64,000 nucleotides of DNA from Notolepis coatsorum (taxonomy: Eukaryota; Chordata; Actinopteri; Aulopiformes; Paralepididae): contig OZ020598.1 of assembly GCA_963971535.1 (NCBI GenBank), forward strand, positions 98,329,674 to 98,393,673, in the 5' to 3' direction. Below the pieces are notes generated by a model, which saw nothing but the letters and a program-made list of their open reading frames with translations, was not told where the DNA came from and did not search any database. This document shows positions 1 to 64,000 of the stretch, in pieces. Made by a program: the position numbers and the translations under genes. Positions within the stretch are counted from its first letter, which is position 1. Every line of letters starts with the position of its first letter.

Positions 1-1844
1 TGACGACGGAGTGGTTTACCAACACCGAAATCACCCAAAATGGCCGATCCCTCGGCCGCCAAGACTGTCGGCCTCGCGATACCCTGTCGATTCTCCAACC
101 AGGGCACCACTGGCGGGGGAAACATGGCCGCCTGTCGAGGGCCCCGTCATCGCCGCTGACGAGGCCGTGCTCTCTCTTCTTCTGGCTGCGCGGTGTGAGG
201 CGGTGTAGGGCCTAGGACAATACCGCCCGCGCTCCAGCAGAAGACCAAAATCCCCTGCGGAGAGGGGAACCCTGAGCGGTTATAGCTTGCGGCTGGGTCA
301 AAGCTAATAACGTCAACATCCTCGACGGAGTGGTTTACCAACACCGTGCGCGATGTGTCGACGTCGGCCGGCCCTCAAGGCCCCTCCACCAGACACCATT
401 TCTGTAATAGAAAAAACACCAATTCGAACACAGTTCTAATCGTTGCCAATTCCATACCGTGGCGGTACAAGCCTTAACAGCCCACCAGCCACTCGCCAGG
501 CCGACCCATGGTGTCGGCCGGGCGGGGCATTGTTTCAATATATCAAAAACAAAGGACTGACGTTAACATGGAGCACCAGTGGTGATTGCAAACAGCACCC
601 TCCACTGTGGTGTGGACCATGAAAAGGTTAAATGAATAAAAGAGCTAAACCACAAAAACTGTAGAATGAGCAAACCCATACACACAAAGTTTAAGGGGAG
701 ACGGACCAGACCCGTCTTCATTCAAAATATTCACAACAGAACACCAGCCCTAGTTTAGCCCATTTACCAAAAAAGGTAAACAAAGCCCCCCCCCCGCACT
801 ACTCCCCCAGTATACCGATTGACCGTCAGTATGAATGGTTTGAGAGGAGAGAAAGCTTGTAGCAAGACAGACCTTCTCATAGCAGAGTGACAAAATGAAA
901 CAATAGCCCCCTACACAGGGCCGCCCCAGGAGATGGGGGGCCTCGCGTCTAAAAACGCACAGGGCCTCACATTTCTCCCAAGCGGCCCTGCCCTTACACT
1001 ACTGCAGCCTAACGCCAGGCAATGTGGAACCCAAGACAACAATTGCCTGTGCACAGACACGCAACATGTTTACCATGTCGGCTGGACCCATAGCCCCACT
1101 ACCCGACGCCAACCCAGATGGGAACACCGTTCAACAAACCCCGCCGGAACACAAGGTAATACCTGGCTAGAACCTAGCCACGACCTACCCCGTTGTCAAC
1201 CCATTTACCCGAAAAAGGTAAATAGAACTCAAAACCCCACAACAGCTACCGACTGACCTTCATTGATGAACCGGGCAAGAGGCGGGAGAGTGACAACATC
1301 TCACGGCGGAGACATTAAAACAGCATAGCAATTAGCAGTAGTGATAGCATGCGGCAGTAGCGATAGCATGTTAGCATAGCTTTAGATGTTTTAGCAGCAC
1401 GCCCAAGACAGCTTGGAAACCGTTCCCTGCAGAGAACGTTCACCAAACCATCTTGCCCCTGGCGCCAACACACAACAAGGTTGTGTTAACAACACAAACC
1501 AGCATTACTAACACTAATACCCATGCCTGAAGACACAGGGCCTACCTGAGTACAAGCTGGCCCGACAGCCAGCCTTGTACAGCTGAACCTCGATGTGCAG
1601 TCATCAAACGAGGAACATCACAGGCCCGTCGTGTCGCCGAAAACATGCGTCGAAGATGCCAGGGGCCAGCAACCTCCGGTAAGCTTCCAACATTATTAAT
1701 CTTCCTTAATCTTTTCATTCCGCTAGCTCGTATGGTGCAAGCATCCAGTACGCTGGGACGAAAATAGAGGAAGGGTGTTTCATGACCAGAGTCATGGTTA
1801 TATGGGTGGTACCACCATAAGGGGCGGGGCCCCATACAGGTGGG
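1..1844. other. Unassigned sequence, no supported gene
   Basis: I see no recognisable coding region or element in this stretch. Open frames on both strands are short and rich in low-complexity residues. A short imperfect repeat of GCAGTAG/GATAGCATG words lies near 1330-1380. A 24-bp direct repeat is listed separately. Confidence 0.5.
4..346. repeat. 24-bp direct repeat pair (4-27 and 323-346)
   Basis: The word beginning CGACGGAGTGGTTTACC and ending AACACCG occurs at 4-27 and again at 323-346 without a mismatch. The 295 bp between them has no terminal features that I recognise. It may mark a small insertion with a long target duplication or a local duplication. Confidence 0.6.
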
Positions 1845-2054
1845 GTGCATGTGTTTTTTGTTCGTGGGAGATACATTAGGTATCACAGGAGATATAGAGT
1901 ATCTCGTAAGGCTCAGAGCGGGACGCGATGCTATACGAAATATAACTTGTCTGTGGGTGAAGTGGATGGAGAGTACGAGCATGAGGATGAAGAGCTGGAG
2001 ATGGAAGAACTTGAATTAGAAGATCTCTTCAGTGACGATGAGGATGATGAGTAG
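1845..2054 (+). CDS. Small hypothetical protein or C-terminal fragment with acidic tail
   Basis: This frame encodes 69 residues: a basic, Arg/Tyr-rich first half (RYIRYHRRYRVSRKAQ) and a very acidic C-terminus of Glu, Asp and Leu ending in SDDEDDE. The stop is followed about 100 bp later by AATAAA at about 2159, so this could be the last exon of a longer gene. I do not recognise the family. The acidic tail after a basic block could fit a nuclear protein or a transposon-encoded C-terminus, but nothing proves translation. The upstream sequence in the same frame offers no clear homology. Confidence 0.25.
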   Translation: MHVFFVRGRYIRYHRRYRVSRKAQSGTRCYTKYNLSVGEVDGEYEHEDEELEMEELELEDLFSDDEDDE

Positions 2055-2154
2055 TTTAGGTCAGCAAGTTGGTAGTGACATGAAAAGGTAAATGTATTCA
2101 TTGTTCAAGTTGTAATTATATCACACTTTACATAATCTTTCATGTTTTATTTTG

Positions 2155-2621
2155 GTGCAATAAAGAGTTAAAAATAAACCCAACAAGATTTTATTTAATA
2201 ATTTCATTTCATTTAAAGGATTAGAGAAAAACTGATTGTGAACATATATTCACCCTATGTGTTGAAAAGGTAGTTGGTCATACACACATCTTTGGCCATT
2301 GCTTGCTGTTTTTGTCCAGAAATACAGTCAAACTGTTGTCAAATGTCAAAAATAACCATCCCATTGAATTCCTAGGGTCAGAATTGTATGGAAACATTTA
2401 TTAATTTGTCTCTGTATGTTGTTTGCTTCAAAGGTTATGCCTCTTGCAGGGGGACTGCCAAATGGAAATTAGCCTTTTGGCTAAAATTGGGTGCATTTAC
2501 ATCTGTAAAATGTTTTATTAATGTACACTGTCCCCCTTAAATAAATAAAGTAAACCTAAACCTTGCTATATCAAATTGTAATGTTTCGGTTTTGGGTTAG
2601 GTGCAATAAAGGGTTAAAAAT
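2155..2621 (+). mobile_element. LINE-type 3' tail, possibly flanked by a 20-bp near-repeat
   Basis: The part near 2440-2560 (AAATTAGCCTTTTGGCTAAA, then TAATGTACACTGTCCC and AAATAAATAAAG) resembles the 3' untranslated tail common to fish non-LTR retrotransposons. A near-identical 20-bp word (TGCAATAAAG, A or G, then GTTAAAAAT) sits at both ends (about 2155-2174 and 2602-2621), which could be a target duplication. Confidence 0.35.
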
Positions 2622-2632
2622 GGAGCCTTTCG

Positions 2633-3126
2633 ATAGGGCGGCTACGTGGCGTAGTTGGCAAGGCGCTCGCCACGAATGACGGAGACACTGGGCTCGCCTG
2701 TTCGAGCCCAGCGCTCCACATTGCTTTCAGTTTAGCTGGTCGTTCATACTAATACACATTGGCCGTATTAGGGGGTGGGAAACTGATGGGTTATGGGGGT
2801 GGGGATCGGGAGTTGTGGACAGCGACTCCTACAGGTCGGTTGGTGCGCCTGCGCAGTAGAATCAGGAAGTATCGGGGGCAGCGTGAGCCTCCCACGCGTT
2901 ACTCCTCGACACTGAGAGATCGAGCTGCGCAGGTGAAAAGATGCGACTGCTGTTACCTCAAGTACCGGAGGGGACTTGTGCTATGTATGACTTAGTCCAC
3001 ATTGCAGCCGGCTTGTGGGAGGCAAGAAACAGCGTTCGTGACAGGGGAGGGTTGAATTGGATGATACGAAATTGGGATGGGAGAAAATATAGAAAAATGG
3101 GAGAAAAAGTGGATAAAAAAAAATTT
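2633..3126 (+). mobile_element. tRNA-derived SINE, copy 1 (full length)
   Basis: The head is tRNA-like: an A box (TGGCGTAGTTGG, about 2647) and a B box (TGTTCGAGCCC, about 2699). A body of about 400 bp follows, with a GTGCGCCTGCGCAG segment and CCCACGCGTTAC, then a purine-rich tail (GGGAGAAAAAGTGGATAAAA). AGCCTTTCG flanks it on both sides (2624-2632 and 3127-3135) as a target duplication. Copies 2 (17806-18279) and 3 (41411-41892) share this structure in minus orientation. I do not know its family name. Confidence 0.85.
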
Positions 3127-3411
3127 AGCCTTTCGGACATTATTTCAGCTTGGCACCTGGCAGATTCTGAAAGTAGACACTTTAAGGATTAAGAAAAATC
3201 TGGTGGCATAAAAAATTCCAGGGGGTGCGCATGGACCCCTATTTCCATCTAGACTACTTGTGTTGTAGCGCTGCTCTAAAACGGTGTGTCTTTGTTATTT
3301 TTGTTCAGGATCAGCAAAAGACTTCTCCAAGCCCTTTTCAAACACTACATGACTAATGGCATAACGGCACAATGTATGCATCATTAGACCATCCACATAC
3401 ATGTAGTCTTA

Positions 3412-3806
3412 TTATTAACAAGACAAAGAAGACATTAACTACTGCCTTTTGCCGTAGACTAAAAACACACTTCTTCAATCAATATCTGAAATGGAAAAAA
3501 TCCACTAACCTTCTTACCACCTTATACTATCATGCACTCTTCCTCCTATTGTCTTTACAACTATGCACTCAACACTGCAGCACCCAAGTTTCAACACTGT
3601 TTGATGAACATTGTTACTCAGCTGTAAGAGTTGTACCCTTCCTGCTGACTTGTTGTAGATAACTTGTAAGTTGCTTTGGATAAAATGCGTTCAGCTAAAT
3701 GACTAAATGTAACTACCTACCAATAAAGTTAAGTACATCGAAACCATTCCTGAGTACCTCTGGCATGTACGGTTGTTATTACCAAGACAAAGAAGACATT
3801 AACTAC
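3412..3806 (+). mobile_element. L2/CR1-type LINE 3' end, within a 31-bp direct repeat pair
   Basis: Near 3450-3490 the frame reads RRLKTHFFNQYLKW, typical of the C-terminus of fish L2-type ORF2. The end near 3660-3715 (TTGCTTTGGATAAAATGCG, then CTAAATGACTAAATG) is the characteristic 3' tail with its short tandem repeat. A 31-bp word containing AAGACAAAGAAGACATTAAC occurs at 3412-3442 and 3776-3806 with one mismatch. The second copy starts about 60 bp past the tail, so it may be a local duplication and not a clean target duplication. Confidence 0.6.
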
Positions 3807-3922
3807 CTAAAATTCCGGCAACATTAGGCATGAGTTTTACCACTTAGAAAAATGTAATTCTCATAAACCAATTCTGTGTTTGCAGGGTAGCGTCTTGTTG
3901 GTCTGCGCAGCTTCCGAAGGCT

Positions 3923-4560
3923 GTGGAAAACACTTCTCCCTCAGATAACAAGCACCAGACCTCATCAGATCTGTGCTGGCAATGCTACAGAAACAATTAC
4001 CAGCTGAGTCAAGCTGTCGGAAAGCCAGACAAACTCCAGGTGCCGTTACAACATCTTGCCCTTGTTCAGAGAGAGCGAGAGCGGTACCAGGATATGACTG
4101 CTGCCACTAAAAAGACTGTGGAGATGTACAGCTGTCTCTAAGCCCTTCCAGACCTCCAAGCAGAGACATCACAATGCACTACAGTTTTGATTATGCACAA
4201 CAGGTGAGAACATCCTATCCTATCACAATGTTGCGTTTTGTTGATTACTTTGTTGATTTACTATTTTGTTGATTTCCATTTATCTTGTTTTTTTCTATCT
4301 TTCTTCTCTCTCAGGTGCACTTCCCCTCTCACCTTTTTCAAGTTGGGCCCCTATATTTTGCTACACCACGCAAGTGTGGCCTGTTAGGTGTCCACTGTGA
4401 TGGATTGACGAAGCAAGTGCATTAGAGAATCGTTGAAGGGATGGCATCAGGTAAGGGCAGCAATGCAGTCATCAACTATGTGCGTAATTCTTTCGACAAC
4501 TACAGAGTTGGAGAAAGACCTTCATTGTGACAACTGCAGTGGCCAAAATAAGAACATACT
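3923..4560 (+). pseudogene. Broken transposase-like pseudogene with one intron
   Basis: The first frame (3923-4141) reads through DLCWQCYRNNYQLSQ and LVQRERERYQDMTAATK. Then 4174-4203 gives MHYSFDYAQQ, and a GT-AG intron fits at 4204-4314 (CAG|GTGAGA to CTCTCAG|GTG). The second exon gives VHFPSHLFQVGPLYFATPRK, followed by CGLLGV. A stop (TAG) interrupts it, and a one-base shift is needed to read LHCDNCSGQNKN at 4520-4555. I recall the same word order (HYSFDYAQQ, GPIYF.TPRKC, ADNCSGQNKN) from a large repeated family of uncharacterised RNase H-like, transposase-like proteins in fish and invertebrates. That assignment is from memory. This copy has at least two stops and one frameshift and cannot make a product. 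Confidence 0.55.
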
Positions 4561-5058
4561 GTGAGAATGGGTTTTAAGCAGAGCCCAATCGCTGAACACA
4601 GGAGAAGAGAGAATGGCGCGTTTCAGGATATTTAATAGTATTTCCCAAGCAGACAAGAGTTACATCCAGAAATGTACAACAGACAGGAATTGGGAATGTT
4701 CTTGGGGCAATGAGAGCAGGTGCACTCCAGTGCTACTACGAACGGAAGATACAGGTCCGTGTCGAGAGAGTGAGCAGGAACTTCTTAGTAAAGCTCCAGG
4801 GGTCCAGACAGGGGCTTGCTGGAATGGAGGTCTGGGCACAAGAGAAGGAATGTTAGAACAGGGAATAATCACACGAGAGTTCTAGCAGGTCTTCGGACTG
4901 AGGCGTCGTACCTAGGTAATGATAATAACACCACGACGACTTCTGGTCAGCATCCTCCGGTAGAAGTAGGGTCTTGGTGATCAGGGAATGGGATACAGCT
5001 GTGAAGAGTGAGGTGCCTGGCAGCATGTGAATCAGGAGATGAGGTGCAGCTGAGTTGA
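4561..5058. other. Unassigned sequence
   Basis: No gene or element with recognisable ends was found here. The open frames on both strands overlap each other and lack motifs. Confidence 0.4.
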
Positions 5059-5442
5059 GTGACAGGTAGGGTTGGGCATCGTTTGGATTTGAACGATTCC
5101 AGTTCCAATTCCGATTCTCCATTTCGATACCTGTTCTAAACGATTCTCGATTGCGATTCTTTGAGGTGCAGGTCAAAACAGGTCACAGCTTATTTAGCAG
5201 GAGATTATTTTTTTTTAAATCTAAAAAAAAATCATACTATTCACATTGTCAGTTGACTTGATACAGTTGAATTTGGTTGCTGTACTGTAACTAGGGTATT
5301 AATTAACAAAGTAAAAACGTTTTTTTTTTTTTAATCGAAATTAAGAATCGAAATGCAAATATGTTACTTCCGGTTCCAGAACCGGACGTTAGGAACCGGT
5401 TCCTATTAGAACCGGTTTTCGGTGCCCAACCCTAGTGACAGG
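5059..5442. mobile_element. hAT-type MITE (368 bp) with 8-bp target duplication
   Basis: The element (5067-5434) starts TAGGGTTGGGCATCG and ends CGGTGCCCAACCCTA: terminal inverted repeats of 15 bp with one mismatch. GTGACAGG lies directly outside both ends (5059-5066, 5435-5442). An 8-bp duplication and a TAGGG terminus fit the hAT superfamily. It has no coding capacity; the interior is made of GATTC/AACCGG words. Confidence 0.85.
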
Positions 5443-5606
5443 GGGTGAAGGAGTGCTGACCATATATGGGCGTGAGGCCTCCGTGGTGGATGGAAGGGAT
5501 GAAGAGGAGTGAGGAAGGTGTGTGGTGAATGTGAAGGGGGGATGAGGAGGAGTGAAGAATGCTCTTGCTGTGATTATGACACATACTGACACGTGGCAAC
5601 ATATAT

Positions 5607-6203
5607 ATATATATTAGGGATGTCCCGATCAAATTAGTTTGCTCCCGATCCGATCCCGATCATGTGATTTTGAGTATCTACCGATACCGATCTTTCCCGA
5701 TCCGATCAACAAAAAAAATGTCATAAGAAAAGAAAATAATAATAAAAATCTCCCATCCCAATTTCTCCCATTACATTCACCCTGAATGTTGACGTTATCC
5801 AGGTGAAAAGTTAACTTCATTCAAGCAAGGCATTGCAACCGGAGTTATCTAAAAACTCCGCCTCCAACCTGCTGCTTCATGAGAGCAATGGCGCCATCGT
5901 CTGTAAAAATCAGGTGACTGCAAGTTCTGCAACTAGTGGATGTCGCTCATCCTTGACATAAATCATTTGATGTATAATTAAATCAAAGGAAATGCGTTTG
6001 TTTTGGCAAAATTAATCTGCTCTGTGACAATAAATAAATGAATGATGATATGCAATTTAAAACCAAGACTAAGGCCTCAGTATGAGTTTAAGACGTGAAC
6101 ATGGTCATGTTTGTTGAATAAAAAAAAAGGAAAGATTTTTTTCCCCGATCCCGATCTTCGGGGGCCGATCACATGATCAGATCGGGACATCCCTAATATA
6201 TAT
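5607..6203. mobile_element. hAT-type MITE (581 bp) inserted in an AT repeat
   Basis: The element (5615-6195) starts TAGGGATGTCCCGATC and ends GATCGGGACATCCCTA, an exact 16-bp inverted repeat. ATATATAT flanks both sides and fits an 8-bp target duplication, although the AT-rich site makes this ambiguous. The interior carries many CCGATC words and no gene. Confidence 0.8.
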
Positions 6204-6204
6204 A

Positions 6205-7114
6205 TTAACACTTTCTCTGCCAGAGACGCCTAAACTCGTCATTCCCCACCATGCTAATTCTGCCAATGACGCCGTAACACGTCATTGAGATCAATATTTC
6301 AAAAATCTGTGATCGCAATCATATTTCTCCCCCGGAGACTTGAGATCTACTGTTGATCCCCTCTCAACTCTCCAACGGTTCAAGAGCGCCATCTGGTGGC
6401 CGATCGGCGGATCGCCCAAACCGGAAACGGAAGCTGGTGCTCATTCCAATTCGGTCCGATCACTCGCTAATAGTCCCGGGACTCGAGCTAGACACAATGG
6501 ATAGCAATCCGTTACCAATAACTCGATAAACAACATGATTTGGACGTATATACTATTATACAACCTGGAGATGGATCGCATATTTCTACATCCCATAATA
6601 GGAATATTTTTGCTCCACGCTCATCGCCCAACGGCCCGAGGAGACTGGGGTAAGATTCAGCGTTTTTGTTTACCGTGTTCGATATAAACTGCTCTAATGA
6701 TCATATCACCCACACTAGATGAATCATCTAACGTTGGCCACGGAATTAGTAACTTCTAGAAGCACGTCCATTTGAAATTTTTTTATCTCGCGCAGATCGC
6801 TATCAAACTGTATTTGATCATCAATATAATGCATTTAGGGCTATAAATCACGTTCTGGAGAAAGCTGCAGAAAACGATAAAAACATATTTATACTTTAGA
6901 CCGTATTTTAGTATGAATATGTGAATGAAAAAGTATAACGTTCCCACATCCTGAACGATAGATAATTGACGTTGAATGGGCCATAGTAATGTCAATTTAG
7001 CAATACAATTAAAAAAGTTATAGCCCTGCAAAGAAGGGGAACTTCTCCATAGACAAATAGAGCTGGCAGAGAGGGGTATAATGATGTACATAAGCCTGGC
7101 GAAGAAAGTGTTAA
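6205..7114 (+). mobile_element. piggyBac-like non-autonomous element, copy a
   Basis: The left end reads TTAACACTTTCTCTGCCAG and the right end, reversed, TTAACACTTTCTTCGCCAG, with TTAA at each tip as expected for piggyBac-type insertion. The inner segment near the right end (reversed: ATGGCCCATTCAAC and GTGGGAACGTTATA) also occurs in copies b and c. Near 6570-6650 a plus-strand frame reads MDRIFLHPIIGIFLLHAHR followed by GGGGTAAG, which matches a peptide and splice-donor pattern in copies b to d. No full transposase is present. Confidence 0.75.
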
Positions 7115-7119
7115 CATAG

Positions 7120-7436
7120 TGGCATATATACATGTGGCAACATACAGTATATATATATATATATATGTAACGGTTGTGACATCGTCACCTCAAACTTCGA
7201 TGCCCCGAGGGAGTTTCGAACCCGGGTCTCCCACGCCGCAGGCAACAACACAGACCGCTATACGAAGTGAACTCACTGCTTTGCAACGTGTCTATCTGTC
7301 TTTTGAGGATGAGAGTGAGTTTAACCCATAGCACCGCTACTCACCCCAGCCACTTCACAACATCTGAAGTCCATCGTGACTGCGCTTCGTGGTACCATCC
7401 GTTACATATACTGGCATATATACATGTGGCAACATA
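7120..7436 (-). mobile_element. tRNA-like SINE fragment in a small inverted-ended insertion
   Basis: Reading the minus strand, 7170-7270 contains a tRNA-like B box (GGGTTCGAAACTCCC) and an upstream A-box-like TAGCGGTCTGTG. The block 7145-7411 has inverted ends (TATATGTAACGG and CCGTTACATATA). A 25-bp direct repeat, TGGCATATATACATG followed by TGGCAACATA, lies at 7120-7144 and 7412-7436. This may be a target duplication, or remains of the surrounding tandem array, which has the same words. Confidence 0.5.
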
Positions 7437-7439
7437 TCT

Positions 7440-7690
7440 GGCTACAGAGAGTGGTGCGCTCAGCCGAGCGTACCACGGGTATTGCACTACCTCCCCTGCA
7501 GGTTCTATACAACAAGAGGTGCAAATCCAGAGCCTGCAGGATAATGAAAGACCCTCACCACCCCAATAACAGCCTGTTCCAGCTGCTGAGGTCAGGCAGA
7601 CGCCTGCGAACCCCAGCTACTAGGACAGAGAAGCTTAGGCTCAGCTTCTTCCCCCAGGCCATCAGAGTCCTGAACAATGAACATTGAGTA
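7440..7690 (+). pseudogene. Rex1-like LINE reverse transcriptase, C-terminal fragment
   Basis: The plus frame reads LQRVVRSAERTTG, LYNKRCKSRACRI, PHHPNNSLFQLLRSGRR and FFPQAIRVLNN. These words end the ORF of a Rex1/CR1-group fish LINE. The same words occur in the better preserved copy at 28213-29454 on the other strand. Only about 80 C-terminal residues remain, so it is a dead, truncated copy. Confidence 0.7.
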
Positions 7691-7737
7691 CCACTGTAAC
7701 ACTTTAGCATGAGCAGGTCAGCGCAAGAGAGATAAAT

Positions 7738-7935
7738 AAACTAAAAGGAGAAAACCTTCAAGGGAAAGAAGGGACCGCACACTCCACAGGACTCGTTTTT
7801 GCTTATTTATTGTTTGTTTCATAGCACCTGAGGAAGCGACAGCGAAACGCGTTGTGCAAACAATAAATAAGCAAAAACGAGTCCTGTGGAGTGTGCGGTC
7901 CCTTCTTTCCCTTGAAGATTTTCTCCTTTTAGTTT
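7738..7935. repeat. 78-bp-arm palindrome with hammerhead-like loop (Penelope-type terminus)
   Basis: The arm 7738-7815 is repeated in reverse complement at 7858-7935 with about one mismatch, around a 42-nt loop. The loop reads CTGAGGA (7828-7834), a short GC-pairing hairpin, then GAAAC (7844-7848), which is the order of the hammerhead ribozyme core. Penelope-like elements are known to carry hammerhead motifs in their terminal repeats and to leave inverted terminal copies. The arm sequence (AAACAATAAATAAGC to GTCCCTTCTTTC) resembles the terminal repeat at 56411-56480 in layout. I infer a truncated, inverted Penelope-like end. Confidence 0.55.
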
Positions 7936-8030
7936 ATATATCTATAGATATTAACATACTGACATGTAGCAACATATATCTATACATATTAACATACTGA
8001 CATGTGGCAACATATAGATATTAACTCATT
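7936..8030. repeat. Remnant tandem array (ACATACTGACATGTGGCAAC unit)
   Basis: Words such as AACATACTGACATGTGGCAA, then CATATA, recur at about 5575-5605, 7120-7144, 7412-7436 and 7950-8025. They appear to be pieces of one tandem array into which the neighbouring MITE and the two TTAA elements inserted. Confidence 0.5.
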
Positions 8031-8713
8031 CGGCGCCAGCTATTAGTTAGGGCCCGCTGTAGCTAGGCCGTGCTTTAAACGATAGGACTGAGTCACCTTG
8101 TTTGTAGAGCTATAACTATATTCTATATTATACAGTAGCTATGGATACAATACTATGGCCCATTTGACATCACCTATCTATCGTTCAATATGTGAAAAAG
8201 AATAAATGTTTCCATCCATACGTTCCTGTGTTATACCGTGGTGAATATAAGTATGGTTTTAGAGCGGTCTAGGGTAATTCATGAAATGTTTTTAGTTAAA
8301 GCCCTATACGTCAATTCCACTATAGATGTTGCCATTTCTTGCCTGTATACGCTATTATCCCGAAATCAAATCTATATCATAGGTATTATGTTCCATCATG
8401 AATGCATGAAAGGGGGGGGGGGGTCGTTTCTGAGTATGTGATTGTCACTAACGGCACTCGCATTGAACACTAAAAAAGCTTATCAGCCCGATCGGTGTAA
8501 AAGCATTACAGGATCAAGCAAAAATTTACGTCAGATCATTCTTACCTGTTATCGGGAGTATTCCAAAAATAATATTCCAACTGTTTGATGGCCATCTGGT
8601 ACATCCAATGTCCATTTGGCCCGCGGCATAATCCACCACAACATATGGATCGGGGATATTTGACACGCTTTGGCCAACTCCTGTACCCATACATAAACAG
8701 ATAGTTTTTTGGG

Positions 8714-8960
8714 TGTCGTGTGTGGTGTGCGCACAGTCAGCGTGTGTGTGCATCAGAGTGTGTGTGCATGTGTGCGTGTGTTCGGAGCAGCCAGCGTGCG
8801 TGTGTATCAGAGTGTGTGTGTGTGTGTATGTGTGTCTGTGTTCGTATCAGTGTGTGTGTGTGTAGACAACGTGTGTGTGTGTGCGTGTCGTGATCGTGCA
8901 CGCCAGTGTGTGCGTGCGTGTAAGGGCGTGTGCAAGCGAGATCATCAGCGTGTGCGTCAG
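8714..8960. repeat. GT-rich microsatellite
   Basis: This is a run of imperfect GTGTGT and GTGTGC units with scattered interruptions. It gives spurious Cys/Val- or His/Thr-rich frames on both strands. Confidence 0.85.
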
Positions 8961-8969
8961 AGCTTGTAG

Positions 8970-9402
8970 ATGCCAGCGTGTTTCGGGGCGGGACCTGCTG
9001 CTGATAACCACCCTGTCTCTGCTGTAGGGGGCAAGTGGGAGGGCGCCGGGGGGGAGCTTGATCCCTTACTGCACCCTGATAACAGTTGCATGCCCAGTGA
9101 CCTTTTCCCCCGCAGACATAGCAATAGGTTGTATCATTCCGCTGCTGCCGATAACCCTGTTGTGAAAAGGGGCCAAAAAACCCTAGACCTCCCTCGTGGA
9201 TTCCCCTGTCCTTCTGATAACAGTTGCGGGCCCAATGACCGGTTTTTCCACAGGTATGGCAGCACGTGAGGTCCCGCTGTCTGTCCCTCGTGGTGCACGT
9301 CCAGCCATCTGTCAGTTTGATTACAAAATACAGACACATGACTTGTTGGATGCAAGAGAGAGAGAGAGTGACACGTTCACGCTGCACCATCATGCAATGC
9401 AC
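8970..9402 (-). CDS. Gag-like fragment with two CCHC zinc knuckles
   Basis: The minus frame carries two retroelement-type zinc knuckles: CHTCGKTGHWARNC (residues 48-61 of the 221-residue frame) and CYVCGGKGHWACNC (94-107). Both fit CX2CX4HX4C. The linker is Gln/Arg/Pro-rich, as in nucleocapsid regions. There is no capsid or protease next to it, and the frame then runs into the GT repeat, so this is probably a fragment of an LTR-element gag captured inside the piggyBac-like copy b. A cellular CCHC protein is possible but less likely in this setting. Confidence 0.45.
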
Positions 9403-9544
9403 ATACTGAGGTTGTGAGTGGTGTAAAGGTATGTAGCAGACTTGCCCTCAAAATCCACAAAATCAAATGTATTGTGCAAGGCAGGTAATCTACAAATCCA
9501 AAGATTAATTTAAACTTGTGAAAGTCGGCAGTTCAACCAGTTGA

Positions 9545-9830
9545 AAGTACTAAACTTCTTGGAGTGAAGCTGGATTGCACTCTGTCTTGATTTCAGCATA
9601 TTAATTATATTGTTTTTAAAATGGGAAGAGCAATCGGTATTTCCAGGAGATGTACTCCCTTTGTTGCCCATCCCGTCTTATGTCAGATAGTGCAACGTTT
9701 AGTTACATGTCATCTTGACCATTGGTCTGCGATGTGGCGCTGCCAGCGGTGACCTCTGTAAGCTCCAGGTTGCCCAGAACAGGGCAGCACGGTTGGTACT
9801 ATGGGCTGCTGATCAAGGTCTAATGTGAGC
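9545..9830 (+). pseudogene. LINE reverse transcriptase C-terminal fragment
   Basis: Frames on the plus strand read LNFLGVKLDCTLS, MGRAIGISRRCTPF, IVQRLVTCHLDHWSAMW and, after a shift, QVAQNRAARLVLWA. This is the connection region downstream of the RT catalytic core in non-LTR retrotransposons (compare the FLGV, DY.S..W and QNRAAR words of that family). Stops and a frameshift show it is dead. It lies inside copy b. Confidence 0.5.
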
Positions 9831-10161
9831 CATATATGCATGCCCGCCGGCCGCCTCTCTTGGCCTAACGTTGAAGATAGATTGTCTTGTAATATACTCA
9901 TGCTGTCCAAGTTGGTCATGAGCTCCAAGATACAAGGGTACAAAGGGTGCTCGATACCACCGTCTAGCGAGATACGGCCGGTATTGCCGTTTGGCGACCT
10001 CAGACTCATTCCCTATGTAACACAGAGGTCCGTGGATGAATAATGAATACAAATATTGAATAAAGGGATAAACGACCAAAACCAGAGAAATCTCGGGTCT
10101 TGGCGCCCAACGCATGGCAAGTTAACCCGGGATATGTCGGGTCTGGCGCCGAATGTGTTAA

Positions 10162-10478
10162 CACACTGACAGGGTGTGACTTGCCAGGGGGTGGTGGAGA
10201 TTTCCCTCCCTCTGCTTTTCACGTCTCTACCTCTCGTTGTTTTTTATCACTGGTGGGGATATGATTTATCCTCCTTCTGGCCGTCTATAATAGACTATCA
10301 TTCATTCTAGCATTGAATTAAATACATAAATTCCTCAAAATCAGCAACCTACCTACTTTCCCCGCTTGCTAGTGCCTCCTCTCGCCGGGACAACAAACGG
10401 CTGGCCACTGCGAGCTGTGTCGATGGCCTCAGGTTGAATAACTACAGCCCAGCACTTTCAGTTGCACTGGCTTCTGCG
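10162..10478. other. Unassigned sequence
   Basis: Nothing recognisable was found between the TTAA end at 10161 and the target duplication of the Ty3 element. Confidence 0.4.
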
Positions 10479-10483
10479 CTACA

Positions 10484-10692
10484 TGTAATGTTTCTGTCCA
10501 TCAATGAAGAAACTGGGGTTCTTTGAATATCATTTATTTAGGTCCTGGTAGTAGTTTGGTAGCATACAACAGGTAGGTAGGTAACGTACATGTCAACATG
10601 CAACAGGTGTCTCATTATGACATTTATAGAGACTGTGTAGTCGTGGTACCCTGGTAGATGGGGCCATCTAGTGGTTAGTATAAATCACCACA
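10484..10692 (-). repeat. 3' LTR of the Ty3/Gypsy element
   Basis: This 209-bp LTR appears identical to the 5' copy at 14889-15097. The minus strand starts TGTGGTGATTTATAC and ends CATTACA. Confidence 0.9.
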
Positions 10693-10952
10693 TCCTCCTT
10701 TCTATGAATGCTATACCGGCATACAACAATAAATGTAAACATTTCTGTTGACTCAAAACACAGTCATCTTTTAGTTTTCTTCTACTGTTGCTATTTCCAA
10801 ATACAATTATCTCTATTTACTTTAACCTGCATACCATAAATCAACGTTATATATATACATCATGCTCTATAATTATTTTCCTTTTGCCTCTTCAATTTTT
10901 CTTTTCTTTTTATATTTTTTTAATGCAAAAGGATAGAGCTCTGTGCTGTTCT

Positions 10953-12623
10953 TTACAAATACTGAAGTCTGTCAGGTGGTCTAGACTGACGTGTAGATCT
11001 TCTCAGTACTGGTGTTGAAGGTGTCTGGTCAGCTGGTGGTGGCAAGTTTGTCAGCCCAGCTGTCGGTGGTGCTGCTGTGGTGCAAACTTCGTCATCAGCT
11101 GTTGACCGTTCTCCAAGTGTCTCTGGTGTTTTCAACAAGCTTCGTCGATTCCTTCTTAGGACTTGACCCTCTTCTGTTCTGACGGTGTAGGATCTAGGAC
11201 CCACTTCCTCCAGAACTGTGGCTCTCCTGTCCCAGTATTTAGAATCCTGTAGTCTCACTGTGTCACGCCGTGACAGTGGCACTAGACCTTTTGAGACTTT
11301 GTCATAGTTTGTTTTCCGTCTGTTTTGCAGACACTTCTGTTTCTGTCTCACAATGTTATTCTTCTTCTGTTTTGCAGTGCAAGGAAGTGTGGTTCGCAGC
11401 CTCCGTCCCATCAGAAGCTCAGCAGGAGACAGTCCATGTTCTAGTGGTGATGCTCTGTAACTCAGTAGAGCTAGATATGGATCAGAACCACTCTCTTTTG
11501 CCTTCAGGAGCAGCCTCTTTACTATGCCCACACCTTTCTCTGCTTTACCATTGGATTGGGCATACAGGGGACTTGAGGTTACATGCTGGAAATCATATTC
11601 TTCTGCAAAGTTTTGGAACTCCCTACAGTTGTAAGCTGGTCCGTTGTCAGAAACGAGAACCTGGCAAATTCCATGTCTCGCAAAGATAGATTTCATATGT
11701 GTAATCACACAAGTAGCTGTCATGCTGGAAAGCAGTGCTATCTCTGGATAGTTAGAAAAATAGTCTATAACCAGTAGATAATTCTTTCCATCCAGGTGGA
11801 ACAAGTCAGTTCCCACTTTTTGCCAAGGCACCTTAGGTAGGTCTGCAGTTACCATAGGCTCTTTCTGCTGCGTCGTATGGTGTTTCAGACAGGTTACACA
11901 GCTCGAGACCATCTTGTCAATGTCTGTGTTGATGCCTGGCCAATATATTGACGTTCTGGCCCTTCTCTTACATTTCTCCATTCCGAGGTGCCCCTCGTGA
12001 AGTCTCTTCAACATCTCTTGTCTCAGTGACTGAGGAATGACAATTGTGTTCTTTCTGAGTAACAGTCCATCTATCACACTCAGCTCTGCTCGGATGTTGT
12101 AATATTGCTGACAGTCTCCTTTAGGCCAGCTCTCTTTCATATTAGTCATAACCCTCTGTAGCAGGGGGTCCTTCTCCGTTTCTGCTGAAATCTGTTTAGA
12201 TTTTCTGTCTGACACAGGAAGGGATTTTGCAATCAAGTTCACATGAAATTCAACATCAGCCTCTGTCGAGCTCACAGGTGCGTCACTCTGTGTCGTTGCC
12301 CTGGACAGAGCATCAGCCATCACAATGTGTTTACCTGGTGTGTATATCAGCTCAAAATCATAACGTTGCAGCTTCATCATCAGTCTCTGTATGCGTGGTG
12401 ACATCTCACTGAGGTTCTTCTTTATGATGGAGATCAACGGCTTGTGGTCTGTCTCTGCCACAAATCTTGGTAGGCCATACACATAACTGTGGAATTTTTC
12501 AAATCCATAGACTAGTCCTAAACACTCCTTTTCAATTTGTGCATAGCGACATTCAGTTACTGTCATCGTTCTTGATGCATAGGCAACTGGCCTCCAATCA
12601 TCTCCATCCGCTTGTAGCAGCAC
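10953..12623 (-). CDS. pol: Pol, second part: RNase H and integrase
   Basis: This 556-residue frame starts within RNase H (WRPVAYASRTMTVTECRYAQ, ETDHKPLISI). The integrase has an HHCC zinc domain (H..H in LHEGHLG, CVTC) around residues 215-250. The DDE core comprises D in GTDLFHLDGKNYL, D in LVSDNGPAYN and E in SNGKAEKGVG. A C-terminal region (VRLQDSKYWDRRATVLEEVG) and a Pro/Thr-rich tail follow. It depends on the upstream pol frame, from which it is separated by a one-base shift near 12,685. A 57-bp stretch of this gene (11199-11255) reappears at 35286-35342. Confidence 0.85.
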   Translation of the reverse strand: MLLQADGDDWRPVAYASRTMTVTECRYAQIEKECLGLVYGFEKFHSYVYGLPRFVAETDHKPLISIIKKNLSEMSPRIQRLMMKLQRYDFELIYTPGKHIVMADALSRATTQSDAPVSSTEADVEFHVNLIAKSLPVSDRKSKQISAETEKDPLLQRVMTNMKESWPKGDCQQYYNIRAELSVIDGLLLRKNTIVIPQSLRQEMLKRLHEGHLGMEKCKRRARTSIYWPGINTDIDKMVSSCVTCLKHHTTQQKEPMVTADLPKVPWQKVGTDLFHLDGKNYLLVIDYFSNYPEIALLSSMTATCVITHMKSIFARHGICQVLVSDNGPAYNCREFQNFAEEYDFQHVTSSPLYAQSNGKAEKGVGIVKRLLLKAKESGSDPYLALLSYRASPLEHGLSPAELLMGRRLRTTLPCTAKQKKNNIVRQKQKCLQNRRKTNYDKVSKGLVPLSRRDTVRLQDSKYWDRRATVLEEVGPRSYTVRTEEGQVLRRNRRSLLKTPETLGERSTADDEVCTTAAPPTAGLTNLPPPADQTPSTPVLRRSTRQSRPPDRLQYL

Positions 12624-12678
12624 CGCTCCAATCCCATTTTTGGATGAGTCAGTGGAAATCTTTATCCTTTTGGACGGG

Positions 12679-13881
12679 TCAAAAAAATGTCAACACCGGC
12701 TCCGTTGTGAGCATGGTTTTCAGTGTTGTCCACTCCTCTTCATGACTGTCAGTCCACTTGAAGTCACACTTGTGGTGTAACAGCTGTCTGAGGTGCACTG
12801 TCTTGGTTGACAAAGTTGGTATGAACTTTCCAACAAAGTTTATCATTCCCATCATTCTCAACACACCTTGCTTATCCTCAGGTCTCGGCATCTCCACTAT
12901 AGCTTTCACCTTGCGGATGTCAGGCTCGACACCTGCACTCGAAAGCTTGTCTCCCAGAAAGGTGATTTCTCTCACACCAAACTGGCATTTTGCTCTGTTG
13001 AGCTTTAGTCCATGCTTTTTGACATTTTGCAGAACCTTGATGAGTCTCTCATTGTGCTGCTCCAGTGTGGATCCCCACACCACCACATCATCCACATACA
13101 CTCGTGCTCCCTCTATACCTTCCAGTATGTGCTCCATAGATCTGTGGAACACTTCAGGAGCAGAGCATATTCCAAAAGGCATCCTTTGGAACGAGTAGCG
13201 GCCAAACGGTGTATTGAATGTACAGTACTTTGTGCTGTCTTCGTGCAGTTTGATCTGCCAAAAGCCCTGTGAAGCATCCAATTTACTGAAATACCTTGCA
13301 CCGGCCATTTCACTCGTTATTTCCTCTCTTGTTGGAATCTGATAATGCTCTCTTTTTATGTTTGCATTTAGGTCTTTTGGATCCATGCACAGACGTATAT
13401 CACCATTTGGCTTCTTGGCACACACCATCGAATTCACCCACTCAGTGGGCTCCTCCACTCTCTTTATCACCCCCAGTGACATCATTCGGTCGAGCTCTTG
13501 CTTCACCTTTTCTCTGAGCGGTGTTGGAACCCGCCTGGGAGCATGTATGACTGGCTGTGCATCCTCTTTCAGTTGGATCTTGTAGGTGTATGGTAAGACA
13601 CCAAACCCTTTGAATACATCAGTATACTGATCCACTGTTGTCTCTATGTCATTCTGTGCATTTGTTTTGATGCTATACATCCTTTTGACTAAACCCAATT
13701 GTTCACATGCCTCATCTCCCAACAGTGAGTCATGTCCATCTGGAACTATTACAAACATGAGGTGATGCTCTTTGCCTTTAACTCTCACCTTCAGTCTGCA
13801 CATTCCTCTTGTGGGGATGGGCTGTCCATTGTAGGCTTTGAGTGGAATGGGATTAGGACGAATGTGGGGCTTCACTTTCAT
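12679..13881 (-). CDS. pol: Pol, first part: protease remainder and reverse transcriptase
   Basis: This 400-residue frame continues from the gag frame after the TAA. The first 80 residues finish the protease (LMFVIVPDGHDSLLGDEAC). RT follows with RVPTPLREKVKQELDRM, AKKPNGDIRLCMDPKDLN, FSKLDASQGFWQI, FQRMPFGICSAPEVF and the catalytic YVDDVV near residue 266. The thumb/connection ends at TEPVLTFF, where a run of seven T (plus TTTTTTT-equivalent A run) shifts the frame by one base and ends the ORF; the RNase H domain resumes in another frame. The rest appears intact, so the shift may be recent or a sequencing error. Confidence 0.85.
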   Translation of the reverse strand: MKVKPHIRPNPIPLKAYNGQPIPTRGMCRLKVRVKGKEHHLMFVIVPDGHDSLLGDEACEQLGLVKRMYSIKTNAQNDIETTVDQYTDVFKGFGVLPYTYKIQLKEDAQPVIHAPRRVPTPLREKVKQELDRMMSLGVIKRVEEPTEWVNSMVCAKKPNGDIRLCMDPKDLNANIKREHYQIPTREEITSEMAGARYFSKLDASQGFWQIKLHEDSTKYCTFNTPFGRYSFQRMPFGICSAPEVFHRSMEHILEGIEGARVYVDDVVVWGSTLEQHNERLIKVLQNVKKHGLKLNRAKCQFGVREITFLGDKLSSAGVEPDIRKVKAIVEMPRPEDKQGVLRMMGMINFVGKFIPTLSTKTVHLRQLLHHKCDFKWTDSHEEEWTTLKTMLTTEPVLTFF

Positions 13882-13896
13882 TTTTCTGATGTGAAG

Positions 13897-14859
13897 TTAA
13901 TTTATCATATTAGCCTTTGCTCCTGTATCCAGTTTAAAAGCAATTACAGCTCCATTTATATGCAAGGGCTCGGTCCACTTGTCCTGCTCCACTCTATTCA
14001 CACTTGTCTGTCTGTCCTCATCCTGTGTCACCATGCCCACAAAGAAGGAATCACACAGGTCATTTTCCTCTACTGTGTGTACACGTTCCCCTCTGCCTTT
14101 TTTTCCCTTGGCAAAGCATTGCTTGGAAAAGTGATTTTGTCCTTGACACTTATGGCACATTTTTCCATATGCTGGGCATTGTCTTGGTGCATGACGAGTA
14201 CCACATCTTTTACATTGAAAAGTGTCTGATCCCTTTTGTTGATTGTACCGCCCCCTTTCTCCCTTGTTGTAGGGCTTTCTCGTTACCATAGCAACCGCTG
14301 CTCCGTCCCTAGCGTCTCCCGCAAATGTTCTGGCATGCTGTACTGCTAATTCACTTGCGTGACATATTCTCACAGCTGATTCAAGGGTTAGCTCTGTCTC
14401 CCGCAGTAACCTCTCCCTCAGTTTCGAATCCAGTACGCCAAACACAATTTGATCACGGATCATAGAGTCGTGCACATCTCCAAAATTACACGTTCTAGCT
14501 TTTAGCTTTAAGTCCGTTAGAAACACATCACAACTTTCAGCAGACTGTTGCATCCTCGAGCGAAACACATACCTTTCAAAGGTTTCGTTCTTCTTCGGGG
14601 AACAGTGTTCATCAAACTTCTTGACAACCTCCGCAAACTTCTCTCTGTCCTCTGCCTCGGCGAACACAAACGTGTTATATACTTCCACGGCTTGTTGTCC
14701 CGCGATGGTCAGAAGCAGTGCAATTCGCCTCGTTTCAGACTTTCCTTCCAGTCCAACAGCCATCAGGTACAGCATGAAACGCTGTTTGAAGGTACGCCAC
14801 TCATAATCCACATTACCAGTCCAATTCACAGCGTCCGGCGGCTTCACACTTTCCATCAT
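13897..14859 (-). CDS. gag: Gag polyprotein of Ty3/Gypsy element, ending in protease DTG
   Basis: This 320-residue frame starts just inside the 5' LTR. Residues 20-175 look like a retrotransposon capsid region (FKQRFMLYLMAVG, ERYVFRSRMQQ). Two zinc knuckles follow: CKRCGTRHAPRQC (216-228, slightly short spacing) and CHKCQGQNHFSKQC (235-248). The last residues read KLDTGAKANMIN, so the DTG active-site triplet of the aspartic protease (311-313) is here. A TAA stop then separates it in the same frame from the pol frame, which continues 15 nt further on. Readthrough, or a mutation, would be needed to make Gag-Pol. Confidence 0.85.
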   Translation of the reverse strand: MMESVKPPDAVNWTGNVDYEWRTFKQRFMLYLMAVGLEGKSETRRIALLLTIAGQQAVEVYNTFVFAEAEDREKFAEVVKKFDEHCSPKKNETFERYVFRSRMQQSAESCDVFLTDLKLKARTCNFGDVHDSMIRDQIVFGVLDSKLRERLLRETELTLESAVRICHASELAVQHARTFAGDARDGAAVAMVTRKPYNKGERGRYNQQKGSDTFQCKRCGTRHAPRQCPAYGKMCHKCQGQNHFSKQCFAKGKKGRGERVHTVEENDLCDSFFVGMVTQDEDRQTSVNRVEQDKWTEPLHINGAVIAFKLDTGAKANMIN

Positions 14860-14888
14860 GACGACTCGTGATTACACTCCTGGTACCA

Positions 14889-15097
14889 TGTAATGTTTCT
14901 GTCCATCAATGAAGAAACTGGGGTTCTTTGAATATCATTTATTTAGGTCCTGGTAGTAGTTTGGTAGCATACAACAGGTAGGTAGGTAACGTACATGTCA
15001 ACATGCAACAGGTGTCTCATTATGACATTTATAGAGACTGTGTAGTCGTGGTACCCTGGTAGATGGGGCCATCTAGTGGTTAGTATAAATCACCACA
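14889..15097 (-). repeat. 5' LTR of the Ty3/Gypsy element
   Basis: This 209-bp LTR should hold the promoter of the element. Read from the minus strand it contains TTTATA near its start. It is followed at once by the primer-binding-like TGG sequence. Confidence 0.9.
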
Positions 15098-15102
15098 CTA
15101 CA

Positions 15103-16121
15103 GACCAGAGAATTTGATGCAGAGTGGATCTTGTTAAGAGCGAGATTCAAGTCAAAGCTAATTTCTCTCTGACATGCATGAGTTTTATAAACATCCTCTT
15201 CGTCAGAAAGCTCTAAGCAGTGTGGTCTAGCAAGAAATATAAATTCCTCAAAAGGCCTATATGACACAGCATAACATAATAATATATATATATATATATA
15301 TATATATCAACATATGTGCAGTGTTGAACGCTGTAAGATTTCGGTGTTTCAGCCTGGTAGTCGATCATTATCAGCCCTCATGGCCTCTTTCCATGTCGTA
15401 TCTGCGTTGTGATTTTTGTTGGTTCCGTTCCATCGTTCGTGGTGGAATTCGGTCCTCCCATGGTGTACTGGCTGAGACACCCCTATCTCTCCTGTGAACA
15501 ATCGTACACTGAATCGGACTGTTTATATCGAAAAGGATGTTTATTTACAATAAAACAGAGGTGTAATACAGAATGAAATGAAGGAGGAAAAACAAAGGTT
15601 TAAAGGTCTAAGAAAGCTAAGAAAAGATCTTATCTATTTGTCTCATTCTCTCTCTTGTCCCGCTCACTCTCTCCTCTCCCCCAGCCCTCCATCAGCAGGG
15701 CTGCCTTTCTCTCTGTACGATGTTGCTCTCTGCTGTCCAAACCCAACTGACGTTTTGACCGGTTTGTTATCTTAAAATGTCGCTCTCCCCCTCCCTGAGA
15801 CGTGTCCTCGCCCCTCCCCCGTGCCTCTCTCTGTCTCCCTATGGTCTGTGGTTGTTATCTTTTCAGGAATGCTATCCGACCTTGAGGCCATCTAACTCTG
15901 TCGGGGGGAAGAACCCTGAGCGCCATCCACTTTGACCCAGATAAAAGCTTACAACGGTATCAAAAGTTGTGACGTTGCCAGGCCTGTTGCCTGGCACCTA
16001 TCTCCGGTCACCATAGCGACCGACAGCTCTGAGATGGTGTCCCTCCAAATCCTGACACACATACCTCACCTGAGCTGTTAACCTAAACACCACTTTGCAG
16101 GCCATAGCTAACTTTAACCTC
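15103..16121. other. Unassigned sequence with a TA microsatellite
   Basis: An AT repeat (TA)n lies at about 15281-15306. The remainder, to the start of the next TTAA element, holds no motif I recognise. A run of CTCTCT-rich words lies at 15640-15840. Confidence 0.4.
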
Positions 16122-17759
16122 TTAACTTGCACCGGCCCTCATGCGCATGCACACAAGTCACAGCAATTTGCGAGCGTCTAGCTGCTCGGGCTGCATTTTT
16201 TGCCGAACATATAAGATGTTCGAAAGATGTATTTGTTGCCGTTCGAACGCCACATCACTCAACCAAATCTGTGCCTCGGTTCTCGAGTTACATGACGATA
16301 TGTCAGGCGAGCGTCTTTTTATGTGGCGCGTGTCAGATGACCACCCCGGACTCCAGATGCTCCAGAACTGCCAATCATCCGCTGATGGCGAAAATTATTG
16401 ATCAGTGTTGTAGCCAACAAATGTAGGTTTCCAACTTGTGTACTAAAAAATGTCTGTAGTGGTTGCAATATTCCAATATTCCAGCAGGTATAAGCTGAAA
16501 AACACAGCGGCTTCATAGCCTGAAGTCGTATGTAGTACAGGTCCAAATTTAGGAAACCTTTTAATAAAAATCCGTTCAGAAATGGGTCTTTGAGAGACGT
16601 CAGAGTAAAACCGGCGACAAAAAAAGCTCTCAAATCCATTTCCTCATCCACCGCCGTTCATCCTGAAGTGTGATTCACTTCTTCATTTGACACATCATTT
16701 GAAAGCTTACATTCTGTACTTTCGCAATCTGGAAAAATTTAAATGTAGAGATCTGGCACAAACCGCTGTGCGGAGACACAAATGGCCTTCTATATTTATA
16801 TTTGAATTGTATGTTTTTTGTTTAATGCCCTGTTTTATGTTGAAACTTGTTGTGTGCCGTGTTGGTCAGGACTCCCTGGAAGAGATCTTGTATCTCAATG
16901 GGACATTCCTGGATAAATAAAGGATACAAAAATGACTATGGCCCATTCAACATCGGGTATCTATCATTTCCGGATGTGGGAACGTTATATTTTTCCATTC
17001 ATACATTGTCGTGTTAGTACCGTCGAGAATATAAGTATGTTTTTAGACTGTATAGCAGTCATTCCTAAAATGCGAGTTATAGGCCCGACGCATATGATAC
17101 ATTATCGATTGTTTTGTTCCTATACACGCTATATTAAAAAATTCAAATGTATATGATCGGTATACATTATGCTTCATCATGCGTGAAGGAAAGGGGGGGG
17201 GTCGTTTATAATTCCTTGATCGTCGGTAACAGCTTTTTTTAGTATGGGTTGATACGTTGATCAGACTGATTGCAGTGAAATAAATGGACAATCGAGCTGA
17301 AAATAACGTGAGCTTCCTCTTACCTGTGCCCGATGAGACTGGAGGAAAAATATTCCAATTATTTGATGTCGATCTGCTAGATCCATTTTCCGTTTGTATG
17401 ACGCAATAAACACCGAAATCATATTGATTCTTGCGTTTAGAAAGCGATCCAATGCACTCGAGTGTGTATCTAGACCCACGTTACAATATATCTCTGCCGG
17501 AGGATTTTCCCCGATGCACCGAGCGCCACTTCCGGTTTGGCGTGGAGTGTAACTCGCCCGAAATCCACCAGGGGGGCGGTATTGAGGCGTTGCAATATCA
17601 GACAGGGTCCAGCTGCGTCCCGGAGGGAGGCTGGATGAATTATGAATGCCATGGCGAAATAATTTAATATTGATCCCAAAAAAGAGTTTACTCGTTGTTG
17701 GTGCACAACGATTGGCGGGCAATAACGAGTATATTCGTTGTTGGCGCACAATGTGTTAA
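16122..17759 (-). mobile_element. piggyBac-like element, copy c (left end weak)
   Basis: The right end, reversed, is TTAACACATTGTGCGCCAAC. The left end is uncertain: the best candidate is TTAACTTGCACCGGCC at 16122. The segment 16925-17215 matches copies a and b (CTATGGCCCATTCAACATC, the G-run followed by GTCGTTTATAATTCC). On the minus strand 17335-17430 reads RKMDLADRHQIIGIFFLQSH followed by a CAGGTAAGAGG donor. A LINE 3' tail (GAGATCTTGTATCTCAATGG, then ATAAATAAAG, near 16880-16920) is inserted. Confidence 0.55.
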
Positions 17760-17788
17760 TACATTTATTCATGTCTATCATTCTGATG

Positions 17789-18296
17789 TATTGTATGGAA
17801 ATCTTTTTTTTGTATCCTCTTTTTCTCTGCCTGATTTTTCTATTTTTCCTCCCCATCCCAATTTAGTCGTTATGCCAATTCCCCCCCTCCCCTACCTGGT
17901 TGTTGTGCGCATGTTCCTCCTACTGGTCGGTACAAGGGAACCCTGAAGTCAACCACACCTTCCTCCGACACATGTGGAGACAGCCAGTGGCTCTCTTATC
18001 ACCTGGCAGCGAGGACTCTCATTGGCGAAGCGTAACGCGTGGGAGGTCACGCTGCCTTCACCATTTCCTGCCTTTCGCTGAGCAGGCGCCCAGACCTGAC
18101 CTGTAGGCGTCACTGTCCACAACGCCAGATTACCACCCTCGACTTCCCTCCCGCTAACTCAGCCAAACGAATTAGTATGACGATCGGCCCAAGCCGCAGG
18201 CAATGCTGACTCCGGGAGTCGAGACCTCAGCCTCTTGCATTGGTGACGAGCGCAATCTCCGCTACGCCATCTGACCGCCTATTGTATGGAAATCTT
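17789..18296 (-). mobile_element. tRNA-derived SINE, copy 2, with 17-bp target duplication
   Basis: The SINE (17806-18279, minus) is a diverged copy of the element at 2633-3126. It keeps the CGTAACGCGTGGGAGG and GAGCAGGCGCCC segments and the tRNA-like head at its right end. TATTGTATGGAAATCTT lies on both sides (17789-17805 and 18280-18296), a perfect 17-bp duplication. Confidence 0.9.
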
Positions 18297-18999
18297 AAGC
18301 CTCTGTTCAGTGGCAACTGTGAACAGCTATTTCTGACCGGAAGGCCAGGCAGCTGTTGGTAAGAATCACAGGCAGAGACGGCAGGATTTTGGCTGACTAA
18401 GAGGAATCTGGTTACAGTACTCACACATGTATGCTATGTATGAATCAATCTATTGTTCCATTATCTATTGTAAGAATGTATAGACAAACATCTACAAATA
18501 TTGTGTACTATTACAAAATGTGCTGTTTACTGTATTAAAACAGGCCATTGCCCAAGTGTAGAAATGCACTGATTTGACCCTCAGTCTGTCCTTCACAACT
18601 GAACCACAGGTGACAAGACTGTAAGCCTAGATCCTTGATATTTTAGCCTGTTTTTCCTTGTTTAGTCGTATTGCATGAAGCTGGCCCGGCCCCCAACGAG
18701 TATAAGATGTCACATGTTAGAGAGGTTCAACACACTCTCTGCGAGGCCCTGGCTAAGTACTGACTGTGTCCACTCCACAGCTGTGATGTGTATTCTCTGT
18801 AATATTGTTTTATTCACTCTGTAATAAATCTTTGAACCTAAAACCCTCTTCTTAACCGTCTCTTCAAGGTCAAATTAACTGAACCCGACACTATGCAGGA
18901 ATGCCATACATCCCTGTGGACCTATACAACAGGCACCAGAGAGTCTGTGTTGAGCTCAGTTGAAATCCAATCCTAACTAGCTGCGATACCTATTTCTCT
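18297..18999. other. Unassigned; possible solo LTR-like stretch
   Basis: Around 18600-18890 the sequence has a TATA-like AGTATAAGATG, a polyadenylation word AATAAATC and an ending CTGAACCCGACA, a layout seen in solo LTRs. I could not define matching ends or a target duplication, so this stays a weak guess. Confidence 0.25.
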
Positions 19000-19545
19000 A
19001 TTTGGTCTTTGGTCAGTCATGTTTCTCTGATCCTATTTCCAGCACGCCATGGTGGTCAGGCACCTGCCTACATCTGCTACCTACTGCGTCCATAGTACAC
19101 CACGAGCAGATCACTCAGTTCATCTGACCAGGGATTGCTGGCTGTCCCCGGTCTAGATTAAAGACAAAAGGGGACAGAGCCTTCGAAACCATGGCCCCCA
19201 GGCTATAGAATGCTCTGCCCTTGGACCTTAGATCTGTGGCTGTCCCCGGTCTAGATTAAAGACAAAAGGGGACAGAGCCTTCGAAACCGTGGCCCCCAGG
19301 CTCTGCCCTTGGACCTTAGATCTGTGGTCTCGGTAAACACCTTTAAAAATCAGCTAAAGACTGTGCTGTTCAAACAGGCGTTGGCTAATTATGCTCTGTG
19401 TAAATCTTTTGTCTTTTTTTTTTCCCTCACGTTTTTAATAATTTTATTTTACCATGCTGCTATCTTTGCACGTTATTGATGTTTTTACTATGTGAATCAC
19501 TTTGTGACCCTGGTCTGTGAAAGGTGCTATATAAATAAACACAGC
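19000..19545 (+). mobile_element. L2-type LINE 3' end with internal 98-bp duplication
   Basis: The end (CACTTTGTGACCCTGG, GTGAAAGGTGCTATATAAAT) is the conserved 3' tail of fish L2-type LINEs. Upstream words (GACAGAGCCTTCGAAACC, CTTAGATCTGTGG, AAACAGGCGTTGGC) are from the ORF2 C-terminus. The block starting at 19141 (GCTGTCCCCGGTCTAG) is repeated from 19239 with few differences, a tandem duplication offset by 98 bp. Confidence 0.65.
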
Positions 19546-19608
19546 CACACATACTCGTAGTCGGCGAGTTAACCCGACTATCATCGTGACTGGCGCTGAA
19601 TGAGTTAA
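19546..19608 (-). mobile_element. Solo piggyBac-like terminus
   Basis: Reversed, this reads TTAACTCATTCAGCGCCAG and then GTCGGGTTAACTCG, matching the 5' end of copy b including its inner GGGTTAAC. Only about 60 bp remains before the L2 tail. Confidence 0.5.
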
Positions 19609-20013
19609 TGACGAAACACAACACTAACTTTTCAGATTTACCAGCACCCACCCCCCTCCCCCATGATGACTGGTTATTTGGTCCGTTTTTCTTTTTTTCG
19701 ATTTTAATATTCTATACACTCTCACAGTGTTATCATTGGAACACTCGAGGGTGCAATGCCGGCCGAATCCTGCTAGGTGGCAGTATCGCCTACCCTTTGA
19801 AACCTTATTTCACACTGTGTGTTACATTTTATATGGTCCGGGCGGAGAATTTGGACCCCGGCAAGTGATACGCTTCATCGGAGCAACTTGGAACGCGTTC
19901 AGCACACTTGATGCATATTTTGTGCCATTTCATGTCAGGGACCCGATGGACATCAATACTGGAAATCGCGATCAGACAATTGGAGTATTCATTTTGGAAT
20001 AACTCCTAGGTAA
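19605..20013 (+). mobile_element. piggyBac-like element, copy d, left fragment
   Basis: The plus frame reads RWQYRLPFETLFHTVCY and, further on, DPMDINTGNRDQTIGVFILE with a GGTAAGG donor, the pattern shared with copies a, b and c. The 3' part of the same copy probably lies at 22944-23321, beyond the LINE X insertion. The left terminus is not convincing. Confidence 0.45.
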
Positions 20014-20257
20014 GGTAAGGACTATATGAATGAATGAATGAATGAATGAATGAATGAATGAATGAATGAATGAATGAAAACTTTATTAACAGATTGCAGA
20101 ATGGGTACAGTACAGTACTGTAGGAGTGGGGGGGGGTTGGGTAGGAGGGGTGGGTGGGGGACACAGTACAACTGTACAAACAACACTGTACATTGGATTA
20201 TTGACAAGACCATACTTGGTAATTTACTGTACATTGGAGGGGGTTGTGTTCGGACAT

Positions 20258-20545
20258 TTACAGGGGCCAGTTTCGAGTTGCAGTCTCCCTTAGGTGTTTT
20301 TTGAGAGTGTTTTTGAAAGTGGGTAGTGATTCACATTCCTTTACAGCTTTGGGTAGGGCGTTCCACATTGATGTGGCATAATTGCGAAACGTGTTTAGTC
20401 CCTTGTTTGAGCCGAATCTGGGTTTAACATGATTTGTGGAGCTCCCTCTGGTGTTGTGATCGTGGTATTCACTGACCTTTGGGAAGTATTTTGTCATGTA
20501 CATGGGTACCTTGGTCGTGTAGTGTATCTTGTAGACCAGGCCCAT
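20258..20545 (-). pseudogene. LINE X ORF2 C-terminus after the frameshift
   Basis: This frame (MGLVYKIHYTTKVPMYMTKY, RGSSTNHVKPRFGSNKGLNT, MWNALPKAVKECESLPTFKN) is the end of ORF2 in family X. The piece encoding FRNYATSMWNALP also occurs, degraded, in intron 3 of the gene at 59007-61819 (near 60110-60150), which links those intron copies to this family. Confidence 0.7.
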
Positions 20546-20630
20546 TGCAAGTTGCTGTACTCTGTCGTCTACTCTAAGCCATCCTAGGTTGTCAAAGTGG
20601 GCAGGGGTGAGGTGGGTTCTAGGAGTAAGG

Positions 20631-22943
20631 TCAAGCAGTAGTCTGACCAGTTTGTTTTGAGATGTTTGTAATTTTGTTTTTAGAGCCTTTGAGGTGCTTT
20701 GGTACCATGAGGTGCAAGCATAGTCGTAGTACCCTTGAATGAGTCTTCAGGGTATTCTTGTTTACCAGTGAGGAGATCCGGTACAAGAATCGTGTTCGTT
20801 GGTTGACTTTTTTTATTACATTGGATGCCATTTTGTCACAGGAAAGATTTGCCTCTAGGATGGAACCCAGGTAGGTAATATCTTCTTTCCTTGTGACAAT
20901 ATTGTCACCCACTGTAACTGAGAAGCCGTCGGTCTTGCTGAGTTTGTTATTTGAACCGAAGAGAATGGACTCTGTTTTGCCCATGTGTAATGATAGTTTG
21001 TTATCAGCGAGCCATATGCAGATTTTGCCTAGTTCTGAGCTGAGGGTTTTTTCAACCTGTAACTTGTTCTTGTCAGAGACCAGCAGGGCTGAGTCGTCCG
21101 CAAACAGGAACAAGTTGCAGTCACAAGCTGACGACATGTCATTTGCATAAATTAGGAACAGTAGCGGACCTAGTATGCTTCCTTGTGGAACACCACAGTT
21201 TACTGTGAGGGGGGGGGATAGGGTACCGTTTACCTCCACCATCTGCTCTCTCCCCTCCAGGTAGGATTGCATCCAGCTCACTGATAGACTATCAAAACCA
21301 ATTGCTTTTAGCTTGTCAATCAGAATGGTGTGATTGACAGTGTCGAAGGCCTTTTGTAGGTCCAGCATGACCATGCCGCAGTATTTGCCCGCGTCCACCT
21401 CTTGTTTGATGTGGTCGTTTAAATAGAGAAGGCATGTGTCAGTGGAGTGGGATGTTCTGAAGCCAGATTGGAATTCGTAGATTAGATTTTTTTCCGCAAG
21501 GTATTTTTCGACCTGTTCGTATACAATTTTTTCCATGACTTTCGAGATGGAGGTAAGGATAGAAACAGGGCGGTAGTTGCCTGGGTCTAATTTACTGCCT
21601 TTTTTGTGCAGAGGGGTCACTCTCGCAATTTTGAAGTCCTTGGGGACGTGTCCCTGTTTTATGGAGAGGTTTATTATGTGTGTGATGACTGGGGTGATGG
21701 CGGCTGCTGAGTCTCTGAGGAATTTGGAGGGGATGTTGTCATGGCCAGTGGCCTTGTTGGGTTGGAGGGCGCTCAGTTTTTTGAGTACCTCATCTGTTAC
21801 CATTTCCAGTTTGAAGTCGTCTTTGTGGACCCCTAGGTTCTTGTAGTATGCTACTATGTGTTCTACCCCATAATGCCCTGAGTGGGAGGGTAGTTTGTTT
21901 ACCAGTGTTGTGGCTATGTTTGTGAAGAAACTATTTAAGTAATTGGCTACATCCAGCTTTTCTGTGATGAGCGTGTTGTCCGTCTTTATGTTTATGTTTG
22001 AGAATCTGGTTTTAAGTTTTTTACTGCAGCCTAGTTGGTTATTGAGTAATTTCCAAAGTTCACGCGGTTTGTTTTTGTTTTCCTCGGTTTTGTCATTGAT
22101 GAATTTTTTCTTTGCTGTTTTGATCATGGAGTTTACATCATTTCTTAGTCTGTTTCTTTCCAGTTTGAGTTCAGTCACGTGGGCTTGGAGTTCACTGCTC
22201 GTGCTTATGTTAAGCTTTGACTGACTTTTACGAAACTCAGAGCATTTTTTGTCTCTGGTTTTCATAGCGGTCAGTATTTCAGCGTGCATCCACGGCTCAG
22301 CGCGATTTTTTACCCTGGTGGTTCTTAGGGGGGCCATGTTGTTTAGTATCGTTGAAAATTTGGTTTTGAAGCCAAGCCATGTTTCTTCAACCAGTGTACC
22401 ATTGAGCTCGTCTGACCAGTCCAGACTTTCCAGTTCAAGGTTAAAGGCCTCGCTAGAGTAGGTTTTTAGGTCTCTAGATGTGACTGTTTTGTGACAGCCA
22501 GCCTTTTGTTTTAGCTTTTTGCGTGTACAGAATATCATATAATGATCACTTAACCCGCATGCTATAACCCCTTTATTGGCGATCTTGGACTTGTCAGAGG
22601 TCAGGATGAGGTCAATGGTAGTCTGAGTTGACTCACACACACGTGTGGGTTGTGTGATTAGTTGGCTGAGGCCGTGCAGATCACAAAACCTATTGTAGGA
22701 TTTGAAGACGGGTGCATCTTTTTGTTGCATATCCGTGTTAATCATTTCTGTATCCTCAACTCCAGCTAAGCACGCATCCAACACGTCATAAAAGCCATTT
22801 TGGTCTGGCGGTCTGTAAATTGTGCCGACTAGAACAGATTTAGCCCTTTCAAATAGAATTTCTACAAAAACAGTTTCAATAGCCTCATGATTTAGGTCTG
22901 TACGGTTAATAAATTTGGTGTCTTGACCAAATCTAAATTGTTG
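20631..22943 (-). pseudogene. LINE X ORF2: endonuclease end and reverse transcriptase
   Basis: The frame from about 22943 down holds the C-terminal half of an endonuclease (TIDLILTSDKSK, CGLSDHYMIFC) and then a full RT: ARVTPLHKKGSKLDPGNYRP, YEFQSGFRTSHST, MLDLQKAFDTVNH, NCGVPQGSILGPLLF and the catalytic FADDSALLV. The thumb region follows (GKTESILFGS, EDITYLGSIL). A frameshift near 20,742 (after KNTLKT) puts the last 160 residues in another frame, and the final part reads on at 20258-20545. The N-terminus of the endonuclease is missing. It cannot make full-length protein but is not very old, since only one shift was seen in 2.3 kb. Confidence 0.8.
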
Positions 22944-23321
22944 GATCTAAATTTGATCCAACAATGATTTCACATCGATCGCAACGATCAGCGTATGTAG
23001 TATTCAAAACGTATGCCGTTTGCTGACGATCAGAGCATCACAAAACGACCCCCCCCCCCCCTTTGATGCCTTCATGATGAAACATAATACCTATTATATA
23101 CCTTTGATTTGGAAATAATATCGTGTCCAGGCGAGGAACACGAACGACTTTCGCAAAATGCACATATCGCTCCATAACTCAGCTTCCAGGAATTATCCCG
23201 GATCACTCTGAAACTATACAATATTCACCACAGGATAACACGCAAATGTGAAAATGCCTATCTTTTAGCGTGGCTCATTGACTACAGGGATGAGGGTAAT
23301 CGCTGGCGCTGAATGAGTTAA
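22944..23321 (+). mobile_element. piggyBac-like element, copy d, right fragment
   Basis: The end, reversed, is TTAACTCATTCAGCGCCAG, and TTAA lies at 23318-23321. The segment with a C run (AAAACGACCCCC...) then TTCATGATGAAACATAATAC is the reverse complement of the matching region of copies b and c. Confidence 0.5.
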
Positions 23322-23916
23322 CGAGGATATGAATGAACCTCAGTAAATATGCAATTTAACTGATAGATACACAAAATGTATTTATTTATGTTAATTTAAT
23401 TGTGTTGATGTTTTAATTTCTGCAAAATAAGTATGTACATTTTCTTTGGTTTGGTAAACATTGCGCTATGAACAGTACTGTACTGTATGTGTGTAGGGGA
23501 AGGTACAATAATAGTTTTCTTCTTCCTGTTCCTTTCGGCCATGGAATTTAATGCATCATATTAACCCTCCATTTATCTTGTCATTTACCCAGAGAGCAAT
23601 GTAACCCCCCCCCCCCCCCCCCCTGACTTGACACATTTCAGTCTGAGAGCAGCCCTTTGTTAGTCTAATGACTTGTGACCCCTGCTTCTGTGACCAACAA
23701 TCTATGAAATCATAGCACTGATTAGAGACAAAATAAGTGATGAGATAGTCAAACAGGTGAACAAAACGTGAACTATATGTACTGAAAACACTGTTGGACT
23801 GTAACAATTCCATAATTCCATGTATGAATAAATACAAATGAAATTAAATGAAATTAAATGAAAAAGTATGATCCTAACATTTGGAAAATAAAAATAAGCA
23901 CGTGTGTGTGTTTCAA
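23322..23916. other. Unassigned, AT-rich, with a poly-C run
   Basis: No gene seen. A run of about 17 C sits near 23606-23622, and short AAATGAAATT repeats lie near 23838-23862. Confidence 0.4.
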
Positions 23917-24030
23917 GTTTCAAGTTTCTTTAATAGTTGTCATACAGAAGTACAGAATACTTTCATACAAAATGCTTCTTACTGTTACGCTCCAGAGACT
24001 GTGCTAGACAAGATAGTATCAAATAAAATA
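23917..24030 (-). mobile_element. Rex1-like LINE, 3' tail only
   Basis: From TTCAAGTTTCTTTAATAG to AAGATAGTATCAAATAAA this matches the 3' end of the Rex1-like copy at 28213-29454 (28215-28330) in the same orientation, ending in a different simple repeat. It is a severely 5'-truncated insertion. Confidence 0.75.
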
Positions 24031-24526
24031 AATAAAATAAAATGTGTGTGTGTGTGTGTACACATGCATTTGTCTGTTTGGGCACATTCGCTCATGTTAT
24101 GTTTACAACAGAAAGTATCCCCAAATATGTATCCAATTATCTCAGATATTGCCACGCTCAACAGACAGAGGGAGAGATGCTTGGAATTATGCTGGGCTGC
24201 ACTGAGAGCTCTACTAAATCCCGGCTGGTATAGATACAGTGCCACTCACCTATAATGCCCTAGGATACATTCATTACTGTATTTATAGGCCTACTATAAA
24301 TATTTTAATTCACCATTATATATTCACTTAAGACAGGGATGTGGGTGAAAAAGTCTTAAACCGGGTCACTATGTACGTCCACCAAGACCGCTTGAGGAGC
24401 TCCTCATGTTCCCAGTCCCAGTCCGTCTGTGCTCTGGTCAGTACAGATTTAATACTGTGTTTTAGCCGTTTAGGCTTAAAGGGATAGTTGAGATTCTTGG
24501 ACATTAAGTTGTATGAAAGACTTGCC
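24031..24526. other. Unassigned sequence
   Basis: Short GT and AT repeats, then unrecognised sequence. The last part (24327-24526) is the pre-insertion flank of the L1-like element A; its continuation is at 31132. Confidence 0.4.
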
Positions 24527-24828
24527 ACTAGTGTAGTATAAGTCTCGATTAGCTTACTCACCGAGTCCTTTTTGTATTTAATTTTTTTATAATTTTTTAA
24601 ACAAACATATAAACAAACATGACAACACACGATAAGATATACAAGCATTAATTGTCAGGGCACATCCAATGAGATCACATTTTAGTTAGTTGTCTTATAT
24701 AAGATATACCCCTAATATCTGTTATCTAAAAAACCTACACACATATGCTCCAGCTCGAACCCCCCCCCTCCCGGACCCCACCTTGAGAAGTACCTCCACT
24801 ATCCCTCGCACCTAACCAGACACTACCA

Positions 24829-25811
24829 TTATAAGCTAGCTTTTATTCTCTCCACCACTTCTAACCACATTGACATTTTGGATTCATTGAGACCCAGAAT
24901 TCTTGCTGTAGATATTTCTTGGTAAATTACGTCGAGATATGTAAAAAACCAAACTTTACGGCACATTTTTTCCGGTTGAAACCAGCGTGATGCGATCAGC
25001 TTTTTAGCTACTGTGATACCCGATAAAACCAATCTCTTTAGCTGTGGATTCACTGCAAACTCAAAAACATCATTCAATAGTAATACCGAGGGGTGTACAG
25101 GTATATTCCAAGATACTAGTTTTGATATTTGTTGGGTCACATCTTTCCAGAATGCCTTAACTGGTGAGCAGTCCCAATACATGTGCATAAATGTCCCTTC
25201 GTCCCCATTTGTACATTGGGAGCAATGTATGTCTTGTTTAAGCCCCATTCGGCACAGTCTTATAGGAGTCAAGTATGTCCTGTGAATATAGTTAAGATTG
25301 ATTTGTTGATGATCCGGGTTCCTTGATGTAAGTCGGACATTTGCCCAGGCTCCTTGCCAATCAAAGTCATTTTCCAGGTCTGGTACAGTATATCCCTCCT
25401 CCAGACAGAGTCTAGTTGGAGGGTTTCATACGAGGACGTTAGTAATTGATGATAAAATTCTGAAACAAAACCTCTCGATGTCTCTCTTTCGTAGAAGAAT
25501 TTGTGGTATCTGTGGTGTTCAATTGGTCTGTCTAATGGAACACCGTGAGACTTCAAACATAGCTCTAACTGTTTGTAAAAAAGCCATGTGGACTTGGTGA
25601 GATTAAATTCTTTGCGTATTTCTTTATCACTACAAAAACCCTGTTTGTTAAAAACATCCCCTAATGAGTGTATGCCTTGCTCTTCCCATATAGGGAATCT
25701 TATAGGTCGTTTTCCAATTAAGAGTGCATTGTTATTGAATAAGGGAGTATGATTGTGCCATTTTTGTGGGTTAGGATTTTTTTTGTGATTCACGCCATAT
25801 CCGGATCGCAT
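24829..25811 (-). pseudogene. L1-like ORF2, C-terminal part (two frames)
   Basis: Two overlapping minus frames (25269-25811, then 24829-25272) encode the post-RT region: WEEQGIHSLGDVFNKQGFCS, LTKSTWLFYKQLELC, then TPIRLCRMGL and the L1-type zinc motif CSQCTNGDEGTFMHMYWDC. A small frameshift joins them near 25,270. The stop after RIKASL ends the ORF. The preceding part of the protein lies beyond the MITE at 26187. Confidence 0.7.
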
Positions 25812-25813
25812 GA

Positions 25814-26186
25814 GTAATTATTAGTGATGCACCGATGTGAAAATTGTGGCCGATACCGATAACCGATATTAATATTGCTGTTCTGGCCGATACCGATATT
25901 TACCGATGTCGATATCTCTGTATAGAAAACACTTTTTTATGATAATCAAATAAAGAGCTATTTTCCAAAACGCAATTTTTTTTTACTTTTGTAACTTATT
26001 TTCAGAAATGACTGATTTTTTAAACTATTTAAGGCCAAAACATGTAAAAAGATTTTTTTTTTTTTTTTTTTTAATATCGGATATCGGCCCCATCTTGATA
26101 TCGGACCGATACCGATGTGTAAAAAAATGGCCATATCGGCCGATATTATATCGGCGGCCGATATATCGTGCATCACTAGTAATTAT
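25814..26186. mobile_element. hAT-type MITE (357 bp) inside LINE A
   Basis: The element (25822-26178) starts TAGTGATGCACCGAT and ends ATATCGTGCATCACTA, an imperfect inverted repeat. GTAATTAT lies on both sides (25814-25821, 26179-26186). It interrupts ORF2 of LINE A between FGPIIT and the C-terminal part. Its interior is full of CCGATA words. Confidence 0.9.
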
Positions 26187-28212
26187 GGGTCCAAATTTTC
26201 GTTCACAGTACTTGATTGGTAGTTTAGTGTATGCTATGTCCTTCAGTCTATGTGGGGCTACTATGTTTTCTTCTAATTTTCTCCAGGATACTAATGCTTG
26301 GGGTTCAAACCATGTTGTCAATGGACTTAATGTGTACGCCTTAAAATATAGGAAAAAATCTGGAAATGCCATGCCACCATCTGCTTTATTTCTCTGTGCG
26401 GTGGATCTTTTTATACGTGCTGGTTTGTTATTCCAAATAAATTTGTATGTGGAGGAGTGTAATCTTTTCCAGTAACCCTCTGGAGGGGGTAACGGTAGCA
26501 TTGAACTGAAGAAGTTGATTCTAGGTAGTACATCCATCTTAACTATTGATATCCGTGCTTGTACTGTGTTTTTAAGTTTTGCCCATCTATCAAGGTCGTC
26601 TTTGATTTTGTTTTGGATTTTTGTGTAGTTGTGCTTCACCGTTTGTCTTATGGTGGGGAATATTTCCACTCCCAAGCATCTGAAATGTTTTACCATCGGT
26701 ATCTCTCCTGGGAGGGTTGTATCTTTTTTTGCAGGGGTGTTAAGTGGAAGGAAAGCCGATTTCGGCCAATTTATCTTAAATCCCGATAAATCACCAAAGT
26801 CCTCAATCAACTTGAGCAGATGAGGCAATGTGGTGTTGGGGTATTGCATGAACAATATTACATCGTCCGCATATAAACTAATTTTTTGTTGTGTGCCCTT
26901 GATTACGATTGGTTCTATGGATTGGGATTGTCTTATATATTGTGCTAAAGGCTCTAATGATAGATTGAACAGTCCGGGACTAAGAGGGCAACCCTGTCTG
27001 GCAGAGCGTGATACCGGAAAGATTTTGGAGATGATTGTGCCTGTTGTAATCATGGCCGATGGGTCTTTGTATAATACTTTAATCATATCTATGAATCCTT
27101 TTCCTAACCCCATCCTTTCTAGTACTGCCCATAGATATGACCATTCCAGCCTGTCAAAGGCTTTCATAGCATCCAGGGACAGCATCGCCTTAGGTATGGT
27201 GTCCTCCTTGTCGGCATCAAGTACGTGCAGTATTCGTCTTATGTTTTCAGTGATCAGGCGGCCTCCTATGAAGCCAGTTTGGTCCGGGTGAACTAAAGAC
27301 GTCATATGCTTTTGTAATCTGATGGCTAATACCTTAGAGTACAGTTTGATATCGGTTCCGAGGAGGCTTAAAGGTCTATAACTACCGCACTCGTTGGGGT
27401 CTTTGTCTTTTTTAAGGAGGACTGTTATGAGTGCAATATTGTCATTCTTATGGAAGTTCCCCTCCTTGACTGAGTATAAGATCATATTTAGTAATAAGGG
27501 GCCAATTATGTCCCAACAAGAAAGGTACATTTCTGATGGGAAACCGTCTCTTCCAGGAGCCTTACCACTTTTCATTGCGGTTATGGCCTTCTTGAGTTCC
27601 TCTAGTGTGATCGGTGTTTCTAACTGTTTAGCGTCATCCTCTGAAAGTTTAGGGAGAATAATTTGATTAAGAAATGTGTCCATTTTGTTTTGATCGAAGG
27701 TCGTTTCTGATTTATATAAGTCGGAGTAGAATTCTTTGAATGTATCGTTTATTTTTACAGGATCTGTTACAAGTACTTGTTGTGCTCTAATGGTAGTTAT
27801 ATCTGCAAATTTTGCATTAATTCTTAATCGCATGGCTAATAGGTGGCTGGGTTTGGAACCATGGGAGTACTGCTGTTGTCTTGTGCTGCGTATTTGTATT
27901 TCCGATTGTTGTCTGTATATGGCATTGATCTCTATTTTTAGTACGTTAACTTGATTCTCTAGTCGAGTTGAGTTGTATTTTAGAGAATTAAATAACGTTG
28001 AGTAAAGCGTTTCCAGCTCAGCCAGTTTTGTGCATTGATTCTTGCGCATTTTGGAGGAAAAGCTATCCGTGAAATCTTTGATCATTCCCTTTACCGACAT
28101 CCATATTATTCTGGGGTCTTGCACCGAGTTTGCTTTGAGTTGTGTAATGAATTCCTTGTTATTAAGCAGCAACGAGTTAAATCGCCATCTTGGGGCTCGG
28201 GAGGATAGTATA
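26187..28212 (-). pseudogene. L1-like ORF2, reverse transcriptase part
   Basis: The frame is open over about 670 residues. It starts at APRWRFNSLLLNNKEF, as typical after the endonuclease in L1-like ORF2. The RT follows: MKSGKAPGRDGFPSEMY, ITVLLKKDKDPNECGSYRPL, HPDQTGFIGGRLITENIRR, LSLDAMKAFDRLEWSYL, RQGCPLSPGLFNLSLEPLAQ and the catalytic ISLYADDVILFM. The thumb and the IKRSTAQRNKADGG region follow. The protein is cut by the Rex1-like LINE on its N-terminal side and by the MITE on its C-terminal side. Apart from these insertions it is well preserved. Confidence 0.8.
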
Positions 28213-29454
28213 CCAAGTTCAAGTTCTTTAAGTTCTTTAATAGTTGTCATACAGAAGTACAGAATACTTTCATACAAAATGCTTCTTACTGTTACGCTCC
28301 AGAGACTGTGCTAGACAAGATAGTATCAAATAACATAATAACATAATATAGCATGAATTTAGAAGAAGAAAATGAGGTCACAGTGTTCAGTATAGACATA
28401 TGTACAATGTTCTGAGTTACCATATAATATACAATACACAATACTATGCAGTGTACTAATGTACAGTACTATCTAGTGCAAAGCAGAAATGGGATGAGGT
28501 ACAATTTTAGGTACAATTTACAGTAAGGTGTACGAGTTGTAGTGCAATCCTTCATCCATAAATATAAAGTGTGGGGAGTGGGTGCTACAGTGTGTTTGTT
28601 TAAAGTGGGTGTGTGCTATAAAGTGTGTGGAGTGGGTGCTACAGTGTGTTTGTTTAAAGTGGGTGTGTGCGTGTGGATGTGTGTGCTATGTGCGTTTGGT
28701 GGTTGTTGTTGTGTAGTGTTCATTCATTGTTCGTTTAGCAGCCTGATGGCCTGGGGATAGAAGCTACTTCTGAGTCTTTCTGTGCTCGCCTTGAGACTCC
28801 TGTATCGCTTGCCTGACCGCAGCAGTTCGAAGAGGCAGTTGTTCGGGTGACTGGAGTCTTTAATGATTCTCTTAGCCTTGCCCTTGCAACGCTTGTAGTA
28901 AATGTTCTGGAGGGTGGGGAGCCCCCCTCCAATTGTGCGTTCGGCTGAACGTGTCACTCTTTGTAGTCTGCTTTGGTCTTTTGCAGTGCTATTCCCAAAC
29001 CAGGAGGTGATGTTGCCGGTCAAGATGCTCTCTATTGTACATGAGTAGAAGTTCTTAAGGATCTTCTGGCTGACTTGGAACTTCCTTAGGCGCCTGAGGA
29101 AGTAGAGGCGTTGTCGTGCCTTCTTCACCACACTGTTAATGTGTGTGGTCCATGTCAAGTCCTCGGATATGTAGGCTCCGAGGTACTTGAAGCTGTTGAC
29201 TCTCTCAACCGGTGCCCCGTCGATGCTGAGGGGGCTGTAGTCCTTGACCCCCGACCTCCTGAAGTCCACAATCATCTCCTTTGTTTTGCTGACGTTCAGG
29301 GAGAGGCTGTTTTCCTGGCACCATCCCGCCAGGACCTTGACCTCTTCCAGGTAGGCCCTCTCGTCGTTGGCAGAGATCAGGCCCACCACCACTGTGTCGT
29401 CAGCAAATTTGACGATTGTATTGCTACTCCGCTGAGCCACACAGTCGTACCTGT
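28213..29454 (-). mobile_element. Rex1-like LINE, 5'-truncated, inserted in LINE A
   Basis: The ORF (about 29454-28727) starts in the middle of RT at [20 protein letters not shown] and continues with GWCQENSLSLNVSKTKEMIV, FKYLGAYISEDLTWT, FYSCTIESILTGNIT and FYPQAIRLLNEQ. These are words of the Rex1/CR1-group LINEs of fish. The 3' part (28213-28726) contains short GTGTGTTTGTTTAAAGTGG duplications (28588-28660) and ends in TTCAAGTTCTTTAAGTTC. It is fused in frame to the L1-like endonuclease upstream only by accident of insertion. Confidence 0.75.
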
Positions 29455-30160
29455 AATGTAATGTACCTTTAAGGAGTAAATAACAGTGATCTGATGCGTT
29501 GGGTATCATTTCCACTTCATAATTATCAAATAGTCTCTGTGATGCAAAGACATAATCTATTCTGGATAGTGTATTATGTCTCGCAGATCGACAAGAGTAC
29601 TTTCGGGTTGTGGGATTAAGTAACCGCCATAAGTCATTTACACCTGTAATCTTCGACCAATCCTTTAATGCCTTCGATGAATTCTTTTGTTCGCTGGAAA
29701 AGGCGAGGTAAGATTTGTCCATCCTTGGGTTCCAGATGGCATTAAAATCCGCACCTATTATAAATGAGTAATCGGGAATGTCTAACATTGCATTGGTTAG
29801 TGTAGTGAAGAAATCTTCTTCGTACAAATTTGGGGCGTATACCGCTACCAACGCTATTTTCCTGTTCTTATGTTCAATCTTAGCTATAGTTATCCGACCT
29901 TCTACATCAGACCATACTCCCTTTAGTACAATATTCAACTTACGTTTAACGACTATTTAACGACCCCGAGTTCTCGTACCAATAGAAGAGTGACTAATAT
30001 TATGGTATGTGTTGTCCGCTAATTTATCTATGTCTTTCTCTAGAATGTGCGTTTCGCTTAGCAGAGCAATGTCCACATGTTCTTTTTTCATCAGTGTGAG
30101 CACGCTTTTTGCGTTTGAGTTGGTTATTTATTCCCCCGGTGTTCCATATCATTATATTCA
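29455..30160 (-). pseudogene. L1-like ORF2, endonuclease part, damaged
   Basis: The minus strand reads an AP-type endonuclease: LMKKEHVDIALLSETHILEK, then after a stop near 29,955 VWSDVEGRITIAKIEH, VAVYAPNLYEEDFF, FIIGADFNAIWNP (DFN), LNPTTRKYSCRS and SRIDYVFASQRL, with the SDH motif in NASDHCYLLLKG. The stop and a small duplication near 29,950 (GTTAAATAGTCGTTAAACG) interrupt it. The Rex1-like LINE cuts it after GTLHY. Confidence 0.7.
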
Positions 30161-31088
30161 AACTAGCCATAATCTATACATGTTGTATTGTAATTTTTGG
30201 TAATGCTTCTAGAGTGCGAGGCAATAATAGATATACATCCCACTAGTGAGGTCCCGTTGAGAGCCGAGCTTAAAAACATACATATATACAAATAAAAATC
30301 CCCTACCCTTCCCTCCCACCGAGAGTCGTACAGGATTGTGTTCCATGAACACAACCTTTGCGTATGACTCCCTCCCTTGCACCACCGGATATCCCAGAAT
30401 GATCCAATTATCCTTAACATTCCTATGTATACCATAGGATCTAACACTCTAAATTCTACCATAAGTAGAATGTCGACTGTGGCTTGGCCACTTTCCCGTA
30501 AAATAAAAATTTAAATAAGATACAAATAAAAATAAAGACCAAAAATAAGCTTCAATTGTCATGCCCTAATCACTTACATTTTATATGAACTTGTGTAATT
30601 TATAGTAACCCATGAATAATATGGAGGTATTGAACTGAAGAGAGAGCCTCAATAAATCAGAGAAAACGGATGAAAAAAAACAAGTAAAAGGAAGAGAACA
30701 TTAACTTAGATCTTAAAAGAGCAATGCTATGCTTAAACCTCTAAAGTATAAATTGGAGAAGTAGTGGAAATATTTCCAATTAATAAAAAACAGATTTTAA
30801 ATACGTATATGCAGCATTTCCCCTGACCGCGGTGGGCGATGATACGTTGTGTAGAATGATCTTTCAGCCGGCCGCTGCTATGATGGTTCTGTGGTTCTGC
30901 ATCTGGATTCTGTTGATTATTCCCCCGAGGGGCTTCTGGTATAGTGACTGACCACGTATTGCTGTTGTTCCAGAATGTTCCCTATATCAAAGAATGCTTT
31001 AGATGTTCTAGATTATTCCAATATGTCGTTTTTACATTGTTTGAATGTTCCAGTATGTTCTGGAGTGTTCCAAACTTGAATCCATTAT
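30161..31088 (-). other. 5' region of LINE A, no readable ORF1
   Basis: This stretch lies inside the 43-bp repeat and so belongs to LINE A or to something it carried. I see no coiled-coil or RRM-like ORF1. It is AT-rich and has stops in all frames. Confidence 0.35.
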
Positions 31089-31131
31089 ACTAGTGTAGTA
31101 TAAGTCTCGATTAGCTTACTCACCGAGTCCT

Positions 31132-31607
31132 GTGGTCGGGAGTTTTGGCTAGGTTGGAGTTCTAGTGCCAAATCAACATCTGGGATTTCAGATGTACTTT
31201 GTAAATTGCTTAAAAAAAACAGCAATGGCCTGTTCACTAAAATGTTTCTTTAAAACCACAGGAGAATTTGTCCTCTTAATCCGAGTGTCTCTGATACAAT
31301 CGAAGGGGCAATCACTAACACCCAACTCAGAAATGTTGTCTAGGTTAGCATAAACCTAGAATACTCTGTCAAGTTGTCTAGTAGGTTTTGTTACCAGCTG
31401 GGATAAATTGAGGACACTACTAACATTGAGACGATTGGAGGCACCACTCAACCGAAACAATCAATTCAGCATCAGAATACAGAAAAAGTAGACCCACTAT
31501 TGTATCAATGGAACCTGGGTCAGCAGATGGTCATTTATAGGCCTGATATTCTATATTCATCTTTCATATTGCATGGGTCCGGATGGCAAAATTCTGTACT
31601 GTATCTA
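31132..31607. other. Unassigned flank of LINE A
   Basis: This is the continuation of the sequence interrupted at 24,527. No gene or element was recognised. Confidence 0.4.
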
Positions 31608-31973
31608 CTAGGGGTGTAACGGTACGCGAATACGTACTGTACCGCCTCAATGTGGTCCTCCGGTACAGTACGCGCTGTGCACAGAACGATTGCAACGGTA
31701 CGGAACCTTTTTTTGTGGAACTTAAATCCCTCCGGCCCTAATATAAGGTGCACAACTAACCGGATGCTGTTTGTTCATCCAACGCAGCGCGCAGCCACGC
31801 TGAGTGAGAGCTGTAATTCAGCATAGCATATTAGCCTTAGTATGGCGAGTGCAATACTAACTGACCAGCCAGAGCTAGAAGATGCTCCCACAACATTCAA
31901 GTCTCCCGTTTGGGATCATTTCGGATTTCCAGTTAACCACAGTAATGGACAAAGACGGGTGGATCGCACTAAA

Positions 31974-32063
31974 GCTACGTGCCGGCTAGCCCCTTTCGTG
32001 ACTGTGATGCACACTTGTGATGCAAGCCTTGCATCACAGTCACGAAAGGGGCTACGTGCCGGC
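31974..32063. mobile_element. Tiny palindromic insertion 1 (64 bp, 13-bp duplication)
   Basis: GCTACGTGCCGGC lies at 31974-31986 and 32051-32063. Between them are about 64 bp that fold back on themselves: arms CCCCTTTCGTGACTGTGATG and its complement CATCACAGTCACGAAAGGGG. It lies inside the BED finger of the hAT remnant. Confidence 0.85.
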
Positions 32064-32361
32064 ATTGTTCAACTTTATTGCAAACTTTATCACGCATTTG
32101 AAACGGCATCACCCGAATGTGAATATCACTGGTACACGGAAGAAGCAAACCCAGCTCCCTGTGGCATTCAAGCAGCATCTCGCTATTAATTCAGACCGGG
32201 CCAAAGCAATAACAAACGCCATAAGTGTTTTTATAGCAGCAGATCTGCGACCATACTCCGTTGTCGAGAACACAGGGTTTAAGCACATAGAGCATAGAGT
32301 AATAGAGCCCCGCTACCTAGTTCCCTCTCGTCCGTATTTCAGCCAGCAAGTCATACCACCA

Positions 32362-32469
32362 GCTCTGTATAAACAAGCCCCTTTCGTGACTGTGATGCAA
32401 GCCCTGGCTGCCCCTGTATTCAAGCAGGGCTTGCATCACAGTCATGAAATGGGGCTCTGTATAAACAAG
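32362..32469. mobile_element. Tiny palindromic insertion 2 (76 bp, 16-bp duplication)
   Basis: GCTCTGTATAAACAAG lies at 32362-32377 and 32454-32469. The inserted 76 bp has the same arms as insertion 1 (CCCCTTTCGTGACTGTGATG) extended by CAAGCCCTG, with two mismatches in the right arm and a short loop. Confidence 0.85.
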
Positions 32470-32612
32470 CACACGCTACAGTTGTCCAAGGCATCTGCTA
32501 TATAATAATCTTCGGATTTACTTTAAGTGTTATTAGTAGGTTACAGCAGTAAGCATTAGTTTGCTCAGTAAATTATGGCCAATTCGTTTTATATTGTTTA
32601 ATAGTTAAATAA

Positions 32613-33165
32613 ATGGGTCCTACTAATCACCCCAAAGTACCAGAAAATACCAGAAACTACCCCAAAGTATACCCCAAAATACCAGAAACTACCCCAAAAT
32701 ACCAGAAAATACCAGAAACTACCCCAAAGTATACCCCAAAATACCAGAAACTACCCCAAAGTATACCCCAAAATACCAGAAACTACCCCAAAATACCAGA
32801 AAATACCAGAAACTACCCCAAAGTATACCCCAAAATACCAGAAACTACCCCAAAGTATACCCCAAAATACCAGAAACTACCCCAAAATACCAGAAACTAC
32901 CCCAAAATACCCCAAAATACCAGAAAATACCCCAAAATACCAGAAACTACCCCAAAATACCAGAAAATACCCCAAAATACCAGAAACTACCCCCAAAATA
33001 CCAGAAAATACCCCAAAGTATACCCCAAAATACCAGAAACTACCCCAAAATACCAGAAAATACCAGAAACTACCCCAAAATACCAGAAAATACCAGAAAC
33101 TACCCCAAAGTATACCCCAAAATACCAGAAACTACCCCAAAATACCAGAAAATACCCCAAAGTAT
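32613..33165 (+). repeat. Minisatellite, CCCCAAAATACCAGAAA family, block 1
   Basis: Imperfect units alternate between CCCCAAAATACCAGAAACTA, ...AGAAAATA and CCCCAAAGTATA. It stays open for translation (TPKYQKIPETTPKY-like repeats) because the units vary by multiples that keep the frame; I do not take this as a gene. The block continues at 34133 after a LINE insertion. Confidence 0.9.
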
Positions 33166-34140
33166 CAATCAATCAATCAAATCCTTTATTTAACCAGATA
33201 AGCATCATTGAGATTAAAATCTCTTTTTCAAGAGCGATCTGGCCAAGCAAGGCAGCAGAAAGTTTCAACATAAAAAAGAACATCACAATAAAATACAGAT
33301 AAAACATTTACATCAAGCTCCAATTTCAGGCAAGTTATCAAACAGGCAAATGATCAAACACAGTTGCACTGACCAAGGGAACTGAGTTCGTAGGATTTTA
33401 AAATGGCTTTGAATTCTCCGAGGGTGACCAGTCCTGGTAATTTTAGGTCCTCCTGTATCTTGTTCCAAGATGAAGGAGCAGCATATTTAAAAGCCCTTTT
33501 TCCCAATTCAGTTCTCATATGGGGAACTTCCAGTGTTAGAACAGCTTGAGAACGAAGGGCATACTTATATTGCTTTGTGCACAGAAGCACACTTAGGTAC
33601 GAGGGAACCAGTTTAAGCAGAGCTTTGTGCACCAGAGAGAGCCATCGAGAAAATCGTCGTATTTGTAGAGATGGATAACTTGCAATGGTATATAGGGTGC
33701 AATGGTGCACTCGATTTCCACATCCCGTGACAAAGCGTAAGGCAGAATGGTACACAGTATCAAGCTTTCTAAGGTACTGATCAGGTGCATACATATAGAG
33801 TAAGTCACCATAATCGAGTAGTGGTAAGAAGGTGGTCGAGATCAGGTGACTTCTCACTTTAAGTGAAAAACAGGACCTGTTTCTGAAAAAGAAGCCGAGT
33901 TTAAGCTTCAGCTTTGACACAAGTTTGTCTATGTGAGATTTAAACGTAAGGTTCTCGTCCACTGTAATGCCTAGATATTTGTAGGAAGCAACCCTTTCGA
34001 TGTCAGTCCCTCCAGCAGTAACCAGTGTGGGAAGATCAGCTGGGAGTCTCTTCCCATTTGAGAAGAGCATAAACTTTGATTTGCCAGCATTTAACACTAG
34101 CTTAAGCTGGGTAAGATGTGACTGAACAATGTCAAAGTAT
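33158..34140 (-). mobile_element. LINE remnant inserted in the minisatellite, 8-bp duplication
   Basis: CAAAGTAT flanks the insertion (33158-33165, 34133-34140). In element sense the 3' tail is GAGATTTTAATCTCAATGAT, then GGTTAAATAAAGG and ATTG units, a tail type common in fish LINEs. The same tail type is seen at about 16880-16920 and at 35735-36230. Confidence 0.85.
33354..34132 (-). pseudogene. LINE ORF2 C-terminal fragment
   Basis: About 255 residues are open: LVLNAGKSKFMLFSNGKRLP, VASYKYLGITVDENLTFKSH, LGFFFRNRSCFSLKVRSHL, TTFLPLLDYGDLLYMYA, YHSALRFVTGCGNRVHHC and TELGKRAFKYAAPSSWNKIQ. These are the thumb and C-terminal parts of a non-LTR RT. The catalytic core is absent (5' truncation). 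Upstream the frame runs on by chance into the minisatellite. No stop interrupts the LINE part, so the insertion is rather young. Confidence 0.75.
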
Positions 34141-34505
34141 ACCAGAAAATACCCCAAAATACCAGAAACTACCCCCAAAATACCAGAAAATACCCCAAAG
34201 TATACCCCAAAATACCAGAAACTACCCCAAAATACCAGAAAATACCAGAAACTACCCCAAAATACCAGAAAATACCAGAAACGACCCCAAAATACCCCAA
34301 AGTATACCCCAAAAATACCAGAAAATACCCCAAAGTATACCCCAAAATACCAGAAACTACCCCAAAATACCAGAAAATACCCCAAAGTATACCCCAAAAT
34401 ACCAGAAACTACCCCAAAATACCAGAAACTACCCCAAAATACCAGAAAATACCAGAAACTACCAGAAACTACCCCAAAGTATACCCCAAAATACCAGAAA
34501 ATTTC
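34133..34505 (+). repeat. Minisatellite, block 1 continued
   Basis: Same units as 32613-33165, interrupted only by the LINE. It ends at ACCAGAAAATTTCTAGGAAG, where the MULE-like frame begins. Confidence 0.9.
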
Positions 34506-35635
34506 TAGGAAGGGAAAACCACCTTGTGTCATCCTTTACTTTGATGAACAATTAGAAGATGTTAGAAGATTTTGTTGTGGGCAGGATGCTACATCTGTTT
34601 TAGGAGTGGATCGCACATTTAATTTGGGGGCTTGCTTCTTAACAGTGACTGTGTTCAAAAACCCAAAACTTTTTAAGAAAGAGACTGGAGAGCCACCATT
34701 ATTCATTGGGCCACTGTATTTGCACTGGGACGGCAGCTTTGAGACTTACCATGATTTCTTTGCCCATTTGAAATCAAAGTTGTCGGTGGCATATTTAGCA
34801 ACAGAAATAAATATCAGTGAGGACATAGTTATTGGATCCGATCAGGAATGGGCAATTTTAAAGGCCATAAAGTCTTTGTTTCCTGAAGCGAGTCATATTT
34901 TGTGTTCAAAACATATTCGGGATAATGTGAAACATTATCTAACACATAAAGTGGGAATGGACGCAAAAAAGAGAGCAGTACTTGAGAATAAGCTGTTCCA
35001 TAATGCTAATTCTCTTACCTACTGTAAAAACGAGTATGACTTTTGTGAAAAGGTACTTGAACTTGAAACATATATAGAATCAAATTGCCCAGAGTTCACT
35101 ACATATTTCTCTAAGTTAATACCTACTGTACATTGAAAAAGAAAATAATTGAGACAAAGAACAGAAATAAATGGATTCCTGATAATTGGACAAATAATAA
35201 TTGTGAAGCAATGAATCATGTAATTAAGCTGACTACTAATTGGAAACCACAAAAGTTACCAGATCTGATATTAAAACTCCAACAAACCCACTTCCTCCAG
35301 AACTGTGGCTCTCCTGTCCCAGTATTTAGAATCCTGTAGTCTATTCTCAAATTTCTCAACTTCAAAATATAGATGTGCGCAGATGCCTTCATGGCCAAGG
35401 TAATTATACTTTAAAGCCAGAATTTAAAAGATATGAGGTCCCCAATGTCATATGGGACACTATAACTAAAGATGAGCAGAATGAGCTATATTTAAAGTTC
35501 TTGAAAGTTAAGATGGTACCTAAGGCTAAAACAATAGAATCAAATGATGGTCAGTTGAGCATTCCAGTGGTACCCCAGCTAGCCAAAAAAGAACGGCAAA
35601 AAATGAGCGAACAACTTCAAAAAGAAGAAAAGTGA
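34506..35635 (+). pseudogene. MULE-like transposase remnant
   Basis: The frame gives ILYFDEQLEDVRRFCCGQDA, then SVLGVDRTFNLG (first catalytic-type D), PLYLHWDGSFETYHDFF, VIGSDQEWAILKAIKSLFPE (second D) and HILCSKHIRDNVKHYL (C.H..), which is the MULE transposase domain. A stop follows at 35,134. In the next frame WIPDNWTNNNCEAMNHVIKL (third acidic residue region) continues, and after a foreign 57-bp patch the C-terminal part lies at 35375-35635 (NVIWDTITKDEQNELYLKFL). The start is fused in frame to the minisatellite. It is a dead copy, but the DDE region is well preserved. Confidence 0.65.
35286..35342 (-). repeat. 57-bp copy of the Ty3 integrase region
   Basis: This 57-bp stretch (starting ACCCACTTCCTCCAGAACTG) is identical to 11199-11255 of the Ty3/Gypsy pol gene, in the same strand sense. 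The sequence on each side is MULE-derived, with no LTR or tail. Confidence 0.9.
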
Positions 35636-35734
35636 AGACATAAGTATGTTCACCTCATGCATGCTCATAAGAGATTTGATTTCGTTTTTAATATTTTTTT
35701 ATATATGTGTTTTTTTTTAGATGACACAGAATTT

Positions 35735-36230
35735 TTTATTTATTTTGTATTTAACCAGGAAGTCCCATTGAGATACAAGATCTCTTTTGCAAGGGAGACC
35801 TGGCCAAGATGACAGCAATAACATTTGCAATATATCAGACAGCAATGTTTTTGTGTTTACATGTATTGTATATTGTATATATGCACTTGTATTATGTTCT
35901 TGTGTGATGTATACAATATACAATACATGTAAACACAAAAACAGAATAGTCTACATAATAGTAAAGGTGTATGACAGTAAAATACAGGGTAATACAGTAA
36001 TTTAGCAGTTTTGCAGTTGGGACCCGACTACAGAAAGCAGCAAAATTCTTTTTGTAGGAAGTTATGTAATACAGATTTAAATTTGTTGAGAGAGACCAGG
36101 GTATCTAAGTGGATCTGGTCTTGTAGCCCATTCCATGACCAAGGTGTGAAGCTTGAAAAAGCTGTTCTTCCTAGTTCAGTGTGTATTCTAGTTTTTTAAG
36201 TAGCCATCTTGTGGACCTGAATGTAATGTA
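35735..36230 (-). mobile_element. LINE 3' end remnant with a 32-bp inverted repeat
   Basis: In element sense the tail reads AAGAGATCTTGTATCTCAAT, then TTAAATACAAAATAAATAAA. Degraded frames upstream (ATRPDPLRYPGLSQQI-like) match the C-terminus of the LINE at 33354. Within it 35847-35878 and 35911-35942 are exact inverted copies (GTTTTTGTGTTTACATGTAT...). Confidence 0.6.
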
Positions 36231-36779
36231 ATGACACAGTTAGAATGTCCTGTTATGTTGTCATGTATAGCCTATAGTTGTCTCTTTTCTTCCGTCCTTA
36301 CTGGAATTTGTTCAAAAATGTTATACTGTTCTGTTATTATTGTTGTTGATGTTGTTTTGTTATTGTTGAACATTTAAAATAAAATTGATAAAAAAAAATG
36401 TATACTGTTTGTTCAGTGTTCAATACAGATGTTATTACATTTGGAGATTATAATATATTAAAATAAACATTTGTTTTGAAAATATGTGGTACTTTGGGAA
36501 TGGGAAATGGACTCCACATATATAGCACTTTCCTACCTGCACAAATAGCTTTATAATTGCCTCTCCTTCACCAATTCACACATGCACTCACAGAGCAATG
36601 GCAGCCAGATGCCATGCAAGGTGCTAGCCTGCTTATTGGAGTAATTTGGGGTTCAGTGTCTTGAAGGACACTTCGGCATGTGAACAGAAGGAGCTGGGAT
36701 TCAAACCACTGACCAAACCATTGACCATATGATCATTAGTTGACCTGCTCTACCTCTGAGCCAGTATTTTGTGGTACAT
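36231..36779. other. Unassigned sequence
   Basis: No gene seen. A stretch at about 36520-36750 (TGGCAGCCAGATGCCATGCA, GAACAGAAGGAGCTGGGATT) resembles an old repeat, but I could not place it. Confidence 0.3.
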
Positions 36780-37216
36780 TGAGGTATACTTTGGGGAACT
36801 TTGAGGTTCTTTGGGGTATTTCGTGATACTTTGGTATTTTAGGGTATACTTTGTGGTATACTTTGGGGTATTTTTTCTGGTACTTTGGGGTATACTTTGG
36901 GGTATTTTAGGGTATTTTCTGGTATTTTGGGGTATTTTCTGGTATTTTGGGGTATACTTTGGGGTATTTTGGTGTAGTTTCTGGTATTTTGGGGTATATT
37001 TGGGGGTATTTTCTGGTATTTTGGGGTATACTTTGGGGTATTTTCTGGTATTTTGGGGTAGTTTCTGGTATTTTGGGGTAGTTTCTGGTATTTTGGGGTA
37101 TATTTTGGGGTATTTTCTGGTATTTTGGGGTATTTTCTGGTATTTTGGGGTAGTTTCTGGTATTTTGGGGTATACTTTTGGGTATTTTGGGGTAGTTTCT
37201 GGTATTTTCTGGTATG
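36780..37216 (-). repeat. Minisatellite, block 2, inverted relative to block 1
   Basis: Units such as GGTATTTTGGGGTAGTTTCT and GGTATACTTTGGGG are the reverse complement of the units at 32613-34505. Together the two blocks bracket the MULE-like remnant. Confidence 0.9.
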
Positions 37217-37286
37217 TGTGCTGTATAAGATAAGAGATTCCTTGTTGAATGTTGAAAATAATGTACTTCTATTGTCTACACTACAG

Positions 37287-37406
37287 TGAGGAGGAGGAAG
37301 AGGCTGGGGGAGATGAGCTGCCTTCGACCAGTGCCGGCACGAGACATGCAAGGAGGGGGGTAGGGCGTGCGAAAGCCAGGTCCCGGTCCCCAAATGACCC
37401 AGACAG
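37287..37406 (+). CDS. Exon of an unassigned gene, acidic then Arg/Ser-rich (possibly transposase N-terminus)
   Basis: The acceptor CTACACTACAG precedes a frame reading EEEEEAGGDELPSTSAG and ARRGVGRAKARSRSPNDPD, and a good donor CAG|GTGAGA ends it at 37406. The split codon AG is completed by A at 56530, where the next exon begins, so both halves share a phase across an 19.1-kb intron that contains the Penelope-like element. Acidic/basic disordered N-termini like this are common in piggyBac-type and other transposases, but I cannot assign it. The upstream exon would lie before the minisatellite and was not found. Confidence 0.45.
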
Positions 37407-37542
37407 GTGAGACAGATGTTTTTAGCTTTTTTATTATTACGCAGACTTTGTATGCAATATATACAGAATGGAATGTTAAGTGTATATACAGTGTGTGTGT
37501 GTGTGTGTTGTAGTGTGATAGATGAGCAGTGTTTTATATGTA

Positions 37543-37630
37543 ATATGTAATTCCGAAACATGTTTGTTTCAGGCTGCCATTAAATACTTGAACCTGAGAG
37601 TGCTGGTCTAGCTTCACTGCTTCTTTTTTA
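37543..37630 (+). repeat. Penelope-like terminal repeat, left, truncated
   Basis: From ATATGTAATTCCGAAACATG to CACTGCTTCTTTTTTATA this matches 56402-56488 with a few differences. It starts inside the hammerhead-like hairpin, so the CTGAAGA part is missing on this side. Confidence 0.8.
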
Positions 37631-37790
37631 TATAATACTTAATGGGATTTCAGCACCCAGTGTAGAATCTTGAGAGCGCGGTCTAACTTGACATTTGACT
37701 CATAGCTACCCTGGTAGCTTTTGAGACCAGCAGCTCCAAACCTTATTTTTTCTCTTTTTTTTTTACATATTTAGCAGCTCACGCTGAAAA

Positions 37791-38712
37791 ATGGAGAGCA
37801 AAGGCTATGCTTATTCCAAAGTGGATAGCGACAGAATCTGTCGCTTATTTCCAGTGCCAGAGAGTTCGGCACCTCCACCCAAAGGAAGAGAGGCACTGGC
37901 CTTGTCTCTTTCTAGACTACGGCAGAGAGAGACACGTACCCTGCTCCATGGTACGACCCTTACCAAATACTGGCAGGACGACATCATTCCGAGGGGCCTG
38001 CTCATCTCCAAGGAACCCACGCTAGGAAGAGAATCACCAGATTTTTGTGACAAATGGTGTTCGATCCTAGACAAGTGCTCCATGGCTCTAATGCTTTTAA
38101 TTATTGATAACGAAGGCTCCAAATTAGCCAAGGTCAGAGCTGAACTTTCCTCGTTAGAGGTTGAAATCAAAACGGTTTTAACGCCTGACCAGCTGACCGA
38201 ATTGCTCGAGTCAGTGCACCAGAAGCTTGACAAGTACAAACTGGACATCGAGCTGCACAAGAGAGCTAAGAGGAGAAGAGACGAGCAAGACTACGCAACG
38301 CAAATGGTGTACCCATGGCTCCATCATCCCCACTCCAGGAACCGTAGGCAGAATTGGCAGCCTAGAGATAAACAACGGCATTCTGATTCTTCCTCCACAG
38401 CGGCAAGCTCAGACGAGACGCCCTCTCAAGGCAGATACCCTCTTCGAAGCCAGTCTAATTTTCGTAGAGAGCAGGACGCTCCTCTCCCTCCCAGACCGGC
38501 GAGGGACCCCGCAGGAAGACGAGGAGGAGCCAGAGAAAGAAATCCACGGTTCCGGTGATAAACATTGATTCTAATATAGTAAACATTTCTGACGCACATT
38601 TGAGCGACCCACATCACAATATCCTTTCTAAAGGTTTATCGTTTGTCCCGGCTCGGAAGGCGGACTCCTTTACTACCAAAGTGGAGTTATTTAAGTTTTT
38701 TAGAAACATTAA
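37791..38712 (+). CDS. Penelope-like element ORF, N-terminal part
   Basis: A frame of 255 residues from ATG 37791 reads PVPESSAPPPKGREALALSL, GTTLTKYWQDDIIPRGLLIS and SILDKCSMALMLLIIDNEGS, then a helical segment (LSSLEVEIKTVLTPDQL) and an Arg-rich tail. It ends at 38558, where the frame shifts slightly. The next frame continues with HLSDPHHNILSKGLSFVP and KVELFKFFRNIK until the Harbinger insertion. The words SKGLSFVP and VELFKFFRN are typical of the segment before RT in vertebrate Penelope-like ORFs. The gene resumes at 53,841. Confidence 0.7.
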
Positions 38713-39088
38713 GGGTGTGTTCACACCTGAAAGTCCGGACTTTCTGGTCGACCAAATGTGAAAATGATACATTGTTTGCTTTTGGTCTGCGTTCACACTA
38801 CCCTGTTTGGTGTGAATCTAATTTGTAAACAAAGGACATGCTGTCGCCAAGTCGTTCATCTATTGGACTAGCACTCACACACGTAAACAGTTGCCGCCAG
38901 CGTATTGACACACCTCGCCCACATGCCGACTGTTTAGATTTGTCTAGCTGTCACTCTCATGCCTGGTTGCTATGCTTGTTGCTATGCCTGTCACAAGTGA
39001 TGTTTTAACATTCGCAAATTTTGTGCGAGGGAAAGAGCGCCAATTCATTTCTTTCTTCTTTCACATTCACCATATTGACAGCAACAAT

Positions 39089-40836
39089 ATGGAGCCACAT
39101 CGCCGTTTTGCGATTGCCTTTATGGCATTTATTATTCTGTTATGGTGTGCCTGCCAAATACAAGCAGTACTAGAGGCAGAGTATGAGGAAGTAAGACGTG
39201 GGATTGATGTTGCGTTGCTGCACATCATTCGGAGGAGACGTCGCAGAGATGACCACCAAAGGAGGAGACAGCGAACCCTGATGGATGCCCAAGATATGGT
39301 GGCTGTGTTTTTGCACAGAAGACGAGTGAGGTACGTTACGCTACTATTGCTTATGGATCCATATGGTTGAATCTATAATACGTTGGGAGTTCACACAACA
39401 CAAGTGGTTTCCCTAGTAGCATAGTTTAACAACAAGTGCCATCTTGTGGCTCAAATGTGTAGGCCTACTTCAGATAATTGGATATTTGTTGATGCCCTCT
39501 CCTCTGGTTTGTGTCTCTCTCCACTGGTGCTGGGTGCTATCTATAATTAATCTACTTTATGGATTTGTTTGTGGACTAAAACTAGCTTTTTAAATAATAT
39601 TTTTTAATTTGACATCTAGTTTATGTAGGCCTACCTGCTACTGTAAAATGTGATTTATGTATGCTGCTACGACATTCAATTCCCATTCATGGATCTATCT
39701 ATATATCATGAAGTGATTCACAGAGGTCTACTATTAATAAATTAATTAATCAGAAATGTGTGTATGTGCAAATTCTATGTCTCTACAGGAGCATGTGGAT
39801 CTACCCACGACCCTTAGGTTGGTGGCGACACCTGAGTGACTCCTGGACTGACAGAGACTGGTTAGCCAATTTCAGGATGAAAAGAGGCACATATTTGCAC
39901 CTGTGTGACATCCTGCGGCCCCGCCTGATCCACCAGAACACCCGATTCAGACGCCCTGTCCCTGTGGAACTTAGGGTAGCAATATGCTTATGGAGGTTAG
40001 CAACGAACTTAGAATTTAGGTCCATCTCCCACTTATTTGATATAGGCCGGTCCACTGCCTGTGTGATTACGCAACAGGTTGTGGCAGCCATAAACAACGT
40101 AATGAAAGCAGAATATATTAAAACGCCATCTGCTGCTGAGTTTAGGGTGATAGCGCAGGGCTACCGCGATAGATGGAGGTTCCCACAGGTGGCTGGGGCA
40201 ATAGATGGGACACACATAGGAATTCTGGCTCCAACTGATGACCCTGCTGATTATCACAACAGGAAAGGGTTCTATTCAGTGATTTTACAAGCTGTGGTAG
40301 ACCACAAAATGAAATTTTGGGATATCAATGTGGGCTGGCCAGGTAAAGTACATGATGCCAGAGTTTTTGCCAACTCCTCTTTTTATCAACGGGGCCAAAG
40401 TGGAACACTGTTGCCAGAATGGACTGAGATGTTCGAGGGAGTGGATGTGCCTCTGGTCATTCTTGGCGATGCGGCTTATCCACTACTGCCATGGCTCATG
40501 AAGGCATACCAAGAAGGGAGAGGTGTAACACCTGAGGAAACTAACTTTAATTATCGGCTCAGTCAAGCAAGGATGACGGTGGAGAGAGCTTTTGGCCGCC
40601 TAAAAGGCAGATGGAGATGCCTTCTTAAGAGATGTGACGCACACAGTTCTCATGTCCCTGACATTATCTCAGCATGTTGTGTTCTTCACAACTATTGTGA
40701 AATCCACCGTGAACCTTTTGTAGCTGAAGATCCTGCAGATGAAGAGGATGGAGCGGGTGAGCCAGACAATCACAATCAAGCGAACCGGAGTCGTGACATC
40801 AGGGATGCACTGTGTGCCTATTTGGGAACGCTGTAG
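39089..40836 (+). CDS. HARBI1-like transposase of Harbinger 1, two exons, intact
   Basis: Exon 1 is 39089-39330 (ATG of MEPHRRFAIAFMAFIILLW) with donor GAG|GTACGT; exon 2 is 39789-40836 after CTCTACAG. The joined frame gives about 429 residues. The start has a hydrophobic stretch, then an Arg-rich block (IIRRRRRRDDHQRRRQR). A helix-turn-helix-like part (ICLWRLATNLEFRSISHLFD) follows. The DDE nuclease has GAIDGTHIGI (D), VILGDAAYPLLPW (D) and MTVERAFGRLKGRWRCL (E). Both exons are free of stops, so it could be functional. In this class the transposase needs the Myb-like partner for nuclear import and DNA binding, and that partner is broken here. Confidence 0.9.
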
Positions 40837-41394
40837 ATCTTAGCCACCTTTGTTATGCAGCAATCAAATTGTACTGTAGATATGTAAATTCACTATTATT
40901 TTACAGATTACCTTTGTTTTTCTACTTTAAGTGTAATAAAATAGTTTTGAACTAAAATTACAATGGGGCAAGTTAGCTGTTAGCAAGCTAATGGTAGCTA
41001 TGTGTTAGCAAGCTAGTTAACTAAGAAACTTGCAAACATAATACTGTGGGCTATAGCTTTCTGATTTATCTTTGAATGCATACCAGTGACTTGCTGAATA
41101 GGTTAGTTAGTTAGTTTCAGATGCTCTGTCAGTCAGAGGCGCCAGGGCTGTAAATCCAGGGGATGTACTACACCCAGGCCTGGGCCCAAAAGAGATTCCC
41201 TTCCATGATTGGCTGATCAAGCTGGTTGCACCAGACCATCAGAGGCTATAGACCACTGCACTTCTGCGTTACAATAGTTGTGATTGTAAATACATGTTGT
41301 GTTACTAATGTTACATGTTGTGTTAACATTGGTGACAGTTGTGTTAACATTAGTGACATGTTGTGTTAACATTGGTGACACATTACTTTATATT
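40837..41394. other. Harbinger 1 internal non-coding sequence
   Basis: This holds an AATAAAA polyadenylation word at about 40936 after the transposase stop, short GTTAGCAAGCTA repeats (40975-41020) and TGTTGTGTTAACATTRGTGAC repeats (about 41290-41380). Confidence 0.5.
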
Positions 41395-41908
41395 ATATGT
41401 TACTTTATTTTATTTTTTTTGATCCACTTTTTCTCCCATTTTCTATATTTTTCTCCCATCCCAATTTCGTATCATCCAATTCAACCCTCCCCTGTCACGA
41501 ACGCTGTTTCTTGCCTCCCACAAGCCGGCTGCAATGTGGACTAAGTCATACATAGCACAAGTCCCCTCCGGTACTTGAGGTAACAGCAGTCGCATCTTTT
41601 CACCTGCGCAGCTCGATCTCTCAGTGTCGAGGAGTAACGCGTGGGAGGCTCACGCTGCCCCCGACACTTCCTGATTCTACTGCGCAGGCGCACCAACCGA
41701 CTTGTAGGAGTCGCTTGTTCACAACGTTCGATCCCCACCCTTCAGTTTTCCCTCCCCGTAATACGGCCAATGTGTATTACTGCGGACGACCAGCTAAACT
41801 GAAAACAATGTGGAGAGCTGGATTCGAACACGCGAATCCTAGCGTCTCCACACTGGTGGCGAGTGCCTTGCCACTACACCACCTAGCCGCCCATATGTTA
41901 CTTTATTT
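41395..41908 (-). mobile_element. tRNA-derived SINE, copy 3, with 16-bp target duplication
   Basis: The SINE (41411-41892) is close to copy 1: GTAACGCGTGGGAGGCTCAC, CTACTGCGCAGGCGCACC and the tRNA-like head (CTGGATTCGAACACGCGAAT) at its right end. ATATGTTACTTTATTT lies on both sides (41395-41410, 41893-41908). Confidence 0.9.
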
Positions 41909-42970
41909 ATAAAGAACTGTGCAGGACATCAACGGTCCACCACACAAGCAAACATTTACAAAAATAAAGTACACAGTTGCAAAAATGCAAAATGGAAATG
42001 GATTTTTTTCTTTACACAACATGTATGACATAACCGTTACACTTGAACAAGGGTCATTATAAAAAAAGGTGAAATATTGCAAAATAAAGACACGTGTTTG
42101 TATAATAGAAAGGACATTGTATGCAAAAGACTATATAAAATACATTGTATGCAATTAAACAAAACAAACTTGAACTTGAAAACAAACTACCCTACACGTT
42201 AGTGCTACACGCCTACATGTTATGGTATGACCATGAAGGACCAGGGCCCTCATTCATCAACGTGTCTTACGCACAGATATGTGCTTAACCTGTGCGTACG
42301 ACCATTTCTAAGCAAAGAGTGGGATTCATCAATTTCAACTTGAACTTGACTTCGTGCTTATGTGTACGCACAGCTCGGAGCACACTTAGCTGACGCCCAG
42401 TGGTAGAATATATTATTACAACAAGGAAATGAGCTTCTGTGCATTAGTTTCAACACTGGCATGTTCTGTATGAACCGTAATTCATTATAGTTCATTGTAA
42501 AATAGCAACAGTAGTGTAATTATGGTCAAAACGCTATAAATAGCATTTGGAATAATAGATCTTTCTCTCAGAATGAATGCAGCATGGTTTATATAGCGTT
42601 ATCGGAATATACGGGGTGTACTGACTGACTGCGCTCCGCGTAGCTCAACTCGTTATTATTTTGCGCACAGACCGCAGAAACACGGGAACGTTTTGATTAT
42701 ATTTAAAAGGCTTTACGTTAAACTAAACAAGTGGAATTTCGAAGCTGTAAGCAGAATACAAGTCATATGAACACCCACGATAGTGTTCTTCCCCCTTTTT
42801 ACTGTATAAGAAAGAATAAAAAACGCATTGCAATGACACCAGATAGTGGACAGACTATATATGATGGGATTCAAGTTCGCGTTTTTGTTGATCATAGGCA
42901 TGCTGTCAGAGTATGATATCTTAATCAAACATTCTAGAACATTTGTCGTCACGGATCATGTCATAATAGA

Positions 42971-44003
42971 ACATAGGCCAGGGGTCGCCAATTAGGTTTT
43001 GCCGCGGGCCAGATTTTCCCCAAGCCGTTGCTTGGCGGGCCAGGATCAAAAACAATGGCTAATTTAATATACTGATATTGAAAAAAGCCAAACGTTTTTC
43101 TCTGGTCTGCATCCCCCCAACAACCGTGTGCACTGCGCCGCACTGCACCCACTCTGCAATCCGCCAAACAAAGTTCTCACTCATCCATTCATTCATGAAC
43201 AGCTCTCAGCTGTTGCAGATCAGCTTAACAATTGTGTGTATTGCGCCGTACTGTATTGTACCCATTCTGCAATCTGTTAAATAAAGTTTTCATTCATTCA
43301 TTCATGAACAGCAGATCAGCTGTTGCAGATCACCGCGGCAGGTGATGAACAGATCAGAATACAGAATGCATGAAAACACGACTCACCATACCTTGTTTGT
43401 TGTTCAGTCCTCCAAAATCCCTGCTAATGTTTGAAACATGTCACATATCCACTCGCCGCCCTCCAATTCCAGATTGGCGTTGAATGCAGCTACTTTATCT
43501 GCCAACTTGAACACAGTTGTAATAACAACCATTTCCTCGTTGTTGTTGTCGCCACATATTATGCAGAGAGGACGTCGGCTCGGCACGCAAGAATCACCGA
43601 CCTGTTGCAATAAACCCGTATTTTAAGTATGGCTCCTGTTTATTAAAAGAAGCGTTATATTTCCCTGTTGCATTTCCCTATCCAAAGATGTTTGTTTTGT
43701 TTTTTAACACATTTTGTTACTCGCTCCATCTCGAACGCGGAAGTGAAAGTTCGTTAGGGACTATTCCATTGGTTCTCCCAGTCCACGTGACCATTTCTAG
43801 CATTTCAATTGGCTATAGTGCTATTGATGACTACCGGTAGATAGATACAGCTTCACAATAAAAGACACCCTGGCGTCCCGAGTGAATATTTCCTGCGCGT
43901 AAAATAAATATCATATTCTCAAAATAATCTGACGGGCCAGAAATTATTGCTGGCGGGCCAATGTCGGCCCGCGGGCCGCCTATTGCCGATCCCTGACATA
44001 GGC
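42971..44003. mobile_element. hAT-type MITE (1.0 kb) with 8-bp target duplication
   Basis: The element (42979-43995) starts CAGGGGTCGCCAATTAGG and ends CCTATTGCCGATCCCTG. ACATAGGC lies on both sides (42971-42978, 43996-44003). GC-rich subterminal words (GCGGGCCAG, GGCCCGCGGGCC) are typical of this hAT type. It contains two short LINE X tails. Confidence 0.9.
43140..43330 (+). mobile_element. Two LINE X 3' tails in tandem
   Basis: 43145-43198 (CCACTCTGCAATCCGCCAAA, ATCCATTCATTCATGAACAG) and 43238-43310 (ACCCATTCTGCAATCTGTTA, ATTCATTCATTCATGAACAG) are the 3' tail of LINE X. GAACAGC and CAGCTGTTGCAGATCA follow each tail, so the second may have arrived by duplication. Confidence 0.65.
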
Positions 44004-44705
44004 TATGGCATGGTCCATCGTGATATTGTGTAGACTGTTATTACTGTACCGGTACCACCCATTGTGACAACAGCCTTGTGAGTCCCGCACACAAACATGA
44101 TGGAATTCAAGTTCATGTATTGAAAGGCAGGCTACATCATACATGCAGTGAGATTCATTGTTCTTGTATATGCTCTCGTATTATTGTTTATATAGGCTAC
44201 CCAATACTGACATCAAATAGATTGTAGTATGCCTCTAGAAATCATATGCAGCAGGTAGAAAATTTACGGAAAATCCATCGCGATTTGGAATAGAATTGAG
44301 GAGAACTTTAATCCCTGGGTATTAATCAAACAACACGGGAATTCCAGCACGGTCTTTATTAGTGTTTGCGCTGCCCAGGCAGAAATGGTTAATAGATATT
44401 ATATCCGACATCACCGTTCTCATAACACGCTTCCCTCGGCTTAGTCCATTTTCCCACATTTCATGGGGGTATTCCATTACCGTATATGGTTAATCGGGGC
44501 GGTTCTGGTATGCAAATACTTAAAACAGTGCACGAGCTCAAACGTAGGATCAAAGTCATATTTATCAAGACAGGTGTGCGTAGAACCTGTGTACGCACGT
44601 GTGATGAATCCCGTTTGTTTTGTGCGTGCACTGATTCTAAATTCTGTGCTTACGTGTGGAAATAGAACATATTCTACGCCACGTTGATGAATGAGGGCCC
44701 TGGAC

Positions 44706-45486
44706 TTCCATCGTCACCCTCAGGGAACAGGGGGTGCTGGCTCATGTGTGGGGCATGTTGGATGAGTGGGTGGCTAGTGTGTGGGGCATGTTGGATGAGT
44801 GGGTGGCTAGTGTGTGGGGCATGTTGGATGAGTGGGTGGCTAGTGTGTGGGGCAGGTGGGATGAGTGGCTGGCTAATAGATGATGGTGGGTTGGTCATGG
44901 GCCAGGTACTTGGGGGCATCCTTGGATCTATAGGACTCCAGTGGGGGGCAGGTGGGTGCTGTGGTTGGGCCGGATTCAAAGCACTCATAAAACCCTGCAT
45001 TACTTGCATTATCATCTGCGTGTTGGCCTGCTGCTGCTCTTGCATAGCCTTGAAGCGGCGGTTTTCTGCTTCGTGTTGCATTTTCATAAAATGTTCCCAG
45101 TCAGCACTGTCCTGCTCTTTGCGTTTTTTATCGGCAACAACATTTTCTTCCCGCTGCCTCTTTAATTCGACCAGATATTCTTTTAGCCCATCACCCCGAT
45201 CTGATTTTCCCTTTCTTTTGCGGCATTGGGCACCAGGTATAGCCCAGGTTTGACTGCTCTCAACCTCAGCAGACCGTGGTGCAGCCCAGGTTTGACTGCT
45301 CTCAACCTCAGCAGACCGTGGTGCAGCCCAGGTTTGACTGCTCTCAACCTCAGCAGACCGTGGTGCAGCCCAGGTTTGACTGCTCTCAACCTCAGCAGAC
45401 CGTGGTGCAGCCCAGGTTTGACTGCTCTCAACCTCAGCAGACCGTGGTGCAGCCCAGGTGTGACTGCTCTCAACCTCAGCAGACCT
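44706..45486 (-). pseudogene. Myb-like Harbinger protein, exon 2 with 14-residue repeats
   Basis: In minus sense the exon starts at 52516 (acceptor CATCAACAG), gives NTSLLSSDMDSN, is interrupted by the hAT at 52473-45495, and continues here with SAEVESSQTWAAPR repeats: six units of 42 bp at about 45236-45486. Then follow KEYLVELKRQREENVVADKK, a Lys/Glu-rich helix (AENRRFKAMQEQQQANTQMI) and a Pro/His-rich tail with a 12-residue repeat (APHTSHPLIQH). The end of the protein is replaced by the TIR element at 44702. Such coiled, charged C-termini are usual in Harbinger Myb-like proteins. Confidence 0.7.
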
Positions 45487-45599
45487 GTTGGAATTAGGGT
45501 GACCAGATGCAAAAAGTCCAAAAGTGGGACAACAGTAAGATTTTGGTGGGACAAAGTGGGACAACAGTAAGATTTTGGTGGGACAAAGTGGGACAGATA

Positions 45600-46003
45600 G
45601 ATAATGTAATTTTTTTTATTAGAATAACTGAGTCTGGCAAAATGACAGGAGCTAGTTTCATACCACAGTCTGCTGACCTGTATGAATGGGAGTGTTGTAC
45701 TGTGTGATAGACACTTGTTATCTCAGCTGCAGTGACCTTGTCCGTCTGGCTATCATTGTTTGGTTTAAAAAGAAACGTATCCATAGATCTGGATGTTTCT
45801 TTTTGGTGAACCACTTTCAAGTGAGACTCACGTCCACTGTGGCGCTTCAAGTCGTATTCTCCTCCATGCGCAATTGAAAACGAACTATGACACAAAACAC
45901 AGAAAGCCTGCTGCGGATTGCCTGCCATCTGCCTCACCCAGTCATGTGTCGTTTGCCAGTCTTGGTTGTAACTGCAGGTCCGTTTCTTTTTACTGCTTTC
46001 CAT
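45600..46003 (-). pseudogene. hAT transposase N-terminus (BED zinc finger)
   Basis: The frame from ATG 46003 reads MESSKKKRTCSYNQDWQTTH, then the BED finger with FCVLCHSSFSIAHGGEYDLK and RHSGRESHLKV: two Cys and two His in the expected spacing. A Ser/Thr-rich segment follows (SRSMDTFLFKPNND). There is no catalytic region; the frame ends in the left terminus of the element. It is a deletion derivative that kept the DNA-binding exon. Confidence 0.7.
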
Positions 46004-46328
46004 CTTGAACTAGTTCGCTTGTAATGTTGTTGTGTTTTTTTTGACCAATCAGATTTGCGATATGAGGTAGCGTCACAAGTTCAACTCTCACGAGCAGAGC
46101 AGTGCGCTAAATTACTATAACCAATCAGATCTGCGATATGAGGTAGCGTCACGACTCAGTCACGTCACAAGCAGGCAAGCAGCGCGCTAAAGTACTATAA
46201 CCAATCAGAGCAATGTGTGTGGACAAGAGGCGGGTTGCTACGTTTACTGTCTGTAGGGAGGGGCTTTTAAAGCAAACGTTTTTATTGGTGAAGCAAGTTT
46301 GTACAATTACAAGGTCAGAATTATTCAT

Positions 46329-49300
46329 TCACCCTTTTTTTCCCCTTTTTTTGTATAATCTACCCCACCCATCCAACAGTGGACAGGGCTGTATTGTGGT
46401 ATCTAGTACTATCGAGAGCACATTAAATATCGAGGACCATAATGGTCTAAGACCCGGGCAGGACCAAAACATATGAGAGAGATCAGCTTGTGGGCTATTA
46501 CAGCGGTCACAATTGGGATTGGAGTCTGGGTAGATTTCAGCTAGTCTTGCTTTGCTGTAGTGTACTCTGTGTACCACCTTTAGTTGTATTAGGCTGAGTC
46601 TGGCACAAGTGGAGGAGGAATTCACCCTATCCAGTGCTCCCCCCCACCACCCCTCTGTCAGTTCCACCCCCAGCTCCTCCTCCCACCTGGATCTCGTCTT
46701 AGCGCTTTTGTCTTTGATCAAGCACATAGTATTTTGATACATTTCAGATATAAGCCCTTTTTGGTTTGGTGATAGACCCAAGAGTCTCTCCCAATTTGAT
46801 CGTTGAGGGGGGCTAGGAAATGAGTCAAATTGTGAACGTACAAAATGACGTATCTGAAGATAACGAAATAAATCGGAGCGTGGAAGACCAAATTGGAGAC
46901 ACAAGGAGCTAAAACTAGAGAAAGTGTCACCGTCATATAGATCCTTGAAACTATTTATTCCAAGTCTGTTCCAGCGTGTAAAAGACAAGTCCAGAGTGGA
47001 GGGAACAAACAGGTGGTTATTACTAATAGGCCCCAAGACTGATGCTGCACAGAGTTTGAAGTGACGACGAAACTGTATCCAAATCTTTAGAGTGGACAGA
47101 ACAACAGGGTTTGAGGAGTGCCGGGAAGGAGAGAGAGGGAAAGAAGAGTAGACCAGAGCTGCCAGGGAGGATGAACGGCACGATTGCGCTTCTAAGCTAC
47201 ACCAGTCAGTTTCTGGGGTTTTCAACCAAAGAATAATTTTATGGATGTTGACAGACCAGTAGTAGTGCATGAAATTAGGGAGCGCAAGTCCACCTGACCT
47301 CCTAGGTCCTTGTAGGATGGCTTTGCCTATTCTAGGGATCGTTCCCCCCCAGATAAAGGCAGATATTGCTTGGTCTATTGTGAGAAAAAAGGATTTGGGT
47401 AGAAATAGAGGGAGACATTGAAAGACATACAGGAATTTGGGCAGGATATTCATTTTAACACATTGTACTTTACCGGAGAGTGAGAGGGGCAGGCTGCTCC
47501 AACGTTGAAAGTCAGCTTTCATGTTAGTGATTAATGGGGGGAAGTTAGCTTCAAAAATAGAGTTTAAGGTGTGGGTGATCTTTATGCCCAGATATTTAAA
47601 GCCTGTCTGTGACAGACAAAAGGGAATTGAAGATTGTGTAATTTGTAAGGCCGAGTTGTTAATGGGGAAACATTCACTTTTATGAAAATTTTGCTTATAG
47701 CCTGAGAAAGAGCCAAACTGTCTTAACATAGATTTTATGTGAGGGATGGAGGTAATAGGATGCGTCATATAGAGCAGAAGGTCGTCAGCGTAAAGGGAGA
47801 CCCTGTGTTCGACTCCGTGACGGGTGATACCACGGAAGTGGGGCGAGGACTTGAGTGCAATGGATAGAGGTTCAGCGGTGACGGCAAACAATAACGGAGA
47901 CAAAGGACAACCCTGGCGTGTCCCTCTGGAAAGTGGGAAATAAGGGGAGTTTATAGAGTTGGTAGTGACACAGGCCAAGGGGGCGGAGTAGAGTAGCCGG
48001 ACCCATGAGATAAATGTGTCCCCAAACCCAAATTTCTGCAGAGTCGTGAACAAGTATTCCCACTCCACGCGGTCAAAGGCCTTCTCCGCATCCAGAGATA
48101 TAATTACCTCAGGAGGGAGAGAAGGACCTGAAGTGTGTATAATATTCAAGAGTCTGCGAATGTTAGAAAAGGAGTGGCGACCCTTAATGAAGCCAGTCTG
48201 GTCCTCAGAAATAATCAGAGGTAAGATGTTCTCCAGACGCCTAGCCATCACCTTGGCAATGACCTTTCCATCGTTGTTAATCAGCGAAATTGGGCGATAC
48301 GATCCACAGTCTGTGGGGTCTTTGTCCTTTTTAAGTAGGAGGGAAATGGTTGCTTGGGTGAGTGTATGTGGCAGTGTCCCATTTTTCAGGGACTCGTTAA
48401 ACATTTCCATCAGAAGCGGGGCGAGTTTGTCACAAAACTTTTTATAAAAACCTGCCTCATAGCCATCTGGACCCGGTGCCTTGCCACTCTGCATAGCATT
48501 GATAGCCTCCTTGATCTCCTAGATAGACGGGAATTCTAGGTCATTTAAAAAAGTATCCATAGATATTCTGTCGGGAGGGGGTTCGGATGTGTAGAGAGTG
48601 GAGTAAAACACTTCAAAGGCCTTGTTAATGTCTTGGGGTTTCGAGACTATGTTATTAGAGCGATCCCTTATCTGTGAGATCAGCCTGGAGGCTGCTCTGC
48701 GCTTGAGCTGATGTGCAAGCAGCCGACTGTTCTTGTCTCCATATTCATACGACAGGCCGCGGGAGTGGAGCAGCAGACCTTCAGCTTTCTTTGTGGATAA
48801 TAGATCGAATTCAGACTGTAAATCCAGCTTCTTTTTATACAATTCAGGTGAAGGGTCTGCGGCGTACTCACCATCAAGCTGGAGAATAGAATCTGTAAGG
48901 TCCTGCAGCCGCTTTCTCTGGGTTTTGTTCGCATGGGCTACATGGGAAATAATTTCACCACGCAGAACCACTTTTAGAGTCTCCCACAACAGTGAGTGAG
49001 ATATTGAATCCGATCTATTGGTGAGTAAGAAGTCATCAATTGACTTTGAAATTTTGTCGCAAAACCCCTTGTCGGAAAGTAGCAAGGTATCGAATCTCCA
49101 GGGAGGGCGATCTTTTTTATTCAGAATAAGGGAGATGTCCATTTGTATAGGCGCATGGTCTGAAATTACAATGGCTAAATAGTCAACTGAGCGGACAGAG
49201 TTTAACAGGGTTTTATCAATAAAAAAATAATCTATCCTGGTATAGGAGTGGTGTACATGTGAAAAAAAATAATGCCTTTAATAGTGGGTTAGCAGATCTC

Positions 49301-49863
49301 CATGGGTCCACACATCCATTTTCCCTCATAAAGGCTGATAAGGACCTGGACATTTTAGAGAGTGTTGAGGGTCTTAGAGAAGAGCGATCCAAAACCGGGT
49401 CCACAACACAGTTCAAATCGCCCCCCAAAATAAGTTGGTGTGTGTTTAAGTTTGGGAGGGAGGAGAGGATCTTGTTCATAAAACCAACATCATCCCAGTT
49501 GGGAGCGTAAATATTGACTAAGAGCACTGGGGTTTGGAATAGAGTGCCCGTTACTATTATATATCTGCCATCCGGGTCAGAGATAACGTTAGAGGATGTG
49601 AATTGAACTTTTTTGTTCACCAGTATCGCAACACCTCTTGCCCGAATATTAAAATTGGAGTGAAATACCTGGCTGATCCAAGGCTTGTGTAGTCTAATTT
49701 GATCTGCTTTCAATAAGTGAGTTTCTTGCAAAAACATGATATCTGCCTTCAAGTTTCTTAGGTGAGTAAAAACCCTTGAACGTTTGACTGGCCCGTTCAT
49801 AGATTTGACATTCCACGTGATCAGTCTAACAGAGTTGTCCCTCCTATTATTAGATGAAGTCAT
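46329..49863 (-). pseudogene. L1 B ORF2: endonuclease and reverse transcriptase, two lesions
   Basis: The endonuclease begins at 49863 (SVRLITWNVKSMNGPVKRSR, IMFLQETHLLKADQIRL, LLVNIYAPNWDD, ILGGDLNCVVDP). A one-base shift in a run of eight T/A near 49,265 changes frame. The next part (49142-48519) reads PPWRFDTLLLSDKGFCDKI and SYEYGDKNSRLLAHQLKRRA. A TAG at 48519-48521 stops it in the same frame as the RT that follows: MQSGKAPGPDGYEAGFY, SEDQTGFIKGRHSFSNIRRL, RQGCPLSPLLFAVTAEPLS and the catalytic VSLYADDLLLYM. The C-terminal CDRCNSPQADLSHMFWSCPG is the L1 zinc motif. Two small lesions in 3.5 kb mean a recently active copy. Confidence 0.85.
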
Positions 49864-50195
49864 GATTCAGTTCAAGATTTGAGTGATCTGATTGTCCCAT
49901 ATACAGGCCCCCTGTACAGGGGTATTGTAGACTCCACAAAGTAATAAAGTGATAAAAAAGAAAAAAACAAATAACAAATAAGTAACTATAAACATATGTA
50001 TGTGTAACCATAACATCTGCAACAACAACAATAACAACAGAAAATACAGACCTTTCCCGGACCGCATTCGGTGTAAGTAACCCCCAAAATACTCCCCTCC
50101 CCATTCCCATCCTAGGTTCCCTTCTCTTCTTCCCACATCTAGAGAACCGCAGGTAATCGCTACTAAACTTCCGGTGCATCTACAGATCTTAACCT

Positions 50196-50335
50196 AACCT
50201 AGAACCTAACCTAGAAGCTAAAAACCTAACCTAACCTAGAAGCTAAAACCTAACCTAGAAGCTAAAAGCTAGAACCTAGCCTAACCTAGAACCTAGCCCC
50301 TAGCCTAGAACCTAACCTAACCTAGAACGTGAGCG
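50196..50335. repeat. CCTAACCTAGAA-type short repeat in L1 spacer
   Basis: Units of AACCTAACCTAGAAGCTAAA type, imperfect. They recall CCTAA telomere-like words but are not (CCCTAA)n. Confidence 0.7.
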
Positions 50336-50389
50336 TGAGCTCCCAATTTAAGAGTGTAGAGAAAAAGAAAAAAAAAGTATATATCACAG

Positions 50390-51270
50390 AGCAATTTCGA
50401 TACTGAACTTGAATAACAACTCGAGATTTGTCGAGCAAAGAAAATAGTAGGGGGAGCACCAACCAACCAGTAGGCTGGTGTGTTAACGTCATTCAGTCCA
50501 AGCCAGCTGTTGTAGAATTACATTATAGAAATGGAAATAACTGAAAGATACTGAACTTGAAAATAACAACTCGAGATTTGTTGGGCAAAGAAAATAATAG
50601 GGGGAGCACCAACCAGTAGGCTGGTGTGTTAACGTCATTCAGTCCAAGCCAGCTGTTGTAGAATTACATTATAGAAATAGAAATAACTGAAAGATACTGA
50701 ACTTGAAAATAACAACTCGAGATTTGTCGAGCAAAGAAAATAGTAGGGGGAGCACCAACCAGTAGGCTGGTGTGTTAACGTCATTCAGTCCAAGCTAGCT
50801 GTTGTAGAATTACATTATAGAAATAGAAATAACTGAAAGATACTGAACTTGAAAATAACAACTTGAGATTTGTTGAGCAAAGAAAAAAGAGTAGGGGGAG
50901 CACCAACCAACCAGTAGGCTGGTGTGTTAACGTCATTCAGTCCAAGCCAGCTGTTGTAGAATTACATTATAGAAATAGAAATAACTGAAAGATACTGAAC
51001 TTGAAAATAACAACTCGAGATTTGTCGAGCAAAGAAAAAGAGTAGGGGGAGCACCAACCAACCAGTAGGCTGGTGTGTTAACGTCATTCAGTCCAAGCCA
51101 GCTGTTGTAGAATTACATTATAGAAATAGAAATAACTGAAAGATACTGAACTTGAATAACAGCTCGAGATTTGTCGAGCAATGAAAAGAAAAGAGTAGGG
51201 GAAGCACCAACCAGTAGGCTGGTGTGTTAACGTCATTCAGTCCAAGCCAGCTGTTAGCCAGCCTACGTTA
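50390..51270 (-). repeat. Six tandem repeats of about 150 bp in the L1 inter-ORF spacer
   Basis: Units start near 50399, 50547, 50693, 50838, 50989 and 51140 (GATACTGAACTTGAA...). Each holds CTCGAGATTTGTCGAGCAAA and GTAGGCTGGTGTGTTAACGT. They lie between ORF1 and ORF2. Confidence 0.9.
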
Positions 51271-51311
51271 AATCTGGTGTGTAAACAAACCCCGATCGTT
51301 GTGTAGTTACC

Positions 51312-52094
51312 TCAGTCATGCCAATGAGCGTTGTAGAATGTCTGAGCAGCTGCGGGAGAGTCAAAGTACAACGTTTGGTCTTCGAAGTCCACGCGGAGGC
51401 GAGCTGGGTACAGCATTCCAAAGCGAATGTCTTTCTTGTACAGTCTGGCTTTCACGTCATTGTAAGCCGCGCGCTTGCGGGACAGTTCGACGCTGAAGTC
51501 AGGGTAGAGTGAGATCTTGTGGCCACGGTATCGCAGATCCTCTCTTCTCTTCCCAAAAACACGCTCCTTGTCCTGGTAGTTGTGGAAAAGTACAATGAAC
51601 GCTCTCGGTCTGGGGTTGTTTCCTCTGGCTTTATTCTCTTTCCCCAGCCTGTGGGCGCGAGACAGTATGAGCGGCGTGGGGAAAAAATTAGCCCCACAAA
51701 TATCTGAGAACAATTCGGTCATGAATTGGATTGGATCCGAGCCTTCCATTTTTTCAGGGATGCCGATCACTCTCAAGTTGGCTCTGCGCGAGCGGTTTTC
51801 AAGATCATCCAACTTGTCGGCCAGCCGAGTGTTCTCCGTTTTGAGTTGAGCATATGCGCCTTCCATCTCGACGACTCTGTCGCTGTAGTCAGACAAGCCC
51901 GATTCGACAGAGGTGATCCGTTGTCCGTGTATATCCAGCGTGGATTTTATTGCCTCCAGGGTCCTATTCACCGGTGTGAGAGCTGCGTTTAGCAGCGAGG
52001 TGACCACTGCCGTCGTGTCGGTAAGTATGGCAGTACGGAGGTTCTCCAAGTCGTTGGGCAAGGCTGGCGTCGCTTTGGCTGGGGAATCAGGCAT
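51312..52094 (-). CDS. L1 B ORF1 protein
   Basis: This 260-residue frame is intact. Residues 30-110 form a coiled coil (LNAALTPVNRTLEAIKSTLD, LKTENTRLADKLDDLENRSR). The RRM-like part follows: RRANLRVIGIPEKMEGSDPI, FSDICGANFFPTPLILSRAH and PRAFIVLFHNYQDKERVFGK. The C-terminal domain contains LYPDFSVELSRKRAAYNDVK. It is the trimeric RNA-binding chaperone that coats L1 RNA in the cytoplasm. The start was taken at ATG 52094, 250 bp inside the element. Confidence 0.9.
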   Translation of the reverse strand: MPDSPAKATPALPNDLENLRTAILTDTTAVVTSLLNAALTPVNRTLEAIKSTLDIHGQRITSVESGLSDYSDRVVEMEGAYAQLKTENTRLADKLDDLENRSRRANLRVIGIPEKMEGSDPIQFMTELFSDICGANFFPTPLILSRAHRLGKENKARGNNPRPRAFIVLFHNYQDKERVFGKRREDLRYRGHKISLYPDFSVELSRKRAAYNDVKARLYKKDIRFGMLYPARLRVDFEDQTLYFDSPAAAQTFYNAHWHD

Positions 52095-52516
52095 GTCTTT
52101 AGCTCTACTAGCAAGTTCAATAGCTTCGAGGCTAGCAGCAGTTGCCTTCGATATTTCTCTTTTATCAATTCTCTTTGTTCTTCCCGTCGTGTTGTGAAAC
52201 GTAGTGCAGTATTCGTCTTTTAGTCTTAAAGTTTAGATGGTGCATTGTAGCATGTCGCTTGTCAAATAAATAGATAGTTTGCAAGTTGTGCGGGAGCCAC
52301 TCTAAACACGTCTATCCCGTCGCCATGCTAAACCGGAAGTCCAGGGAGGGGCTTTTAGACGCATGTTTTTTTTTGGCTTCGAAAAGAGGGACATCCTCTC
52401 AATATGAGGGACGCGGGACATTTGGTCAAATGGTGGGACAGTACAACCAAAAGGGGGACACCTGGTCACCCTAGTTGGAATCCATGTCACTGGACAACAA
52501 TGAAGTGTTCCCTGTT

Positions 52517-53008
52517 GATGAAGGGCAAAATGTATCATTGCACTGTTGTCAAACTGAATTAAAACAAGTGAGTAGGCCTATACTAATGTAATCAGCTAAT
52601 TTAATGTAGGATTGATTGAAAACTTTAATTAACAGATTGCAGAATGGGTACAGTACAGCTCAATACACACAACTGCTAAGAGGATGAAGACCAGAAAAAT
52701 ACTTTCGTCTTGTTTACATAAGGGTCCTCCATTTTCAAATCATCAATATGTATGACATACAAGACATTATGATACTGGGTGGGCTGGGGGAGGGGATTTT
52801 GACATTTACCGGGGCATACTGCTAGCCAATTCATTCATGTATAGCCATATCAATACCTAATAGGTATACATGTGTAACCGAGGAATAGTCTGCCTATACC
52901 TTTACACTATAGTAAAGTCACGGGAGACTTGATAGCATCAACATAACTGTTTTTTCTTTATTCCTCTCCTCCTCTCCACTTCAATAACCATAATAAAACC
53001 ACTGTTTA
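52517..53008 (-). other. Intron of the Myb-like gene, with a LINE X tail
   Basis: The intron holds a minus-oriented LINE X 3' end at about 52612-52760 (GATTGATTGAAAACTTTAAT, CAGATTGCAGAATGGGTACA, ACACACAACTGCTAAGAGGA). It lies in the middle of the intron, not at a splice site. Confidence 0.65.
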
Positions 53009-53408
53009 CCTGACTCTACGTCGCTGGTGTCATCCTCCTCTGTTGGTGTGGGAGTCGGTGGTGGGGCATATGATTCAATCACATTTGTGGGGTTGCTTGT
53101 TGGTCTGGTACTCAGGATACCATCAAGCTCGTCGTACCAAGGGCATCTATCTTTTTCATCCCCGGAGCTACCAGACTTCCGTAGGAGATCGCGCACTTTC
53201 AGGTAACTCTGCCGAAGTTTTTTTTTACTTTCAATCGGCATTGTTCTCCAGACCGATCGACCCCTCTCTCTTTCAGCTTCTCACTGAATAATTTAAACAC
53301 CTCAGTATTCTTATGCGTTTCTACTAATAATTTAGAAATGGCATCTTCTGCCCAAATGTCTAGAAGAGCCTTCACCTCGTCGTTCCCCCACGTTGATCCT
53401 CGACTCAT
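53009..53408 (-). pseudogene. Myb-like Harbinger protein, exon 1 (Myb/SANT-like domain)
   Basis: The frame from ATG 53408 reads MSRGSTWGNDEVKALLDIWA, TEVFKLFSEKLKERG and SGEQCRLKVKK, a Myb/SANT-like trihelix domain as found in the second gene of Harbinger transposons. A frameshift in a run of nine A near 53,222 moves the rest to another frame: LRQSYLKVRDLLRKSGSSGD, CPWYDELDGILSTRP and an acidic end DDTSDVES. A donor (TCAG|GTAAAC) ends the exon at 53009. The phase fits an acceptor at 52516. With the frameshift, the hAT and the TIR element, this gene is dead unless the shift is an error. Confidence 0.75.
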
Positions 53409-53837
53409 TGCTGTCTTTCTTATTTCTTTATTTTTGCCGCTGTGAGATACAGACAGGTCTGTGTAAGGCTGCTAATGTGAGGATGAAGTTATTAGGAGTT
53501 GCGCCTGCGCGCTCTTTGGGGAAGAGTTGGGTCGCATGACTGCTTGTCACTTGGCGCCTGTCATTAATTTGAGTTGGGTCGCGCGTCAGCCGCCACTAGG
53601 CACCTGTCACTCATTTGCTCTAGATTAGGTCCTATATAAAGTTCGATTTGCGTTCACACCAACAGCAAACGAACCATGGTCCACTTTGAAACGAACCGAG
53701 TCCCAACTTTTCAAGAGGACCATGGTTCGGTTGTTTGGTCCTCATTATAGTTCGGTTTGCGTTCATACCTGTACAAACCAAACGGACTATGGATCTAAAG
53801 GGACCATGGACCAAACAGGGTAGGTGTGAACGCGCCC
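53409..53837. promoter_or_regulatory. Right terminal region of Harbinger 1
   Basis: This includes repeated words related to the terminus (GTTCACACCAACAGCAAACG, AACCATGGTCC) at about 53650-53720 and 53740-53837, which look like subterminal binding repeats. It would also hold the promoter of the Myb-like gene. Confidence 0.4.
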
Positions 53838-53840
53838 TAA

Positions 53841-55430
53841 GTTAAAAGCATTTTATGCCAGATAACTCAATATGTTGCTAATGAAAATGTGTCTATAAGC
53901 GATGATGTTGATGAAAGGCCAGAAACAGAGCCTGATACCCTTTGTTCTAAAAGAAAAGTATTTAAACCACACAGCGTGTTTACCCCTCATCTCAACCCAC
54001 CCTCGGTGGAGACATTTTGCAGATTGGTACAAAATGATGTCCTTAAATTATGTGAAACCAGTCACAAAGCCCATCTTTACCCTAATTTATTAGAATCAGA
54101 GTCAGCAGCACTTAAGGAACTCATGAAGAATGATGATTACATTTTTAGGAAAGCCGATAAAGGTTCTGGAATCGTGCTCCAAAATAAGAGTTCGTATGTA
54201 TCCGAGATCAATAGACAATTGAACGATATAGAGGTATATACCCTTTTAAATACAGACCCAGTATTTAAATTTTCCGCGGAAATTAAAACAATCCTTAAAA
54301 GCCTTAGATTGGCAGAGGTGATTACAGAAAATGAATTTAAGTTTATGTTTGTAGAGTACCCGGTTACGCCTATTATTTACACTTTACCGAAGATCCATAA
54401 GGATCTGGTTAACCCTCCTGGTCGACCGATCGTCTCTGGTATAGGTTCTGCTACAGAAAAAATCTCGCAATTTGTTGACTCGCATATTAAGGATTTGGCC
54501 TCTTCTCAACGTGGTTATTTAAAAGACACTACTACGTTTTTGAGCAAACTATCGACCTGCAGTATTAGTCCCTTGGACTTATTAGTTACCTTAGATGTAG
54601 TCAGTCTATACCCCAGCATTCCACATGCTGACGCGGTAGACGCACTGAGTTTTTATCTAAACTCTAGAGAGGAATTACTCCCCTCCATAGAAGCGCTAGT
54701 TAATCTAGCTGACCTAGTTCTAACTCGGAATTATTTTAGATTCCAAGATAAATACTACTTGCAAAACAGAGGCATCAGCATGGGCTCCCCAGCCGCTGTG
54801 AACCTAGCCAACCTGTACATGTCCAAGTATGAGTCTGATCACATTTTTAATAATAACCCGTTTGAGAAATTCGTCAAATCCTATATGCGATATATTGATG
54901 ATATGTTTTTTATTTGGTCTGGTACATCGTCTGATCTTGATGCCTTCCTTGAGTACCTGAACACCTCTAGAGAAACTATAAAGTTTACATTAAAGTTTGA
55001 TATGCATATTCTACCTTTCCTAGATGTTTTGATCAAGAAAGCCCCTGATGGTATCTCATTACATACAGAGGTCTTCAAAAAGGAGACAGACCGTAACTCG
55101 TTCTTACATTATTCCAGTTACCACACTCCTGCCTTGAAGAATAGTCTACCTTTCAGCCAAATACTCCGTTATAGGAGAATTTGTGACACTGAAGATAGAT
55201 TTAATGCACAAGCAGAAGTTCTGCGTGGCAGTTTTCATGAGAGAGGCTATAGTGTCGATTTGACACGTAAAGCCCTGAATAAAACCAATCTGATCGACAG
55301 GGCCACGTTGTTTATCCCCAAAAAGAAAACACAGACAAAGTATCTTTTGTGTCCACTTTTAGCCCCATTACGAGAGGCATACGGAGCATCGTCAATAAAT
55401 ATTGGCATATTCTACAGTCGGATCCAATAA
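53841..55430 (+). CDS. Penelope-like element reverse transcriptase
   Basis: About 520 residues are open. Motifs in order: ALKELMKNDDYIFRKADKGS, TPIIYTLPKIHKDLVNPPGR, PIVSGIGSATEKISQFVDSH, LVTLDVVSLYPSIPH (first catalytic D), LQNRGISMGSPAAVNLANLY, YMRYIDDMFFIW (the DD pair) and FLDVLIKKAPDGISLHTEVF. This is the RT type of Penelope-like elements, distinct from LINE RT. A frameshift near 55,350 moves the following region into another frame. Before 53889 the frame continues from the insertion site (LKAF...). Confidence 0.85.
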   Translation, partial: VKSILCQITQYVANENVSISDDVDERPETEPDTLCSKRKVFKPHSVFTPHLNPPSVETFCRLVQNDVLKLCETSHKAHLYPNLLESESAALKELMKNDDYIFRKADKGSGIVLQNKSSYVSEINRQLNDIEVYTLLNTDPVFKFSAEIKTILKSLRLAEVITENEFKFMFVEYPVTPIIYTLPKIHKDLVNPPGRPIVSGIGSATEKISQFVDSHIKDLASSQRGYLKDTTTFLSKLSTCSISPLDLLVTLDVVSLYPSIPHADAVDALSFYLNSREELLPSIEALVNLADLVLTRNYFRFQDKYYLQNRGISMGSPAAVNLANLYMSKYESDHIFNNNPFEKFVKSYMRYIDDMFFIWSGTSSDLDAFLEYLNTSRETIKFTLKFDMHILPFLDVLIKKAPDGISLHTEVFKKETDRNSFLHYSSYHTPALKNSLPFSQILRYRRICDTEDRFNAQAEVLRGSFHERGYSVDLTRKALNKTNLIDRATLFIPKKKTQTKYLLCPLLAPLREAYGASSINIGIFYSRIQ

Positions 55431-56010
55431 TAGGGACAGCGTTTCAACATTCGCCTAATTACTTTTATAAAAGACAAGCGAATTTATCTAACCTATTAGT
55501 TAAAACCGACTTGCCCGTAAGGAAACCTACAAATTTTTTGTCGAATATCCCTGATGGAAATTTTCCTTGTCAAGCTGTGTACAGTGCCAAGGCATGATCA
55601 AAGAGAAATTTTACACGCACCCGAAAACGAACAAAAAAATACCTGTTAAAGGGCGTATCACGTGTACTGTAATTCATCCAATCTTGTGTATCTGCTAAAA
55701 TGCCTGTGTAATTTTTCTTAATTTTTCTTATGTGGGGAAGACAACCAGAGCCTTTAAAACAAGAATCAGTGAACACAAGTGTTCAGTGGGAAATTCAGAT
55801 ATAAAGTCGTCAGTAACTAGACATTTTTCCAGGTGTAAACATACCGTTAGCGATCTCAGATACATGGGACTTGAGTTAGTCCACAGGCCCGCGAGAGGGG
55901 GAGACAGACACAAGTTACTATTGCAACGGGTATGTTATTATATTCACCTGTTTAATTGCATAGAACCTAGAGGAATGAATGAAGAGAACGTGTTAACCTG
56001 TTTCCTTTAA
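55349..56010 (+). pseudogene. Penelope-like element, linker and GIY-YIG endonuclease remnant
   Basis: The frame 55349-55597 gives SIVNKYWHILQSDPIIGTAF and RKPTNFLSNIPDGNFPC, the linker. After further shifts 55732-56010 gives GKTTRAFKTRISEHKCSVGN, SVTRHFSRCKHTVSDLRYMG and RGGDRHKLLLQRVCYYI. YVGKTTR..K.RISEHK is the conserved second part of the GIY-YIG nuclease in these elements. The Cys-rich linker and the GIY part are damaged by at least two shifts and a stop (near 55,595). Confidence 0.75.
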
Positions 56011-56387
56011 GTACCTTTTACCTATAAGATTATGGTTTAATCCACGTGGTTGTTTCACGCATGAGGTATGTTTATCCTACGAGGCTCAATAGAAAAATGT
56101 ATGTAAATAAGTAAAGGGGCTCAATTAGCCCTATAAACTACGGGCATGTTACATATCAAGTTTCTGGTATTGTAATGTATTTTTGCTTTTGTTTGTTTTT
56201 TATATATGTTGTATATTTGTATAATTTGTATTTACTAACAGACTCTATTTTGATAGGTCTTTCCTTTGGTCATTGAGGACCAATAGACTCAGGCACACCT
56301 GCGCCGTGATGCCATTTCCTGCCAAGTCATTAACCACCTGTGTATATAACTACCATCTTGACTGCATGTGCATTGCAAGCTATAACA
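56011..56387 (+). other. 3' part of the Penelope-like element, no ORF
   Basis: This is untranslated element sequence leading into the terminal repeat. Nothing else was recognised. Confidence 0.5.
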
Positions 56388-56415
56388 CTGAAGAAGGAAT
56401 ATGTAATTCCGAAAC
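56388..56415 (+). ncRNA. Hammerhead-ribozyme-like core in the Penelope terminal repeat
   Basis: CTGAAGA (56388-56394) is followed by a hairpin GGAAT/ATTCC with loop ATGTA, and by GAAAC (56411-56415). This is the conserved order CUGANGA, stem II, GAAA. Hammerhead motifs in Penelope-like terminal repeats are established knowledge. I could not identify a fully convincing stem III and cleavage site upstream, so activity is unproven. Confidence 0.6.
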
Positions 56416-56529
56416 ATGTTTGTTTCAAGCTGCCATTAAATACTTGAACCTGAGAGTGCAGGTCTAGCTTCACTGCTTCTTTTTTATACAGTGTTTTATA
56501 TGTACAATGTGTGTGCCATTTATGTGCAG

Positions 56530-56659
56530 ACATGATGAGCAGCCTGCTCCAGTCCGACCAAGGCCAAGACCTCCAGCCCAGGCAGGACGCCCTCAGATGC
56601 CCTGGAAGACCGACAGGGATGCTGATCCAGCCCCTCAGGTTCACGCCCCGCAGATCACC
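56530..56659 (+). CDS. Second exon of the same unassigned gene, truncated
   Basis: The acceptor TTTATGTGCAG at 56519-56529 opens a frame reading HDEQPAPVRPRPRPPAQAG, RPQMPWKTDRDADPAPQVHA and PQITRT. It is Pro/Arg-rich with a WKTDRDADP segment that recalls the part before the catalytic domain of some piggyBac-type transposases. The frame is lost at about 56660 in an inverted-repeat element. The phase fits the exon ending at 37406. Confidence 0.45.
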
Positions 56660-57600
56660 AGGACGCGTGAATATTAAAGGCAACCAACTTGTGTTCAGCT
56701 TTTCTCTGATTGGCCACGACCCCCCGCCCGCGTGAATATTAAAGGCAACCAACTTGTGTTCGGCTTTTCTCTGATTGGCCGCGCCCCCACGCGCAGGCAA
56801 GCGCAGCCGTCCCACGTCCCAAATGAAATCCAGCGAGCAAGCGCGGCAGTTGCTGTTCCAACGCACTTGTGTTGGGCTGCGGTAGCAGTGGAGTGCTGCT
56901 GACTGATTATTATGTTTCGCGTTTTTATACAGTTATGAAATAATAAACACTGTTAGGACTCTTAATAATAAACACTGTTACGACTGTCTGACTCTTAATA
57001 ATAAACACTGTTAGGACTATCTGACTCTTACTAATAAACACTGTGTTAGGACTATAAACACTGTTAGGACTATCTGACTCTTAATAATAAACACTGTTAC
57101 AGTGTTAGGACTATCTCGAGTCACGCGTCACTCGCTTATCAATGACTTCGCAACAGCCATATTAGACACATAGCCATAATTTAAGATATAGTTTATGCAT
57201 TCGCAAATATGAGAGCTCTGTCATTGAAGTGGGTGGTGGCAGCTTACTAACAGTAGCGATTTTTATTGTTTTGTCATGACCAAACATAATCCCAACATAG
57301 ATAGGAGGTGTACTGTATGTCAAATGTCGGTCATGTGGTGGAAGAGTTTAGCACAGTCGCACAACAGAACACCAGTGTTTCTAGTAGATATGTTTATACA
57401 TATATATATACATACATATATGCGCATGCGCAGCCACTCTGCCGCGACTGCCGCGTCTCTCTTGTCTCTCTTGCCGCAAGGCCGCGTGCTAGTGGATTGA
57501 TTGATTGGCCGTGTGGCCAATCAGAGAAACGCTGAACGAAAAGCTGAACACAAGTTGGTTGCCTTTAATATTCACGCCCCCCGCCCCCTTTTGCCGCGAA
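56660..57600. repeat. Foldback-type block with inverted arms and inner tandem repeats
   Basis: The arm GCGTGAATATTAAAGGCAAC (56664 and again near 56731) reappears inverted at about 57508-57577 (GTTGCCTTTAATATTCACGC), with AATCAGAGAAA/TTTCTCTGATT words. Inside, 56936-57115 is a tandem repeat of AATAATAAACACTGTTAGGA units with CTATCTGACTCTT spacers. There is no gene. It truncates the exon at 56530. Confidence 0.65.
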
Positions 57601-57639
57601 CGCGGCAAGGTCCCTGCAAGCGGCAGAGGTCCCAAATGA

Positions 57640-57960
57640 AATCCATCAGTGGAGGCTGCTGACTGATTATGAAATGAATGAAGCGCGGAGCATAATGTAT
57701 AATGTTATTTCGCGGAGCATGCTGACTGATTATGAAATGAATGAGGAGCATAATGTATAATGTTATTTCGCGGAGCATAATGTATAATGTTATTTCACGT
57801 TTGTAACGTCATAACATCAGTGGAGGCTGCTGACTGTACGCTGTAACGTTATATGTTATTTCGCGTTTTTAACGTCATACACCAACTACCAGATTCACTC
57901 GTCACTGTACATCAGTGGAGGCTGCGTAACTGACTGATTAACTAGAAACTGCACATTGAA
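57640..57960. repeat. Complex direct repeats (ATCAGTGGAGGCTGC family)
   Basis: ATCAGTGGAGGCTGC occurs near 57646, 57818 and 57911. AGCATAATGTATAATGTTAT occurs three times between 57686 and 57794. No coding sequence. Confidence 0.7.
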
Positions 57961-58110
57961 CGCTGCAACACAGGACATTACACAGTGGCTAAATCTGCAC
58001 TGGTTACTGCAGTCAGTCATCTCTAAAAGTATGCATTTGATATATTACCAGCTGAATCTGAGATGCAGTGATGTTGCTATCCTGGGGAAGGAATCTCCTC
58101 TTCTTGTATG

Positions 58111-58664
58111 TCACCCAGTGTCCAGGGCAACATCAACAATGCAGGCCTCATAGTAGACATCCAGCCTCGAGGTCAGGAGGTCAAAGAGTTGGCATGGGTT
58201 GAAGGCTTTAACCCTCTGCATGATCCTGTCTTTGAATAGCCGCATCGCTGCTTCAGCGAAATTGTTGGTCATTTTCCCCGGGTGAGGAGACCGCGGCTGG
58301 ACCGGTAGCTCAGTGCCCAGCACTCTCTGCGAATGTAGAGGCGCTCAATGTACCTCAGGTACTTTTCATACCTGCAATTTATTCAAATAAGGAAACAAAC
58401 ACAGAAGATGCACAAACATGGATGTAATGACAGCAGGCTCATGAAGAGGTTGACACAAGCCTCCTGACTTTCTTGCACCAAATTTGCAAGACTGCTGTGC
58501 TGTGGGAATGTCTGTGTACATAAGCAAACGCGTCTAAGCACTAACCTGACAGCAACAGGGTGCTCTATCGCCTCCGTGTACAGCCTGTCCACCTCTGCTG
58601 TCTCCTTGGAGTAGAGCATCCCTTGAACCAGAGTGAGCAGAGTTGGTCTGTCTCGGCACTCCAC
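58111..58664 (-). pseudogene. Transposase-like fragment (MULE/SWIM-type group), two exons
   Basis: Exon 58664 to about 58550 reads MECRDRPTLLTLVQGMLYSK and YTEAIEHPVAVR, with a donor-like CAGGTTAG. After an acceptor GAATAAATTGCAG at about 58376 the next exon reads YEKYLRYIERLYIRRECWAL and, after a one-base shift near 58278, KMTNNFAEAAMRLFKDRIMQ and FNPCQLFDLLTSRLDVYYEA. The word order (WAL...R, TNNFAEAAMR..KD) is one I know from uncharacterised SWIM-type transposase-like proteins of fish and invertebrates. It is a broken remnant. Confidence 0.45.
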
Positions 58665-59279
58665 CAGACTCTCTTACTCCACAACCATCTCCATACTGCT
58701 TGTAGCACAGGAGAAGAGTGGCTAGTGGGAATGCCCTCCCTAAGGGCCCGCGTCCACTTGGCGCATATTTCTAGCTGAAACATGCTGGGAGTGCGCCCGG
58801 TAGAATGGGGCGGGGCGCATGCATGCGGTGAGAAAAAAAACGCAGCGAGAGCGTGATGACGCACCAAGCTACCTGATGACGAGACGAGAGACAAAACCTA
58901 CATGACAGCCATCTTGGAATAATAACTTTTATCGTATTTTACTGTCGCGGTTATTATTATTATTATTATTATTAGTGTATTCGTGGGTGCTTCTTTGCGA
59001 ATCGCGATGAGTCTGACCACCAACCAGCAGAGGCAAATTGCTCTCATACTTCTGCTGGATACATTTAACAATGTTCCTGCTGCTAACGATGTTCCTGCTG
59101 CTGTCACCGTGCCAGACGGTCGTAGAGCAAGGAGGAGAATCTGGATACACGACACCATTCGCCGGAGACAATAATACGGGGAGTGCCATCGTCTCATCCA
59201 AGAGCTCCAGTTCGATGGAGCCCGGTTCCAGGCGTATTTCAGGCTAACAAAATGCCAATTTGAGCTGCTCCTCCAGAAG

Positions 59280-59440
59280 GTAAATGTTTCTTCCCCTTCG
59301 GATGTATATATTTTTTTATGATCTCTTGTATGTCAGTAACTACTACCTGTTATCAGTCTATATCCCTACAGTAACTACCTGTTATCAGTCTATATCCCAT
59401 TCTGCAATCTGTTAATAACGTTTTCATTCATTCATTCAAG
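59280..59440 (+). mobile_element. Intron 1 with LINE X tail forming the acceptor
   Basis: The donor is AAG|GTAAATG. The intron ends CCCATTCTGCAATCTGTTAA, then CATTCATTCATTCAAG|GTTGG: the LINE X 3' tail (plus sense) ends exactly at the acceptor. Confidence 0.8.
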
Positions 59441-59520
59441 GTTGGCGATACCATCGCTAGATCCCAGACGAGGTTGAGGGAGACGATCGGCCCTGCAGAG
59501 CGTCTGTACATCTGTCTGCG

Positions 59521-59697
59521 GTGAGTTTGATTGATTGATTGAAAACGTTACAGCTCAATACACACAATTGTTAAGGGGATGCAGACCAGAGAAATACTTT
59601 TTGAGCTGCAGTGTCCACACCCTATTCAACTACGGGGTTAATAATAATAATAAGTTGTATACTGAAAATATTTTATAACATTTGTCTCACATTCTAG
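59521..59697 (-). mobile_element. Intron 2 with inverted LINE X tail forming the donor
   Basis: The intron starts GTGAGTTTGATTGATTGATT, then ACAGCTCAATACACACAATT and GATGCAGACCAGAGAAATAC: a minus-sense LINE X end beginning at the donor. The acceptor side (CATTCTAG) is unrelated. Confidence 0.75.
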
Positions 59698-59900
59698 GTT
59701 CCTTGCCACTGGTGACTCCTACAGGACCATAGCATTCAGCTATAGAGTGGGGAACTGTACAGTGGGACGTATCGTCAGGGACGTGTGTACCGCCATCTGG
59801 AGCTGTCTTCTACAGGACTACATGCCTGTGCCCAAGAAAGAAGACTGGCAGAAAATAGCTCAAGATTACAGTTCCCTCTGGGCTTTCCCAAACTGCCTAG

Positions 59901-60173
59901 GTGAATGAATGAATGAGAACTTTATTTAACAGATTGCAGAATGGGTACAATACAGTACGGCTCAATACACACAATTGTTAAGGGGATGCAGACCAGAGAA
60001 CAACGTTTGTCTTGTTTACATCAGGGTCCCCATATTTGTAATTCATAGTGACATTTATGACATAGGGACATACATGGGTAGGGATTCACATCTTTTTACG
60101 GCTGTGGGTAGGGCCGGCGTTCCACATTGTTGTGGCATAATTGTGAATTTTTTATTGTGTGTTGTTTTATAGG
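59901..60173 (-). mobile_element. Intron 3, nearly all inverted LINE X
   Basis: It starts GTGAATGAATGAATGAGAAC right after the exon and runs through CAGATTGCAGAATGGGTACA to GTTCCACATTGTTGTGGCAT (matching 20360-20390 of LINE X ORF2). About 250 of 273 bp are LINE. Confidence 0.85.
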
Positions 60174-60539
60174 TGCAGTTGATGGGAAGCACGTCATAGT
60201 CCAAGCCCCACCTTGCAGCGGTTCCCTGTATTTCAACTATAAGGGAACCTTCTCCATCGTTCTCCTCGCCATAGTGGATGCCCACTACCGCTTCCGCATG
60301 GTCGATGTGGGAGCATATGGGAGAAGCAGCGATGGGGGAACGCTGTCTGCCTCCGTATTCGGCAGGGCCCTACGCAAAGGGACATTGGACCTGCCAGAGG
60401 ACACCCCTCTTCCAGGCGCAGAGGACCTGGGCCCCGTCCCCCATGTCTTTGTGGCAGATGAGGCCTTCCCTCTGCGAAGGCACATGATGAGGCCCTACGC
60501 AGGGCGAACAGAGGGAGAGAAGAGGGTCTTTAACTACAG

Positions 60540-60853
60540 GTACTATATACCTGTATGTCATGTATGTCCCTATGCCATAAATGTCACAATGAATTAAAAA
60601 TGGGGGACCCTGATGTAAACAAGACAAACGTCGTTCTCTGGTCTGCAGCCCCTTAACCCTTTCACTGCCACACTACAGAAGGTTAACCCTTTACTATCAC
60701 ACAACCGAGGGTTAACCTTCTGTAGTGTGGCAGTGAAAGGGTTAACCTGCTGTCGTGTGGCAGTGAAAAGGGTTAACAATTGTGTGTATTGAGCCGTACT
60801 GTATTGTACCCATTCTGCAATCTGTTAAATAAAGTTGTCATTAATTCATTCAG
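60540..60853 (+). mobile_element. Intron 4, nearly all LINE X, with a nested TTAA MITE
   Basis: It contains AATGGGGGACCCTGATGTAA, CCCATTCTGCAATCTGTTAA and ends GTCATTAATTCATTCAG|GCTT at the acceptor. The TTAA palindrome at 60653-60776 is inserted in it. Confidence 0.85.
60653..60776. mobile_element. Palindromic piggyBac-like MITE in intron 4
   Basis: TTAACCCTTTCACTGCCACA and its reverse complement form near-perfect arms around a short centre (60653-60745). A partial further arm, also closed by TTAA, extends to 60776. TTAA at the ends fits piggyBac-type insertion. Confidence 0.7.
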
Positions 60854-60997
60854 GCTTTCCCACGCCAGAAGAATGGTGGAGTGCTCTTTTGGCATCATGG
60901 CGGCTCAGTGGAGACTGTATAGGAGGGTGCTGGGTGTGTCTCCAGAGGTTGCGGAGAAAGTTGTGAAAGCAACATGTATGCTCCACAACTTCATGAG

Positions 60998-61167
60998 GTA
61001 GGCTATATATAAATATCTGTATGTCATAAATGTCCTGATGAATTGAAAATGGGGGACCCTGATGTAAACAAGATGAAAGTCTTTCATCCCCTTAACAGTT
61101 GTTTGTATTGAGCTGTACTGTATTGTACCCATTCTGCAATTAATAATGTTTTCAATCAATCAATCAG
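60998..61167 (+). mobile_element. Intron 5, nearly all LINE X
   Basis: It runs TATGTCATAAATGTCCTGAT, AATGGGGGACCCTGATGTAA, TGTACCCATTCTGCAATTAA and ends TTCAATCAATCAATCAG|GTGG, so the tail of the LINE is the acceptor. Confidence 0.85.
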
Positions 61168-61239
61168 GTGGGACGATGGATCTGTGCCAGCGCTGCCTCC
61201 CGCGGTGCCAGCAGAGCCACTCCTTGGTGCCCAGGCCCT

Positions 61240-61713
61240 CAGAAGTCAAGTACCTCAACCTCCTCCCGGTAGGCCTTCTCGTCGTTGTCCGAGATCAGCC
61301 CCACCACCACCGTGTCATCTGCGAACTTCACTATGGAGTTGGAGCTGAACTTGGCCACACAGTCGTGTGTGTAGAGTGAGTACAGCAGGGGGCTCAGAAC
61401 ACAGCCCTGGGGGGACCCGATGCTCAGGGTGATGGTGTTGGAGGTCTGACCCCCCACCCTGACCGCCTGGGGTCTTTCGCTCAGAAAGTCCAGTACCCAG
61501 GCGCTCAGGGCGGAGCTCAGACCTAGCTCGATCAGCTTGTCCACCAGTCTGGTGGGGACTATGGTGTTGAACGCTGAGCTGTAGTCAATGAACAACAGTC
61601 TCACATAGCCCCCCTTCTGACGGTCAAGGTGCGAGAGGGTGCTGTGCAGTACCTGGGAGACCGCGTCGTCGGTGGACCTGTTTGTCCTGTATGCAAATTG
61701 CAAATTGCAGAAG
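61240..61713 (-). mobile_element. Rex1-like RT fragment in exon 6, 6-bp flanking repeat
   Basis: CAGAAG flanks it (61240-61245, 61708-61713). The minus frame 61703-61246 reads [60 protein letters not shown] and [17 protein letters not shown]. Both 5' and 3' ends of the LINE are missing. It splits the last transposase exon between QALR and MGSNN. Confidence 0.85.
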
Positions 61714-61819
61714 GATGGGAAGCAACAACGCCACCAGAGAGGCCATTACTGTCAGGGAAACCTTCACTGGGTACTTCTCAGCAGCAGGACAGGTGCCATG
61801 GCAGAATGAAATCATCTGA

Positions 61820-62293
61820 GGACCTCCTACTCCTACCTCCGTATTCACCCAAAGGCTCTTTTCAGAGCCACCCACTTTGTGTTGAGAGAGTTGTTCCCAT
61901 GATGCTCAAACAAGATTGTCCTTGTATCCAAAATGGTTGGAGGGTGACTACAATAACTATTTATTACCAACAATTTTGTATAAATGTTATTCATAACTAG
62001 CATAATGTTTTGGCTATTACGATGCAAATCAAGATTAAACTTTGACCAATGCATATATACATATTACAATATGGGCACAGATACATTTAGACATTGAATT
62101 GATTATTAGAACAGTGCATATTTATTTTATTTACAGATCATCAAAGGCACAGGTAAATTAAACTGATTACAATTAAATTAAATCATTAAAAACAATTAAA
62201 CATAAAAACAATTGAACTGATTACAATTAAATTAAATCATTAAAAACAATTAAACATAAAAACAATTGAACTGATTACAATAAAACAAAGAAC
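61820..62293. repeat. Space between convergent genes, with a 58-bp tandem duplication
   Basis: 62154-62275 holds two copies of a unit containing GATTACAATTAAATTAAATC and ACAATTAAACATAAAAACAA. No gene seen; both 3' UTRs must lie here. Confidence 0.6.
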
Positions 62294-62499
62294 CTACAAC
62301 TCTACTGGAAACTGAGCCTCGTGCAAAACAAGCTGGATCTTCATTCTGACGAGTGAATTCTTTTCACTGTCAAGTGAGTCCAGCGCTGGCAGCAGGCTCA
62401 ATAAAAAATGTTCGTTGCTGTTGACCGGGACTGGGACATTTCTGATTACACCCATCAGTTCCTGTTGGTAGGTAGTCAGGGGGGCCGCGGGTGGTGGTG

Positions 62500-62880
62500 G
62501 TGGAGGAGGAGCCCTGCGGTTATGTCCCCGACGAATGATGGAGGTGCCAGGGACATCCCTCTGTGCAGCAGGTGGTGGTGGTGGAGCAGCTATCTCCGCT
62601 GGTGGTGCAGAGCCGCTATGTCCCCGACGGATGATGGAGGTGCCAGGGACCTCCCTCTGTGCAGCAGGTGGAGCAGCTAACTACGCTGGTGGTGCAGAGC
62701 CGCTATGTCCCCGGCGGATGATGGAGGTGCCAGGGACCTCCCTCTGTGCAGCAGGTGGAGCAGCTATCTCCGCTGGTGGTGCAGAGCCGCTATGTCCCCG
62801 ACGGATGATGGAGGTGCCAGGGACCTCCCTCTGTGCAGCAGGTGGAGCAGCTATCTCCGCTGGTGGTGCAGAGCGGGGCA
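62500..62880 (-). repeat. 87-bp tandem repeat in the MADF-BESS gene
   Basis: AGCCGCTATGTCCCC starts units at 62611, 62698 and 62785 (period 87 bp, 29 codons), with partial units on each side. It encodes AAPPAAQREVPGTSIIRRGH-type repeats. Confidence 0.85.
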
Positions 62881-62933
62881 GTGTTGTGGATGAACCAGGG
62901 CCCTCCTCCTCCTCACTGCTCAAACCTTGGGTC

Positions 62934-63462
62934 ATCTGGGTGACAGACGACAGAATATTTCAGTTTTGGAGATAAATTACTAGAATAATTAAATTAAGTT
63001 TCCACTTTTTCCAGTTTTCCACAAAATGCCAAAGCTATATATATATATATAGTTTGCCATTTATGTAAACAAACCTGATTACATCAGTGGTATCTCACAC
63101 ACATTCTGATAATGTTTAACAATAAAAACCTTGTGACTGGAAATGTTATCTATGTCCATCTGTGTTAAATCTCTGTACAGCTTTTGACTAGTTAATATAT
63201 ATATATATATATATATATATACAGCCAAGGTTGAGGAGATATGACATTCTGGTCAGACGCTGGTGTGTCTCTGATGATGAACTGAGCACTTTTCTGTGGG
63301 CATGGAAACAGAAATAAACTATGTTCTATATTTTTATACAAATTGACTCGATCTGAATTCCTACAGCTTCACTGTTTGGCTCATTGGAATATTCCACAGC
63401 AACCTTCATCTCTTACTCCCTGCTTGCACTGAAGTGATCAGGCCCTAAAGTCAATTATTACC
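62934..63462. other. Second intron of the MADF-BESS gene
   Basis: This contains TA microsatellites (about 63037-63050 and 63193-63220) and no other feature. Confidence 0.6.
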
Positions 63463-64000
63463 TGTGACATATGTGATGAAGACATGGAGGCGAGCAAGGA
63501 GTCCACAGTCTGCTGGCTCTCCATCTCCCTGAAATTACTGCTGGTCTCCCTGTCCTGCATGTGTGGCTCTAAAAAACTCAGGATGCTCAAATACTTCCAT
63601 CTTTTTTTTCCTCCAGCTTCTGCTCCACTCTTCTTCTCTTTCTCAGCCCTTCTATCCTTCCTATATTTGTCCCTCAAGTATTTCCACTTTGATTGGCAAC
63701 GATCACCTATAATCAGATAGCAGACTAAATAATGACATTATGTAAAAGGTATCAGATTGACATTGCTAGCTAATGATATGCTAACAATATAACGACGTCA
63801 GATATAGTTTTGTACAGTGGATGATATAAAAAAAAATAACTCACCAGCAACATTCATGGTCCTGCCAATCTGGTCCCACAAACGGGCTTTCCTGTCTTTA
63901 TTATGATAATGTTTATCGGACATATCGTATAGCTCTGGGTAGGTGGAGACAGCCAAAATCAACATCTCCTCCATATTGATGTCGGGTGAGGTGAAGTGAG

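Follow-up and report, generated by a model that had tools for sequence, protein, structure and literature searches.

The window analysed here is a stretch of 64,000 nucleotides from Notolepis coatsorum. Six exons on the plus strand between positions 59007 and 61245 join in frame to one DDE transposase, and the joined exons matched the DDE_Tnp_4 family in a profile search (PF13359, 96.4 bits), which identifies a PIF/Harbinger transposase. Exon 1, placed by protein alignment to relatives, lies at 59007–59279 and is followed by exons at 59441–59520, 59698–59900, 60173–60539 (exon 4, containing most of the DDE_Tnp_4 match), 60854–60997 and 61168–61245 (exon 6, as far as an inserted reverse-transcriptase fragment). 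The five introns are located at 59280–59440, 59521–59697, 59901–60172, 60540–60853 and 60998–61167, with phases 0, 2, 1, 2 and 2, and the exon phases are compatible, as an earlier note on this DNA had claimed. Named relatives found by protein search were mostly from teleosts.

Two defects were found in the window copy. An in-frame TAA is present in exon 1 at 59172–59174, and exon 6 is broken at 61246–61707 by a minus-strand reverse-transcriptase fragment (PF00078) with a CAGAAG repeat at 61240 and 61708. No LINE X tail (see below) was seen in this fragment and, by our own reading, it appears to offer no exact GT–AG register; relative L070 is without it and contiguous in exon 6. Because of the stop codon and the interrupted last exon, the window copy is probably dead. 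A second, Myb/SANT-like protein is encoded at 63438–63737 on the minus strand (MADF, PF10545, 27.8 bits against a cut-off of 22), and its nearness suggests that it is part of the same Harbinger element. No convincing terminal inverted repeats were found in the 25 longest of 41 pairs between 57500 and 64000, where the far end of the element may exceed the window. Elsewhere in the window, long repetitive ORFs of type KYPKIPETTPKYTPKYQK were observed at 32605–34535 and 36750–37579, and three minus-strand ORFs at 10953–14871 resemble, by eye only, LTR retrotransposon gag-pol.

The window also contains copies of a retroelement designated LINE X. The longest of these (20063–22946, minus strand) comprises a reverse-transcriptase ORF and a 3′ end with an (ATTC)n tail. 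The reverse transcriptase was recognised at 20634–22946 on the minus strand (PF00078, 121.5 bits), while the endonuclease profile PF14529 reached 20.5 bits, below its cut-off of 27.4. LINE X copies have a constant 3′ tail, varying 5′ truncation and target duplications, the last as examined for copies in the window Harbinger gene and in the hAT-like and THAP genes treated below, and with its reverse transcriptase this marks LINE X as a non-LTR retrotransposon (LINE). We guess its clade to be L2/CR1-like.

All five Harbinger introns contain short, 5′-truncated copies of LINE X, tailed by (ATTC)n or (AATC)n, in plus orientation in introns 1, 4 and 5 and in minus orientation in introns 2 and 3. 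In an alignment against the three other LINE X regions of the window they cover 27%, 34%, 94%, 90% and 91% of introns 1 to 5, and no match was found in the exons. The recognised part of intron 1 is its last ~45 bp, with the LINE X tail at 59396–59438, and for the first 116 bp, unrecognised as LINE, filler or another origin is needed. In intron 2 the minus-sense copy lies at about 59528–59601, just after the donor GTGAGT, and intron 3 is minus-sense LINE X nearly throughout. Intron 4 is plus-sense LINE X from its first base, bases 1–47 being identical when LINE X copies in two other genes are taken as yardstick, and it holds a palindromic insert of ~115 bp (about 60658–60772) with several inverted repeats. 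Intron 5 is a plus-sense copy of the AATC-tail subfamily, of which 12–15 bases were unrecognised as LINE. Scored with a splice-site matrix, the donor of intron 4 (GTACTA) and the acceptor of intron 5 were weak. The plus-sense tails of introns 1, 4 and 5 end exactly at the acceptors, where the earlier note had placed them. Its minus-sense tail as donor was confirmed for intron 3, where the tail starts at the donor, but not for intron 2, where the tail lies just inside GTGAGT; similarly, its description of introns 3, 4 and 5 as nearly all LINE suits introns 3 and 5, but passes over the palindromic insert of intron 4.

Introns 1, 3, 4 and 5 are flanked by direct repeats of 4–6 bp, each containing AGG: AAGGT for intron 1 (59277–59281 and 59438–59442), TAGGTG for intron 3, CAGG for intron 4 and AGGT for intron 5. 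Repeats with AGG are partly expected at any splice junction, and a summed repeat length of at least 19 has a P of about 0.002 for ordinary splice junctions, as calculated from splice-site frequencies. Since all repeats contain AGG, the AG of the acceptor comes from the target, as does the donor GT in whole or in part. The original suggestion, in which the LINE itself would bring an acceptor when in one orientation and a donor when in the other, is thereby altered: the LINE gives the adjoining bases, but AG and the donor's G or GT are part of the target duplication. When random insertions into this coding sequence with a 3–7 bp target duplication were simulated, 2.9% were exactly GT–AG spliceable, which puts four exact fits out of four at about 7×10−7 and bears out, for four introns and not five, that chance placement is unlikely.

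The assembly (3.42 Gb, 4,787 contigs) was searched for relatives with empty sites by protein search with exons 3–6 joined. One decayed relative, at C1:159123800–159127100 (L069/L070, with L069 at C1:159123800–159126000), is 86–97% identical to the window gene in exon DNA, depending on the exon. The DNA of L069 runs through site 1 (CCAGAAGGTTGGC), site 3 (CTGCCTAGGTGCAG) and site 4 (TTCAGGCTTTCCC) without a break. Its intron 2 starts with GTGAGTTGCAGTG and has no LINE, whereas in the window copy GTGAG is followed by a LINE; the 3′ end of this intron in L069 is repeated several times in tandem, and the length up to the last repeat is 509 bp. Intron 5 is common to L070 and the window, with the same LINE tail followed by AGGTGGGACG; the repeat reads AGGTG in L070 and the 5′ ends of the two introns differ. 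L069 itself is decayed, with frame breaks, and its exon 5 contains an insert of nearly 890 bp (~1225–2109). Four more distant relatives (L039, L040, L041 and L058, ~62–74% identity) were contiguous over sites 3, 4 and 5 at the protein level, and L039 was also contiguous over site 1, which is therefore empty in one close and one distant relative within this genome. A separate empty-site test on 37 sequences missed these four at sites 4 and 5, and protein contiguity was used for them. In that test L034 and L013 were half-matches (7–8 mismatches of 28) with deleted exon edges and were not counted. L071, a truncated copy, was rejected as an empty site, and L001–L008, of another Harbinger family, gave no match.

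The earlier note had proposed that LINE insertions became introns at all five sites, to be checked by looking for copies without the introns in the same genome and to be abandoned if introns without LINE sequence occurred at the same positions. Copies without the introns were found for sites 1, 3 and 4 (L069) and for sites 3, 4 and 5 (L039, L040, L041 and L058), whereas among the relatives examined a LINE-free intron at the same position was found for intron 2 only (L069). The proposal is thus upheld for introns 1, 3, 4 and 5 and has to be given up for intron 2, an older intron into which a LINE appears to have fallen. The intron states of L069/L070 and of L039–L041 and L058 suggest that intron 2 is the oldest, that intron 5 was gained next and that introns 1, 3 and 4 followed.

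Relatives from elsewhere point to the same age of intron 2. From the protein search lists, 92 relatives held by metagenome sources only were taken, and their ORFs were assumed, from how metagenome proteins are predicted, to be unspliced DNA reads; ORFs failing to cover a site were scored as uncovered. Contiguity was observed over site 3 in 77 of the 92, over site 4 in 82 of the 92 and over site 1 in all six ORFs covering it. Six ORFs begin at site 3 and one is gapped there, and three end at site 4; by our own reading, the starts and ends at these two sites are probably frameshifts, start codons or protein ends. Site 5 was spanned cleanly by only 16 ORFs, with 39 ending nearby and 14 gapped. 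Because of this low number, a later C-terminal motif was counted: of 45 ORFs carrying the motif that precedes site 5, 31 also had the later one. At site 2, intron-like sequence in phase 2 was found in ten relatives (P0052, P0066, P0070, P0071, P0084, P0123, P0161, P0167, P0208 and P0227), which start with residues fitting a pyrimidine run and AG|G directly before [FY]LATG or LSTG, and six other ORFs crossed the site without a break. P0230, one of seven ORFs starting at site 2, was left out for its plausible start codon. P0070, P0071 and P0084 had been labelled as lacking intron 2 in the protein tree and proved intron-like at site 2 on re-reading.

As ten relatives are intron-like at site 2 while sites 1, 3, 4 and 5 are contiguous, intron 2 appears to be old and the others not. 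The donor GTGAGT of intron 2 is not LINE, as the LINE-free start in L069 demonstrates, and intron 2 is best described as an older family intron that received a LINE. In the protein tree the window gene groups with P0107 and P0006 (100/100), and P0107 runs unbroken through sites 3 and 4 and continues past site 5 with 3 gap columns. Viral and GTDB contigs, from which the records nearest the window genome may be absent, yielded neither relatives nor exact matches to LINE X, and a protein search with exons 1 and 2 gave no match.

The window gene has many near-identical copies. Exon 4 gave 111 candidates, of which 40 were scored (96–100% identical, window included), and 30 loci, the window copy and 29 others, were compared at 97–99% identity. 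An intron at the same GT..AG positions, with both exon edges readable, was present in 11 (intron 1), 14 (intron 2), 28 (intron 3), 14 (intron 4) and 12 (intron 5) of the 30. The remaining copies were cut, rearranged or extended past the compared stretch, and the introns were present in the 29 other copies wherever both exon edges were readable. The LINE tail of intron 1 was present in all 13 copies aligned for it, and intron 4 of L012 no longer has its GT. Sharing of the same introns by near-identical copies implies that the introns predate the multiplication of these copies. Many copies of this Harbinger family were also seen clustered on G000:C27 at ~5.4–10.5 Mb, those compared having a longer intron 4 and an altered 5′ part.

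Selection on the spliced frame was assessed on BLAST alignments ignoring frameshifts, mostly against the window copy. The pN/pS ratio was 0.35 when 14 copies were compared with the window copy and 0.31 over all pairs of 13 (window included). For 15 copies, which showed none of 113 possible stop changes, it was 0.30 outside CpG, 0.53 at CpG sites and 1.04 for CpG transitions alone; L018 and L019 gave identical figures and may be duplicates. Exons were more divergent than introns among the copies. Variation was found in 31.7% of CpG columns and 5.0% of the others, and CpG decay may account for much of the excess divergence of the exons. The spliced frame thus appears to be under purifying selection, with a pN/pS of about 0.3, from which we infer that introns 1, 3, 4 and 5 are spliced.

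Very probably, introns 1, 3, 4 and 5 are 5′-truncated LINE X copies that were inserted in coding exons, were exactly spliceable and were kept by a survival filter. The support for this reading lies in the empty sites, the flanking repeats, the shared introns and the selection; splicing, the filter and the order of gain are deductions from the DNA. LINE X would insert in coding exons of the Harbinger-type transposase at AGG or AGGT, read in gene sense. Through the target duplication, the downstream exon would then be preceded directly by AG and the upstream exon followed directly by G or GT, and the spliceosome would remove the insert with one copy of the duplication exactly, giving back the original frame. 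In plus orientation the T-rich 3′ end of the LINE and its (ATTC/AATC)n tail would form the run before the AG, and in minus orientation the tail would yield GT+GAAT as donor. Insertion would not be aimed at AGGT; with selection still acting on the gene, exactly splicing insertions would survive, and the transposon would afterwards multiply with its introns. Intron 5 would have been gained first and introns 1, 3 and 4 afterwards, with the older intron 2 receiving a LINE inside. The reverse-transcriptase insert that breaks exon 6 is the outcome when the spliceability filter is absent.

If LINE X instead aimed at AGGT, the coincidence would be one of target choice in which splicing is irrelevant. 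With a strict 27-base pattern (tail plus AG) GT came next in 43 of 92 cases, and three of the five AGGT sites in the spliced coding sequence hold an intron, as targeting predicts. However, 41 of these 43 places lie in three multi-copy transposon genes, to which they were assigned by position and flank, so the excess reflects copying of the genes. With a looser tail pattern AGGT followed in 87 of 1,203 cases (7.2% against 6.25% by chance), and it was found at 3 of 39 distinct tail sites among the first 100 matches listed, all on C1. Moreover, the target of intron 3 in LINE sense is ACCTA, so that only the gene sense is common to the targets. LINE X appears to have no preference for AGGT, and targeting is extremely improbable as an explanation. 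Given this lack of preference, the pattern is best explained by survival of spliceable insertions, the best reading being that insertions were filtered for spliceability while the gene was still important.

That the introns are old and LINE X later fell in beside their splice sites seems true of intron 2, given its LINE-free form in L069 and the ten intron-like relatives. As an account of the other introns it is highly improbable, since the exon is uninterrupted at sites 1, 3 and 4 in L069 and at sites 3, 4 and 5 in L039–L041 and L058, and the metagenome ORFs that start or end at sites 3 and 4 appear to reflect frameshifts, start codons or protein ends. Relatives can lose introns when spliced RNA is copied into cDNA and re-inserted, a known process, and the empty sites might have arisen in this way. 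Such loss would have had to spare two introns in L069, which is without introns 1, 3 and 4 yet retains 2 and 5 and is therefore unlikely to be a re-inserted spliced cDNA; most metagenome ORFs covering sites 3 and 4 are without those introns, and the flanking repeats fit insertion. We regard loss as exceedingly improbable. The stop codon and the broken last exon of the window copy, together with some weak splice sites, could mean that the insertions occurred in dead copies, are not spliced and fit exactly by luck. Against this stand the minute chance of four exact fits, the many near-identical copies that carry the introns and the selection on the spliced frame, and this reading, too, is very improbable. 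Spread of a single intron to further sites by reverse splicing was rejected, as intron 3 has the opposite orientation and the truncation points differ. Origin from LINE X insertions filtered for spliceability is accordingly the reading retained.

These introns resemble Introners, transposable element copies that create introns by insertion in exons, in some families of which the target duplication provides all or part of both splice sites, according to the parts of Gozashti et al. 2022 (PMC9860276) used here. Common to both is de novo creation of introns in exons by element copies, here evidenced by the empty sites; the agent here, however, is an ordinary 5′-truncated LINE, in a fish. The survey in the same paper kept only introns that were similar at both ends, discarded pairs in similar proteins and asked for at least four such introns in unrelated genes, whereas here four introns lie in one gene and one in a hAT-like gene, and the case is therefore classed as introner-like and not as an Introner in the sense of that survey. 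The 5′ ends of LINE X introns differ because the copies are truncated, and under both rules that survey would be expected to miss truncated LINEs in one gene; in the parts used, it reports no pattern of intron gain in vertebrates.

The window gene fits the model in which insertion into AGGT duplicates AGGT and gives exact splice sites (Yenerall and Zhou 2012, PMC3443670). The table of that paper lists transposon insertion for Oryza, Drosophila, Oikopleura and Zea and no vertebrate, and its main text never uses the words retrotransposon, SINE or non-LTR. A retroelement in an exon likewise turned intron in rice catalase A, where a SINE is described, and in human Alu introns (Sela et al. 2007, PMC2394776, as far as used here); the latter are alternative and in the 3′-UTR, unlike the four coding introns in one gene with exact restoration of the frame. 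Several introns were likewise gained in one gene in serpins of ray-finned fish, but in the sections used of Ragg et al. 2009 (PMC2746811) those showed no similarity to known repeats, whereas the source element is identified here. No report of LINE-made coding introns in a vertebrate was found in the literature searched, which covered few subscription papers and no preprints (PMC12124190, PMC9179366, PMC11782384 and PMC3488318, in the parts used, included). The AGGT insertion mechanism is known, and what differs here is an ordinary LINE as the agent, in vertebrate coding sequence. LINE-made introns are a rarely documented route of vertebrate intron gain.

The origin of new vertebrate introns is a long-open question, and in this single genome the source element, the target duplications, the empty sites and the order of gain can all be read. 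The case also suggests that mobile genes may serve as nurseries of introns. A general test is enabled, a search for LINE copies with both ends at splice sites, which searches for introns similar at both ends should miss. It is possible, although we would lean slightly against it, that new spliceosomal introns are still being supplied by an ordinary, recently active LINE and accumulate in transposon genes and, unseen so far, in host genes. Accumulation on that reading would include the Harbinger and hAT-like genes and, probably, the THAP and Kolobok-like genes. Copies that hit AGG(T) within a coding exon, whatever their orientation, would then be open to exact splicing, and transposons that carry introns would spread them by transposing.

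Plus-sense LINE X tails followed by AGGT under the strict pattern, 43 places genome-wide, were distributed over a gene we take to be Kolobok-like (27), a hAT-like gene (12) and a THAP gene (2), with 2 unassigned. A common Kolobok-like flank was found in 6 of 8 loci examined (L072, L073, L075, L077, L078 and L079). The exon begins exactly after the LINE X tail, AG|GTGACTCTTGC, and the upstream part was composite in the two translated loci. L074 (C1:261906344) contains two exons which, joined over a 582-bp stretch (AACAG|GTGAGA ... TTCAG|GTGCAAAGG), give the whole THAP profile; the second half of this stretch is LINE, ending in the LINE X tail. The DUF4371 transposase of L076 (34.8 bits), presumably hAT-like, is split by a 260-bp putative intron, CTAG|GTACGT...TTCAG|GTGTTAATG, of which bases 5–260 match the LINE of L074. 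Its relative L080 (84% across the junction, two stop codons) is uninterrupted there with 3 extra bases, and the hAT-like gene appears to hold a LINE X intron of independent origin. Another hAT-like copy, at G000:C27:49403164–49403885 (88% and 84% in two overlapping pieces), is seemingly uninterrupted at the LINE-intron site. The two strict-pattern places outside the three transposon genes are located at G000:C29:105500752 and G000:C46:48689165.
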